In this document: positions 1-64,000 of the stretch, one piece after another
Layout of the letters: every line of letters starts with the position of its first letter
Numbering within the stretch: position 1 is the first letter of the stretch
Assembly: GCF_022844465.1 (NCBI RefSeq)
Contig: NZ_JALHLP010000001.1
Location: forward strand, 124,001 to 188,000
Source of the DNA: Bradyrhizobium sp.
Lineage (GTDB): Bacteria > Pseudomonadota > Alphaproteobacteria > Rhizobiales > Xanthobacteraceae
Length of the DNA stretch: 64,000 bases
Direction: 5' to 3'
Made by a program: the position numbers and the translations under genes
Notes under the pieces: model-generated
What the model was told of the DNA's origin: nothing
Seen by the model: only the letters and a program-made list of their open reading frames with translations
Databases searched by the model: none

Positions 1-752
1 GAACAGCCCATCTGGCCGCCCGACATGTACAGCGTCTTGGCCGCGGAATTGATGATCTGGTCGATCGCCTGCATGGCGAAGTTGAAGGTCATGAATTCGA
101 CGATCGGCTTCAGTCCCGACATCGCCGCACCAACGCCGACGCCGGCAAAGCCGTGCTCGGTGATCGGCGTATCGATCACGCGGCGGGCTCCGAATTCCTG
201 CAGCAGGCCCTGCGTGACCTTGTAGGCGCCCTGATATTCCGCGACCTCCTCACCCATGACGAAGACATCGGGATCGCGACGCATCTCCTCGGCCATCGCA
301 TCGCGCAGCGCCTCGCGGATGGTCATGGTCACCATCTCGGTGCCCGCCGGAACTTCCGGATCGCGCTCGGCCACGGCGGCGGGCGCCGACGGAGTCGCCG
401 GCGCCGAAATCATCGGCCTGCCCTCGCCGACTGGCGAACGCGACTGCGCCGCTTCGCGGGCGACGTTGGGCGGCGGCGCGCTCGCCTTGCCGAGATCGGC
501 GGCGCTCTCGCCGTCGGACAGGATGGTCGCGATCGGCGTATTGACGGCGACGTCGGCGGTGCCTTCGGGGATCAATATCCTGCCGAGCGTGCCCTCATCG
601 GTCGCCTCGACTTCCATCGTCGCCTTGTCGGTCTCGATCTCGGCGATGACATCGCCGGACTTGATCGCCTCGCCTTCCTTCTTCAGCCATTTCGCAAGAT
701 TACCCTTTTCCATCGTCGGCGACAGCGCAGGCATCAGGACTTGAATGGGCAT
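1..752 (-). CDS. pdhB: Pyruvate dehydrogenase E1 subunit beta with N-terminal lipoyl domain (3' end cut by window)
   Basis: Beta subunit of the thiamine-diphosphate dependent E1 of the pyruvate dehydrogenase complex, which decarboxylates pyruvate and acetylates lipoyl groups. The first ~80 residues form a lipoyl domain with the [10 protein letters not shown] motif, the lipoyl lysine being residue 43. An Ala/Pro-rich linker follows, then the E1-beta pyrimidine-binding domain begins near residue 130 ([10 protein letters not shown], then [18 protein letters not shown]). A lipoyl domain fused to E1-beta is an established alphaproteobacterial feature. The ATG at 752 follows pdhA by 61 bases on the same strand, so the two are probably one transcript. 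About 250 codons are visible; the family is about 460 residues, so the C-terminal half lies outside the window. Confidence 0.95.
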
Positions 753-813
753 ATCGGCTCCCGAAATCACTCTTCAGTTTGTTCTGCGCTCATTTCGCCG
801 CGTGCAGTAAAAT

Positions 814-1833
814 TCAACGATAGACATCAGTCCAGAGCTCGGAAGGATCGGGCTCGGGATCACGCTGGGCAAAATCCGCCGACGCATTGACGATCTCGCG
901 CACCTCGGCGTCGATGGCTTTCAGTTCCTGCTCGCTGACCTTGGCCGCGAGCAAGCGGTTGCGGACCTGCTCGATCGGGTCCTGATCGTGGCGGATCTTC
1001 TCGACCTCCTCGCGGGTCCGGTACTTGGCGGGATCCGACATCGAGTGGCCGCGGTAGCGGTAGGTCTGCATTTCCAGGATGAAAGGTCCGTTGCCGGCGC
1101 GGCACCAGGCCACCGCCTCGTCGCCGGCGGCTTTCACGGCACGGACATCCATGCCGTCAACTTGCTCGCCCGGAATGTCAAAGGAGATACCGCGCCTGGA
1201 AAAATCAGTCTGCGCGGACGAGCGCGTCACCGACGTACCCATGGCGTAACGGTTGTTCTCGATCACATAGACCACCGGCAGCTTCCAGAGTGACGCCATG
1301 TTGAAGCTCTCGTAGACCTGGCCCTGGTTGGAGGCGCCGTCGCCGAAATAGGCAATGCTGACGAAATCATTGCCGCGGTAGCGATTGGCAAAGGCGAGAC
1401 CGGTTCCGAGCGACACCTGGGCGCCGACAATGCCGTGGCCGCCGAAAAAATTCTTCTCCATGCTGAACATGTGCATGGAGCCGCCCTTGCCCTTGGAATA
1501 GCCGCCACGGCGGCCGGTAAGTTCAGCCATCACGCCGTTGGCTTCCATGCCGCATGCCAGCATGTGGCCGTGGTCGCGATATCCGGTGATCACCTGATCG
1601 CCCGGTTTCAAGGCCATCTGCATCCCCACCACCACCGCCTCCTGGCCGATATAGAGGTGGCAGAAGCCGCCGATCGCACCCATGCCGTAGAGTTGGCCGG
1701 CCTTTTCCTCGAAGCGCCGGATCAGCAGCATGTCCCGGAACGCGGCCAGTTCCTGCGCTTTGGTGAAATCCGGAGGGGATCGGCTTGCCTTTGGCGTTGA
1801 TTCCTTTTCGACGGTTTTCCTGAGTACGGCCAT
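814..1833 (-). CDS. pdhA: Pyruvate dehydrogenase E1 subunit alpha
   Basis: Alpha subunit of pyruvate dehydrogenase E1, 339 residues, a normal length for the alphaproteobacterial form. The thiamine-diphosphate/Mg motif is clear: GDGASN at 164-169 and ENN at 192-194. The segment YRYRGHSMSDP (258-268) is the loop equivalent to the phosphorylation loop of the eukaryotic enzyme. It lies between ftsB upstream and pdhB downstream, all minus strand, the usual order in this group. It pairs with PdhB to form the alpha2beta2 E1 that links glycolysis (eno and tpiA nearby) to the TCA cycle (gltA at 36.8 kb). Confidence 0.97.
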   Translation of the reverse strand: MAVLRKTVEKESTPKASRSPPDFTKAQELAAFRDMLLIRRFEEKAGQLYGMGAIGGFCHLYIGQEAVVVGMQMALKPGDQVITGYRDHGHMLACGMEANGVMAELTGRRGGYSKGKGGSMHMFSMEKNFFGGHGIVGAQVSLGTGLAFANRYRGNDFVSIAYFGDGASNQGQVYESFNMASLWKLPVVYVIENNRYAMGTSVTRSSAQTDFSRRGISFDIPGEQVDGMDVRAVKAAGDEAVAWCRAGNGPFILEMQTYRYRGHSMSDPAKYRTREEVEKIRHDQDPIEQVRNRLLAAKVSEQELKAIDAEVREIVNASADFAQRDPEPDPSELWTDVYR

Positions 1834-2024
1834 GGCGATTCCGAATGAGTGAGGCGGTCAGCCCTCTCTATCCCAACTCAAACCGCCGTGAAAGGATTGC
1901 CTGCGCTTAGGAAAATAATGCTATGCCGCAGTGCAACGCGGCGACACTTTCGAAATTGAATCCGCCGGTTTTTGAAATTTGCGCACCGGGTCATGACGAC
2001 GGGCGCGAATCTCACGCCGTTCGT

Positions 2025-2342
2025 TCAGCGCGAATTGAGCGGCCGGATCAGATCGCGCGGATGGGCGTAGTCGAGCTGAAAGCGCGCGCGCTCGTCGAGC
2101 AAATCGGGGTCGACACGGTCCGACCGAAGCAGCGACACCCGTTGCTCGACCTGCGCCCGCTCTCGCTTCAGCCGCGCCAGCTCCGAAGTCAGCGCGATGA
2201 TTTCCTGATCGAGTTCCTGGCGCGCGTTCAATCCGTATTTTCCGGTATAGGCATTGACGCCGAAATAGCCGACCATCATCGCCGCCATCGTGTAGAGGGC
2301 GAGCCCGGTCAGCAGCGATTTCAGTCGGGGGCGGGAGACCAT
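2025..2342 (-). CDS. ftsB: FtsB/DivIC-type septum formation protein
   Basis: Small bitopic divisome protein of 105 residues. A single membrane helix spans about residues 9-28, followed by a periplasmic heptad-rich coiled coil (about 40-75: LDQEIIALTSELARLKRER) and a short tail ending in the DLIRPL region. This is the FtsB/DivIC family pattern, a scaffold that links FtsL and FtsQ at the septum. Placement between eno and pdhA is typical for alphaproteobacteria and supports the call despite low sequence conservation. A CtrA-like half-matching box lies just upstream (2367-2381). Confidence 0.85.
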   Translation of the reverse strand: MVSRPRLKSLLTGLALYTMAAMMVGYFGVNAYTGKYGLNARQELDQEIIALTSELARLKRERAQVEQRVSLLRSDRVDPDLLDERARFQLDYAHPRDLIRPLNSR

Positions 2343-2414
2343 GCCGCCCAGAATGCGACGGTTGAATTAACGAAATCCTAAGAAGGCCAGTATCGAGCAG
2401 CTCACCTTCAGCGC

Positions 2415-2499
2415 CGTCATTGCGAGCGAAGCGAAGCAATCCATCGTGCGTCAGAATAATGGGCTGGATTGCTTCGTCGCTTCGCTCCTCGCAATGACG
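2415..2499. repeat. Bradyrhizobium-type intergenic palindrome
   Basis: Two arms, 2415-2443 and 2465-2499, are reverse complements apart from a 6-base insertion in the second arm. Both carry the cattgcgag...gaagcaatcca type sequence that recurs in intergenic DNA of Bradyrhizobium genomes (family recognised from memory). It starts 3 bases past the stop codon of the flavin reductase gene, so its transcript can fold into a long hairpin at that gene's 3' end. Confidence 0.8.
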
Positions 2500-2501
2500 A
2501 G

Positions 2502-3056
2502 CTAGCGGTTCTGCTTGTCGATGAAGGCCGCGAAGGCGTCGATGTATTGCTGCAGGACCTTCTGCAGCGATTCCTTGGTGAGCACGCCCTTGTCGTCAAA
2601 GGCATCGCCGACGCCGTTCAGGTATATTTCCGGCTGGCCCAGGATCGGACCGGCAATGCCCGGCAGGATGTTCTGCAGATGCTTGGCCGCGCTGACGCCA
2701 CCGAGCGGGCCCGGCGAGTTGCTGACAACGCCGATCGGCTTGCCGAGGAACGAGCTCTTGCCGTAGGGGCGCGACGCGACGTCGATGGCGTTCTTCAGGA
2801 CGCCGGGGATCGAGCGGTTATACTCCGGGGTCACGAACAGCACGCCGCTCGACTTCTGCAGCTTTTCGCGGAACGCCAGCCAGTCCGCCGGGGGTGCGGC
2901 TTCCAGATCCTGGTTGAAGAAGGAAATACCGCCGAGCGTGGTGACGTCGAGTTTCAGCGATGAAGGCGCCAACCGGGCCAGCGCGTTAGCGATCTTGAGC
3001 GAGAAACTCTCCTTGCGCAGCGAGCCTACGATCGTGACGATGGTGTGGGTGGCCAT
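2502..3056 (-). CDS. NADPH-dependent FMN reductase family protein
   Basis: Flavodoxin-fold oxidoreductase of 184 residues in the NADPH-dependent FMN reductase/chromate reductase family. The FMN-phosphate loop GSLRKES is at 11-17 and the second flavin-contacting loop PEYNRSIPG at 77-85, both at the expected places. It probably reduces FMN, quinones or similar acceptors in the cytoplasm; the physiological substrate cannot be read from the sequence. ATG at 3056. It stands alone on the minus strand, separated from its neighbours by 159 and 185 bases. Confidence 0.85.
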   Translation of the reverse strand: MATHTIVTIVGSLRKESFSLKIANALARLAPSSLKLDVTTLGGISFFNQDLEAAPPADWLAFREKLQKSSGVLFVTPEYNRSIPGVLKNAIDVASRPYGKSSFLGKPIGVVSNSPGPLGGVSAAKHLQNILPGIAGPILGQPEIYLNGVGDAFDDKGVLTKESLQKVLQQYIDAFAAFIDKQNR

Positions 3057-3183
3057 TGGATTTCCCTCCTGAGCTGAACGCTTGCCTGCCTTACGCCAGA
3101 TCGGCAGAAAGATGCAAGTGCATGCAAGTCGCGGTGACGGCTTTGTGAGAACGCCGGTCGACCCCGCTTGCGGCGAGGCGGAG

Positions 3184-3209
3184 CCGGCCGCCTCTATTCG
3201 GGCGGCCGG
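3184..3209. terminator. Strong GC hairpin after the MDR oxidoreductase gene
   Basis: A perfect 9-bp stem (3184-3192 with 3201-3209) and an 8-base loop lies 32 bases past the stop of the minus-strand oxidoreductase gene. There is no U-tract on either strand, so it may only stabilise the 3' end or work with Rho. Confidence 0.35.
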
Positions 3210-3241
3210 TGCCTAGCGGTGCATGGGGCCCGGCCTGCTTT

Positions 3242-4378
3242 TCAGCCCTTGTTCGGGTTGATGAGGAATTTCTCGCCGGTGGAACGCTTGTTGTAGACGG
3301 CGATGTTGGAAAGCTGCAGTGCCTCCTGCAGCGACACCACTTGCGTGTAATGGCTGGCAAAGGTGGTCTTGAGTTCGGAAGCGACGCGCTGGCGCAGCTT
3401 GCCGATCTCGGCCGGGCCGATCTTCTGCAGGAACGGCGTCAGCAACCAGCCGCCGACGCCCCAGGTCAATCCGAACGTCCGGCTCAACTCGGTCGGACGG
3501 TTGTCGAGGCTGCCGTAGATATAGACCTGCTTGTACACGTTGGAGCCGTAGCGGCTGTATTCCTTCGCGGTCTTGTTGGCCGCGATCTCCATGCAGGTGA
3601 GGATTTGGCCCGCGAGCTTGCCGCCGCCGATAGCGTCGAAGGCGATGGTGGCGCCGGTCTCCACCAGCGCGGCGGTGAGATCATCCATGAAGCTGGGCGC
3701 GGTGGAGTCGACGACATGTTTGGCGCCGATCTTGCGCAAGAGGTCGGCCTGCTCCTTGCTGCGCACGATGTTGACGAGCCCGATGCCGTCCTTGAGGCAG
3801 ATCTTGTTGAGCATCTGGCCGAGATTGGAGGCGGCCGCGGTATGCACCAGCGCCTTGTGGCCCTCGCGCCGCATGGTCTCGGTCATGCCGAGCGCGGTCA
3901 GCGGATTGACGAACCATGACGCGCCATCGGCCGGCGTGGTTCCGGGCGGCAGTTCCATGACGTCCCTCACCTTCACCGTACGGTACTGCGCGTACATCGC
4001 GCCGCCGATCATCGACACGTTCTTGCCCAGCAACGCCTTGGCGGCGTCGGAGGATCCGGTCCGGATCACGACGCCGGCGCCCTCGTTGCCGACCGGCAGC
4101 GACTGGTCGAGCCGACCGCCCATCAGGCGCATGGCGGCTTCCGGCATCTTTGCCGTCACAACAGGCGCGTCCTTGCTTCCCGATACCCTGGCGGTCGACA
4201 CGTCTGCCGGGCCGATCAGCAGCCCGAGATCGGAGGGGTTGATCGGCGTCGCCTCGATGCGGACCACGACCTCGTCGTCGGCCGGCTCCGGGGTCGGGAC
4301 ATTCACCAGCGACAATTCGAGTTCGCCGCTCTTCTTGAGCAGCGAGCGCAGTTGCAGCCCGGTCTTGCCGTCACTCAT
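3242..4378 (-). CDS. MDR-family zinc-binding dehydrogenase / quinone oxidoreductase-like protein
   Basis: Medium-chain dehydrogenase/reductase of 378 residues. The N-terminal GroES-like domain (about 10-140) has the PINPSDLG motif shared with quinone oxidoreductases and enoyl reductases, and a Rossmann domain follows (about 155-300). The nucleotide-binding segment reads HTAAASNLG in place of the usual GxGxxG. I see no cysteine cluster of a structural zinc site, so the 'zinc-binding' family name is probably historical here. Likely an NADPH-dependent quinone or enone reductase; substrate unknown. ATG at 4378, 48 bases downstream of eno on the same strand. Confidence 0.8.
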   Translation of the reverse strand: MSDGKTGLQLRSLLKKSGELELSLVNVPTPEPADDEVVVRIEATPINPSDLGLLIGPADVSTARVSGSKDAPVVTAKMPEAAMRLMGGRLDQSLPVGNEGAGVVIRTGSSDAAKALLGKNVSMIGGAMYAQYRTVKVRDVMELPPGTTPADGASWFVNPLTALGMTETMRREGHKALVHTAAASNLGQMLNKICLKDGIGLVNIVRSKEQADLLRKIGAKHVVDSTAPSFMDDLTAALVETGATIAFDAIGGGKLAGQILTCMEIAANKTAKEYSRYGSNVYKQVYIYGSLDNRPTELSRTFGLTWGVGGWLLTPFLQKIGPAEIGKLRQRVASELKTTFASHYTQVVSLQEALQLSNIAVYNKRSTGEKFLINPNKG

Positions 4379-4426
4379 CGCGGTCCTCCCGTTTTTATCA
4401 TCTTGATGTCCGGATGCGCCGGAACG

Positions 4427-5755
<1,329 letters not shown>

Positions 5756-5843
5756 CTACAGCAACGCTTTGAAGCGGAAAAGGCCGGCGCGCGGCGTGAC
5801 GTTGATGCAGCAATTGGCTAATACCGCGGAAACGGAGACCTTT

Positions 5844-6341
5844 ATGCCTGAGAAACCCCGCAAGCTACCCCGATCGGCCGGGTCCGCCTTGAAGTCATCC
5901 GGCCTGCAGCTTGGCCAAGCCGTGGAATGGCCCGATCGCCCCGACCAGGCAAAACTCGACCGGGTGCCCAACCCGCAGAGCGATACCGATTACGTGGTTC
6001 GGTTCACCGCGCCGGAATTTACCTCGCTTTGTCCCGTCACCGGCCAGCCGGACTTCGCGCATCTGGTGATCGACTACGTCCCCGGCCGGTGGCTGCTGGA
6101 ATCGAAATCCCTCAAGCTTTTTGTCGCGAGTTTTCGCAACCACGGCGCCTTCCACGAGGATTGCACGGTGATGATCGGCAAGCGGATCGCAACCGAGATC
6201 AAGCCGAAATTCTTGCGCATCGGCGGCTACTGGTATCCGCGCGGCGGCATCCCGATCGACGTGTTCTGGCAGACCGGCAGGTTGCCGAAGGGCATGTGGG
6301 TGCCCGAGCAGGGCGTCGCGCCCTATCGTGGACGGGGCTAA
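5844..6341 (+). CDS. queF: NADPH-dependent 7-cyano-7-deazaguanine reductase (type I QueF)
   Basis: Reduces preQ0 to preQ1 in queuosine biosynthesis, a four-electron nitrile reduction. The protein is 165 residues, the size of unimodular type I QueF. The catalytic cysteine is Cys63 in [12 protein letters not shown], with the assisting Asp70; the QueF signature ESKSLKL is at 86-92 and the [11 protein letters not shown] segment follows at 97-107. The ATG at 5844 removes a spurious upstream extension that overlaps eno on the other strand. It is divergent from eno, and its stop is 2 bases from that of the convergent MFS gene. Confidence 0.95.
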
Positions 6342-6343
6342 CG

Positions 6344-7543
6344 CTACCCCGCCCTCGCCGCCTCGTCCGCCGGCCGCGTCTGACGCAGCAGCCTGGCGCA
6401 GACGAATCCCAGCACGACCATCACGGCAGCCGCCGTCAGCAGGGTCGGGACCTTGCCGGCATGCTGGATGCCAAAGCCGTAGGCGATCGGGCCGACGGTC
6501 TGGCCCATGAAGAAAAAGAACGAATGCAGCGACAGCGCGGTGGCGCGCGCTTCCGCCGACAATTCGCTGGCGAACACCTGCAGGCAGCCGTGCATCATAT
6601 AGAAACCCCAGCCCATGAAGATCAGGCTGAGGGTTTGCAGTTTCCATCCGGGTCCCATCGCGACCGCGACAAGTTGCAGGCCGACCAGCGCGGCGCCCGC
6701 GATCATCATACCGTTGACGCCGATTCGGGGGAGAAAGCGCGACACAGTCATGGTGTAGATCAGCCCGCCGACCGCGAAGCCGGCAATGACAATGCCGGCG
6801 ATCGACAGCGATTTTTCGCCGAGGTCGAACAGGAAGGCAGCGACGAAGGGAAACAATCCGAGCACGCAGCAGCCTTCAATGAATACCGCAGCGTAGCAGA
6901 TGCGGGCATTCGGGTTGCTGAAGATCGTGCGGTAACCCTGCCGGAGGCCTGACAGGGTGGTCCGTGGCGGGCGCTTCAGCGCCGCGCCGCGAAACCCGAA
7001 CGCCACCGCGACCGAGGCCAGCACGACGATCACGCCGAGCACCGCGAGCACGCCGCGCCAGCCGAGAAGATCGCCGATCAGCCCGGAGGCCGACGCGCCC
7101 AGCAGATTTCCGGTCATGGCGCCGGCCAGCGTGCGGCCGATCGCGATCTGGCGCTTCTCGGGACCGATCAGGTCGCTGGTCAGCCCGAGCGCGATCGGAA
7201 ACACGCCGCCCGAGCCGATGCCGGCGAGAATGCGGCTGACGAACAACATCTCGAATGAGGTCGCCAGCGCGCCGAGGATATTTGCAAGGCCGAGCAGCAC
7301 CAGGCAGGCGACCATCAGGCGGGCCTTGCCGAACACGTCGGCGAAGGCGCCGAGCACCGGCTGGACGATGGCGAAGGTGAAGGCGAAGACGGCGGCGAAG
7401 CCGGCGGCGGTGGCGATGCTGACAGAAAAATCAGTAGCCACGTGCGGCAGCACCGGATCGAGCGCGCGGGCCGACAGGCTTGCGGAAAAGGTCGCCAGCG
7501 CAATGATGTTGAGCGCCGGCGGCATGCGGCTGGATGCGGTCAC
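6344..7543 (-). CDS. Major facilitator superfamily transporter
   Basis: Inner-membrane transporter of 399 residues with about 12 predicted hydrophobic helices in two halves. The loop after helix 2 (GAFADVFGKARLM) is the MFS motif A equivalent, and a polar central loop lies near residues 185-215. The type resembles drug/H+ antiporters and arabinose-efflux-like permeases; the substrate cannot be inferred. The start is uncertain: a GTG at 7543 (used here) or an ATG at 7525, neither with a strong ribosome binding site. It begins 13 bases after kdsA and is probably cotranscribed with it. Confidence 0.85.
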   Translation of the reverse strand: MTASSRMPPALNIIALATFSASLSARALDPVLPHVATDFSVSIATAAGFAAVFAFTFAIVQPVLGAFADVFGKARLMVACLVLLGLANILGALATSFEMLFVSRILAGIGSGGVFPIALGLTSDLIGPEKRQIAIGRTLAGAMTGNLLGASASGLIGDLLGWRGVLAVLGVIVVLASVAVAFGFRGAALKRPPRTTLSGLRQGYRTIFSNPNARICYAAVFIEGCCVLGLFPFVAAFLFDLGEKSLSIAGIVIAGFAVGGLIYTMTVSRFLPRIGVNGMMIAGAALVGLQLVAVAMGPGWKLQTLSLIFMGWGFYMMHGCLQVFASELSAEARATALSLHSFFFFMGQTVGPIAYGFGIQHAGKVPTLLTAAAVMVVLGFVCARLLRQTRPADEAARAG

Positions 7544-7556
7544 CGCGAGGGCCGGC

Positions 7557-8411
7557 TCATGGCCGTGTTCCGCGCTTGGACAGCGCGTCGAACTCCATCA
7601 GCATCTTCACCAATGCTTCGAACTCGCGCAGCGGCACCATGTTGGGTCCGTCCGACGGCGCGCGATCGGGATCGGGGTGGGTCTCGATGAACATGCCGGC
7701 CACGCCAACCGCAACCGCCGCCCGCGCCAGCACCGACACGAATTCGCGCTCCCCGCCCGACGAGTCACCCTTCCCGCCCGGCTGCTGCACCGAATGGGTG
7801 GCGTCGAAGATGACGGGGGCGCCGGTCGTGCGCGCCAGGATCGGCAATGCTCGCATGTCGGACACCAGCATGTTGTAGCCGAACGACGCGCCGCGCTCGG
7901 TTACCAGAACGTTCGGATTGCCTTTTGCGGTGATCTTGGCGACGACGTTGGCCATGTCCCAGGGCGCAAGAAACTGGCCCTTCTTGACGTTGACGACCTT
8001 GCCGGTCGCGGCCGCGGCGACCAGCAGATCCGTTTGCCGGCACAGGAAGGCCGGAATCTGCAGCACGTCCACCGCCTGCGCGACCTCGGCGCATTGCGCG
8101 GGTTCATGCACGTCGGTCAACACCGGCAATCCGAGCGAGGCACGAATCTCGGCGAAAATCGGCAGCGCCTGCGTTAGTCCGATGCCGCGCGCGGCCGAGG
8201 CCGAGGTGCGGTTGGCCTTGTCGAACGAGGTCTTGTAGACGAGGCCGATCCCGAGCCGGCCGGCGATCTCCTTCAGCGCGGCAGCCACTTCGAGCGCATG
8301 CGCGCGACTCTCAAGCTGGCAGGGACCGGCGATGATCGACATCGGCAGGTGATTGCCGAACCTGACCGAACCGACCGAGACCACCGGCGCTGCGTCGAGC
8401 TTCGCGTTCAA
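7557..8411 (-). CDS. kdsA: 3-deoxy-8-phosphooctulonate (Kdo-8-P) synthase
   Basis: Condenses phosphoenolpyruvate and arabinose 5-phosphate to Kdo-8-phosphate, the first committed step to the Kdo of the LPS inner core. The protein is 284 residues. The DAHP synthase-type barrel starts at [11 protein letters not shown] and contains [18 protein letters not shown] and [11 protein letters not shown] in the expected order. The start codon is TTG at 8411, supported by an AAGGA sequence 8 bases upstream; the next in-frame ATG would remove the conserved N-terminus. It lies between pyrG and eno as in related genomes. Confidence 0.97.
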
Positions 8412-8429
8412 GGGATTTTCCTTCGTGCC

Positions 8430-8494
8430 TGGTGCGGACCATGCCGGTCCGCACCACCAGGATCAACCCTATTCAGACCCTGAATAACAGGGTT
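8430..8494. repeat. Two adjacent hairpins between the NIPSNAP gene and kdsA
   Basis: The first hairpin has a perfect 11-bp stem (8430-8440 with 8446-8456) and a 5-base loop. The second pairs 8465-8470 with 8489-8494 and 8471-8476 with 8480-8485, leaving a three-base bulge. Neither has a U-tract. They sit 3' of the minus-strand NIPSNAP gene and 5' of kdsA, so they could end one transcript or lie in the leader of the next. Confidence 0.5.
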
Positions 8495-8504
8495 GCGCCG
8501 CCGG

Positions 8505-8831
8505 TTACTTCACCGAAGAGAACGCGGTGGGCACCAATAGCTGGCTGACGATGTTGTCGATGATCTGGCCGTCCTCCTCGCTCCTGGCGCGGCCGGCGAT
8601 CCAGTCGGGATCGCTCTGAAACGCGGCCCACTTCTTTTCGCGATCGGCGAGCGAGTCCCACGCCACGAAATAGGTCAGCTCCTGATTGGAGGTGCCGATC
8701 AGCGTGGTAAAGAAGCCGGCCTGCTTGATGCCGTGCTTGTCCCACAATTTCAGCGTCAGCGTATCGAACCGCTTCATCAGCGCCGGAAGCCGCCCCGGCA
8801 GACAGCGATAGACGCGCATTTCCATGATCAT
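8505..8831 (-). CDS. NIPSNAP family protein
   Basis: Small protein of 108 residues with the NIPSNAP ferredoxin-like fold pattern: MEMRVYRCLPGRLPALMKRF at the start, then a GFFTTLIGTSNQELTYFVAWDSL core. Members are dimeric alpha/beta barrels of poorly defined role. The ATG at 8831 is chosen because GGAG lies 8 bases upstream; a longer frame reaching 8906 lacks a clear ribosome binding site. It lies between pyrG and kdsA on the same strand. Confidence 0.85.
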   Translation of the reverse strand: MIMEMRVYRCLPGRLPALMKRFDTLTLKLWDKHGIKQAGFFTTLIGTSNQELTYFVAWDSLADREKKWAAFQSDPDWIAGRARSEEDGQIIDNIVSQLLVPTAFSSVK

Positions 8832-8979
8832 TGGTGGCACTCCTTTGATTATTGTTCTTGCAGCTTCGCGGGAGCCCTTTGTCGCAACAATTGGCGCGCT
8901 CGTCAAAGGTTTGACTTAGGACGCCCTCACTCATGAGCAGCGCAGTGGCGTATCGAAGGCGGGCCGCGGGAGGTGTGCC

Positions 8980-10623
<1,644 letters not shown>

Positions 10624-10776
10624 TTAAGGCCACTGGCTCGATTCGCCAAACGAATCGGATCCGCGGGCGGACATTCTGGCGGGCTGTGGGTGACGGAAGA
10701 TCTGAAGCGATATCAGAGTATTGACAGAAGGTCCTGATGCAGGTCGGGAACTTCCGCCCTGCATGGCCGCCCTGCT

Positions 10777-11169
10777 TTATTGCGAACGCGGCGCCTGCGG
10801 AGCCGACGGCGCAGGCTGGCCCTGCTGCTCGTCCACTTTCTTCAGCGTGTCCAGAACGCCGCCGCCAGAGGTCGGCGGCGTGATCGGCGTCGCGGCGCCG
10901 GGCTGGGACTGCGTGGCCGGCGCGGTGCCAAGGATCGATGCCGGCTTGCGATCGGCGCCGGCCATCCAGGCCAAGGTCATGCTGGTCACGAAGAACAGCC
11001 CCGCCAGAATGGCGGTCGTCCGCGTCAACAGGTTGGCGGTGCCGCGGCTCGACATGAAGCCGGCGCCACCGCCCATGCCGAGGCCGCCGCCTTCGGATTT
11101 CTGCAGCAGCACCGCGCCGATCAGCACGGCGACGATCATGAGGTGAACGATGATGATGACGGTCTGCAT
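10777..11169 (-). CDS. secG: Preprotein translocase subunit SecG
   Basis: Auxiliary subunit of the SecYEG channel, 130 residues. Two membrane helices (about 3-22 and 53-73) flank the conserved cytosolic loop QKSEGGGLGMGGGAGF. The C-terminal tail is long, Pro/Gln-rich and low in complexity, common in alphaproteobacterial SecG. The ATG at 11169 has GGAAGG upstream. In this group secG typically lies between tpiA and pyrG; here an XRE-cupin, small-gene and GNAT block separates it from tpiA. Confidence 0.95.
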   Translation of the reverse strand: MQTVIIIVHLMIVAVLIGAVLLQKSEGGGLGMGGGAGFMSSRGTANLLTRTTAILAGLFFVTSMTLAWMAGADRKPASILGTAPATQSQPGAATPITPPTSGGGVLDTLKKVDEQQGQPAPSAPQAPRSQ

Positions 11170-11362
11170 CTCAAAACCTTCCGCCACAAGCCGAGGGCGC
11201 CGGACTTCGGCTGCACCATTGAGCTTACGGGTTTTCCTGAAGTTGCGCGGTGTTACACGATCGGACCGGGCATTGTCACCCCCAACCGCTGACCGGGAGA
11301 TAATTGCCGCAGGGCCGGCAGCAAGGCCGTCCTCCCGCTTTCGTCCACGTCCGAATCCGGAC

Positions 11363-11390
11363 TTGAGCCTGCGTAAATTTCTCCTATACT
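11363..11390 (+). promoter_or_regulatory. Sigma70-like promoter abutting the XRE-cupin start codon
   Basis: TTGAGC (11363-11368), a 16-base spacer, then TATACT (11385-11390). Transcription would begin about 6-7 bases further, at or within a base of the ATG at 11397, which implies a leaderless mRNA. Confidence 0.5.
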
Positions 11391-11396
11391 GGACGA

Positions 11397-11963
11397 ATGG
11401 ATACTCTAGTAGACGATCTCAGCGCCCGGCTCGCCCGGCGCCTGCGTCTCGAGCGCGACAGCCGCGGCTGGTCACTGGCTGATCTCGCCGAGCGCTCCGG
11501 GGTTTCCAAGGCCACCATCAGCAAGATCGAGCGCGCGGAGGTCAGCCCGACCGCAGTCGTGTTGGTTCGGCTCGCCAGCGCCTTCGACCTCACCCTCGCC
11601 GGCCTGATGCTGCGAGCCGAAGGCCAGGGCGAGCGTCTTTCGCGGGCTGCCGACCAGCCGGTGTGGCGCGATCCCGAAACCGGTTATCTGCGCCGCCAGG
11701 TCTTCAGCCGGCCCGACCATCCCATCGAGATCATCAAGGTCGAGATGCCGGCCAAGCGGCGCGTGACGCTACCCGCCTCGTCCTACGCACGCATCCGCCA
11801 GGCGCTGTGGGTGTTGTCGGGCGCGCTCGTGCTGATCGAGGGCAGCGAGCGCCACGAACTCCGTTCCGGCGACTGCCTCGGATTCGGTCCGCCGGCGGAA
11901 GTGACATTTGCCAACGAGAGCGCCGCGCCTTGCACCTACATCGTCGCCCTTGCCCGGAGCTAG
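11397..11963 (+). CDS. XRE-family transcriptional regulator with C-terminal cupin domain
   Basis: Regulator of 188 residues. A Cro/C1-type helix-turn-helix occupies about 12-68 (WSLADLAERSGVSKATISKIE), and a single-domain cupin about 110-186 (sensor/dimer fold). This HTH-cupin architecture is common in regulators of small-molecule metabolism such as amino acids or polyamines; the ligand is not evident. The ATG at 11397 has almost no room for a leader (see promoter). The next gene starts 6 bases after its stop, so they are probably cotranscribed. Confidence 0.88.
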   Translation: MDTLVDDLSARLARRLRLERDSRGWSLADLAERSGVSKATISKIERAEVSPTAVVLVRLASAFDLTLAGLMLRAEGQGERLSRAADQPVWRDPETGYLRRQVFSRPDHPIEIIKVEMPAKRRVTLPASSYARIRQALWVLSGALVLIEGSERHELRSGDCLGFGPPAEVTFANESAAPCTYIVALARS

Positions 11964-11969
11964 CTGGCG

Positions 11970-12314
11970 ATGTCGGAGAGCGAAGTCAGGTGTTCTCCGA
12001 CCGACACGGCAAGTTCCGCTTCCAGGGGCCACAATGGCGGTCCGCCGCTCCACGAAGAGCACACGCCTGAATGGGGCAACGACGGGATTGGAAATTACTT
12101 CTACTGGAAGGCGGCGCATCGCACCGCCTGGAAAAACCCTTCGCCCGGCATCGTCGCGTTTCGCATCCGGAAAGCCGACCGGCTGGGTCTCACCTACGAA
12201 GAATACACGCTGGAAATTCTCGAACGCGGCCGTCACCTGCAGATCGAGGATGTTGAACGGATTGCAGCGATCAAGCAGGCGCGCGCCACCCGTGCAGCCA
12301 GGAATCGAACCTGA
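11970..12314 (+). CDS. Conserved small protein with GHNGGPPL motif
   Basis: Hypothetical protein of 114 residues. The N-terminal third is Ser/Thr-rich and ends in GHNGGPPL (20-27), a motif I recognise from small rhizobial proteins of unknown function, some of them phage-associated. The remainder (GNYFYWKAAHRTAWKNPSP, then LGLTYEEYTLEILERGRHL) looks like a small folded helical domain. It follows the XRE-cupin regulator by 6 bases. Its last codons coincide with a tRNA T-arm-like sequence on the other strand (12291-12314). No function is proposed. Confidence 0.75.
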   Translation: MSESEVRCSPTDTASSASRGHNGGPPLHEEHTPEWGNDGIGNYFYWKAAHRTAWKNPSPGIVAFRIRKADRLGLTYEEYTLEILERGRHLQIEDVERIAAIKQARATRAARNRT

Positions 12315-12355
12315 ACCCGCGAAACCGCTCTTCATTCACCCGGATTCGATAATTC

Positions 12356-12889
12356 ATGCCTGACATCCAGATCAAGACACTGAATTCCTCGCCTGAGACC
12401 TGCGCGATGCTCAGTGAGATGTTGGTCGAAACCGTTGCGAATGGCGGTTCGGTCAGCTTCATGCACCCGCTTCCATTGCAGACAGCCGATGCATTCTGGC
12501 GTAGCTCGCTTGCTTCGGCCGACCGAGGCGATCGGATCGTTCTCGGCGCCTTTGACGGCGAGCGTCTGGTCGCGACCGTGACCCTGTTGCTCGATCTGCC
12601 GCCGAACCAGCCGCACCGCGCCGAGATCGCAAAGATGATGACCCGCCTCAGTCACCGCCGGCGCGGCATCGCTACCGCGCTGTTGCACGCGGCCGAGCGA
12701 ATGGCGATTGCGCGCGGGCGCTGGCTATTGGTACTCGACACCGCCGAGGAAGAAGGCGCGGCCGGCTTCTACGAACGGCTGGGCTTTACGCTGACCGGCC
12801 TCATCCCGGACTACGCGCTCAAGCCGCATGGCGGTCTGACGGGGACACTGATCTATTGGAAGCGGCTGCGGGAAGCCGTGCCAGCTTGA
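12356..12889 (+). CDS. GNAT family N-acetyltransferase
   Basis: Acyl-CoA dependent acetyltransferase of 177 residues. The acetyl-CoA binding motif A reads MTRLSHRRRGIATALLHAAE (RRRGIA corresponds to the Q/RxxGxG/A pyrophosphate loop), and the C-terminal motif GAAGFYERLGF is also typical. The acceptor substrate cannot be read from sequence. It lies 41 bases after the GHNGGPPL gene and is convergent with tpiA, with 5 bases between the stops. Confidence 0.88.
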   Translation: MPDIQIKTLNSSPETCAMLSEMLVETVANGGSVSFMHPLPLQTADAFWRSSLASADRGDRIVLGAFDGERLVATVTLLLDLPPNQPHRAEIAKMMTRLSHRRRGIATALLHAAERMAIARGRWLLVLDTAEEEGAAGFYERLGFTLTGLIPDYALKPHGGLTGTLIYWKRLREAVPA

Positions 12890-12894
12890 TCGAG

Positions 12895-13647
12895 TTAGCA
12901 CGCCGCCGCGATCGCCAGGAAATCGGCCGCCTTCAGGCTGGCGCCGCCGACCAAGGCCCCGTTGACATTGGCGACGGCCATCAACTCCGCGGCGTTCGAA
13001 GGCTTGACCGAACCGCCATAGAGGATGCGCATCTTGCCGCCTTCGGCCTTGAACCGCTCGGTCAGAACACCCCGGATAAAGCGGTGAACCTGCTCGACAT
13101 CCCCGGCAGTCGGCGTCAGCCCGGTGCCGATCGCCCAGACCGGCTCATAGGCCACCACCAGGTTAGCCGCCGTCGCGCCCTCCGGGAGCGATCCCTTGAG
13201 CTGTCCGCCGCAGACATCGAGCGTCTGGCCGGCGTCGCGCTGCGTCTGTGTTTCACCGATACAGACGATCGCGGTCAGGCCGGCGCGCCAGGCCGCTTCG
13301 GCCTTCTGCCGGACCAACGCATCGGTTTCGCCGTGGTCGGCGCGGCGCTCGGAATGGCCGACAATGATGGCGGTAGCGCCCGCGTCCGCCAGCATTTCCG
13401 CCGCGAGGTCGCCAGTATGGGCGCCCGAAGCCTTGGCGTGGCAGTCTTGGGCGCCGACGGCGAGTCTTGAGCCGCGCGCCCTGTCGGCAAAACCGGCGAT
13501 CAGGGTGGCCGGCGGGCAGACCAGCAAATCGGCGTTGGCCGTCAATCCCGCCGCGCCGGCGATCATCACCTCGAATTCCGCCATGGCGGATTTCAGGCCG
13601 TTCATCTTCCAGTTCCCGGCGATCAGCGGCCGAATGGCGTCGGTCAT
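12895..13647 (-). CDS. tpiA: Triosephosphate isomerase
   Basis: Interconverts dihydroxyacetone phosphate and glyceraldehyde 3-phosphate. The TIM barrel is 250 residues, usual length. Catalytic elements are all visible: AGNWKMNG with Lys14, the electrophilic His in VIVGHSERR, and the catalytic Glu in [13 protein letters not shown]. The ATG at 13647 is the conserved start; a longer reading to 13743 has no family support. It is divergent from the downstream foldase gene across a 246-base intergenic region. Confidence 0.98.
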
Positions 13648-13893
13648 GTCGTTTGTCCCGCAAATGTCAGAAATAGTGGCTCGGAGATGCGCTAGCAGAG
13701 GCAGGCGGCCACTTCCAGAGGACTCCCGGCGTCGGTTAACCACCCCAAATGGGCGGCCCCAGGTTGCGAGGGGGCGGCCGCCACTTTATGATGCGTTATC
13801 AACTTGGTGACGCCCTGTTGCGGATTCGATCCGAACCGGATCGGGTTTTCGTTGGGCACACCGGTTCCCCTCCTGCAAAAACAAGTTGGACCC

Positions 13894-15795
13894 ATGCTTC
13901 GAGGAATTCGGAAAGCCTCATCAAACTGGCTCGGCAAGATTGTGATGGGCGTGGTGATGGGCGTCCTGATCATCAGTTTCGCGGTGTGGGGCATCGCCGA
14001 CATCTTCAAGGGGTTCGGCCAGTCGTCGCTGGCGAAGGTCGGCCGGACCGAGATTTCGACGGAACAATTCCGCCAGATCTACACCGAGAAGCTGCAGCAG
14101 CTCGGCCGCAGCTTCGGCCGTCCCCTGACCATGGAACAGGCCCGCGCCTTCGGGCTTGATCGGCAGGTGCTGCAGCAGACCATCGCCGAGGCGGCGCTGG
14201 ACGAGGAAGCCCGCCGCATGGGGCTTGCTCAGTCCCAGGACGAAATCCTGCGGACCATCTACAACGACCCTAACTTCAAGGGATTGGGCGGCAACTTCGA
14301 CCCCGCGCGCTTCCAGGCCACCATCCGGCAATACGGCTACACCGAACAGCGCTATATCGCCGAGCAGCGGCGGGTCGGACTGCGGCGCCAGATCGCCGGC
14401 ACCGTTTCGGCGGGCGTGGAACCACCGAAGGTGCTGATCGAAGCGCTGGCGCGGTTCCAGAACGAGCAGCGCTCGATCGACTACATCAAGCTCGACGCCG
14501 CCCAGGCCGGCACTATCGATCCGCCCTCGCCCGAGGCGCTCGCCGCCTATTTCGAGGATCGCAAGACCCAGTTTCGCGCGCCCGAATATCGCAAGATTTC
14601 GTTCGTCGTGATCAGCCCGGAAGAAATCGGCAAATGGACCGAGGTTTCCGACGAGGACGCGAAAAAGGCGTTCGAGCAGCACGCCAACCAGCTCGGCACG
14701 CCGGAGAAACGCGAAGTCTCGCAGATCGTGTTTCCCAACGCCGGCGAAGCGCAGGCCGCGCGCAGCCGCATCGCGTCGGGGATGTCATTCGAGGAGCTGG
14801 CCAAGGAGCGCAATCTCAATCCAGCGGACGTCGATCTCGGCCTGATGGCGAAATCCGCGATCATCGAGCCTGCGATCGCGGACGCTGCGTTCGCGCTGCC
14901 GGCAGGCGAAGTAAGCCAGCCGGTGCAGGGCCGGTTCGGCGTTGCGCTGGTCAAGATCGGCAAGATCGAGCCGGGCGTGACGCCCACCTTTGAAAATCTG
15001 GCGCCACAGCTCAAGAAGGAGATCGCAACCGAGCGCGCCCGCATCAAGGTCACCGAAATCCAGAACAAGATGGAAGACGAGCGCGGCGGCGGCGCCAACG
15101 TGGTCGAGGCTGCGCCGAAGCTTGGACTCACGCCGGTCACCATCGACGCCGTCGATCGCTCCGGCCGCCTCCCCAATGGCCAGCCCGTAGCCAATATTCC
15201 ACGCGGCCTTGACGTCGTCTCCCAGGCCTTCACCAGCGATGTCGGCGTCGACAACGACCCGATCCAGTTTGCCGGCGGCTATGTGTATTACGACGTGCTG
15301 GGCATTACACCCTCGCGCGAACGCACGCTCGAGGAAGTCCGCGGCCAGGTCGAGGCGAAATGGCGCGAAGACCAGATATCGAGCAGGCTGCGTACGCAGG
15401 CGACCGATATGACGCAGAAGCTCGAGCAAGGCGGCGCGCTCGCCGCGGAAGCAGCGTCGGTCGGATCGACGGTGGCGACCGCCACCGGATTGCGCCGCGA
15501 CGCCTCGCCGCCAGGTCTGCCATCCGCCGTGGTCACCGCCGCGTTCCGAACCCCCAAGGACGCCGTGGGACAAGCGCCCGGCGCCGGTGGCAGCGAGTGG
15601 ATCGTGTTCCGCGTCACCGACGTCGTCGTACCGCCGATCGATGCCGCCTCGGAGGATATGAAGAAACTCAAGGAGACGCTGCAGCGCGGGATGACCGACG
15701 AGCAGGTCGCGCAGTACGTGACCAGGATCGAAGCCGAGATCGGCACCACCATCAATCAGGCTGCCTTCGCGCAGGTGACGGGCGCCAACAAATGA
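13894..15795 (+). CDS. PpiD-like membrane-anchored periplasmic folding factor (SurA N-domain, parvulin domain)
   Basis: Folding factor of 633 residues that probably assists proteins emerging from the Sec channel. A short cytosolic N-terminus and one membrane anchor (about 14-36) precede a SurA/PpiD-type chaperone region (about 40-190) and a parvulin-like PPIase segment (about 270-370, including EVSQPVQGRFGVALVKI). Domain order and length match PpiD. The ATG at 13894 places the anchor correctly; a longer frame to 13804 is unlikely. Position just before the trp genes is the alphaproteobacterial norm. PPIase activity may be weak or lost, as in E. coli PpiD. Confidence 0.9.
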   Translation: MLRGIRKASSNWLGKIVMGVVMGVLIISFAVWGIADIFKGFGQSSLAKVGRTEISTEQFRQIYTEKLQQLGRSFGRPLTMEQARAFGLDRQVLQQTIAEAALDEEARRMGLAQSQDEILRTIYNDPNFKGLGGNFDPARFQATIRQYGYTEQRYIAEQRRVGLRRQIAGTVSAGVEPPKVLIEALARFQNEQRSIDYIKLDAAQAGTIDPPSPEALAAYFEDRKTQFRAPEYRKISFVVISPEEIGKWTEVSDEDAKKAFEQHANQLGTPEKREVSQIVFPNAGEAQAARSRIASGMSFEELAKERNLNPADVDLGLMAKSAIIEPAIADAAFALPAGEVSQPVQGRFGVALVKIGKIEPGVTPTFENLAPQLKKEIATERARIKVTEIQNKMEDERGGGANVVEAAPKLGLTPVTIDAVDRSGRLPNGQPVANIPRGLDVVSQAFTSDVGVDNDPIQFAGGYVYYDVLGITPSRERTLEEVRGQVEAKWREDQISSRLRTQATDMTQKLEQGGALAAEAASVGSTVATATGLRRDASPPGLPSAVVTAAFRTPKDAVGQAPGAGGSEWIVFRVTDVVVPPIDAASEDMKKLKETLQRGMTDEQVAQYVTRIEAEIGTTINQAAFAQVTGANK

Positions 15796-15872
15796 GCAGG
15801 ACCGGGCGCAACCAGGCTGCCCCTGGCCCGTCGGTCATGCTGCGAGAAAATACACGACCCTGAAGGCATGCG

Positions 15873-16886
<1,014 letters not shown>

Positions 16887-16895
16887 GGTCCCGCG

Positions 16896-17717
16896 ATGTC
16901 CGATATCCTCAGCAAGATCGAGAGCTACAAGCGCGAGGAAATCGCCACCGCCAAACGGGCGCACCCCCTCTCCGAGGTCGAAACGCGCGCCAGGGCGGCA
17001 TCGCCGCCTCGTGGTTTCGTGCGCGCGATTCGTGAAAAACTGGCAGGCGGCGACTACGCACTGATTGCGGAAGTGAAGAAGGCCTCGCCGTCGAAGGGGC
17101 TCATTCGCGCCGATTTCGATCCGCCCGAACTGGCGAAGGCTTATGAGGCCGGCGGCGCGGCGTGCCTGTCGGTGCTGACCGATGCGCCCTCCTTCCAGGG
17201 CCATCTCGATTTCATGGTCGCGGCGCGCGCGGCGACCAGCCTGCCGGTACTGCGCAAGGATTTTATGTTCGATACCTACCAGGCGGCGGAGGCGCGCGCC
17301 CACGGCGCCGACTGCATCCTGATCATCATGGCCGCGCTCGACGACGCCGCAGCCGCGGATATCGAGGATGCGGCGATCGCGCTCGGCATGGACGTGCTGA
17401 TCGAAATCCACGATCGTACTGAGCTCGATCGGGCGCTGAAACTGCGGTCACCGATGATCGGCGTCAACAACCGCAATTTGCGCACCTTCGAGACGACGCT
17501 GGCGACCAGCGAGGCGCTGGCGCCGCTGATCCCATGCGACCGGCTGATGGTCGGTGAAAGCGGAATCGCCACGCCCGCAGATCTCGCGCGCCTCGAGCGC
17601 GTGGGCATGTCCACTTTCCTGGTCGGCGAAAGCCTGATGCGGCAGGCCGACGTCGCAGCGGCGACCCGCGCGCTGCTGACGCGCGCCGACGCGCCGCGCG
17701 CCACCGGAACCGGCTAA
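16896..17717 (+). CDS. trpC: Indole-3-glycerol phosphate synthase
   Basis: Closes the indole ring in tryptophan biosynthesis. A monofunctional TIM barrel of 273 residues, not fused to TrpF. Signature sequences are [10 protein letters not shown] at 59-68, [22 protein letters not shown] and [11 protein letters not shown], including the catalytic lysine and glutamate positions. It sits 9 bases after trpD and 4 bases before moaC, so the three genes are very likely cotranscribed. Confidence 0.98.
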
Positions 17718-17721
17718 GCCG

Positions 17722-18225
17722 ATGGCAAGGAAGACCCCCAAAGACGGCCCGGCCCTCACCCATATCGACGCGGCGGGCGAAGCGCGGATGGTCGATGTCT
17801 CCGCCAAGGCCGCGACCGAACGCACAGCCGTGGCCGAGGGGCGCGTCATCATGGGCAAGGCGACGCTCGATCTGATTATCTCCGGCAACGCCAAGAAGGG
17901 CGACGTGCTGGGCGCCGCCCGCATCGCAGGCATCATGGCGGCCAAGCGCACCTCGGAGCTGATACCGCTATGCCACCCGCTGGCGCTGTCGAAAGTCACG
18001 CTCGACGTTGCGCCGGACAAGGACCTGCCGGGCTGCATCGTCCGCGCCACCGTCAAGGTCACCGGGCCGACCGGCGTCGAGATGGAGGCGTTGACGGCGG
18101 TGTCGGTCGCGTGCCTCACGATCTACGACATGATCAAGGCGGTCGAGCGCAGCGCGCGCATCGATGGCATTCACCTGGTGGAGAAAACCGGGGGGAAGTC
18201 AGGCCACTATCGCGCGAAAGCCTGA
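17722..18225 (+). CDS. moaC: Cyclic pyranopterin monophosphate synthase
   Basis: Second enzyme of molybdenum cofactor synthesis; with MoaA it converts GTP to cyclic pyranopterin monophosphate. The protein is 167 residues. Typical motifs are [20 protein letters not shown], the CHPLALSKV segment with its active-site histidine, and [16 protein letters not shown], followed by YDMIKAVER. It begins 4 bases after trpC. In related genomes as I remember them moeA follows directly; here moeA is 9.2 kb away. Confidence 0.98.
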
Positions 18226-18353
18226 GGAAGCCCGCGCCTCAACAGCGCGACGGAGCTTGCTCGCGCATCCCGCTTCGGGGTTGCTGTCAACACGCCTCCC
18301 TCGCCGGCCTGATTACCTGATGCGAACCGGATCTCACCTTGCGCGGAAACGCG

Positions 18354-18382
18354 TTGACGCTTCGTTAACCAGGCTTGCTAAC
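18354..18382 (+). promoter_or_regulatory. Candidate promoter for the GGDEF-EAL gene
   Basis: TTGACG (18354-18359), a 17-base spacer and GCTAAC (18377-18382) lie about 90 bases before the start codon at 18470. The -35 match is good, the -10 moderate. Confidence 0.35.
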
Positions 18383-18469
18383 GTCAAATTCCAACTCGGC
18401 GGGATACTGGTGCTATGGGCTGGAGCGAACTCCGCGCCAGAAACTCTTTTCCTGCAGCGATCGTGGGCC

Positions 18470-21205
18470 ATGGCCTCAACCGTTACCCGTTCTCTCAAGA
18501 TCACCTCGACCTCCAGCGGCCCGGTCGGTTGGTTGGTGCTGGGCGGCGTGCTGCTGATCGCAGCCATCGCGATCGGCGCGACCCTGGTGGCCGGCCATTT
18601 CCGCGAGAAGGCACTGCGCAACAGCGAGCGCGAGCTGGAGAACACCGTGCTGCTGCTGGCGCACCATGTCGAGCAGCAGCTAGCTGACTTCGAGGTCGTT
18701 CAGAAGGACCTGATCGCATTCGTGCGATCGAAGGGAATCGCGACCGCGGAGGACTACAAGCGTCGGATGTCCACCGCGGAAATCCATCTGATGCTGCGAT
18801 CCAAGATCGACGCGATGTCCTACGTCGGCGGCGTCAACATCTTCGACACCGACGGTGCGCTGATCAACGCGTCAGCCACCTGGCCGGCGCCGCCGGTCAC
18901 TGCCGCGGACCGGAAGTACTTCAAGACGTTCAAGTATAGCGCCGCTTCGCCGGAAATGCTAGTCGAGCCCGTCTACAGCCGCCTCACCGGCGTCTGGACC
19001 ACCGTGATCGCGCGCAAGGTCAGCGGACCGAAGGGTGAATTCCTGGGTGCCATCGGCCGGGGCATCGAGCCGGCCCATTTCGAAAAGTTCTTCGCAACCG
19101 TTGCGCTCGGACCCCACGCCAGCATCGCCATGCACCACGGCGATGGCACGCTGCTCGCCCGTCACCCGCATGTCGCAGAGTCTATCGGCAAGAACTTCAG
19201 GGCCGGCCCGCCCGCCCAGCAGCAGGTGTTCGAACTCGCCCGCAGCACATCCCGCCTCTCCAGCCCGATCGACGGCGAAGACCGGTTGATTGCGTCGCGC
19301 GCGCTGACGAAGTTCCCGATCGTCATCGTCGCGACGACGACCACGTTCGCCGCGCTGGCGGACTGGCGCGAGCAGACCAGTATCCTTATCGCGATCGCCG
19401 GGCTGTCAGCGCTCGTCATCGCTGCCCTGCTGTTTGTCGTCGTCGGCAAGCTTTCCCGTCAGCATCGTGCATCGAGGCAGCGCTTGACCCTGGAAAAACA
19501 GCGCCTCGACACCGCGGTCAACAACATGACGCAGGGACTTCTGTTGTTCGACGCCGCCCGGCGGCTGGTGGTCTGCAACCAGCGTTACATCGAGATGTAC
19601 GGCTTGTCGGCCGAGGTAGTGAAACCGGGCTGCAGTTTCCGCGAGGTGATCGCCCACCGCAAGCAGACCGGGTCGTTCGTCGGCGACGTGGACCCTTATG
19701 TCGAAATGGTGCTGCGCGACGTCGGCCAGCGGAACGTCAAGTTCCTGACCACGCATGACGGGCGCTCGATCCAGATCGTCAACGAGCCGTTGGCGGACGG
19801 TGGCTGGGTGGCGACCCATGAAGACATCACCGAGCGCCGGCGCGTCGAGGAGCGCATCACCCATCTCGCCCATTACGACGCGCTGACCGATCTGCCCAAC
19901 CGCGCCCTGTTCCACGAACGGCTCACGGCCGAACTGCTTCAGGCGTCGCCCGATCGGCAGCTGGCCGTGCTCTATATTGACATCGACGAGTTCAAGGGCA
20001 TCAACGATTCGCTCGGGCACATGATCGGCGACGCGCTGCTGAAATCGGTCGCGGTCAGTCTCACGGCTTGCGTAAGGGAAATCGACTTCGTCGCCCGGCT
20101 CGGCGGCGACGAGTTCGCGATCGTTCAGACCGGCATTGACGATAACCAGGACGTCATGATGCTCATCAGCCGGATCTTCGAGGCGATCCGCGCGCCGCAT
20201 CAGTGCCTCGGCCATCAGGTGACTACCGACGCCAGCATCGGCATCGCGCTGGCACCGCGGGACGGATCCGATCTCGACCAGATCCTGAAGAATGCGGATC
20301 TCGCAATGTACGCCTCCAAGGCCGCCGGCCGCCGCACCTACCGCTTCTTCGAACCGGCCATGGATGCCGAGGCCCGCGCCCGCCGCAACCTGGAGATCGA
20401 CCTGCGCCAGGCGATCGTCGATGGCGGCTTCGAGGTCTACTATCAGCCATGCCTTAGCCTGCAGGACGACACCATCACCGGCTGCGAGGCGCTGGTCCGC
20501 TGGCGCCATCCGCAGCGCGGCATGATCTCGCCTGCCGAATTCATTCCGATCGCCGAGGAAACCGGCCTGATCAATCAGCTCGGAGAGTGGGTGCTGACTT
20601 CAGCCTGCACGGAAGCCGCGACATGGCCTGGCCATGTCAAGCTCGCGGTCAACGTCTCGCCGGTTCAATTCAAGACCGGAACGCTAGCGCTGAAGGTCAT
20701 GGCGGCGCTGGCCGCGTCCGGCCTAGCCGCCAACCGGCTGGAGCTTGAGATCACCGAGGCGGTCCTGATCCGCGACGACGAAGCCGCGCTCGCCGTTCTG
20801 CACGACCTGCGCGCCATCGGGGTCCGGATCGCGCTGGACGATTTCGGCACCGGATATTCGTCGCTGAGCTACCTGCAACGCTTCCCGTTCGACAAGATCA
20901 AGATTGACCGCTGCTTCATCACCGGCATCGCCGAGCCCGACGGATCGGCCTGCATCGTACGGGCGGTGGTCAATATCGCTGCCGAACGGCGTATCACCAC
21001 TACCGCGGAAGGCGTCGAGACCGAACAGCAGCGGGAAATCCTGCGCGCGCTCGGCTGCGAGGAACTGCAGGGCTATCTGTTCAGCAAGCCGAGGCCGGCA
21101 GCCGAGATCGGGCAAATGTTGCTGACGCACCCGCGGGAGCAGGATGCGGCAGGTCCGGGCGGCCGAACCCAAGGTGGCAGTCTGCCCGCTGCGCGATCGG
21201 CGTAG
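18470..21205 (+). CDS. Membrane-bound diguanylate cyclase/phosphodiesterase (Cache-PAS-GGDEF-EAL)
   Basis: Bifunctional-type cyclic di-GMP enzyme of 911 residues. Membrane helices at about 18-40 and 303-325 bracket a periplasmic Cache-like sensor domain. A PAS_7-type domain (about 345-465) precedes GGDEF (motif at 545-549) and EAL (motif at 673-675). The RxxD inhibitory site (REID) stands exactly five residues before GGDEF. The EAL domain keeps its catalytic set (EAL, ELEITE, LDDFGTGYSSL, DKIKIDR, TAEGVE), so both activities look possible. Start uncertain: ATG at 18470 has a weak ribosome binding site, and a GTG at 18410 is in frame. Ligand unknown. Confidence 0.92.
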   Translation: MASTVTRSLKITSTSSGPVGWLVLGGVLLIAAIAIGATLVAGHFREKALRNSERELENTVLLLAHHVEQQLADFEVVQKDLIAFVRSKGIATAEDYKRRMSTAEIHLMLRSKIDAMSYVGGVNIFDTDGALINASATWPAPPVTAADRKYFKTFKYSAASPEMLVEPVYSRLTGVWTTVIARKVSGPKGEFLGAIGRGIEPAHFEKFFATVALGPHASIAMHHGDGTLLARHPHVAESIGKNFRAGPPAQQQVFELARSTSRLSSPIDGEDRLIASRALTKFPIVIVATTTTFAALADWREQTSILIAIAGLSALVIAALLFVVVGKLSRQHRASRQRLTLEKQRLDTAVNNMTQGLLLFDAARRLVVCNQRYIEMYGLSAEVVKPGCSFREVIAHRKQTGSFVGDVDPYVEMVLRDVGQRNVKFLTTHDGRSIQIVNEPLADGGWVATHEDITERRRVEERITHLAHYDALTDLPNRALFHERLTAELLQASPDRQLAVLYIDIDEFKGINDSLGHMIGDALLKSVAVSLTACVREIDFVARLGGDEFAIVQTGIDDNQDVMMLISRIFEAIRAPHQCLGHQVTTDASIGIALAPRDGSDLDQILKNADLAMYASKAAGRRTYRFFEPAMDAEARARRNLEIDLRQAIVDGGFEVYYQPCLSLQDDTITGCEALVRWRHPQRGMISPAEFIPIAEETGLINQLGEWVLTSACTEAATWPGHVKLAVNVSPVQFKTGTLALKVMAALAASGLAANRLELEITEAVLIRDDEAALAVLHDLRAIGVRIALDDFGTGYSSLSYLQRFPFDKIKIDRCFITGIAEPDGSACIVRAVVNIAAERRITTTAEGVETEQQREILRALGCEELQGYLFSKPRPAAEIGQMLLTHPREQDAAGPGGRTQGGSLPAARSA

Positions 21206-21262
21206 CGGATCGATGGGCCCTTTTCCACGGGGCGTCTTGCCGTCCTGCAAAGTGGAGCAGGA

Positions 21263-22312
21263 TCAGCTCGCCACGATCCGCTCGTTCAGCCGCTGATCGA
21301 CGATCTCGACGGTGCGGCCGATCTCGGCGCTGGGCATGCCGAGCTGCTGCGCAATCAGCTTCACCAGCAGGTCGACCCGCTCGATGAAAGGCGCGCCGCT
21401 GGCCACCGCCCGAGCGGCCGACGAGGGCTTGAGCAGACTTTCCGCCGCCTTGGCATATTTCCCGAACGGCACCTGGTCCGCGGCATCGGCGCCGAGCCGC
21501 CGGGCGATGGCGTCGACATGGTCGTAGATCGACTGCGACAGCTTCAAATCGCCATGGACGGCGTCGCGGATCGACTGCGGCTCGCCGAGCGTGATGCAGC
21601 GGTAGTTGCCGGTCAGCAGCATCGACCATTTGGCCAGCGGCACGAATAGCGAATCGAACACCTTCAGCTTCACCGGAACATCATGGCCATCGAGCGTCAC
21701 CGCGTCGATACCGGCTTCCAGCTCGCGTAGCAGCTTGTTGTGTTCTTCATCCGCGAACGCCGCGGCCTTGAAGTTGGTGGGCAGACCGACATGCAGGACG
21801 TTGGCCGCCTCCTCGGGCGGACGGAAGGCCTGCGGATCGGGCGAGCAGAGCGTCACCAGTCCCGGCTTGAAGCGCTCCCACACCTGGGCGTTGGTATAGG
21901 CCTCCTCGAGGTCCATGTCCGCCAGCGCCGGGATCCGTTTCAGGTAAGGCAGCGGCGGCATGTTCATGATCGAGAGACAAGGCAGCCCCGCCTCGGCGAT
22001 CTTCACCATCAAGACCCGGATGGTGTGGTTGGTATACTGCGGCTCCTGCATCGCAAGACCGACGAGGTCGTAACGGGAGAGATCGACCTCCGCCGGCGTG
22101 GTCGCGTCAAGTCTGCCCGGCAGGTTGCGTGAGAAGATCGCCCGATGCACCGCCTCGTCGCGCAGCTTGATGCGAACCTCGGTGCCGTCGCGGTTGATGA
22201 GTTCGGCGGTCTTCTTCCTGCACACCAGCGTCACGTTGTGACCAGCCATCAAGAGCTTGGTCGCCAGCAGGGAGCCATAGGAGGCTCCAAGGATCAGGAT
22301 ATTCCGCGCCAT
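21263..22312 (-). CDS. Ketopantoate reductase-like NAD(P)-dependent oxidoreductase
   Basis: Dehydrogenase of 349 residues with an N-terminal Rossmann motif (LILGASYGSLLATKL, 5-19) and a helical C-terminal domain like that of 2-dehydropantoate 2-reductase. The nucleotide loop GASYGS departs from GxGxxG in its third glycine, and the middle of the protein (LVGLAMQEPQYTN) differs from classical PanE, so I would not call it PanE. Substrate unknown. ATG at 22312. It is convergent with the GGDEF-EAL gene and lies 226 bases downstream of the protease gene on the same strand. Confidence 0.75.
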   Translation of the reverse strand: MARNILILGASYGSLLATKLLMAGHNVTLVCRKKTAELINRDGTEVRIKLRDEAVHRAIFSRNLPGRLDATTPAEVDLSRYDLVGLAMQEPQYTNHTIRVLMVKIAEAGLPCLSIMNMPPLPYLKRIPALADMDLEEAYTNAQVWERFKPGLVTLCSPDPQAFRPPEEAANVLHVGLPTNFKAAAFADEEHNKLLRELEAGIDAVTLDGHDVPVKLKVFDSLFVPLAKWSMLLTGNYRCITLGEPQSIRDAVHGDLKLSQSIYDHVDAIARRLGADAADQVPFGKYAKAAESLLKPSSAARAVASGAPFIERVDLLVKLIAQQLGMPSAEIGRTVEIVDQRLNERIVAS

Positions 22313-22538
22313 ACGATGTTTTCCTCAAGTCCCGGTTCGCAAGGGGTCGCTCCGGCAGAGCGGATCCGTGCCTATCGCAAATTTATCGGTAATACAATTG
22401 TTTAGCAGCTGACCTTCACGGCAAGCCGTTGCACGCGATGGCGTCGCCAAACGAAGCGACCGTCCTGTCAGGCTCGCGAAAACAATACGGTAAGCGCGGC
22501 TCGCAGGATCGCCTTCCGCGGCACGCCGATCTGATCCC

Positions 22539-23876
22539 TCAGTTCGCCACTGCCCGCTTCGCCACGACAGGCGCATTCGCGTTGACGGTCACTCCGCGCA
22601 GCAGGTTGAAGGCGGCGTTGAGCGCCTTGTCGTCCTTGCCGGACGGCGGCACCCAGGATTGCGAGCCGGAGGTCTGTTTGGCGCCGTGGGCGGCGAGGTG
22701 GCCGCGCATCGAGGCTTCGCCCTTCATTTCAGAACGACCCTTCAATTCCTCGGGCACGTCCTGCAGCACTTCGAGGTCGGGCGCGATGCCCTGGGCCTGG
22801 ATCGAGCGGCCGGATGGCGTGAAGTAGCGCGCGGTGGTCAGCGCCAGCGCCCCGTTGCCGGGCCCGAGCGGGATGATCGTCTGCACCGAACCCTTGCCGA
22901 AGCTGCGGGTCCCGATCAGGGTGGCGCGCTTGTGATCCCGCAGCGCGCCGGCCACGATTTCGGAGGCCGACGCCGACCCGCCATTGATCAGCACCACCAG
23001 CGGCTTGCCCTTGGTCAAATCGCCACCGCGCGCGGCGAAGCGCTGGGTCTCCTCGGCGATGCGGCCGCGCGTCGACACCACTTCGCCCCGGTTGAGGAAG
23101 GCGCTCGACACCGAGACCGCCTGGTCGAGCAGGCCGCCCGGATTGTTGCGGAGGTCGATGACATAACCCGCGAGCTGGTCCGGCGCGATCTGCTTCGAAA
23201 TCCCTGATATCGCCTTCTTCAGGCCATCGGTGGTCTGCTCATTGAAGCGGGTGATCCTGATATAGCCGACATCGCCGCCATCGGTGTGGTAGCGGACCGG
23301 CCGCACCCGGATGATCTCACGCTGGATGGCGAGGTCGATCGGCGCGGCCGAGCCCTTGCGGCTGATCTTCAACCGTATTTTGCTGTTGGCCGGTCCCTTC
23401 ATCCGGCTCACCGCCTGTTCGAGGGTCAGGCCGGAGACCGGCTCATCGTCGATCTGCGTGATCACGTCACCCGACAGAATCCCGGCGCGCGCCGCCGGCG
23501 TATCGTCGATCGGCGTAACAACCTTGACGAGGCTGTCCTCCATGGTGATTTCGATGCCGAGCCCACCGAACTCGCCATGGGTGGCCTCCTGCATGTCGCG
23601 CCAACCCTTTTCGTTCATGTAGCGCGAATGCGGATCCAGCGCAGACATCATGCCGCTGATGGCGCCTTCCATCATCCTGGAATCGTCGGGCTTTTCGACA
23701 TAGCTGGTCTTGATCCGCTCGAACACGCTGCCGAACAGCTGGATCTGCGCGTAGGTGTCGGCGCGGGTCGCAGCCTTCGCCACCGCAACCAGATGCGCGC
23801 CCTGCGGGCCCATGACGAGCACGGTCAGGCCCGCGCCGGCGACGGCGCCGAGAAGAAAAGCGAAGTTTCTGCGCAT
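22539..23876 (-). CDS. S41 family C-terminal processing peptidase (CtpA-like)
   Basis: Periplasmic serine protease of 445 residues. An N-terminal signal/anchor (about 4-22) precedes a PDZ domain (about 95-185, GGLGIEITMEDSLVKVVTP) and the S41 core. The Ser-Lys dyad is Ser303 (GGSASASE) and Lys328 (FGKGSVQ), 25 residues apart as in E. coli Prc. The ATG at 23876 has GGGGAT 9 bases upstream. A second, housekeeping ctpA commonly exists near obg/proBA in this group, so this could be a paralogue. It is divergent from the TctC-like gene. Confidence 0.9.
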   Translation of the reverse strand: MRRNFAFLLGAVAGAGLTVLVMGPQGAHLVAVAKAATRADTYAQIQLFGSVFERIKTSYVEKPDDSRMMEGAISGMMSALDPHSRYMNEKGWRDMQEATHGEFGGLGIEITMEDSLVKVVTPIDDTPAARAGILSGDVITQIDDEPVSGLTLEQAVSRMKGPANSKIRLKISRKGSAAPIDLAIQREIIRVRPVRYHTDGGDVGYIRITRFNEQTTDGLKKAISGISKQIAPDQLAGYVIDLRNNPGGLLDQAVSVSSAFLNRGEVVSTRGRIAEETQRFAARGGDLTKGKPLVVLINGGSASASEIVAGALRDHKRATLIGTRSFGKGSVQTIIPLGPGNGALALTTARYFTPSGRSIQAQGIAPDLEVLQDVPEELKGRSEMKGEASMRGHLAAHGAKQTSGSQSWVPPSGKDDKALNAAFNLLRGVTVNANAPVVAKRAVAN

Positions 23877-24111
23877 CGTCGGTCGATCCCCTTCTTGACG
23901 GGCGCCCGCCATCGCCCCCAATCGGCGTCCCCACCCGGGGCGACTAACTCAGCCCGGCTTTTTGGTCGGATCAAGGCGCGGCGGCCTCGCCTGCACAGCG
24001 TTTTCGCGCGAAAAGCCCGAATTGCGCCCAATGCGCCACTCTGTCCCGTCTTTCGTGGCTGGCTTCAGCCGGCCGATGCGATAGCCTGCCGGAAAATTCA
24101 GGGAGAGAATC

Positions 24112-25101
24112 ATGCCAGCCAAATTCAATCGTCGTCACTTCATCGCGGCCGGTGCAGCCGCCGCCGCAACGCCTTTGCTGTGGCGCCGGGCCTCGGCCCA
24201 AGCCGCCTGGCCGTCGCGGCAGATCCGGATGGTCTGCAGCTACCCCGCGGGCGGGCAGACCGACCTGCTGGCCCGCGCCTTCGGCGACTTCATCTCCAGA
24301 CAGGTGGGGCAGACCGTCGTCATCGAAAACAAGGCCGGCGCCTCCGGCTCGATCGGCGCGGCCGAAGTCGCCCGCGCGGCACCGGACGGCCATACGATCC
24401 TGTGCTCGATCTCGACCACCTATGTGATGAACCGGGTGATGATGAAGAACCCCGGCTACGACATGGACAAGGACCTGACGCTCGTCAGCATCATTCCCGG
24501 CGCCGGGCTGCTCCTGGTCGCGAGCGAGAAATGCGGCGCCAGGACGCTGGCGGAATTCGTCGCCTTCGCGCGCCAGAGCGGCAAGGTGAACTTCGGCACC
24601 TATAGCGCGGGATCAGCCCCGCACATCACGATCAACGAACTCAACAAGCAGTATGGCCTCAACATCGAGCCGATCCACTACCGAGGCGAAGCGCCGATGT
24701 GGACGGGGTTGCTGGAAGGCACGCTCGATGTCGCGATGGGCAGCTACACCGCGGCGCAACCTGTGCTGCAAAGCAATCGCGGCGTTCTGTTCGCGGTGCA
24801 TTCGAAAAAGGTCGCCGCGATCCCTCACGTCAAGACCCTAACCGAACAGGGTGCGACAGGGAAGTTCTTCACCGTCAGCGGCTTCACCGGCTGGGCGCTG
24901 CCAAAGGCGACGCCGCAGCCGATCGTCGATCGGCTGGCGGAACTCTGCGTGGCCGCCAACAGCGACCCGAAGGTGAAGGAAGTCCTCGGCACGTTCGTGC
25001 TGGAGCCGGCGCTCGGCTTTAAGGAAAGCAACGCGATGTATCAGCGCGAATTGCCGACCTGGATCGAGAGCGGCCAGGCGCTCGGCCTGCCGCCGGCCTG
25101 A
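24112..25101 (+). CDS. Bug/TctC family periplasmic substrate-binding protein
   Basis: Extracytoplasmic solute receptor of 329 residues from the tripartite tricarboxylate transporter family. The N-terminus has RRHF followed by an Ala-rich hydrophobic stretch ending in ASAQA, a twin-arginine-like export signal. The mature part starts WPSRQIRMVCSYPAGGQTDLLAR, the family's ligand-binding signature, with VVIENKAGASGSIGA following. Usual ligands are carboxylates, but the ligand here is unknown. No TctA or TctB membrane gene is in the window, so the receptor is orphan. Its stop is 22 bases from that of the convergent flavoenzyme gene. Confidence 0.92.
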   Translation: MPAKFNRRHFIAAGAAAAATPLLWRRASAQAAWPSRQIRMVCSYPAGGQTDLLARAFGDFISRQVGQTVVIENKAGASGSIGAAEVARAAPDGHTILCSISTTYVMNRVMMKNPGYDMDKDLTLVSIIPGAGLLLVASEKCGARTLAEFVAFARQSGKVNFGTYSAGSAPHITINELNKQYGLNIEPIHYRGEAPMWTGLLEGTLDVAMGSYTAAQPVLQSNRGVLFAVHSKKVAAIPHVKTLTEQGATGKFFTVSGFTGWALPKATPQPIVDRLAELCVAANSDPKVKEVLGTFVLEPALGFKESNAMYQRELPTWIESGQALGLPPA

Positions 25102-25123
25102 TGATGGTCACACCGCTACGGGC

Positions 25124-26296
25124 TTAAACCACCCTCCCCGCGTCCTGCAGCCCGTTCTGCCAGGTCGAGGGCTGGGTCCCGAAGCCGCGCTTGGCGCGGG
25201 TGCCGAGCCAATAGCCGAATTGCGGGGGGACGTTGCGGAACGGACCCTCGACGCCGAGCTTCAGCGCGGCGTCCATCGGCCAGTTCGGGTTGTTGAGGAT
25301 TTCGCGGCCGACCGCGATCAGATCGGCCTGCTTGTCGCGCAGGATCTGTTCGGCCTGGTCGCCATGGATGATGAGGCCGACCGCCATCGTCATGATGTCG
25401 GCGTGGCGCTTCACATATTCCGAAAGCGGCACTTGATAGCTGTACTTGATTTCCTTGCCCAGGATCGGCGCCATTTCGGTGATGCCGCCGGAGGAGCAAT
25501 CGATGACGTCGACGCCTTTGGCCTTGAGGATTTTCGCCAGCCGCGCGCTCTGCTCCGGTCCCCATCCGGCATTGTCCTCGACCGACAGGCGGACGAACAG
25601 CGGCTTGTGCTCGGGCCAGTGCGCGCGCACGGCTTCGGTGATCTCGGTGATGAAGCGCATCCGGTTTGCTTCCGAGCCGCCATATTCGTCGCTGCGCTGG
25701 TTCGACCGCTCCGACAGGAACTGATGCACGAGATACCCATGCGCGCCGTGCAGCTCCAGCACGTCGAAGCCGGCCTCATGCGCGCGCCGCGCCGCGTTGC
25801 CCCAGGCCTGCACCAGGTCCTTCACCTCGTGCCGCTCCAGCGCCTTCGGCACCGGCCATTTCTCGCTGTGGGCGATCGCGCTTGGCGCCACCGGCGACCA
25901 CGCCTCCCAGTCATCGATGTCGGGGGTTCGTTGCAGCGGACGATCGCCCTCCCATGGCCGGGTGGCGCGCGCCTTGCGGCCGGAATGGCCGAGCTGGATG
26001 CCGGCGACCGAATTCTGCTGCTTGATGAACCGGACGAGGCGGCTGAGCGGTTCGACAAAGGCGTCATCCCAGATGCCGAGGTCGCCGACCGTGCCGCAGC
26101 CGCGCCGCTCCACCTTGGTGGATTCGACGACAACAAGGCCGGCGCCACCGGCGGCGAACTTGCCGGCGTTCATCAGGTGCCAGTCGGTCGGAAAGCCCTT
26201 CACGGCCGAATACTGATGCATCGGCGGCACCACGATGCGGTTGCGCAGCTCGACGCCGCGGATCGTCATCGGGGAGAACAGCAGGCTTTCAGTCAT
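25124..26296 (-). CDS. Old yellow enzyme family NADH:flavin oxidoreductase (YqjM/NamA-like)
   Basis: FMN-dependent ene-reductase of 390 residues. The barrel starts SPMTIRGVELRNRIVVPPM; the substrate-binding HGAH pair lies in LELHGAHGYLVHQFLS, and SNQRSDEYGGS follows, all as in YqjM. Where YqjM-type enzymes have Cys in PMCMYS, this protein has His27 (PPMHQYS), while the neighbouring Tyr29 is kept. It probably reduces activated alkenes; natural substrate unknown. The ATG at 26296 has GAGG upstream and is preferred to a GTG at 26320. It is convergent with the TctC-like gene. Confidence 0.92.
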   Translation of the reverse strand: MTESLLFSPMTIRGVELRNRIVVPPMHQYSAVKGFPTDWHLMNAGKFAAGGAGLVVVESTKVERRGCGTVGDLGIWDDAFVEPLSRLVRFIKQQNSVAGIQLGHSGRKARATRPWEGDRPLQRTPDIDDWEAWSPVAPSAIAHSEKWPVPKALERHEVKDLVQAWGNAARRAHEAGFDVLELHGAHGYLVHQFLSERSNQRSDEYGGSEANRMRFITEITEAVRAHWPEHKPLFVRLSVEDNAGWGPEQSARLAKILKAKGVDVIDCSSGGITEMAPILGKEIKYSYQVPLSEYVKRHADIMTMAVGLIIHGDQAEQILRDKQADLIAVGREILNNPNWPMDAALKLGVEGPFRNVPPQFGYWLGTRAKRGFGTQPSTWQNGLQDAGRVV

Positions 26297-26365
26297 TTCC
26301 GGTTTCCTCGGTTTGGACACGTCGGCCCGGCATCGCGCCGGGATGTGTCTTTTTTCTTGCGCCGT

Positions 26366-26680
26366 TTATTTTGCGCCGCTCTCGGGCTTGGTGTCGGCGG
26401 ACTTGGTCTTCGGCCTGGACGGCGGCGCTGTCGCCGCAGCTTTCGGCGGCGCGCCTTCGCTGCGCACCGTCCCCCATGGATCGGAGGCTTTTTGTCGTTC
26501 CGGTATGTTGCCTAGCGACCGTTGGTAGGCCCGCTCGGCTTCCTTCTCGGCCGCGATTTCGGACGGCGTCTTGACCTTGTCGGGCTCACCATACCTGGTC
26601 GGGCCGCCCTGGGCCGCGGCGGGCCCGGCGAGCAACCCGACCGTGGCCATGACGCCGAAAATTCCGCCGAGAACTCTCAT
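26366..26680 (-). CDS. Small exported Pro/Ala/Lys-rich protein
   Basis: Hypothetical protein of 104 residues. A signal peptide (about 1-23, ending AGPAAAQG) leads to a charged helical stretch (TPSEIAAEKEAERAYQRSL) and a disordered Lys/Pro/Ala-rich tail. The ATG at 26680 has GGGGAG 7 bases upstream, which fixes the start. It lies 69 bases upstream of the old yellow enzyme gene on the same strand. The SEIAAEKEAERAYQRSL pattern recurs in short rhizobial proteins of unknown role; no function is proposed. Confidence 0.7.
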   Translation of the reverse strand: MRVLGGIFGVMATVGLLAGPAAAQGGPTRYGEPDKVKTPSEIAAEKEAERAYQRSLGNIPERQKASDPWGTVRSEGAPPKAAATAPPSRPKTKSADTKPESGAK

Positions 26681-26813
26681 GCGACTGCTCCCCTTCCGAT
26701 TTGCTCGAAGGCTTAGCACAGCTTGCGCACCGGCTTAAGTGCTGGATTGGGCAGGCCGCCTCAATCCCGCCCCGTTGCCCCGACGCGTTCGGTTTTGTAA
26801 ACGATTGCCATGC

Positions 26814-27437
26814 ATGCGCCCCCTCGTCCCCCACGCCGCCGACGCGTTGCTCTTCGATCTCGGACGGGTCGTGCTCGATATCGACTTCGGCAAGGTGGTG
26901 GCGAGTTGGGCCGCGCACGCCGGCCGCGCGCCCGCCGATCTGGCGGGGCGGCTATCGCCCGGCGAGGCCTGGCGGGGTCACGAGCGGGGCGAGATCAGCG
27001 ACGCCGTTTTTTTCGAAAGCCTGCGCGCTTCGCTCGGGATCGACATCACCGACGCCCAGTTCCTCGAAGGCTGGAACGCCATTTTCACCGGCGAAATGCC
27101 GGGCATCGCCGCGATGCTGTCGCGGGCCGCGGCGCGGTTGCCGCTCTATGCCTTCTCCAACACCAACGCCCCGCATGTCGCACATTTCTCGCGCACCTAC
27201 GCCGACGTGCTCGGTCATTTCCGCGAAATCTATTTGTCATCGACGATCGGGCTTCGGAAACCGGAGGCGGCGGCCTATGATCACGTCGTCAAGGCGATCG
27301 GCCTGCCCGCCTCGCGGATCCTGTTCTTCGACGATTCCGCCGAGAACATCGCCGGGGCGCGGGCGCGGGGCTTGACCGCGGTCCATGTGCGATCGCCTGA
27401 TGATGTCGCCACAGCGCTTGCCGCGCTGGGCATTTGA
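26814..27437 (+). CDS. HAD-superfamily hydrolase, YihX-like
   Basis: Haloacid dehalogenase-type phosphatase of 207 residues. Motif I reads FDLGRVVLDIDF, like the FDLGNV of YihX (glucose-1-phosphate phosphatase): the nucleophilic Asp is kept but the usual second Asp of DxD is Gly. Motif II is YAFSNTN, motif III KPEAAAYD, and motif IV FFDDSAENIAGA. A cap domain lies between I and II. The ATG at 26814 starts close to the domain. moeA begins 10 bases after its stop, so the two may be cotranscribed. Confidence 0.88.
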   Translation: MRPLVPHAADALLFDLGRVVLDIDFGKVVASWAAHAGRAPADLAGRLSPGEAWRGHERGEISDAVFFESLRASLGIDITDAQFLEGWNAIFTGEMPGIAAMLSRAAARLPLYAFSNTNAPHVAHFSRTYADVLGHFREIYLSSTIGLRKPEAAAYDHVVKAIGLPASRILFFDDSAENIAGARARGLTAVHVRSPDDVATALAALGI

Positions 27438-27447
27438 GGGGGAATCC

Positions 27448-28671
27448 GTGGCGTTGATGCCTGTCGCCGACGCGCTTGCCGCAATCCTTGCCGGCGCCGA
27501 CCCCCTGCCCGAAGAAACCGTCGCGCTCGACACCGCTTTCCATCGCGTGCTGGCGCGCGACGTCGCGGCGCGGCGTACCCAGCCGCCGCTGGCGATGTCG
27601 GCAATGGACGGTTATGCGGTGCGCGCCGCCGACGCCGCCCAACTCTCGGTGCGGCTGAGGGTGATCGGCGAGGTCGCGGCCGGCCGGCCGTTCGAGCGCA
27701 AGCTCGGGGCCGGCGAGGCGGTGCGAATCTTCACCGGCGGGGTGATCCCCGATGGGGCCGACGCCGTCATCATCCAGGAAGACACTATCCGCGAAGCCTC
27801 CGGCGACGGCGATCATATCGCCATCACCGAGGCTGCGGTAACTGGCCGGCATATCCGCCCGGCCGGCGTCGATTTCCGCGCCGGCGACGTCTTGCTCGCC
27901 AGGGGAACCCGCCTCACCGACCGCGACCTGTCGCTCGCCGCCGGCATGAACCACCCGGAGCTTGCGGTCTGCCGCCGACCCAGGGTCGCCGTGCTCGCCA
28001 CCGGCGACGAACTGGTGATGCCGGGGACCGTCCCGGGTCCCGGCCAGATCGTCTATTCCAACGGCTATGGGCTGCGAGCGCTGGCGCGGGCCGAGGGCGC
28101 CGAGGTCATCGATCTCGGGATCGCCGCCGACACGATGGCGGCCATCACGGACGGCATCCAGCGCGCCCGCCAAGCCAACGCCGACATCCTGATCACCATG
28201 GGCGGCGCCTCGGTCGGCGACCATGACCTGGTCAAGCGGTCGCTGGAGGCCTGTGGCGTCGCCATGGCGTTCTGGCGGATCGCCATGCGTCCGGGCAAGC
28301 CGATGATGCACGGGCGGCTGGGCGCGATGCGGGTGATCGGCCTGCCCGGCAATCCGGTCTCGTCCTATGTCTGCGGCTTCCTGTTCCTGGTGCCGCTGAT
28401 TCGCGCGCTGTCGGGTCGAACCAGCGTGCATCATGTCCGGCAGACCGCCCTGCTCGGCCGCGATCTCGCAGCCAACGACCAGCGCGAGGATTACCTCCGC
28501 GCCCGCCTGGAAGCGCGCGCGGACGGCACGCTGGTCGCCACGCCCGTGATCCACCAGGACAGCTCGCTGCTTGGCAATCTTGCTGCGGCGCAGGCGCTTG
28601 TGGTCCGCCCGCCGCTGGCGCCAGCGGCCGCCAAGGGCGCGCGGTGCGAACTGCTGCGCCTGCCGGAATGA
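27448..28671 (+). CDS. moeA: Molybdopterin molybdenumtransferase
   Basis: Inserts molybdenum into adenylylated molybdopterin in the last step of basic Mo-cofactor synthesis. The protein is 407 residues. Family motifs appear in order: MSAMDGYAVRA, TGGVIPDGADAVIIQED, ATGDELV, TMGGASVGDHD, RPGKPMMHG and GLPGNPVSS. The start is GTG at 27448, with GAGGGGGA about 5 bases upstream; a longer frame to 27385 overlaps the HAD gene. It precedes lexA by 216 bases. Its partner moaC is at 17.7 kb. Confidence 0.96.
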   Translation: MALMPVADALAAILAGADPLPEETVALDTAFHRVLARDVAARRTQPPLAMSAMDGYAVRAADAAQLSVRLRVIGEVAAGRPFERKLGAGEAVRIFTGGVIPDGADAVIIQEDTIREASGDGDHIAITEAAVTGRHIRPAGVDFRAGDVLLARGTRLTDRDLSLAAGMNHPELAVCRRPRVAVLATGDELVMPGTVPGPGQIVYSNGYGLRALARAEGAEVIDLGIAADTMAAITDGIQRARQANADILITMGGASVGDHDLVKRSLEACGVAMAFWRIAMRPGKPMMHGRLGAMRVIGLPGNPVSSYVCGFLFLVPLIRALSGRTSVHHVRQTALLGRDLAANDQREDYLRARLEARADGTLVATPVIHQDSSLLGNLAAAQALVVRPPLAPAAAKGARCELLRLPE

Positions 28672-28748
28672 CGGCCTGGACGGCGCCCTGAGCATGCCCC
28701 TTGCGCTTCGCGCAGGGACCCCCATCGCCTTCACCTGAAATTAAGTGG

Positions 28749-28794
28749 TTGCGGAACACATATCGAACATATAGTGTTCGTTCATGCTTTGTTT
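28749..28794 (+). promoter_or_regulatory. lexA promoter with LexA operators
   Basis: GAAC-N7-GAAC at 28754-28768 matches the alphaproteobacterial LexA box. The inner GAAC also forms a palindrome GAAC-N7-GTTC (28765-28779), and a degenerate GTTC-N7-GTTT follows at 28780-28794. A possible promoter (TTGCGG at 28749-28754, 17-base spacer, TAGTGT at 28772-28777) lies inside this cluster, so LexA binding would block RNA polymerase and autoregulate lexA. Confidence 0.85.
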
Positions 28795-28887
28795 CGACCG
28801 CTTGTGTCTAAGCTGGAGTCTGGTGCTCCAGCTCTACAGACCGGGAGGCTCGGGACCGAACGACGACCAACCGGGGGAAAACTCGCG

Positions 28888-29595
28888 ATGCTTACGCGCA
28901 AACAGTATGAACTTCTGCGTTTCATCAACGAACGGCTGAAAGAGGCCGGCGTGCCGCCTTCCTTCGACGAAATGAAGGACGCGCTCGACCTGCGCTCGAA
29001 GTCCGGCATCCACCGACTGATCACCGCTTTGGAAGAGCGCGGCTTCATCCGCCGCCTGCCCAATCGCGCCCGCGCCATCGAAGTCATCAAGCTGCCGGAG
29101 CTTTCGGGCGGCGGTGGCGGCAACGGCCGCCGCGGATTCACGCCGAGCGTCATCGAGGGCACGCTTGGCAAGCGCTCGAGCAGCGCCACGGCCACCGAGG
29201 ACGACGGCAACCGTCCGGTTGCCGTGCCCGTGATGGGCCGGATCGCCGCCGGTACGCCGATCGAGGCGCTGCAGACCCGCAGCCACACCATCAGCGTGCC
29301 GCCTGACATGCTCGGCTCCGGCGAACATTACGCGCTGGAAGTGCGCGGCGATTCCATGGTGGACGCCGGGATCCTCGACGGCGACATGGCGCTGATCCAG
29401 CGCAACGAAACCGCCGAGACCGGCGACATCGTGGTGGCGCTGATCGACGAGGAGGAAGCAACGCTGAAGCGCTTCCGCCGCCGCGGCGCATCGATCGCGC
29501 TGGAGCCCGCCAACGCTTCCTATGAAGTCCGCATCCTGCCGCCGAACCGGGTCCGGATTCAGGGAAAACTGATCGGTCTGTACCGGAAGTATTGA
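28888..29595 (+). CDS. lexA: LexA SOS-response repressor
   Basis: SOS repressor and self-cleaving protease of 235 residues. The N-terminal winged helix-turn-helix (1-65) includes [18 protein letters not shown] Gly/Ser-rich linker (about 72-108), longer than in E. coli and normal for alphaproteobacteria, leads to the S24 domain with the Ala121-Gly122 cleavage site and catalytic Ser156 (RGDSM) and Lys194 (TLKRF). The ATG at 28888 has GGGGGAAAA upstream. Operators lie at 28754-28794, and a matching operator cluster occurs at 57746-57778. Confidence 0.98.
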
Positions 29596-29627
29596 ACTCG
29601 CTTGAAGATCACAGATAGCGAAAGAAG

Positions 29628-29651
29628 CCCCGGCCGCGCCGGGGTTTTTTT
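29628..29651 (+). terminator. Intrinsic terminator of lexA
   Basis: A 7-bp GC stem (29628-29634 with 29638-29644), CGC loop and seven T residues follow 33 bases after the lexA stop. Confidence 0.92.
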
Positions 29652-29818
29652 ATTGATGCGCGGAACCGGCGCGCGTTGGCGCGTTTGTGATGAAGGCGCC
29701 GTGAGCCAGTCGCAGAAATGCCGAGAATGCAGCTGACGCTCGGCGCCATGTTCACCTGATAGAGGCCTGTGCCTCCTCGCAAGTACGGGTCAGCTATCTC
29801 AAATGAGGGAGCCATCCG

Positions 29819-30241
29819 ATGTGCGACTACAGCCTTCATGCTTTGGCAACGCGTCCCGCACGTGTCGGGGAAACGCTGATCAGCACAACCTTTCGCGGCA
29901 CGTCCACCCGCGGCTTTGCGTCCGAAAAGGAACCCGCGGTCGCGGTCTGCATGCTTCCCGGCACCGAACTGGCGTTCGCCGCCGACGTCAAATATGACAG
30001 CCGCTGGATCTGGACCCGAACCGTCGGCTGGCGCGTCGGCAAGTTCAATCAGATCGAGACCCAAACCCCCGACCGTCACCATGACGCGATCGAATTTCCG
30101 GACGGCAGCCATGTTCTGGTGACGCAGCTCTGCCAGGGCCAGCGCGTGACCGTACTGCAATTGCCGGCGGGTCAGAATGACAATGATCGCGCACCGAAGG
30201 TGGCGGGAGCGCCGTCGCCTGCATCGATCGTGACTAGTTGA
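29819..30241 (+). CDS. Conserved hypothetical protein (MCDYSLHAL type)
   Basis: Cytosolic-looking protein of 140 residues beginning MCDYSLHALATRPARVGE, a start I recognise from a family of rhizobial hypothetical proteins. The middle is beta-rich (FRGTSTRGFASEKEPAVAVCMLPGTELAF) and the last ~25 residues are Pro/Ala-rich. GAGGGAG lies 8 bases before the ATG. It stands alone between the lexA terminator and the convergent comEC gene, 69 bases from the comEC stop. Function unknown. Confidence 0.75.
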   Translation: MCDYSLHALATRPARVGETLISTTFRGTSTRGFASEKEPAVAVCMLPGTELAFAADVKYDSRWIWTRTVGWRVGKFNQIETQTPDRHHDAIEFPDGSHVLVTQLCQGQRVTVLQLPAGQNDNDRAPKVAGAPSPASIVTS

Positions 30242-30309
30242 GCCGAACGCAGAATTAGGTTGTTAACGGCGGCGTCTTGCGGCGTTACCCAATGCGGTGC
30301 GACCGGCGC

Positions 30310-32601
30310 TTACTCGTCCGCCTGAAGGTCCGCCTCCGATGGCGTGGCGTCGATGGCCGCAGGGGTTGCTGCACGCGGCGACGGGATCAAGGTCGTGGCC
30401 TCGCCGTCGCCGGCTGTCGACGGCGACCAGGGGCGGTTGATGCCGGCGGGCCTCACGGCCTCGACGACAAAGCCGTCCTTGCTTCGTCGCAGCGCCAGCG
30501 CGCCCTGGCGACGTAACCGCTCGGCGTCGAGGACGGAGGCCGCACAGGAAGCCGGCGCCGGCCTTAGGGTCACGATCAGCGCCGCGCGCTCGCAATCATC
30601 CGCGAGCGCCTCGGGCTTCAGCGCCTGGGCGATCAAGGCGCCGTCGGCCGCTCGCGTCACGCAGCCGTCGTCGTCACACGAGACGCCGGCGGTGAGCGAG
30701 GCGTCGGTGGCCGTTCGCACATCCGCATCCGCCGCCAGCCATTCCCTGAGCAGGAAGGCATTCCTTGTCCCCCTGGCCGCGTGCATGAGATGCAGCCGCC
30801 CATCCCCGCCGCGCACGGCGACATGGCGGCCGTCCGCGGAAACTAGAATATCCGGCTGCGGCGCCCGCGCCGCCCACACCGCCGCCAGCAGCACCAGCAC
30901 GGCGCCCGACCAGCGCAGCGGCGTGCGCAACAGCCCGAGCAGGATGATGCCGAGGCTCGCCGCAACCAGCGGGCCGATCCCGAACGCCGGAATCCGGCCG
31001 ACCGCGCCGGGCAAGGCCGCGACCCATTGCGTGACCGCGATCATCCAGTCGATGCCGACGCCCATCATCGCCCAGAATACGCCATCAAACCCGAACGGCA
31101 TCGCGACCAGCCCGAGCAGGCCGGCCGGCATCACCAGCACCGAGACGACCGGCATCGCCGCGAGGTTGGCGAGCACGCCATAGGGCGTGACCCGATGAAA
31201 GTGGAAGGCGGCATACGGCGTGGTCGCCAGCCCCGCCACCAGCGAGGCCAGCAGCAGCATCGTGATCTCGCGCCCGCCCCACAGCGCCACGCGGGCGGCG
31301 GCGGCGTGGTCCGGCGTCGCAAACAGGCGCGGCATGCCGATCTGCACCAGCGCCACCAGGCCCAGCGTCGCCGCAAAAGACATCTGGAAGCTCGGGTGAA
31401 CCAGCGCTTCCGGGGCGAGCGTCAGCACGATCAGGGCGGCGACCGCCAGCGTGCGAAACGTGATGGCGCGGCGGTCGACCATCACCGCGATCAGCACCAC
31501 GGCGGTCATGAAGAAGGAGCGCTGGGTCGCTACTTCAGCCCCCGACAGCAAGAGATAGAACGCCGCCGCCGCTAGAGCCGCGGCCGCCGACCATTTCTTG
31601 ATGGCGTAGCCGACCGTGAGCGTCGGAAACAGCGCCAGCAGCGCCCGCACGGCGAAGAACACCACGCCCGCCACAACCGCCATGTGATAGCCCGAGATCG
31701 AAAGCACGTGGCCGAGGCCGGAGACGAACATGGCATCGTTGACCGGCGGCGAGATCGCGTCGCGCCGCCCGGTCAGAAGCGCGGTGGCGATGGCGCGCTT
31801 GTCGCCTTCGAGCGTGGTCCTGATCCGCCCGTCGATCGTATCGCGCAGGCCCTGCATCAGCGCCGCGTAGCGCAGACGAAGCCCGCCGCCGTCGGGCGCC
31901 TGCGCCGTCCGGATCGAACCCATCACAAAGCCCGACGCGCCAATGCCGGCGAAAAACATGTCGCGGCCGAAATCGTAGCTGCCGGGCCGCAACGGCGCCA
32001 GCGGCGGCAGCAGCCGCGCCTTCAACTCGACGAAGCTGCCGACCGCGGGCGCGGTGCCCTTCCTCACCGACAGCCGCACCCGTTCCAGCCTGGTCGCGCC
32101 GCGCGCGCTTTCCATGGTGACGACGCGCAGCACGAAGCGATCGGTGCGCTCTCTGATGTCGCGGGTCTCGACAAAGCCGGTCAGCGACACCGAAAACATC
32201 GGCCGCGCCAGGACGCCATGCGCGACCCGCGCGGTCTTCCAGGTCGCCGCTGCAAAACCCGCCGCAACCGCCGCGATCATCACCGCAACGGGAAACAACT
32301 TCCGCCGCCGCAGCAGCACCGCGATGACACCGAGCCCGATGGCGACAACCGCGGCCACCGCCAGCACCGGCTCATGATCGGCGGCGAAGTAAACGGCGAT
32401 GCCGGTCCCGAACGCGACCGGCACCCAGGGCAGCAAGCGTCCGGCCCCGGCCTCTGCGCGCGCCCACCGGCGCAGGGTTTCGACCAGCTGCGGCCACAGC
32501 GTGGGGCGCAACGGCATGTAGCCACTGCGCGCGGTCGTTCGTGGCGGCCAGGTTCCGGCATACCCCCGCTTCTGGCCCGACGTGCCGCCCTGCTCCGCCA
32601 C
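30310..32601 (-). CDS. comEC: ComEC/Rec2-family DNA uptake channel protein
   Basis: Inner-membrane protein of 763 residues with many hydrophobic helices. An OB-like domain (DUF4131; about 75-215) precedes the competence domain, whose hallmark SGLGHVLSISGYHMAVVAGV lies near residue 300. The C-terminal ~130 residues are a soluble tail (ILVSADGRHVAVRGGDGRL) that lacks metallo-beta-lactamase metal motifs, common in alphaproteobacteria. The start is GTG at 32601 with AAGG 7 bases upstream; an internal ATG at 32517 is the alternative. In natural transformers ComEC passes single-stranded DNA inward. Confidence 0.93.
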   Translation of the reverse strand: MAEQGGTSGQKRGYAGTWPPRTTARSGYMPLRPTLWPQLVETLRRWARAEAGAGRLLPWVPVAFGTGIAVYFAADHEPVLAVAAVVAIGLGVIAVLLRRRKLFPVAVMIAAVAAGFAAATWKTARVAHGVLARPMFSVSLTGFVETRDIRERTDRFVLRVVTMESARGATRLERVRLSVRKGTAPAVGSFVELKARLLPPLAPLRPGSYDFGRDMFFAGIGASGFVMGSIRTAQAPDGGGLRLRYAALMQGLRDTIDGRIRTTLEGDKRAIATALLTGRRDAISPPVNDAMFVSGLGHVLSISGYHMAVVAGVVFFAVRALLALFPTLTVGYAIKKWSAAAALAAAAFYLLLSGAEVATQRSFFMTAVVLIAVMVDRRAITFRTLAVAALIVLTLAPEALVHPSFQMSFAATLGLVALVQIGMPRLFATPDHAAAARVALWGGREITMLLLASLVAGLATTPYAAFHFHRVTPYGVLANLAAMPVVSVLVMPAGLLGLVAMPFGFDGVFWAMMGVGIDWMIAVTQWVAALPGAVGRIPAFGIGPLVAASLGIILLGLLRTPLRWSGAVLVLLAAVWAARAPQPDILVSADGRHVAVRGGDGRLHLMHAARGTRNAFLLREWLAADADVRTATDASLTAGVSCDDDGCVTRAADGALIAQALKPEALADDCERAALIVTLRPAPASCAASVLDAERLRRQGALALRRSKDGFVVEAVRPAGINRPWSPSTAGDGEATTLIPSPRAATPAAIDATPSEADLQADE

Positions 32602-32752
32602 GCAACACCTTACGATCCCGTGGGAACCGCAAGACTACCGGACGCTGCATTCCGGGCGCCAGCCGGAACGGATGCAGAAACCTGAGGTAACCCGCCCCGG
32701 TTAGCGCTACAGTCCCGAGCAGAGTCGGATCGGACCAGGGGTAAGAGACAAC

Positions 32753-33013
32753 ATGAAATTTGCGGCATGCCTGACTTTCGCAGCGGTGATGACCGCCCTG
32801 GCCTCCATCGCCCACGCTGCCCCCGAACAATGCCGGTTCATTGAAGCGAGACTGGAGCGCGAGGCGTGCTACCAGCGTCAGGAAACCGCCCGCGCCGCGC
32901 GACAAAAGGCCCGCGACACCCAACAGGCCGCGCAGCAAAAGCCCTATGAGCCGACGGCGTCGGACGACGCCCAGCTGGTGAAATCCCTGCGAGGCATCTG
33001 CCGGGGCTGCTAG
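32753..33013 (+). CDS. Small periplasmic protein, Gln/Ala-rich
   Basis: Hypothetical protein of 86 residues. A signal peptide (1-22, ending ASIAHA) precedes a mature part with Cys-bearing N-terminal and C-terminal segments (PEQCRFIEARLEREACYQRQ, then LRGICRGC) and a charged helical centre. Four cysteines in the mature part suggest disulfides. It is divergent from comEC, and 15 bases separate its stop from that of the convergent SnoaL-like gene. Function unknown. Confidence 0.7.
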   Translation: MKFAACLTFAAVMTALASIAHAAPEQCRFIEARLEREACYQRQETARAARQKARDTQQAAQQKPYEPTASDDAQLVKSLRGICRGC

Positions 33014-33028
33014 GCAGTGCGGCCCGAC

Positions 33029-33433
33029 CTATGGCTCGATCAGCGGCGTCTTCGATGACACATGATGGCTCGCGATCTTCCAGTCGCCGTCCTCGCGGAC
33101 GATGACCCAGGTGATCTTCACCTGCAGCGGCTCGGGTCTCTCGTCCACCTCAAAGGTCGCCGTACCCGCGACGTTGATGACCTCGTCGGCCGCCGGCGCG
33201 GTCCTGACATCGGTGAATTGCACTGATGGCGAGGACCATCGCGGCAGGCCAGCGAAGTATGCGCTCACGCCGTCATGGCCGCGATACAGGTTTGGATTCG
33301 AGCCGAAGAAGAATGCGTTCCTCGAATAGAGCGACGCAAGCGCCGCGGCGTCCAGTTTTCGAAACGCGGTCGCCCATTTCTCCATGATGCCGGAGACGAC
33401 GTCGTCGGTCGCGCTATGCCCGATTGATGACAT
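33029..33433 (-). CDS. SnoaL/NTF2-like domain protein (DUF4440 type)
   Basis: Cystatin-like NTF2 fold of 134 residues: an N-terminal helical pair (VVSGIMEKWATAFRKLDAAALASLYS), the NAFFFGSNP turn, and a C-terminal sheet ending in IVREDGDWKIASHHVS. Such proteins are small dimeric enzymes or ligand binders; role unknown. The ATG at 33433 is chosen over a TTG at 33445. It starts 8 bases after the glnS stop on the same strand, so it is probably cotranscribed with glnS. Confidence 0.82.
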   Translation of the reverse strand: MSSIGHSATDDVVSGIMEKWATAFRKLDAAALASLYSRNAFFFGSNPNLYRGHDGVSAYFAGLPRWSSPSVQFTDVRTAPAADEVINVAGTATFEVDERPEPLQVKITWVIVREDGDWKIASHHVSSKTPLIEP

Positions 33434-33441
33434 TGCACAGC

Positions 33442-35124
<1,683 letters not shown>

Positions 35125-35258
35125 TCCGCATTCCTGTCAGGGATTGGCGAACCTTCTGCCAAATTCGCCCCCCCGCGCCAAGCCTGCTTTGCCCTTGGGC
35201 GAGGCTTTAGTTATGTACCGTTCCTGCTATACCCCACCGTCCAAGCATAGGCCCGCCC

Positions 35259-36683
35259 TTGACCGATCCCGTCGTCACACGCTTCGCCCCGTCGCCCACC
35301 GGCTTCCTCCACATCGGGGGCGCCCGCACCGCGCTGTTCAACTGGCTATACGCCAGAAAGCTCGGCGGCAAAATGCTGCTGCGGATCGAGGACACCGACC
35401 GCGAGCGCTCGACTGAGGCCGCCATGGCAGCCATCCTCGACGGATTGAAGTGGCTGGAGCTCGATTGGGACGGCGACGTCGTCTACCAGTTCAGCCGCGC
35501 CGCCCGCCACCGCGAGGTGGCCGAGCAACTGCTGGCGAGCGGCAAGGCCTACCGCTGCTACGCGACGTCGGAGGAACTGGCCGCAATGCGCGAGAGCGCG
35601 CGCGCCGAGGGCCGCACCCGCCTCTATGACGGGCTGTGGCGCGACCGCGATCCCGCACAGGCGCCTGCCGGCATGAAGCCGACCATTCGGCTCAAGGCGG
35701 CCCAGACTGGAGAAACCGTGATCGAGGACCAGGTTCAGGGCCGCGTGGTCTGGCAGAACGAGAACCTCGACGATCTCGTGCTGCTGCGCGGCGACGGCAA
35801 CCCGACCTACATGCTGGCGGTGGTGGTCGACGACCACGACATGGGCATCAGCCACGTAATCCGCGGCGACGACCATCTGATCAACGCCGCGCGCCAGAAG
35901 CAGATCTACGAGGCTCTGGGATGGGACATTCCGAGCATGTCGCACATCCCGCTGATCCATGGGCCCGACGGCTCCAAGCTCTCCAAGCGCCACGGTGCGC
36001 TCGGCGTCGACGCCTACCGGGCCATGGGATACTTGCCGGCGGCGATGCGCAACTACCTGGTGCGGCTGGGCTGGAGCCATGGCGACCAGGAAATTTTCTC
36101 AACGCAGGAGATGATCGAAGCGTTCGACCTGGCAGCAATCGGGCGCTCCGCGGCGCGGTTCGATTTCGCCAAGCTTGAGAACCTCAACGGCCACTATATC
36201 CGCCACGCCGACGACCGCGCGCTGGTCAGGATGTTCGAGGATGTGCTGGACTATGTCCCGGACGGCGCCAACCTCAAGGCGAAGCTCAACGACAGCACAC
36301 GCTCCCAGTTGCTGCAGGCGATGCCGAGCCTGAAAGAGCGCGCCAAGACGTTGATTGAGCTGATCGCGAGTTCCTACTTCATTTTTGCCGACCGCCCGCT
36401 CGACATCGAACCGAAGGCGGCCGCGCTCTTGACGCCGGAAACCCGCGCGCTGATCGGCAAGCTGCGGACCGCGCTGGAGGCCGTCACGGACTGGGACGCC
36501 GACTCCACCGAGGCCGCGATGCGAAGCTTTGCCGAGCAAGGCAACCTCAAGCTCGGCGCGGTGGCGCAGCCGCTCCGCGTGGCGCTGACGGGGCGCACGA
36601 CCTCGCCCGGAATCTTCGACGTTCTGGCGGTGCTGGGGCGGCAGGAATGCCTGGCCCGGCTAGGCGACCAGGCCGCAGCGTGA
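35259..36683 (+). CDS. gltX: Glutamyl-tRNA synthetase
   Basis: Class I synthetase charging tRNA-Glu, 474 residues, usual bacterial length. The HIGH-like motif is HIGG at 18-21 and the KLSKR motif is at 240-244. A helical anticodon-binding domain fills the C-terminal third. The start codon is TTG at 35259, which gives the conserved N-terminus [17 protein letters not shown]; no ATG is available upstream in frame and the ribosome binding site is weak. It precedes gltA by 158 bases and is divergent from glnS across 134 bases. Confidence 0.97.
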
Positions 36684-36841
36684 GCGCTTGCCCCGACGCT
36701 TGCGGCCATCTTGCAGCGCATAGGGCAATAAGCTACCCATTTGGCGCCGCCTTCTAGACAACCCGGCCTCCTTGATTCCGCCTTGAGAATGGCACCAGGG
36801 TGAGGCGCGGTTTTCGCAACGATTTCATCGGGGACTACACG

Positions 36842-38146
36842 ATGGACGCAAAATCCAGCAACAAGACTGCAACGCTCACCGTAGGCAACAAGTCCTACGA
36901 TTTCCCGATCCTCAGCGGCACGGTGGGGCCCGATGTCATCGACATCGCCAAGCTCTATGCCCAGGCCGGCATGTTCACCTACGACCCCGGCTTCACCTCG
37001 ACCGGCAGCTGCCAGTCGAAGATCACCTATATCGACGGCGACGCCGGCGTGCTGGAATATCGCGGCTACCCGATCGAGCAGCTCGCCGAAAAGGGCGACT
37101 TCCTCGAGACCTGCTACCTCCTGCTCTACGGGAACCTTCCGACTGCGGCCCAGAAGCAGGATTTCGACAGCCGCGTGATCCATCACACCATGGTTCACGA
37201 GCAGATGGCCCGGTTCTTCCAGGGCTTCCGGCGCGACGCCCATCCGATGGCCATCATGGTTGCCGCCGTCGGCGCGCTGGCCGCGTTCTATCACGACAGC
37301 ACCGACATCAACGACACCCGGCAGCGCATGATCGCCTCGATGCGCATGATCGCGAAGGTGCCGACGCTGGCCGCGATGGCCTACAAATATACCGTCGGCC
37401 AGCCCTTCATGTATCCGAAGAACTCGCTCACCTTTGCCGAGAACTTCCTGCACATGTGCTTTGCGGTTCCCTGCGAGGACTACAAGCTCAACCCGGTGCT
37501 GGCCGACGCGCTCGACAAGATCTTCATCCTGCACGCCGACCATGAGCAGAACGCCTCGACCTCGACCGTGCGTATCGCCGGCTCTTCCGGCGCCAACCCG
37601 TTCGCCTGCATCGCCGCCGGCATCGCCTGCCTGTGGGGCCCGGCGCATGGCGGCGCCAACGAGGCGGCACTGTCCATGCTCGCCGACATCGGCACCGTCG
37701 ACAAGATTCCTGAATTCATCAAGAAAGTGAAGGACAAGAACAGCGAAGTCCGCCTGATGGGCTTCGGCCACCGCGTCTACAAGAACTACGATCCACGCGC
37801 CAAGATCATGCAGAAGATGTGTCACGCCGTGCTGGCCGAAACCGGCCATGGCGACGATCCGATGCTGAAAGTGGCGCTCGAGCTGGAAAAGATCGCGTTG
37901 AGCGATCAGTATTTCATCGACCGCAAGCTTTATCCGAACGTCGATTTCTATTCGGGCATCACGCTGAAGGCGATGGGCTTCCCGACCTCGATGTTTACCG
38001 TATTGTTCGCGGTCGCCCGCACCGTCGGCTGGATCAGCCAGTGGAGCGAGATGATCGAGGATCCGCAGCAGAAGATCGGCCGCCCGCGCCAGCTCTACAC
38101 CGGCGTCACCCGGCGTGACTACGTTCCGATCGACAAGCGGAAGTAA
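36842..38146 (+). CDS. gltA: Citrate synthase (type II)
   Basis: Condenses acetyl-CoA and oxaloacetate at the entry of the TCA cycle. The protein is 434 residues, the length of hexameric, NADH-sensitive Gram-negative enzymes. The first active-site His lies in [13 protein letters not shown], the second in [15 protein letters not shown], and the catalytic Asp in NVDFYSG. The ATG at 36842 is preferred to a longer frame from 36800. An intrinsic terminator follows at 38168-38205. Confidence 0.98.
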
Positions 38147-38167
38147 GCGCCGGTCGCACGACAACTC

Positions 38168-38205
38168 AAAAGCCGGATGCGATCACAGCCTCCGGCTTTT
38201 CTCGT
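38168..38205 (+). terminator. Intrinsic terminator of gltA
   Basis: A 10-bp stem (38168-38177 with 38191-38200) whose right arm ends in TTTT, with further T residues after it, lies 22 bases past the gltA stop. The A-rich left arm may let it work in both directions. Confidence 0.85.
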
Positions 38206-38212
38206 TTTATGC

Positions 38213-38298
38213 GTAGGATGGGTAGAGCGCAGCGAAACCCATCGCGGTTGCGGACAGGCAGTGATGGGCATCGCTTCGCTCCACCCATCCGAAATCTA
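38213..38298. repeat. Dispersed palindromic repeat between gltA and lpxB
   Basis: Inverted repeat with arms near 38213-38243 (gtaggatgggtagagcgcag...) and 38263-38298 (...cgcttcgctccacccatcc). This ggatgggt/acccatcc type with a GCGAAGC core recurs in Bradyrhizobium intergenic regions (recognised from memory). It ends at the stop codon of lpxB on the minus strand and overlaps it by about 3 bases. Confidence 0.75.
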
Positions 38299-39483
38299 CC
38301 CCCGCCGCGCTTTTCGCATTGTCGCCAGCACGATATCGGCGGCGCGGACGCTGGGCGGTTGGCTGCCGGTCGACAGAATTCGCTCGATCCCGGCGAACGC
38401 TTCGAGCTGCTTTTGCCGCAGCTGGGTATCGCCGAGCACCTCGCGTAGCGCCTGCGAAAGCTTTTCCGGCGCGCAGTCCTGCTGCAGGAATTCCGGCACG
38501 ACGTTCTCGCCGAGCACGAGGTTGGCCAATATCACCGAGTTCACCTTGATCGCCCGCCGCAATATCCAGGCCTCCGCCGCGCCGGTCCGGTAGGCCGCCA
38601 CCATCGGCACCCCCGATAGCGCCAGTTCAAGCGTGACCGTGCCGGATTTCGCGAGCGCCGCGTGCGCAATCCGGAACGCCGCGCGTTTTTCCTGCTCGCC
38701 GATCACGACCTGGGGCTGCACCGGCCAGCCCTTCAGCGCCTCCACGATCGCCTCCTGCAGATGCGGCATGGTCGGCAGCACCAGTTCGAAGGCAACGCCC
38801 TGCTCCTGCAGCCGTCCCAAGGCCTGGCCAAACACAGCCATGTGATGGCGGATCTCGCTGCGGCGGCTTCCCGGCAACACCAGCAGCACCGGCGGCGCAT
38901 CCGCGCGCCGCTTCGCCTCTTCCGCATTCGGCCGCAGTGAGGCGAGTTGCTCGGTAAGGGGGTGACCGACATAGCTGCAGGGCGGACCGTTCAGCCTGCG
39001 ATACGCCTCGGGCTCGAACGGCAGCAGCGCCAGCACGTGATCGACATACTTCAGCATCGCGCGCGCCCGCCCCGGCCGCCATGCCCAGACCGAGGGCGAG
39101 ACATAGTCGACGATCGGGATCCCGGGGTCGCTGGCCCGGACCCGTTTGGCGACGCGATGGGTAAAGTCGGGGCTGTCGATGATGACCAGAACGTCGGGCG
39201 AGGCGTCGGCCACCACCGCGGCCGTCTCCTTGATCAGCCCGAGAATCTTCGGCAGTTGCGCGACGACCGCAGCGAGCCCGATGATCGAGAGCTCTTCGAT
39301 CGGAAACAGCGACGCCAGGCCTTCACGCGCCATCGCCCGTCCGCCCACGCCTTCGAACCGCACCGCGTCGCCGAGGCGCTGGCGCAGCACCTTCATCAGG
39401 TTGGCGCCCAGGCGATCGCCGGATTCCTCCGTCGCAATCAGAAAGACCAACCTCTCCTCGGCAGGCCTGCGCGCCGGCGTCAC
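38296..39483 (-). CDS. lpxB: Lipid-A-disaccharide synthase
   Basis: Glycosyltransferase (GT19) joining UDP-2,3-diacylglucosamine and lipid X to form the lipid A disaccharide. The protein is 395 residues. The N-terminal ATEESGDRLGANLM, the VDYVSPSVWAWRPGRA segment, and LLVLPGSRRSEI with the later AHAALAKSGTVTLELAL are family hallmarks. The start is GTG at 39483, which overlaps the lpxI stop as GTGA and indicates translational coupling. Confidence 0.97.
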   Translation of the reverse strand: MTPARRPAEERLVFLIATEESGDRLGANLMKVLRQRLGDAVRFEGVGGRAMAREGLASLFPIEELSIIGLAAVVAQLPKILGLIKETAAVVADASPDVLVIIDSPDFTHRVAKRVRASDPGIPIVDYVSPSVWAWRPGRARAMLKYVDHVLALLPFEPEAYRRLNGPPCSYVGHPLTEQLASLRPNAEEAKRRADAPPVLLVLPGSRRSEIRHHMAVFGQALGRLQEQGVAFELVLPTMPHLQEAIVEALKGWPVQPQVVIGEQEKRAAFRIAHAALAKSGTVTLELALSGVPMVAAYRTGAAEAWILRRAIKVNSVILANLVLGENVVPEFLQQDCAPEKLSQALREVLGDTQLRQKQLEAFAGIERILSTGSQPPSVRAADIVLATMRKARRG

Positions 39484-40325
39484 GCGGGCAAACCCTGGAT
39501 GAACAAGCCGGCCTTGTCGGCAGCCGCGACCATGCCTTGCGCATCCGCAGCGATGGTGCTGCCGGCGATGACGGCGATGCCGGCAAGCCCTGCGCTGGCG
39601 ACGCCTTCGATGGTTTTCGGGCCTACCGTGGGTAGATCGAAGCGCAAGTCCTGGCCGCTCTTCGGCGCCTTCACCAGCACGCCGCGGCCCGGTTTGGCGC
39701 GAATGCGCCCCGTTTCGCGCAGCCGCGCCACGCGCGCCAGCAAGCCATCCGTGCCCTCGATGTCCTCGACTGCAACCACGTGCCCGTCGATCACGACAAC
39801 GGCCTGACCGATGTCGAAGGGCCCCAGCGCGCCGAGCACTTCCCGCCCCCGCCCGATATCGGCCGTGGCGGCTGCATCAGGCGTTGCCCGCGCAATGGCT
39901 CCCTGCGGCATCAGAATGTCCGGCGCGACGTCCCGGATGCCGACCATCCTGAAACCGTCGCGTTCGAGGATTCGGCCAATTCCCGAAAGCAGATGATCGT
40001 CGCCGCCGCGAAACGCCGACATCAACTCGCCGATGACGCGGATCGTCCCCCAATCCAGCCTGATCTCCGACAGCGCCGGCCGCATCAAGGAGCCGATAAA
40101 GACAAGATCGCGGCAGCCCTCGCTGCGAAACAGTCTTGTCGCACGGCCGAGTTGCCCGACCGAGATCCAGTGATGGCGGAAGCGCTCGACTCGCGCCGGA
40201 TCGCAGGCGCCACGCAACGCGAACACCACTGGCGCAATGCCGCGTGCGACAAGCGAGTCCGCCACCGCGAACGGCATAACGCCACCGCCGGCGATGATGC
40301 CGACCGCTAAAGCCGCTGAACTCAT
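39480..40325 (-). CDS. lpxI: UDP-2,3-diacylglucosamine pyrophosphatase LpxI
   Basis: Hydrolyses UDP-2,3-diacylglucosamine to lipid X and UMP, replacing LpxH in alphaproteobacteria. The protein is 281 residues. It begins AVGIIAGGGVMPFAVADSL and has the C-terminal domain with LVKAPKSGQDLRFDLPTVGPKTIEGV, the LpxI signature. The ATG at 40325 is preferred to a longer frame from 40475 that overlaps lpxA. It follows lpxA by 19 bases and overlaps lpxB by 4. Confidence 0.96.
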   Translation of the reverse strand: MSSAALAVGIIAGGGVMPFAVADSLVARGIAPVVFALRGACDPARVERFRHHWISVGQLGRATRLFRSEGCRDLVFIGSLMRPALSEIRLDWGTIRVIGELMSAFRGGDDHLLSGIGRILERDGFRMVGIRDVAPDILMPQGAIARATPDAAATADIGRGREVLGALGPFDIGQAVVVIDGHVVAVEDIEGTDGLLARVARLRETGRIRAKPGRGVLVKAPKSGQDLRFDLPTVGPKTIEGVASAGLAGIAVIAGSTIAADAQGMVAAADKAGLFIQGLPA

Positions 40326-40344
40326 GGCTGCGGCGACCCCGTCA

Positions 40345-41148
40345 TCAATGTCTGCCGCCGTTGTCGGCCGGCAGGCACAGCGCGCGATGCTTGCCGTCGC
40401 CGATGAAGTCGAGGATTTCGGCAATCGCCGGGTCCTCGTTGCGGAGCTGTTGCACCGCCTCAAGCCGTTCGGCAAAGATACCCGGTCCGTGGAACAGCTG
40501 CTGGTAGAACGCGCGCACCGTAGCGAGCCGGGCCTTGGTGAAGTTGCGACGCTTCATGCCGATAATGTTGAGGCCCTCGAGCGCGGCATACTGGCCGTTG
40601 ACCAGGCCGAACGGAATGACGTCGCCGCGCACGCCGCAGACGCCACCCACCATCACCTGCGGCCCGACCCGCGTGAACTGGTGCACCGCCGACAACCCGC
40701 CGATAAAGACGAAGTCACCGATCTGGCAATGCCCGCCGAGCGTCGCCGATGTCGCAAAGATCACGTCATCGCCGACCTGGCAATCATGCCCAACATGGCT
40801 GCAATTCATGAAGTAGCCGCGCGCGCCAACCCGCGTCACGCCGCCGCCGGCAACGGTCCCAGCGTTCATGGTGACGGACTCCCGGATGGTGCAGCCGGCG
40901 CCGATCTCGAGCCGGGTCAGTTCGCCGCGGTAGCCCAGCGATTGCGGTGGCGTACCGAGCGAGACAAACGGATAGATGACGCAGCCGTCGCCGATCGTGG
41001 TCTGCGCCGTGACGTAAACATGCGCGATCAGCCGGCAATTGGCGCCGACGACCACGTTGGGACCGACGATGCAGTAAGGGCCGATCGAGGTTCCCTCACC
41101 GATCACGGCGCCCTCTTCAATCCGCGCGGTGGGGTCGATCGTCTTCAT
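40345..41148 (-). CDS. lpxA: UDP-N-acetylglucosamine O-acyltransferase
   Basis: First enzyme of lipid A synthesis; transfers a 3-hydroxyacyl chain from ACP to UDP-GlcNAc. The protein is 267 residues. Left-handed parallel beta-helix hexapeptide repeats run from about residue 5 to 185, containing the catalytic His region (MNCSHVGHDCQVGD), and a helical C-terminal domain follows. ATG at 41148. Unlike the usual arrangement it does not directly follow fabZ: 535 bases with an opposite-strand gene lie between. Confidence 0.97.
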   Translation of the reverse strand: MKTIDPTARIEEGAVIGEGTSIGPYCIVGPNVVVGANCRLIAHVYVTAQTTIGDGCVIYPFVSLGTPPQSLGYRGELTRLEIGAGCTIRESVTMNAGTVAGGGVTRVGARGYFMNCSHVGHDCQVGDDVIFATSATLGGHCQIGDFVFIGGLSAVHQFTRVGPQVMVGGVCGVRGDVIPFGLVNGQYAALEGLNIIGMKRRNFTKARLATVRAFYQQLFHGPGIFAERLEAVQQLRNEDPAIAEILDFIGDGKHRALCLPADNGGRH

Positions 41149-41336
41149 CGAACAAGTCCAGTGCCGGCTGTATGCATGGCGGATATTGGGATTTTCCGGT
41201 GGTTACCGCGGCATGCCAGCGCTGTCCAGTGACGTATGGTTACGCCGTGTTTCGGTTCTCCCCAAGACTTGCCGCATCGGTTAAAAGGTAAACGCGCCGC
41301 ATATCACGCCGGCTGGATCGGTAGCGTCGAGCATTC

Positions 41337-41678
41337 ATGGTCAGAGCAGCAACCAGTCTTGTCCTTGTGCTGCTGTCGGCTTCGATCGGCGTGGAAACGG
41401 TCAATGTCGGCGACGGCGGCCTGCACGACGTCGGAAGCCATGAATGCCGCGACATCAATCGCAGCACGATCGTCCAGCGCGTCTGTTATGACCGCGCGCG
41501 ACTCCACCTGATCGTCGGCATCCAGGGCAGCTACAGCCAATATTGCGAGCTTTCGGTCGAGACCTTCGACGCCTTCATGGCCGCGCCCTCGATGGGTCAG
41601 TTCTTTCGCCGCAATATCGGGGAGCAGGGCACGAGCGGCCGCTATAATTGCCAAAGCGATCGGCGGCCGGGACCTTGA
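41337..41678 (+). CDS. Exported KTSC-domain protein, antisense within the lpx cluster
   Basis: Protein of 113 residues. A hydrophobic signal-like N-terminus (about 1-18) precedes a KTSC domain (about 44-95): INRSTIVQRVCYD, then the central aromatic motif YSQY, then ETFDAFMAAPSMGQFFRRNI. KTSC domains occur at the end of some lysyl-tRNA synthetases and alone in bacterial proteins; the role is unknown. Four cysteines (in HECRD, RVCYD, QYCEL and YNCQS) may form disulfides. It is the only plus-strand gene between 38.3 and 58.9 kb, converging on fabZ with 5 bases between the stops. Confidence 0.8.
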   Translation: MVRAATSLVLVLLSASIGVETVNVGDGGLHDVGSHECRDINRSTIVQRVCYDRARLHLIVGIQGSYSQYCELSVETFDAFMAAPSMGQFFRRNIGEQGTSGRYNCQSDRRPGP

Positions 41679-41683
41679 GCCGT

Positions 41684-42142
41684 TCAGTCCGTCAGCATCG
41701 CGCCGACGTCGGCCTCTGCGACCACGCTGCCATCCACCTTGGCGTCGCCGTGAAACCACCACATCGCCTTGCGGCGGCCGATCGAGCGCATGTGGTACTC
41801 GATGGTATCGCCGGGCATCACCGGCTTGCGAAACTTGCACTTGTCGATGGTGAGAAAATACACCGCGCGCGGTTTCTGCGTGCCCTCGACCGACTTGATG
41901 CCGATGACACCGGCGGTCTGGGCCATGGCCTCGATCATCATCACGCCGGGATACACCGGACGATCCGGAAAGTGACCGAGAAACGGCGGTTCGTTGAAGG
42001 TGACGTTCTTGACGCCGATGCCGCTGTAATCGGTCCGGATCTTGATGACACGGTCGATCAGTAGCATCGGATAGCGGTGCGGGAGCGTTTTGAGAATCTC
42101 GTTGATGTCCACGAGCTCGAACCTGACCGGTGCATCCTCCAT
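41684..42142 (-). CDS. fabZ: 3-hydroxyacyl-ACP dehydratase FabZ
   Basis: Dehydrates 3-hydroxyacyl-ACP in fatty acid elongation and competes with LpxA/LpxD for the same acyl-ACP pool. Hotdog fold of 152 residues; catalytic His57 in [13 protein letters not shown] and Glu71 in MMIEAMAQ. The start ATG at 42142 overlaps the lpxD stop (TGATG), so a longer frame to 42220 is unlikely. lpxA, normally next, is 535 bases further on. Confidence 0.97.
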
Positions 42143-43209
42143 CACTCCCGTCCCCCGCCCTTCGGATCGGCCGAGCCGTCCTGCGCCAGTCGCTCCACCG
42201 CGATAATCTCCCTGAACCACTGCCTGGTCGGCTTGGCAAAGAAGCCGCCCCAGCGGCCGTTGGGCGGAATGTCGTCCTTGACGCCGCTCATCGCCGTGAC
42301 CTGGGCGCCATCGCCGATCTTGAGGTGATTATTGATGCCTACCTTGGCGCCCAACGCGACATTGTCTCCGATCGTCAGGCTGCCCGCGAGCCCGATCTGG
42401 GCCGCGAGCAGGCAGTGCCTGCCGATGGTTACATTGTGACCGACCTGAACTTGATTGTCGATTTTGGTGCCCTCGCCGATCACGGTGTCGCGGAGGCTGC
42501 CACGGTCGATGGTGGTGCCAGCGCCGATCTCGACGTCGTTCTGGATCAGGACGCGGCCGGTCTGAGGCACCTTCAGATGACCTTCCGGCCCGAAGAACAG
42601 GAAGCCGTAGCCGTCCTGGCCGATGCTGCAGCCGGGATGGATCAGGACGTTGTTGCCGATCAGTGCGAACTGGATGGCGGTGCGCGCGCCGACATTGCAA
42701 TCCCGGCCGATCCTGACATCGGCTCCGATCACCGCACCGGGGCCGATCACCGTTCCTGAGCCAATCTCGGCCCGCGGGCCGATCACAGCGAGCGGATCGA
42801 CGATCACGCCGTCTTCCAGGCGAGCCGACGGGTCGATGATCGCTGACGGCGCTATGCCCTCATCGCCGCACCAGGATTGCGGACGCAGCGCATCGGCATG
42901 CCATGTGCGCGCCAGCTTGACGAAGGCGCGGAACGGCTGGGCTGCGCGCAGGATGGTGACGTGGGCGGGTACGTCGGCTTCGAAACGCGAGTTGACCAGG
43001 CAAGCCCCAGCCTTGGTCGCCTTGAGCTGGTCGGCGTATCTGAGATTGTCGAAGAACGACAGATGCATGGGGCCGGCTTCGTCGAGCGAAGCCAGGGCCC
43101 TGATTACCCGCGCGCCCTGCGCGGGATCGACCAATACCGCACCAGTCAGCGCGGCGATCTCGGCCAGCGTCGATGATGGGGGTCGCTTGAAAAAGATCGG
43201 CTGCGCCAT
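42142..43209 (-). CDS. lpxD: UDP-3-O-(3-hydroxyacyl)glucosamine N-acyltransferase
   Basis: Third enzyme of lipid A synthesis, adding the N-linked 3-hydroxyacyl chain. The protein is 355 residues. An N-terminal uridine-binding domain (about 1-100) is followed by left-handed beta-helix repeats (about 105-310) with the catalytic His in [13 protein letters not shown], and a C-terminal helix. The ATG at 43209 is used; a GTG at 43239 is possible but lacks a ribosome binding site. It lies 126 bases after bamA and overlaps fabZ by one base. Confidence 0.97.
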
Positions 43210-43335
43210 TCCACCCGTCGCAGTCCGGCCGGCGTTCACACCAGAGCGCCGGCTCTAAAAAACCAGAACCGGCCGCGCTCCCTGTCCCGACGCGCCTGCA
43301 GGTGCGAGCCTGTGATCGCCACGCCTGCAAGCCTG

Positions 43336-45891
43336 CTAGAACGACGTGCCGCCGCCAAACTTGAATTCCTGCACCCGGTCAAACTTACCCTTGGTAAGCG
43401 GAACCGCATAGTCGAAGCGCAGCGGACCAAACGGCGAGGCCCAGATCAGGCCAACACCGACCGAGGTGCGAACGACGTTGCCGTCGTCGTATTGCAGGCC
43501 GAGGCAGGTGCCGGGATCCGTCACACTGTTGGTTCTCGCCGGCCTGCAGCCCGCCACATTGACTTCGCCTGTCTGCGCCCAGGACGTCGGCCCCTTGTAG
43601 TCGAAAAGGCCGCCGGCATCGGCATAGACCGAGCCTTTGAGTCCGACTTCCTTCGGCAGGAACCAGAACGGCATCTGCAGTTCCGCAGACGCGCCCCAAT
43701 ACTTGGTGCCGCCGAGCGCATCGCCGGTTCCGAACGGATTGATGTCGCGAGCGCCGATCCCGTTCGGCGCAAAGCCGCGGACAAGGTTCGGACCCATCTG
43801 GAAGTGATCGAGCATCCGCAGCTCGCTGCTGCCAAACTGATTCAGAATGCCGCCCTGGACGCGGAGCAGGCCGACGATATCGGCGACCAGCGGCGTGTAG
43901 TACTTCGCGTCAAACGAGGACTTGATGTATTTCACGTCGCCGCCGACGCCGGCAAAATCCTGCTTCCAGTCGATCAACAGGCCATCGGTCGGGTTCTTGT
44001 TGTTGTCGAGCGTGTTGTAGTTCAGCGAGTAACCCAACGACGAGGTCAGCGTCTTGCCGCTCTGCAGCTCCCTGCGGACCGGCAGCGAGGCTTCGCCGTC
44101 GGCATAGCACCACAGGCCGCTGCCCGAGTCGGTAACGCCGCCCAACGTTCCTCCGTTGGGAATGCCGTTCAACTGGGCAAAGGCCGGCGTCGGATTGAAT
44201 GCGAGCAACGAGTTCGACGCATTGTTGTTGCAGTTCGCGAGCGTGCTCGGCAGCTGGATTTCCTGCTGGTAGATCGAATAGCGCAGCTGCAAAGCGAGGT
44301 CTTCGCGCAAACTGAAGCCAAGCCGCGGGCTGAAGCCGATGGTCTTGGTGCCGTAGGAGATAAAGCGGTTGGCGAGTTGCTCGCGCTGGAACAGGTCGAG
44401 GCCGAGCGCAACGCGATAGTCCAGCAGGTAGGGTTCGACAAAGGAGAGCGAATAACCGCGCGCGTACTGGCCATAGGTCACCGCCGCCTTCGCGTACAGA
44501 CCGCGGCCGAGGAAATTGCGTTCGGATATGCTGACTTCGGCCAGCGCCCCGTCGGTGGTGGAGTAGCCGCCGGACACCGAGAAGTCGCCGGTGGATTTCT
44601 CCTCGATATCCACGATCAGGATCACCCGATCGCTGGAAGAGCCAGGCTCGCTCAGGATCTTCACGCTCTTGAAGAAGTCGAGATTCTTCAACCGTCGTTC
44701 GGCGCGATCGACCAGCGCGCGGTTGTAGGCGTCGCCCTCGGACAGGTCGAACTCGCGACGGATCACATAGTCGCGGGTGCGGGTGTTGCCGCGAATGTTG
44801 ATGCGCTCGATATAGGTTCGCGGGCCTTCGTCGATGGCGAAGACGATCGACACGGTGTGCTGCTCGAAATTGCGATCACCACGCGGACGCACGACGGCGA
44901 AGGCATAACCGCGCCGAGAGGCCTCGATCTGCATTTCCTCGACCGACTTCTCTAGCGCCTCGGCGTTGTAGAGCGAACCGACGTTGACGCGCGAGAAGCT
45001 GCGGAACGACTTGGCGTCGAGCGTGCTGATGGAGGTCTGGAAATCGACCGCTGCGACCCGATATTGCTGGCCCTCTTCGATCTTGAAGGTGACGAGGAAC
45101 CCCTTCCTATCAGGATCATACTCGGTCAGCGCGGCCACAACCTGTACGTCGGCATAACCGTTCTTGAGATAGAAGCGGCGAATCAGGTCGCGGTCGGCCT
45201 CGACCCGGTCGGGATCGTAAACGTCGGCGCCGCCGAGAAAGCTCAGAAGGTTGGACTCGCGGGTCTTGATGACGTCCTTGAGGCGATAGGAGGAATAGGC
45301 GACGTTGCCGACGAATTCGATCGACTTGACGCCGGTCTTGCTGCCTTCGGTGATCGTGAAGATCAGGTCGACGCGGTTGTTCGGCTGCTCGATGACCTCA
45401 GGAGTGACGCGAACGTCGTAGCGGCCCGAGCGCCGGTAGATCTCCGCGATGCGCTGGGCGTCCGACTGCACCATCGGGCGCGAAAGGGTCCCGCGCGGCT
45501 TGGACTGGATCTCCGCGGAGAGCTGCTCGTCCTTGACCTTCTTGTTGCCCTCGAAGGCGATACGTCCGATCACCGGATTTTCGACCACAACCACGACCAG
45601 CCGGCCGCCCGCCTGGTTGATTCGCACGTCCTGGAACAGCCCGGTTTCGATCAGCGCCTTCAGGCCATCGTCAATCTGGGCCTGACCGAGCCGGCCGCCG
45701 GGGCCCGGCTTGAAATAGGAGCGGATGGTCTCGACTTCGACGCGTCGATTACCCTCGACGGCGATGGATGCAACCGTCTGGGCCGCAGCGGGCGCCGGTA
45801 CAATCACGCCGCCCGCCGTGACGCCCACCAGCGCCGCGCCCAGGATCAGGGCAGCCAGAACGCTCCCCCGCACTCGTCTTCCAAGCATCAT
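43336..45891 (-). CDS. bamA: Outer membrane protein assembly factor BamA
   Basis: Central beta-barrel of the BAM complex that inserts outer membrane proteins. The protein is 851 residues. A signal peptide (about 1-38, ending PAPAAAQT) precedes five POTRA domains (about 40-430) and the 16-strand barrel, ending in Phe as outer membrane proteins do. The ATG at 45891 is chosen; a TTG two codons upstream is possible. It lies between rseP and lpxD, the conserved order in Gram-negative bacteria. Confidence 0.97.
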   Translation of the reverse strand: MMLGRRVRGSVLAALILGAALVGVTAGGVIVPAPAAAQTVASIAVEGNRRVEVETIRSYFKPGPGGRLGQAQIDDGLKALIETGLFQDVRINQAGGRLVVVVVENPVIGRIAFEGNKKVKDEQLSAEIQSKPRGTLSRPMVQSDAQRIAEIYRRSGRYDVRVTPEVIEQPNNRVDLIFTITEGSKTGVKSIEFVGNVAYSSYRLKDVIKTRESNLLSFLGGADVYDPDRVEADRDLIRRFYLKNGYADVQVVAALTEYDPDRKGFLVTFKIEEGQQYRVAAVDFQTSISTLDAKSFRSFSRVNVGSLYNAEALEKSVEEMQIEASRRGYAFAVVRPRGDRNFEQHTVSIVFAIDEGPRTYIERINIRGNTRTRDYVIRREFDLSEGDAYNRALVDRAERRLKNLDFFKSVKILSEPGSSSDRVILIVDIEEKSTGDFSVSGGYSTTDGALAEVSISERNFLGRGLYAKAAVTYGQYARGYSLSFVEPYLLDYRVALGLDLFQREQLANRFISYGTKTIGFSPRLGFSLREDLALQLRYSIYQQEIQLPSTLANCNNNASNSLLAFNPTPAFAQLNGIPNGGTLGGVTDSGSGLWCYADGEASLPVRRELQSGKTLTSSLGYSLNYNTLDNNKNPTDGLLIDWKQDFAGVGGDVKYIKSSFDAKYYTPLVADIVGLLRVQGGILNQFGSSELRMLDHFQMGPNLVRGFAPNGIGARDINPFGTGDALGGTKYWGASAELQMPFWFLPKEVGLKGSVYADAGGLFDYKGPTSWAQTGEVNVAGCRPARTNSVTDPGTCLGLQYDDGNVVRTSVGVGLIWASPFGPLRFDYAVPLTKGKFDRVQEFKFGGGTSF

Positions 45892-46063
45892 GCGCAACGC
45901 GCCCTTGTTATTAACTTGCCGGCCCGTACCCCTACGAACCGACAGAATCCCATCGTTGGACTGCTTGTAGCCAATTTAAACGAGGGGGCAAACCGGGCAT
46001 CGCCGTGCGATTCCAATTTCATTCCAAGACGTTGCCAATGGGCAACGCCACAAAAAAGCCGCT

Positions 46064-47218
46064 TCACGATGCCGCCAAATGCAGGATGTCGTTGTAGGTC
46101 GCAAACACCATCAGCATCAGCACCAGGCCCAGCCCGATTCGAAAGCCCATCTCCTGGGCCCGTACCGACAGCGGGCGCCCCCTGATGGCCTCGATCGCAT
46201 AGAACAAAAGGTGACCTCCGTCGAGCAGCGGGACCGGAAACAGGTTCAGCAGGCCGATCGAGATCGAAAGTACCGCAGCCAAATGCACCAGGGCGACCAC
46301 GCCGATGGTCGCAACCTGGCCCGAAATCTGAGCAATTCTGATCGGACCGCCGACCTGGTCGGCGGCCTCGCGGCCGGTGAAAACCCCACCGATATAGGCC
46401 AGCGTCCGGTCGATCACGAACCAGGTTTCCTTGACCCCGAGCCATAGCGCGCTGGCGGGATCGACCCGCTCGGTCACGACATCACCCGGCGCGGTGGCGC
46501 GGGTGATGCCCAGCACGCCGAGCCGGTGGACGTTTCCGAAATTGTCCTTCACTTCGCGGAGTTCCGGGGTGCCCTTCAACTGCAGGCTCGAATCACCGCG
46601 CTTGACGGCGAAATTAAGCTGATCGCCGGCGCGAACCCCGACGATGCGCTGCATGTCGGAAAAGCTGCCGACGGCCTTGCCGTCGATCGCTGTGACGATA
46701 TCGCCGACCTGAAAGCCCGCTCTTTCAGCGGCGCTGCCAGCCTCGATCTTGTCGACCCGCGCTGTTGTGCTCGGTTTGCCGAAAAAGGTGAAAAGGCAGG
46801 TGAAGATCACGATCGCGAGAATGAAATTGGCAATCGGACCAGCGGCCACGATCGCAGCGCGCGGGCCGACCTTCTTGTGGTGGAAGCTGCCTGCGCGCTC
46901 TTCCGCGGTCATGCCGGCGAGCGCCTCCGGGGATGCAGGGGTCGAGGCCTCCGATTCGTCGCCGAAGAACTTCACATAGCCGCCGAGCGGAACTGCGGAA
47001 ATCTTCCATCGCGTGCCGCGGCGGTCGTTGAAGCCCACGAGTTCCGGCCCGAAACCGATCGAGAACGTCAACACCTTCACGCCCGCCCAGCGGGCAACCA
47101 GGAAGTGGCCGAGCTCGTGGAAGAAGACGACGATGGTCAGCACGAACAGGAATGGGATGATGTAGCCGACAAGACCCTGCCCCAACGTACTGAAACTATT
47201 TAGGAATAAATCTAACAT
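46064..47218 (-). CDS. rseP: RseP-type site-2 zinc metalloprotease (RseP/MmpA)
   Basis: Intramembrane protease of 384 residues. The zinc-binding HELGH is at 34-38 within the first membrane helix, and the third ligand lies in the NLFPVPLLDGGHL segment near the C-terminus. One clear PDZ domain (about 120-205) lies between. In E. coli RseP cuts anti-sigma factor RseA; in Caulobacter the homologue MmpA cuts PodJ. The target here is unknown. The ATG at 47218 has GAGGG upstream. dxr lies 43 bases upstream and bamA follows. Confidence 0.95.
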   Translation of the reverse strand: MLDLFLNSFSTLGQGLVGYIIPFLFVLTIVVFFHELGHFLVARWAGVKVLTFSIGFGPELVGFNDRRGTRWKISAVPLGGYVKFFGDESEASTPASPEALAGMTAEERAGSFHHKKVGPRAAIVAAGPIANFILAIVIFTCLFTFFGKPSTTARVDKIEAGSAAERAGFQVGDIVTAIDGKAVGSFSDMQRIVGVRAGDQLNFAVKRGDSSLQLKGTPELREVKDNFGNVHRLGVLGITRATAPGDVVTERVDPASALWLGVKETWFVIDRTLAYIGGVFTGREAADQVGGPIRIAQISGQVATIGVVALVHLAAVLSISIGLLNLFPVPLLDGGHLLFYAIEAIRGRPLSVRAQEMGFRIGLGLVLMLMVFATYNDILHLAAS

Positions 47219-47261
47219 CCGATTTCCCTCGACAAAGCCAAACGTCGCCGTCCCCAAGCCT

Positions 47262-48485
47262 CTAGGATGCCTTCAAGGCAATTTGAGGCAATAGGGAGGT
47301 AGCCCTCTTTCGCGCGCCATGGTCAACGGCGATCGCGTCGTCGGCCGATGTCAGCAGCGCGAGATTCCCGGTCCGGATCCAGTCATTGATCGTGGCTTCG
47401 ACGAGTCGCGCGATCGCCCCGAACCTGATTTGGCCGGCAATGAACGCCGCCACCGCGACCTCGTTGGCGGCGTTGAACACCGTGGTCGCGCCGCGGCCGG
47501 TGCGCAACGCGTCGTAGGCCAGCTGCAGTCCCGGGAACCGCTCGAAATCCGGCTCCTCGAAGGTCAGCTGCCCGATCTTGGCAAGATCAAGCCGGGCTGA
47601 CGGCCCGACGATTCGATCCGGCCAACCAAGGCAGTGCGCAATCGGGATGCGCATGTCGGGAGCGCCGAGCTGGGCGACCACCGAGCGATCGGAGAATTCC
47701 ACCATGCCGTGGATGATCGATTGCGGATGCACGAGAACGTTGATTTCGTCGGGCGCCAGCGCGAAGAGATAGGAGGCTTCGATGACTTCGAGCCCCTTGT
47801 TCATCATCGACGCCGAATCGATGGTGATCTTCTGGCCCATGCTCCAGTTCGGATGTTTCAGCGCCTGCGCGAGCGTGGCCTGCTCGATGTCTGCAGCCGC
47901 CCAGCTGCGGAACGGACCGCCGGAGGCGGTAATGATGACGCGGACCAATTCCTCGCGATTGCCCGAGGAAAGCGCCTGAAACAACGCGTTGTGTTCCGAA
48001 TCCGCCGGCAGGATGCATGCTCCCGCCTTGGCGGCGCGTTGCATGAAGAAGTCGCCGGCGCAGACCAGACATTCCTTGTTCGCCAACGCCACCGCCGCAC
48101 CGCGATCCACCGCAGCCAGCGCCGGCTTCAGTCCGGCCGCGCCGCTCACCGCCGCCATCACCCAGTCGGCGGGACGCGCGGCGGCCTCGATCACGGCGCT
48201 CTCCCCCGCCCCGCATTCGGTCGAAGTGCCGGCCAAAGCCTGCTTGAGTTCGCCCAGGCGCGCGGGATCGGCCACCGCCGCAAATCGCGCGCCGAACTCT
48301 CTCGCAAGCCGGGCCAACGCGTCGACATTGGAATTCGCCGTCAACGCCTCGACCCGGTAACGGTCGCGCGCGCCCCGCAGCAAATCCATGGTGCTGTCGC
48401 CGATGGAACCGGTGGCGCCCAGCACGGTCACCGTGCGCGCCTCCCCGACCCCGGCCTTGTTGTTACGCAATGGAACCGCGCTCAT
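47262..48485 (-). CDS. dxr: 1-deoxy-D-xylulose 5-phosphate reductoisomerase
   Basis: Committed step of the MEP isoprenoid pathway, giving 2-C-methyl-D-erythritol 4-phosphate. The protein is 407 residues. NADPH-binding GATGSIG is at 23-29; metal and substrate motifs are [16 protein letters not shown] and [10 protein letters not shown]. The ATG at 48485 lies 4 bases from the cdsA stop, so a longer frame to 48581 is rejected. The product feeds UppS, encoded two genes upstream. Confidence 0.97.
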
Positions 48486-48489
48486 CGTT

Positions 48490-49359
48490 TCACCAAACCA
48501 TAAGACCGCGGCCAACGCCATCGGCGCCACCCCGCAGCAAGCCGAAAATGGCCGCCACGACGGCGGCTGCGACAAATCCATCCAGGCGATCCATCAACCC
48601 GCCATGGCCGGGAATGATGTGGCTGGAATCCTTGGCGCCGAAACGGCGTTTGACGGCGGATTCGAACAGATCGCCAAGCTGCGAAACGATCGTGAGCGCC
48701 ACCGCCAGCAGCAACAAGGGCAAGGCCCTGCCGAGGCCGAGCGCCGCAAACGCGATAGCCACGGCCAGGCTGGCGACCAGGCCGCCGGCGGCGCCGGCCC
48801 AGGTCTTTTTCGGGCTGACCCGCGGCCACAGTTTCGGCCCGCCAATGCCGCGTCCGGCGAAATAACCACCGCTGTCGGTCACCCACACGACCAGCAGCAC
48901 GAACATCAGCGCGACAAAACCCTTCTCCGAATCGAGACGCAACAGCACCGCGCAAATCTGCGCCATCGCCACGTAGAGAAATCCCGCCGCCGCCCAGCGC
49001 CGCCGCTCCGGTGCGGCCGATACGACCACTGCAAAGCCAACGGCGAGGACAATCAGCGCCGCATCGGCGCGACCGATCGACAAGCAAATGCCGGCGATTG
49101 CCAGCGCGACCGCGCCCGGCACGATTGCCCGCATCGCGCGCCCCAGACCCACGACGCTGAGCCATTCCATGAACAAGCCGATGGCGGCCAAGGTCACCAA
49201 AGCGATCCATAACCGGCCACCCGCATAGGCGATCGCCACGGCAAGCGGCACCAACACCGCAGCCGCAAGGACGCGCATCAAGAGGTTTCGCGAATCGGAT
49301 TCGCTTCGGCGTGGATCGGGCTGGCTCACCACCGCCGGCGCGGCCTTGTCCTCGGTCAC
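48490..49359 (-). CDS. cdsA: Phosphatidate cytidylyltransferase
   Basis: Makes CDP-diacylglycerol from phosphatidate and CTP at the inner membrane. The protein is 289 residues with about seven or eight hydrophobic helices. The signature [28 protein letters not shown] is complete near the C-terminus (seen at about 235-262). The start is GTG at 49359 and overlaps the uppS stop as GTGA, implying translational coupling. Confidence 0.96.
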
Positions 49360-50114
49360 GAGCCGGTTTTCGCAGCAAGACCGCCGAACCGGCGCTCCCG
49401 CCTGGCATATTCTGCGATTGCGCTTTCCAGCGCGGCTTTGTCAAAATCCGGCCAGTGGATCGGCACAAACACCAGTTCGCTATAGGCCGCCTGCCACATC
49501 AGGAAGTTCGACAGCCGCTGCTCGCCGCTGGTGCGGATGATCAGGTCAGGGTCGGGAATGTCGGGCGCGTCAAGATACTGCCCAAGCGTGTCGGCGTCGA
49601 TCGAGGCCGGGTCGCGCTTTCCCTCGGCCACCTCGCGCGCCAGCCGCTGCGCGGCGCCTGCGATCTCCTGGCGCGAGCCGTAATTGAACGCGACCACGAG
49701 GTTCAGTTTGGCGTTGGATCTGGTCAGCTCTTCGGCTTCGTTCAACAACGCGCAGATATCGGGCTCCAGCCCTTCCCGCTCGCCGATCACACGGACGCGG
49801 ACCCCGTCGCGATGCAGGATCGCCAGGTCGTTGTGGATGAAACGACGCAGCAGCCCGAAAAGGTCGCCAATTTCGCTCGCCGGCCGCGACCAGTTCTCCG
49901 AACTGAACGAAAAGATCGTCAGATAGAGGACGCCAAGTTCGTGCGCGGCGCGAACGACGCGGCGCAGCGCATCCACGCCGCGGCGATGGCCCTCGGTGCG
50001 CGGCAGACCACGCGCCGCCGCCCAACGCCCGTTTCCGTCCATGATGATCGCCACATGCAACGGAGCGGGTCGATCCGGTCCTGTGACGGCTGGGGCGGCG
50101 GCGTTCGAATTCAT
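49356..50114 (-). CDS. uppS: Isoprenyl transferase (undecaprenyl diphosphate synthase)
   Basis: Cis-prenyltransferase making the C55 lipid carrier for peptidoglycan and O-antigen. The protein is 252 residues. The catalytic Asp26 lies in [21 protein letters not shown] and the C-terminal [20 protein letters not shown] are the other hallmarks. The ATG at 50114 is preferred to a TTG at 50138. It lies 69 bases downstream of frr and is coupled to cdsA. Confidence 0.97.
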
Positions 50115-50183
50115 CTGAAATTCCAGGGACAGTCCCAAGTAGCGGTCTCAAGTGGCGATCTCGGGCGTCTTGATCGCATGCCG

Positions 50184-50747
50184 TCAAACCGTGAGGATTT
50201 CCTTTTCCTTCACCGCAAGCAACTGATCGATTTCAGCGATCGTGCCGTCGGTCGCCTTTTGCACCTCATTGGCGAGGCGCTCCTGATCGTCCTCGGAAAT
50301 CTCATGGTTCTTCTCAAGCTTCTTGACAATATCCAGTCCGTCGCGGCGGACATGGCGGACCGCGATCTTGGCGGCCTCGGCATATTTGTGGGCAACCTTC
50401 ACCAGTTCCTTGCGGCGCTCCTCATTCAGCTCCGGAATCCGCAGGCGCAACACTTGTCCTTCGGTCGCGGGCGAAAGCCCGAGATTGGAATCAACGATCG
50501 CCTTCTCGACAGCCTTGACCATCGACTTGTCCCACACCTGGACGGACAGCAGCCGCGGCTCCGGCACGCTGACGGTGGCGAGCTGGTTGAGCGGCATATG
50601 CGAGCCGTAGGCTTCGACTTGCACCGGCTCCAGCATCGACGCCGCCGCGCGGCCGGTTCGCAAGCCGCCGAGTTCGTGCTTGAGCGACTGGGTTGCGCCC
50701 TGCATCCGGCGCTTCAATTCGTTGATGTCAAAACCGGGCGTGGGCAT
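50184..50747 (-). CDS. frr: Ribosome recycling factor
   Basis: Splits post-termination ribosomes together with EF-G. The protein is 187 residues, standard length. The three-helix bundle and hinge are visible, including the segments [22 protein letters not shown] and the C-terminal [21 protein letters not shown]. The ATG at 50747 has a strong GGAGGGGAG upstream, which settles the start against a much longer frame. It follows pyrH by 73 bases. Confidence 0.98.
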
Positions 50748-50820
50748 ACCGCTCTCCCCTCCTTTTGAAAACCAGCCGCCGGCCTCCCTGGACCCGCGGT
50801 TATAAGCAGCGTCGGCCAGG

Positions 50821-51537
50821 TCAGCCGGCAACCACCGTGCCGTGCCCCGTGCCACGCAAGATCGCGCCGATCGAACCCGGCTCGGCGATCGAAAAAACGA
50901 TGATAGGCAGCGAGGTCTCGCGGGCAAGCGCGAAGGCGGTTGCATCCATCACCTTGTAGCCGCCTTCAATCGCCTGGGAATGCGTCAATCGGTCGAAACG
51001 CTTGGCCGACGGGTCTTTTTTGGGATCAGCGCTGTACACACCATCCACATTGGTGGCCTTGAGCACCGCCTGCGCGCCGATCTCGGCCGCCCGCAGCACC
51101 GCGGTGGTATCGGTGGTGAAGAAAGGATTGCCGGTTCCGCCGCCGAGCAGCAGGATTCGACCCTCCGCGAGGTATTTGTGCGCCGCACTGCGGGTGAACA
51201 GCTCCGAAATTTCAGGCATTACGAACGCCGAGAGGGTCCGTGCCGGGCTCCCCTTGCGCTCGATGGCGGCCTCCAGCGCCAGGCAGTTCATCATCGTGGC
51301 GAGCATGCCCATGGTGTCGCCGGTCGGGCGGGAGACCCCGCGCGAGGACACGTCCACGCCGCGAACGATATTGCCGCCGCCGACCACGACGGCCACCTCG
51401 ATGCCGAGCTTCCTGGCCGCGATCAGGTCGTCGGAAATGCGGTCTACCGTCGGCTGGTCGATGCCGAAGGATTGGCTGCCCGCGAGATATTCGCCCGAGA
51501 GCTTGATCACGACGCGGCGGTAGACCGGCTCAGCCAT
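50821..51537 (-). CDS. pyrH: UMP kinase
   Basis: Hexameric kinase making UDP from UMP. The protein is 238 residues, of the amino acid kinase fold. It starts [13 protein letters not shown] with the Lys-containing phosphate loop; [21 protein letters not shown] and [15 protein letters not shown] are the further family motifs. ATG at 51537. It lies between tsf and frr in the universal rpsB-tsf-pyrH-frr order. It feeds CTP synthase (pyrG at 9 kb). Confidence 0.98.
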
Positions 51538-51609
51538 GGCGTATCGCTTCCTTGTCTCGCGCAGGCGACTTCCCGTAACGGTGGCGCCGGATGGCCGTGA
51601 CCGCAGCGG

Positions 51610-52536
51610 CTACTTCTTTCCGCTGGCCGCCGCGACCTCGGCCGCGAAATCGGATTCCTGCTTTTCGATTCCCTCGCCAAGAGCATAGCGCACAAATCCG
51701 GCAATCTTCACAGGCCCGCCAACCTTGCCTTCGGCTTCCTTGACCACCTGCGCGACCGATTTTCCCTTTTCATCGTGGATGAAGGCCTGCTCCAGCAGGC
51801 AGACTTCCTTGTAATAGGTCTTGAGCCCGGACTCGACGATCTTCTCGATCACATTCTCCGGCTTGCCCTGCTGGCGGTACTTGTCGGCCAACACGTCCTT
51901 TTCCCGCTTCACGGCTTCCGGGTCGAGGCCGCTCGGATCCAGCGCCTGCGGATTGGTCGCCGCAACATGCATGGCCAGCTGGCGGCCGAGATGAGCGAGT
52001 TCATCGGTCTTGCCTGCGGATTCGAGCGCCACCAGCACCCCCATCTTGCCGGCGCCGTCGGTCACGGCGCCATGGACGTAGCTCGAAACCACGCCCTTGC
52101 CGACCTCAAGCAGGGCGGCGCGGCGCAGCGTCATGTTCTCGCCGATGGTGGCGATGGCGTCCGAGATGGCGGTCTCCACCGTGGAGTTGCCAGCTCTCGC
52201 CGCCTTGATCGCGGCAACGTCGGCGCCAACCTTGAGCGCGACCTCGGCGATCATCTTGACCAGGCCCTGGAACTGTTCGTTGCGCGCCACGAAATCGGTT
52301 TCGGAATTGACTTCCACCACCACGCCCTTGGTGCCCGACGTGATCACGCCGATCAGGCCTTCCGCCGCGATGCGGCCGGCCTTCTTCGCCGCCTTCGACA
52401 GGCCTTTCTTGCGCAGCCAATCCTGCGCTTCCTGCATGTCGCCGCCGGTCTCGGTCAGGGCCGCCTTGCAGTCCATCATGCCTGCGCCGGTCGATTCGCG
52501 CAGTTCCTTGACCATCGCCGCAGAGATCGTTGCCAT
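51610..52536 (-). CDS. tsf: Elongation factor Ts
   Basis: Nucleotide exchange factor for EF-Tu, 308 residues. The N-terminal UBA-like domain has [15 protein letters not shown]; the core signature [12 protein letters not shown] is near residue 80. The ATG at 52536 has AGAAGGA upstream and gives the conserved [14 protein letters not shown] start; the open frame continues far upstream but without family support. It follows rpsB by 131 bases. Confidence 0.98.
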
Positions 52537-52667
52537 GTTCGATATCCTTCTTGCCTGCTCTCCGCGGGCCCAGCGCGGGTTTTGCGCCGTACCGTCTTCC
52601 GCCGCAGGGTTGCTCAATCCGGGGAACAGAACCGGTGGCCGGCAAGCCGGCCACGCGGGCGTTGCAG

Positions 52668-53666
52668 CTATTCCGCTTCCGCGGTCAGCAGCTTGGCCTG
52701 GGCAACCCAGCCGTCGGCGCGGCTCGGAAGTCCGACCTCTTCGCCGATCTTGTGCGCGGTATCGTGATCGAGTTCGGCAAGCTGCCAGTAGTGGAAGATG
52801 CCGAGGTCGTTGAACTTCTTCTCGATCGCACCCGATACGCCGGTGAGCTTCTTGAGGTCGTCGGCGGTGCCGCGCGGTCCGGCCAGACCCTGGAAGCCGA
52901 CGGGTTGCGGCGCCTCTGGAATTTCCTCGCGGACCGGCTGGGCGGAAGCGCCGATGTCGACGCCATGGTCGCCCTGGGCGCGCGAAATGCCGTCGATGGC
53001 GGCGCGGGCCACCAGGTCGCAATACAGCGAAATGGCGCGGCCGGCGTCGTCATTGCCGGGCACGATAAAGGTGATGCCCTTGGGATCCGAATTGGTGTCG
53101 ACGATCGCGGCAACGGGAATGTTGAGCCGCTGCGCTTCCTGGATCGCGATGTCTTCCTTGTTGGTGTCGATCACGAAGATCATGTCGGGAAGCCCGCCCA
53201 TCTCCTTGATGCCGCCGAGCGAACGGTCGAGCTTGTCGCGCTCGCGCTGCAGCGTCAGCCGCTCCTTCTTGGTGTAGGAGCTGGCGTCGCCCGACGAGAG
53301 TATTTCATCGAGGTGACGCAGGCGCTTGATCGAGCCCGAGATCGTCTTCCAGTTGGTCAGCGTGCCGCCGAGCCAACGCGAATTGACGAAATACTGTGCC
53401 GACCGCTTCGCGGCCTCGGCGACGCCGTCCTGCGCCTGGCGCTTGGTGCCGACGAACAGGATACGGCCGCCTTTGGCGACGGTGTCGGATACCGCCTGCA
53501 GCGCGCGATGCAGCAGCGGCACGGTCTGGGCGAGATCGATGATGTGGATGTTGTTGCGGGCGCCGAAAATGTACTCCGCCATTTTCGGATTCCAGCGATG
53601 GGATTGGTGGCCAAAGTGGACGCCAGCTTCAAGCAGCTGACGCATAGAGAAATCAGGTACCGCCAT
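52668..53666 (-). CDS. rpsB: 30S ribosomal protein S2
   Basis: Ribosomal protein S2, 332 residues, against about 240 in E. coli. The core (1-230) has [37 protein letters not shown] and AIVDTNSDP. The extra C-terminal ~90 residues carry a helix-hairpin-helix-like segment ([20 protein letters not shown]), a known alphaproteobacterial extension. The ATG at 53666 sits downstream of a structured leader and a good promoter. Confidence 0.98.
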
Positions 53667-53775
53667 TGTATCAATTCTCCGGTTGGTTCCTCCGGAAACG
53701 TGTGAGCACACGAGCCTTATGGCCCGGTTGCCACCGGACGGCCTTTGAGAGCCATGTTTCCGTGTGAGATGGGCC
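53667..53775 (-). promoter_or_regulatory. Structured rpsB leader, possible S2 autoregulatory site
   Basis: The ~105-base untranslated leader contains a 5-bp hairpin with a four-base loop (CCGGT-GGCA-ACCGG). CGGAAAC near its 5' end is complementary to GTTTCCG overlapping the ribosome binding region, and adjacent CACACG/CGTGTG segments can pair in alternative ways. S2 is known to repress its own mRNA leader in gammaproteobacteria; here this is inference. Confidence 0.4.
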
Positions 53776-53777
53776 GC

Positions 53778-53805
53778 TATATAGCGGGAATTCGGCCAGA
53801 AGCAA
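53778..53805 (-). promoter_or_regulatory. rpsB promoter
   Basis: Read on the minus strand: TTGCTT (53805-53800), a 16-base spacer, TATATA (53783-53778). It lies between the dnaE stop and rpsB, so the rpsB-tsf block has its own promoter. Confidence 0.6.
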
Positions 53806-53945
53806 GGAGATATGGCCGGTTTGAACCGGGAGCGGTGGTCTTTTTGGCCGCCGCGATCAGCCTGGTTAGCGTTGGAAATCGCAGGATTTCAGGGCGAGAA
53901 GCCGACCGAGCGGCTTGCTGACGTGGGAATCCCCGATACCCGCAC

Positions 53946-57440
<3,495 letters not shown>

Positions 57441-57626
57441 AGTCGCTTATCGGGCTCTTGCATCATGGCAGGAAGCGATCGCCGGCCGACCAGGCACAAC
57501 CGATTCGCCAACCGATGGTGCGGCTTCGGCCTGGCGGAGTCCACGCGCAAGGCCTCCTGCGCGCCCGAGATCCGGCTTTTCCCCAAGCCCCGCCTGAAGG
57601 CCGCTGGAGCCTCCAGCAACGCCGCA

Positions 57627-57725
57627 TCAGAGCTGGGGTATCAGCTGCGCCCAGACCGCCACCATCCCGACAAACAGCGTAATCGACGCCAGCGCCGCCG
57701 CTTCTTCCACAAACGTCCTCAACAT
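57627..57725 (-). CDS. LexA-controlled 32-residue membrane peptide (SidA-like candidate)
   Basis: Short gene of 32 codons plus TGA, starting MLRTFVEEAAALASIT. One hydrophobic helix covers about residues 9-29, with an Arg/Glu-containing N-terminal end and Trp25 near its C-terminal end (VAVWAQLIPQL), so a single-pass inner-membrane peptide is likely. AGGAG lies 8 bases before the ATG. The promoter (57761-57789) is overlapped by two perfect LexA boxes. Caulobacter SidA is an SOS-induced single-pass peptide of 29 residues that blocks division through FtsW; from memory its gene is also near dnaE. Homology is not shown, so other SOS membrane peptides (TisB-like toxins) remain possible. Confidence 0.75.
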   Translation of the reverse strand: MLRTFVEEAAALASITLFVGMVAVWAQLIPQL

Positions 57726-57745
57726 CGGCCTGCTCCTGAATCTGG

Positions 57746-57789
57746 GAACGTATCGAGAACATTGTTCCCTATATGTTCTGATGAGTCAA
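57746..57789 (-). promoter_or_regulatory. SOS promoter with two LexA boxes
   Basis: On the plus strand GAAC-N7-GAAC spans 57746-57760 and GTTC-N7-GTTC spans 57764-57778, both perfect. Read on the minus strand, a -35 TTGACT (57789-57784), 17-base spacer and -10 AACAAT (57766-57761) fall across the second box. The leader to the ATG at 57725 would be about 30 bases. Confidence 0.88.
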
Positions 57790-57841
57790 GGCGGTTGAAC
57801 CGATGGAACTCCCCCAAATAGGCGACTGGTTAATTCCCCTG

Positions 57842-57881
57842 CTCAAGAAGAAAAGCCCCGGGGGCACCGCCCCCCGGGGCT
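57842..57881 (-). terminator. Intrinsic terminator of the outer membrane protein gene
   Basis: A perfect 11-bp GC stem (57854-57864 with 57871-57881) is followed on the minus strand by TTTTCTTCTT (57853-57844), 29 bases past the stop of the outer membrane protein gene. Confidence 0.9.
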
Positions 57882-57910
57882 CATGGACCGATGCTTTGGT
57901 CGCGCTTAGA

Positions 57911-58657
57911 TCAGTACCGTCCCACGCCCGGGCCGCCGAAACGGTAGTTCAGGCGGGCGGTGACGAGATCGACGTCCTGGCGGACGCGGTCGTTGAAGAA
58001 GGCGCCGGCCGGGGTGACGAACCGATAGGTGCGGTCCTGCATGAACAGGTGATTGTATTCGATGCCGGCTGACCAGTTCGGGGCAAAGCCGTATTCAAGA
58101 CCGACGCCAATCGTGCCACCCCAGCGGGTGTCATCGCTGGTGGTGCCCGCGAGCGCGCCGGTGGCAACCGCGAGCGAACGATACTCGTTCGATGTGACGG
58201 CCGCGCCGCCCTTGACGTACAACAGCACATTGTTAGCGGCGTAGCCGACTTGGCCGGTGAACAGGCCGAACGCATCAACGCTCGACTGGTTGCGGAATGC
58301 CGGGTTGAACAGGCTCACATTGCTGCCCTCGAAGTCGGCCCAGTTGCCCTGCGCTTCGACGCCGAACACAAAGGTGCCGGCCTGCCAGCGATAGCCGACC
58401 TGGCCGCCGATCGTACCGCCATCGGCGTTGTGGCAACCTTCCGCGGAGCTACCACCAGCAACCGGCAGGAAGTCCCAGCAGTTGCGGCTCGAACCCCAGC
58501 CGCCATTGGCGCCGATATAGAAACCGCTCCAGTTGTACAAAGCGGCCATCATCGGAGGCGCCTTGGCGTAAGGACGGGCCGCGAGATCCGCAGCGACTGC
58601 GGGCGCAGCCGCGCCGAGCGCGATCAGGCTGGCGGTGACAAGCAAAACCTTCTTCAT
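57911..58657 (-). CDS. Outer membrane beta-barrel protein (Omp25/RopB-like)
   Basis: Outer membrane protein of 248 residues. A signal peptide (1-22, ending APAVAA) precedes an 8-strand-type barrel with alternating aromatic/Gly strands: YNWSGFYIGANGGWG, TIGGQVGYRWQAGTFVFGVE, WGGTIGVGLEYGFAPNWSAGIEYNH and a final ARLNYRFGG. This matches the Omp25/Omp31/RopB group of rhizobia and Brucella, which have many paralogues. A strong terminator follows. It is divergent from the DUF3551 genes across 295 bases, where I see no other gene. Confidence 0.92.
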   Translation of the reverse strand: MKKVLLVTASLIALGAAAPAVAADLAARPYAKAPPMMAALYNWSGFYIGANGGWGSSRNCWDFLPVAGGSSAEGCHNADGGTIGGQVGYRWQAGTFVFGVEAQGNWADFEGSNVSLFNPAFRNQSSVDAFGLFTGQVGYAANNVLLYVKGGAAVTSNEYRSLAVATGALAGTTSDDTRWGGTIGVGLEYGFAPNWSAGIEYNHLFMQDRTYRFVTPAGAFFNDRVRQDVDLVTARLNYRFGGPGVGRY

Positions 58658-58952
58658 TCTTTTTCCCGTTTTCAGTTTGTACAGCCCCCAAGGCCGTGCC
58701 GCCTGTTAACACTGTTCGTCCGAATTACTGTAACCGCGCAGCAACATCACATCGCAAACGGGCCGAGGGGAAACGCAAGTAAATTTGGCATCGGAGCGAA
58801 TTTCCGAAACTTTCTGAGGCCTACTTGCGAAAGCATGTAATGCAGCCATTTTTCCGCGATATCGCGTGCCCGAATGCGTTGAAGGGATGGCGCAGGCAGG
58901 AGTTTGGATGATATGGCCAGCGGGGCCGCAGCCGGTCGAGGAGGGTTGAAAA

Positions 58953-59246
58953 ATGCGCAGAGTGATTCTGGCGACGCTGATCGCAAATGGGTTGGCGACC
59001 CTCGGCGCCGCGCCGGCCGACGCGGTCGGCACCCGCTATCCGTTCTGCATCCAGGGCGACCAGGAGCCCGCGCTCAGCAACTGCACCTTCACCAGCTATG
59101 AGCAGTGTCAGGCGACCGCCTCGGGACGGTTCCTGACATGCATCGCCAATCCCTATTATGTCGGCGAGGGTGCCCTTCCCTCGTCGGCCTATCGTCCCCT
59201 GCCGGGCCGCGCGCTCCCGCCGGCTGCCGCCTACCCCAGATATTGA
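58953..59246 (+). CDS. DUF3551 family small exported protein
   Basis: Protein of 97 residues. A signal peptide (about 1-24) precedes the DUF3551 core with four spaced cysteines (FCIQ, NCTF, QCQA, TCIANPYY) and a Pro-rich tail. Function unknown; the family is abundant in Bradyrhizobium. GAGGAGGG lies upstream of the ATG at 58953. A paralogue follows 120 bases later. Confidence 0.85.
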   Translation: MRRVILATLIANGLATLGAAPADAVGTRYPFCIQGDQEPALSNCTFTSYEQCQATASGRFLTCIANPYYVGEGALPSSAYRPLPGRALPPAAAYPRY

Positions 59247-59366
59247 GAGTTCGCTCCAAAGACACACATTCCGGCGCATTCCATGTTTGGTTTTGCAACG
59301 CGCGAACGTGATTTGACGTCGCGTAGCGTCGATTGTTTGTTGGAAGATGCCGGCGAGGAGATTCCG

Positions 59367-59624
59367 ATGCGCATTTTGGCTTTGGCTATTCTGGCGATCG
59401 GAATGATTGCCGCGACAGGTCCCGCACAGGCGCAGACCTACGGGTCGGACTACCCGGTCTGCCTGCATGTCTACGGCCCGATCACCTACTATGAGTGCCG
59501 CTATACGTCGATTCCCCAATGCAACATGTCCGCCTCGGGCCGTGCCGCGCAATGCGTGATCAATCCCTACGTGGCGCACGCCTATCAAGATCGGCCGATG
59601 CCGCGGCGCCGCGGCGTTTACTGA
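59367..59624 (+). CDS. DUF3551 family small exported protein, tandem paralogue
   Basis: Protein of 85 residues. A signal peptide (1-22, ending GPAQAQ) precedes the same four-cysteine core as the preceding gene (VCLH, ECRY, QCNM, QCVINPYV) with the same spacing C-x11-C-x7-C-x11-C. The tail is short and basic (MPRRRGVY). The ATG at 59367 has GAGGAG upstream; the longer frame from 59283 is rejected. It converges on lolD, 6 bases between the stops. Function unknown. Confidence 0.85.
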   Translation: MRILALAILAIGMIAATGPAQAQTYGSDYPVCLHVYGPITYYECRYTSIPQCNMSASGRAAQCVINPYVAHAYQDRPMPRRRGVY

Positions 59625-59630
59625 GCCTCG

Positions 59631-60329
59631 TCAATCCAGCTCCACGACCTGCCCATCGACCAGCGACACGCGCCGGTCCATCCGGCCGGCGAGCTCCAGA
59701 TTGTGGGTCGCAATCAGCATCGCAACCCGCGTCGCCTTTACCAATTGCAGCAGCGCCCTGAAGACATGATCGGCGGTGTTCGGATCGAGGTTTCCCGTCG
59801 GCTCGTCGGCAAGCAGGGCCCGCGGCGCGTTGGCGACCGCGCGCGCGATGGCGACGCGCTGCTGTTCGCCGCCGGAAAGTTCGGCCGGGCGGTGCGTGAT
59901 GCGGTCGCCGAGTCCGAGATAGGACAGGATTTCCTGTGACCGCTTCACGGTCTCGGAACGCTTCAGGCCGCGAATCATCTGCGGCAGCATGACGTTCTCG
60001 AGCGCGGTGAATTCCGGCAACAGCCGGTGCGACTGATAGACGAAGCCGATGTCGCTGCGCCGGATCTGAGTGCGGTCGATATCCGTGAGTTGCGACGTCG
60101 GCGTGCCCCCGACATAGACTTCGCCATGGTCGGGACTTTCGAGCAAGCCCGCGATATGCAGCAACGTCGACTTCCCCGAACCCGACGGCGCCACCAGCGC
60201 CACCGACTGGCCCGCCCACAGCGCAAGCTTGGCGCCATTCAGAATGGTCAGCGTCGCTTCGCCCTGGATATACTGACGCTTGATCTCGTGAAGATAGATG
60301 ACCGGCACATCTTCCGCTCCCTCCGCCAT
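59631..60329 (-). CDS. lolD: Lipoprotein-releasing ABC transporter ATP-binding protein
   Basis: ATPase that powers extraction of lipoproteins from the inner membrane. The protein is 232 residues. Walker A is APSGSGKST (47-55; Ala replaces the usual first Gly), the ABC signature is LSGGEQQR, and Walker B is ALLADEP. The ATG at 60329 with AGGA upstream lies 7 bases after the lolC/E stop; an ATG at 60356 overlapping that gene is the alternative. Confidence 0.94.
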
Positions 60330-60336
60330 CTCGTCC

Positions 60337-61617
60337 TCACTCGTACCGGAGCGCATCGACGGGATCGAGGCGCGCCGCGCGCCACGACGGATAGAGCGTC
60401 GCCAGGAACGACAATGTCAGCGCCATGATCACCACGGCGGTGGTCTCGCCGACATCGATCTCCGCCGGCAGACGCGAGAGGAAATAGAGTTCCGGCGAGA
60501 ACAATTCGGTGTTGGTCATCCAGGACAGGAACTGCCGGATCGACTCGATGTTCAGGCAGACCAGCATGCCGACGAAGAATCCGGTCAGCGTGCCGACAAC
60601 GCCGATTGCGGCTCCCGTGATCAGGAATATCCGCATGATCGACCCCTGCGAGGCGCCCATGGTGCGCAGGATCGCGATGTCCTGGCCTTTGTCTTTCACC
60701 AGCATGATGAGGCCGGAAACGATGTTGAGCGCGGCAACCAGCACGATCATGGTCAGGATCAGGAACATCACGTTGCGCTCGACCTGAAGCGCGTTGAAGA
60801 AGGTCGAGTTGCGCTGCCGCCAGTCGACCAGAAACACCGGCCGCCCGGCCGCCTCCGTGATCGTCCTGCGGAAGGTGTCGATGCGATCCGGATTGGTCGT
60901 GAACACCTCGATCGCGGTCACGTCGTCCCTGCGGTTGAAATAGGCTTGCGCTTCGGGCAGCGGCATGAACACGAAGCTTGCATCGTATTCCGACATGCCG
61001 ATCTCGAACACGGCGGCCACCTTGTAGGGCTTGATGCGCGGCGTGGTCCCCATCGGCGTCACCGCGCCCTTGGGCGCGACCAGCGTGATTGTGTCGCCGG
61101 CATGCAGGGACAATTGATCGGCCAGCCGGCGTCCGATGATGACGCCCTGCCCCTCGTCAAAACCCTCCAGCGTGCCTTGCCTGATGTTCTTGGCGATCGA
61201 GGTCAGGTTGTTCAGGTCGCCGGCGCGCATCCCGCGCACCAGCACGCCGGAAGCGTTGAAGGCCGAGGACGCCAACGCCTGACCGTCCACCACCGGCGCC
61301 GCCAGCCTGATGCCCGGCACCTGGCTGACGCGGTCGGCGACATCCTTCCAGTCGGTCAATGGCGATTCCAGCGGCTGAATCAACACATGGCCGTTGAGCC
61401 CGAGGATCTTGTCGAGCAATTCCTTGCGGAAGCCGTTCATGACAGCCATCACGATGATCAGCGTCGCAACGCCGAGCATGATGCCAAGAAACGAAAAACC
61501 GGCGATAACGGAGATAAATCCTTCCTTGCGGCGCGCCCGCAAATAACGCCCGGACAACAGCCACTCGAAAGGCGCGAAGGGCCGCGTTCGGATCGTCTCG
61601 TTCATGGTTTCATCCAT
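60337..61617 (-). CDS. lolC: Lipoprotein-releasing ABC transporter permease (LolC/LolE family)
   Basis: Inner-membrane permease of 426 residues. It has an N-terminal helix (about 33-60), a large periplasmic domain and three C-terminal helices, the four-helix MacB/LolCE topology. The segment [27 protein letters not shown] and the later [11 protein letters not shown] are typical. Only one permease gene is present here with lolD, so a homodimeric LolC/E-like arrangement is likely. ATG at 61617 (61605 also possible). It lies 73 bases after proS. Confidence 0.94.
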
Positions 61618-61690
61618 TGCTCGATAATCCCATGATTCGGGCCAAATGTAGCCGGAACGGCCCGCCTCTCAGCGGCCCTTCTGGATAATC

Positions 61691-63010
61691 CTATCCCGCA
61701 ATCTTCGCCACCACTTCCGCGGGACTGAGATTCTCACGCGAACCGTCGCTGCGCCGCTTGATTTCGAGCCTGCCCTCGGCGAGCCCCTTGGGGCCGACCA
61801 GAATCTGCCAGGGGATGCCGATCAGGTCGGCGGCTGCGAATTTCGCGCCGGCGCGCTGGTCGGTGTCGTCATAGAGCACGTCGACGCCCCGGGCCTGAAG
61901 CTCGCGGTAGAGCTTTTCGCAAGCCGCGTCGGTGTCTTCCGAACCCTGCTTCAGGTTCAGGATCACCGCCGTGAACGGCGCCACGGCTTCCGGCCATTTG
62001 ATGCCGGCCTCGTCGTGACAGGCCTCGATGATGGCGCCGACCAGGCGCGAGACGCCGACGCCGTAGGAACCGCCATGGATCGGCACGTCGGCTCCGTCGG
62101 GGCCGGTAACCAGCGCCTTCATCGCATCCGAATACTTGGTGCCGAAATAGAAGATCTGGCCGACCTCGATGCCGCGGGTGCTGACGCGCTTGTCGGCAGG
62201 GACCTCGCGTTCGTAGCGGGCCGCATCATGGACGTCCTCGGTCGCCGCATAGACCGACGTCCACTGACTGATGATGCCGGAGAGGTCGCCCTGGCAATCG
62301 ACATCGTCCGATGGAACCGGCAGATCGAGCACGTCGCTGTTGCAGAACACGCCGGACTCGCCGGTTTCCGCCAGCACGATGAATTCATGGCTGAGGTCGC
62401 CGCCGATCGGGCCGGTCTCCGCACGCATCGGAATGGCCTTCAGCCCCATTCGCGCGAAGGTGCGCAAATAGGCGACGAACATCCGGTTGTAGGCACGGCG
62501 CGCCGCGGCCTCGTCGATGTCGAACGAATAGGCGTCCTTCATCAGGAACTCGCGACCGCGCATCACCCCGAAGCGCGGGCGCTGCTCGTCGCGGAACTTC
62601 CACTGGATGTGGTAGAGATTGAGCGGCAGGCTGCGGTAGGATTTGACATAGGCGCGGAAGATCTCGGTGATCATTTCCTCGTTGGTGGGCCCATATAGCA
62701 GTTCGCGCTTGTGCCGGTCGCTGATCCGCAGCATCTCCGGGCCGTAGGCGTCGTAGCGGCCGCTTTCGCGCCAGAGGTCGGCCAGCTGCAAGGTCGGCAT
62801 CAGGAGCTCCAGCGCGCCGGCGCGATCCTGTTCCTCGCGCACGATCTGCTCGATCTTCTTCAGCACGCGAAATCCCAGTGGCAGCCAGGCGTAGATGCCG
62901 GCGGCTTCCTGCCGCACCATGCCGGCGCGCAGCATTAGCCGGTGCGAGACGATCTCCGCCTCCTTGGGATTCTCTTTCAGGATCGGTAGAAAAAACCGCG
63001 ACAATCGCAT
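61691..63010 (-). CDS. proS: Prolyl-tRNA synthetase, short form without insertion domain
   Basis: Class II synthetase charging tRNA-Pro, 439 residues. Motif 2 is in [23 protein letters not shown] and motif 3 is [14 protein letters not shown]. coli ProRS (572 residues) has an ~180-residue editing insertion between motifs 2 and 3; this protein lacks it, as is normal in alphaproteobacteria, so mischarged Ala-tRNA-Pro would need a separate ProXp/YbaK-type deacylase. ATG at 63010. It lies upstream of lolC and lolD on the same strand. Confidence 0.97.
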
Positions 63011-63145
63011 GGTTCAACTCGGGGAATCAGGTGGGACGTCCGAAGAGGAGCAGTGAAACCGGATCGGGTGCGAAAACACAAGGCCGGGCGCGGCGAAAAA
63101 ACCGCTGGAATCGCGGATTCACGGCGATCCACCGCAGCGGCATTG

Positions 63146-63177
63146 GCGTCAGCTTGACGCCCGGCGCATTGCGCCGG
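63146..63177. terminator. Pair of small hairpins after the PCu(A)C gene
   Basis: A 7-bp stem (63161-63167 with 63171-63177, three-base loop) and a 5-bp stem (63146-63150 with 63156-63160) lie just past the stop on the minus strand. There is no U-tract, so termination is uncertain. Confidence 0.3.
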
Positions 63178-63180
63178 CCT

Positions 63181-63702
63181 CTACTTCTTCATGCCGGAAT
63201 GATCGTGCTTCATGTCCATGTGACCGCCCGGCTGAGCCGCGGGAGCCTGCGCGCCCACGCCCTGCACGTCGAGCGACAACGACACCTTGCCGGCTTTCTC
63301 GAATTCCAGCGTAACCGGCGTCTTGTCGCCCTGCTTGAGTGGTTTTTTGAGGTCCATCAGCATCAGGTGATAACCGCCCGGCGCCAGCTTCACGGTCTTG
63401 CCGGGCTCGATCGCCAGTCCCTTGTCCAGTGATCGCATCGTCATCACGCCATTGTTCATCGCCATCTCGTGGATCTCGACCTTGCCGGCGCTGTCGCCCG
63501 AACCGCCGACCAGCCGATCCGGCGACTTTCCCTTGTTTTCGATGGTCAGATATCCGCCGGCAACCTTGGCGCCGGCCGGCGTGGCGCGGCTCCAGGCCTG
63601 GGTGATGACGAGGTCACCTGCCCTGACCTCCTGGGCGTGTACGGAGGCATTGATCAGCGAAAACAGCGCGACAGTGGCGACGAACTGCAGAACAGATTTC
63701 AT
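63181..63702 (-). CDS. PCu(A)C family periplasmic copper chaperone
   Basis: Periplasmic Cu(I) chaperone of 173 residues that helps load the copper sites of cytochrome oxidase. A signal peptide (1-23, ending SVHA) precedes the cupredoxin-like domain. The copper ligands are His78, Met89, His112 and Met114, close to the family H-x10-M-x21-H-x-M pattern (the second gap is 22). The C-terminal 15 residues are His/Met-rich (GGHMDMKHDHSGM), a likely second copper site. A thioredoxin-fold gene lies 93 bases upstream on the same strand. Confidence 0.93.
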   Translation of the reverse strand: MKSVLQFVATVALFSLINASVHAQEVRAGDLVITQAWSRATPAGAKVAGGYLTIENKGKSPDRLVGGSGDSAGKVEIHEMAMNNGVMTMRSLDKGLAIEPGKTVKLAPGGYHLMLMDLKKPLKQGDKTPVTLEFEKAGKVSLSLDVQGVGAQAPAAQPGGHMDMKHDHSGMKK

Positions 63703-63795
63703 GGTCTTCTTCCATCGAGTATCCGGCTGATCCGGTGATCCCGCTGCTTAACGCGAGATCGCAATGTCGGTGTGTACATTAACGTGACTGTGTTG

Positions 63796-64000
63796 TCATT
63801 TCGGCGCGGCTCGTTGCCTGGTCGACCATTGCTCGAGAACCGGTATCTCGGCCGAACCTTCGATGGTCGTGATGGTTCCGTCCCGCTCGATCAACAGCGT
63901 TCGCGGAATGTCACCCTGCCAGGTCGGGTCGATCTCGAACCGGAGGCGTTCGACGAAGCCGTCGCTGAATATCCAGTTCTCCGCCGGGCGCAACCCCGCC
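63796..64000 (-). CDS. Thioredoxin-fold protein (redoxin/TlpA-like), C-terminal part, cut by window
   Basis: The last ~67 residues are visible; the start lies beyond the window. The segment GDIPRTLLIERDGTITTIEG is the cis-proline loop and last strands of a thioredoxin/TlpA/SCO-like fold. The CxxC region is outside the window. Next to a PCu(A)C chaperone it may keep copper-binding cysteines of cytochrome oxidase reduced, but this is inference from context. Confidence 0.7.
   Translation of the reverse strand, partial: AGLRPAENWIFSDGFVERLRFEIDPTWQGDIPRTLLIERDGTITTIEGSAEIPVLEQWSTRQRAAPK

Follow-up and report, generated by a model that had tools for sequence, protein, structure and literature searches.

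Upstream of dnaE, a 32-codon gene preceded by two perfect LexA boxes encodes a predicted single-helix membrane peptide, which appears to be a diverged relative of the Caulobacter division inhibitor SidA. The gene lies in a window of 64,000 nucleotides, the whole stretch of DNA that was analysed, and its product is MLRTFVEEAAALASITLFVGMVAVWAQLIPQL (32 residues, ATG start). Taken as a whole, the statement that this peptide is an SOS division inhibitor of the SidA family acting on FtsW, FtsI and FtsN is likely; the homology to SidA can be held with greater confidence than the whole, the exact contact with less.

Table 1. Features of the peptide locus and the lexA control, in window coordinates
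Feature	Position	Strand	Evidence
SidA-like 32-codon gene, predicted single-helix membrane peptide (stop codon included)	57627-57725	-	ORF, conservation, pN/pS, helix prediction
Shine-Dalgarno AGGAG	57733-57737	-	read in sequence; SD-like core in 66 of 67 loci
LexA box 2, GTTCTCGATACGTTC, directly 3' of the -10 element	57746-57760	-	exact GTTC-N7-GTTC
LexA box 1, GAACATATAGGGAAC, overlapping the promoter spacer and part of the -10 element	57764-57778	-	exact GTTC-N7-GTTC
Sigma-70-like promoter, TTGACT-17-AACAAT	57761-57789	-	motif scan
Terminator-like hairpin 3' of the upstream outer-membrane gene	57853-57882	-	1 found, shuffle mean 0.6
dnaE, DNA polymerase III alpha subunit	53946-57440	-	NF004226, 1503 bits
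LexA box before lexA, positive control for the motif	28754-28768	+	exact motif

An earlier note on this DNA had described a very short gene with a ribosome binding site, a promoter covered by two perfect LexA boxes and a product with one membrane helix. Each of these elements was recovered (Table 1): AlphaFold2, with six sequences, predicts one helix comprising residues 2-31 (pLDDT 94), and the hydropathy reaches 2.09 over 17 residues. The promoter is the sole promoter-like site within 57380-57900 (shuffle mean 0.1), and TTGACT is positioned 5' of box 1 in all 12 promoters listed, of 49 aligned. The terminator-like hairpin may separate the upstream outer-membrane gene from the peptide's transcript, and dnaE starts 186 nt downstream of the peptide's stop codon on the same strand. 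The alphaproteobacterial LexA motif, given as GTTC-N7-GTTC in PMC8565304 and PMC3323433, occurs in perfect form four times in the 64-kb window (shuffle mean 1.59): twice at the peptide gene, once before lexA and once at 34687-34701. The case against chance is made by the conservation tests and not by the box count. A LexA DNA-binding domain is encoded at 28888-29076, with the perfect box 120 nt upstream of the domain, and recA is also preceded by a LexA box in the same genome. A second LexA-type domain (PF01726, weaker, 35 bits, open frame of 136 aa) was observed at L314 (G000:C17:77844-78023), where no LexA box is present.

No Pfam model, LysM included, matches the window peptide, and defence-system models gave no match either. 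In 57300-58000, no Rfam family scores above its gathering score, a search that undescribed antisense RNAs would escape. A mobile origin of the peptide was rejected, as none of 72,556 plasmid and 50,697 phage records matches it at E<=1.

The 32-codon ORF is a real gene. A search of 198 genomes of its GTDB family with the window peptide gave matches at E<=1 in 150, of which four reach no better than 0.04-0.5, and none in the other 48. The loci examined comprised the 30 best matches, 40 spread over genera or representing second matches, and L071, 71 altogether; four second matches with neither box nor dnaE nearby (L065, L066, L067 and L071) were left out, which gives 67 loci. A perfect LexA box is kept in 65 of these: 56 have facing pairs, with a start-to-start spacing of 18 nt in 49, and nine have one perfect box, while the remaining two have near-boxes. 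The pooled pN/pS (631 pairs at 75-95% DNA identity) is 0.137 in frame and rises to 2.25 and 3.66 when the frame is shifted; the value itself is approximate, since the pairs are non-independent and synonymous sites are near saturation, but the contrast between frames is unaffected. The earlier note had tied its reading to conservation of frame and start among relatives, to be sought with the 32-residue sequence and a Ka/Ks-type comparison, and both are indeed conserved: the frame is under selection, and the start codon is ATG in 66 loci and GTG in one. A chance ORF or artefact, for which the length of just 32 codons could speak, is opposed by the conservation, the frame-specific selection and the operator, and can practically be dismissed.

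Distances indicate to which gene the operator belongs. The nearest box precedes the ATG by a median of 20 nt (IQR 15-22, range 12-101; 65 loci), whereas, in the 66 loci with dnaE, its gap to the peptide varies between 91 and 2005 nt; since the former distance is tight and the latter variable, the operator is assigned to the peptide. In two loci (L046 and L048), long opposite-strand ORFs intervene between peptide and dnaE. In L024, no dnaE was found within the 3.1-kb locus, and the ORF downstream of the peptide resembles nusG. Together with selection at the amino-acid level, these observations argue against LexA boxes that serve dnaE, with the ORF as a leader peptide or untranslated leader; such an arrangement is very unlikely, although dnaE is listed among the genes reported as SOS-regulated in Caulobacter (PMC3323433) and lies downstream on the peptide's strand at 66 of the 67 loci. 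With the operator assigned to the peptide gene, co-transcription of dnaE is possible as a side effect.

The same arrangement is found in the Caulobacterales. A MipZ query yielded 80 loci of this order, and the DNA before dnaE was read in the genomes of 30. In Caulobacter vibrioides OR37, a perfect LexA box is followed 49 nt further on by the start of a 29-aa peptide, which ends ~34 nt before dnaE (whose start was extrapolated from a protein match). The NCBIfam model for the 'cell division inhibitor SidA', NF033228, matches this peptide at 1.6e-20; the position of SidA near dnaE, as given in the earlier note, is thus correct. The locus CC1927 is sidA. CC1926 is dnaE (PMC1839093), and the length of SidA is given as 29 residues (PMC4211646). 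At 29 of the 30 loci, an ORF before dnaE scores >=19 bits against a SidA HMM built on 12 rows from these same loci; the ORF of L299 has a divergent second half, and before dnaE at L290 no SidA-like ORF is present. Since the box in Caulobacter stands before sidA, the LexA site that the literature assigns to dnaE probably serves sidA, with read-through into dnaE being possible, and the SOS assignment of dnaE probably reflects sidA. Two facing boxes in the window's family contrast with one perfect box in OR37, and ~97% of Caulobacter SOS promoters have a single LexA box according to PMC12700426, which makes the facing pair a distinguishing feature of the window's family. Paired boxes with 18-nt spacing also occur at four loci of Caulobacterales type (L291, L296, L307 and L177), but there both point the same way, unlike the facing, equally spaced pairs of the window's family.

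In the wide sense, the window peptide and SidA have in common a detectable sequence relationship, a promoter with a LexA box, the locus before dnaE and a size of ~30 residues with one predicted helix. Although the certified model does not recognize the window peptide (NF033228, 35-bit cut-off, no match at E<=10), profiles do detect the common sequence, whose alignable pattern is E..AL.S...FV.M....AQL. In local mode, hhalign aligns the window-family and SidA profiles over 27 gap-free columns with 37% identity (P 2.1e-4, probability 46%); the global mode yields P 0.0012 and a probability of 8%. Permutation of the SidA columns, either unrestricted or confined to regions or to hydropathy classes, reached the observed score in 0, 0 and 1 of 1000 cases, a test slightly favouring the observed value because the alignment had been optimised beforehand.

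Further evidence stems from an HMM built from the window's family only, which was run on 1184 short dnaE-upstream ORFs from 128 loci outside the family, with 905 reverse-strand ORFs as control. Scores above 6.0 bits were obtained at 28 of the 128 loci, 20 of them Caulobacterales SidA, and at none of the 128 on the reverse strand. The scores are modest: the best Caulobacterales peptide reaches 14.3 bits, and for C. vibrioides the value is 9.6 (an E of 0.4 among 10,000 ORFs). One member of the window's family, L044, matches NF033228 at 0.067, in register and below the cut-off, as its sole match in the library at E<=10. Caulobacterales peptides, too, fall under this cut-off, namely L177/L291 with 20.5 bits and L287 with 18.3 bits. 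The window peptide is hence best described as a diverged variant and not as a certified equivalog.

A stretch of 32 hydrophobic residues holds little information. Unrelated small membrane peptides might have arisen several times between dnaE and a LexA box upstream of it, as the peptides of four families (L143, L148, L153 and L198), which lack clear similarity beyond one helix, could suggest. Such convergence is distinctly unlikely in view of the recovery of Caulobacterales SidA among upstream ORFs by the window-family HMM and of the in-register match of L044. Homology of the window peptide to SidA is well supported, which bears out the earlier note, where a counterpart of SidA in rhizobia and a so far undescribed SOS membrane peptide had been offered as alternatives. 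A genome-wide search of 387 genomes of the class with the window-family profile (A1) did not find SidA; it gave convincing matches in the window's genome and one other of the same genus, and with just these two it was dropped in favour of synteny and a combined profile (A4).

To assess the wider occurrence in the class, 98 dnaE-upstream regions (<=700 nt) from 69 other families were used, 28 from the best DnaE matches outside the family and 70 spread over families. A perfect LexA box is present in 16 of them, compared with a mean of 0.9 and a maximum of 4 for 43 decoy motifs; a box combined with a short helix ORF is present in ten, compared with zero for every decoy, and any short helix ORF in 12. 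The 30 Caulobacterales loci are less clean, with 18 boxes and 12 combinations of box and ORF, where decoys reach up to 5 and 3.

The combined profile A4 (17 rows) was run on 389 whole genomes of the class, of which 40 match at E<=0.05 and 349 do not. All of the 20 best loci (E<=2.6e-4) are positioned before dnaE on its strand, and all except L364 have a perfect box (19 of 20); a second match in G619, also in this range, is outside the 20-locus count. This result is partly non-independent, because 7 of the 20 loci come from genomes that contributed a row, the peptide at L360 is the same as that of a row, and further loci are closely similar. Two of the next ten loci are before dnaE and eight elsewhere. 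By profile, the families are f1, f2, f3, f5, f11, f55, f69 and f105; f36, f78, f101 and f107 come from box and ORF only. One and the same peptide occurs in f55 and in Brevundimonas poindexterae (L177, L291).

The peptide could act in the following manner: LexA bound to the two adjacent boxes would cover the promoter and silence the peptide gene. Upon DNA damage, RecA would trigger LexA cleavage, allowing the peptide to be made and, presumably, to insert into the membrane as one transmembrane helix. There, it may hold the FtsW/FtsI/FtsN complex for septal wall synthesis inactive, such that division would wait for repair.

Several observations favour a SidA-like block of this complex: (i) PMC4211646 describes two-hybrid contacts of Caulobacter SidA with FtsW and with FtsN, as well as mutations in either FtsW or FtsI that overcome SidA; FtsW A31K frees the cell from SidA and not from DidA, and mutations at A31, F145 and A246 free it from SidA or from both SidA and DidA; (ii) FtsW in the window's genome has A, F and A at positions 31, 145 and 246, as in Caulobacter, a site test weakened by variation of positions 31 and 246 in other peptide carriers (S, F, S in an f2 genome; M, F, A in an f3 genome); (iii) FtsW is the one SEDS protein over the cut-off in the window's genome (L352), as likewise in four relatives, while the two Caulobacterales genomes searched have two each; (iv) the window peptide is predicted to form a single helix; (v) low-confidence AlphaFold 3 models place SidA on TM7 of FtsW (PMC13396833).

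An SOS membrane peptide that shares its ancestry with SidA could also have another target or effect, for instance membrane depolarisation or toxicity. Single-pass SOS peptides of other function do exist: E. coli TisB is a LexA-controlled short hydrophobic toxin with an antisense RNA partner that depolarises the membrane, and DinQ of the same species is described as a LexA-controlled short hydrophobic toxic peptide, also with an antisense RNA partner. Both resemble the window peptide in being short, hydrophobic and under LexA control, the sequence shared with SidA is itself short and hydrophobic, and the FtsW positions 31 and 246 vary among relatives. Set against this are the similarity to SidA, which is position-specific beyond hydropathy class, the fixed locus before dnaE (TisB and DinQ are not known to be linked to dnaE) and the Rfam scan of 57300-58000, in which no described antisense RNA family was found. 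A different target or effect is accordingly rated as unlikely, and inhibition of division as in Caulobacter is retained as the preferred reading.

Among other division inhibitors, Caulobacter DidA resembles the SidA type as a small single-pass protein acting on FtsW/I/N; in the description of PMC4211646, it differs from the 32-residue, LexA-box-controlled window peptide in its 71 aa and in being induced by DriD, with no LexA control, so that neither its length nor its regulation fits. YneA, ChiZ and SosA are DNA-damage-induced membrane division inhibitors, as proposed for the window peptide. They are larger than SidA-type peptides, and YneA has a LysM domain. ChiZ has one as well (PMC13396833), in contrast to the window peptide; the low-confidence models mentioned above place ChiZ and SosA, too, on FtsW TM7, with SidA on the opposite side.

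With moderate confidence, SidA can be regarded as an ancient alphaproteobacterial checkpoint, present in at least 12 GTDB families (eight by profile and dnaE linkage, four by LexA box and helix only), with the 'dnaE' LexA site being the sidA promoter and the peptide of the window's lineage stopping division via FtsW alone. If so, SidA is no Caulobacter speciality, and division in the window's lineage would be stopped through a single enzyme, as FtsW is its one detected SEDS protein. The peptide is a concrete candidate SOS division inhibitor for the family of the window and for several more families of the Alphaproteobacteria. In searches of an open-licence literature collection, neither a named SOS division inhibitor for these families nor a report of SidA outside the Caulobacterales was found. 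The NF033228 model, under whose cut-off even some members from the Caulobacterales fall, would be widened, a gene class with no Pfam match would gain coverage, and the LexA site before dnaE would be read differently.

Second, box-less copies were also encountered. The window's genome contains a second SidA-like peptide, MMISLLEEVASFAAIFLFVTALAFWSNILSAI, away from dnaE and with no LexA box (L071/L318, G000:C10:40270-40365), and a peptide 47% identical to it is encoded in another genome (L065/L317, G114:C34), likewise away from dnaE and box-less. These copies were set aside, as a two-row profile of them, run on 149 genomes, gave nothing better than 4.4e-8 beyond the two source genomes. An extra match was observed in G120 at C6:111171.
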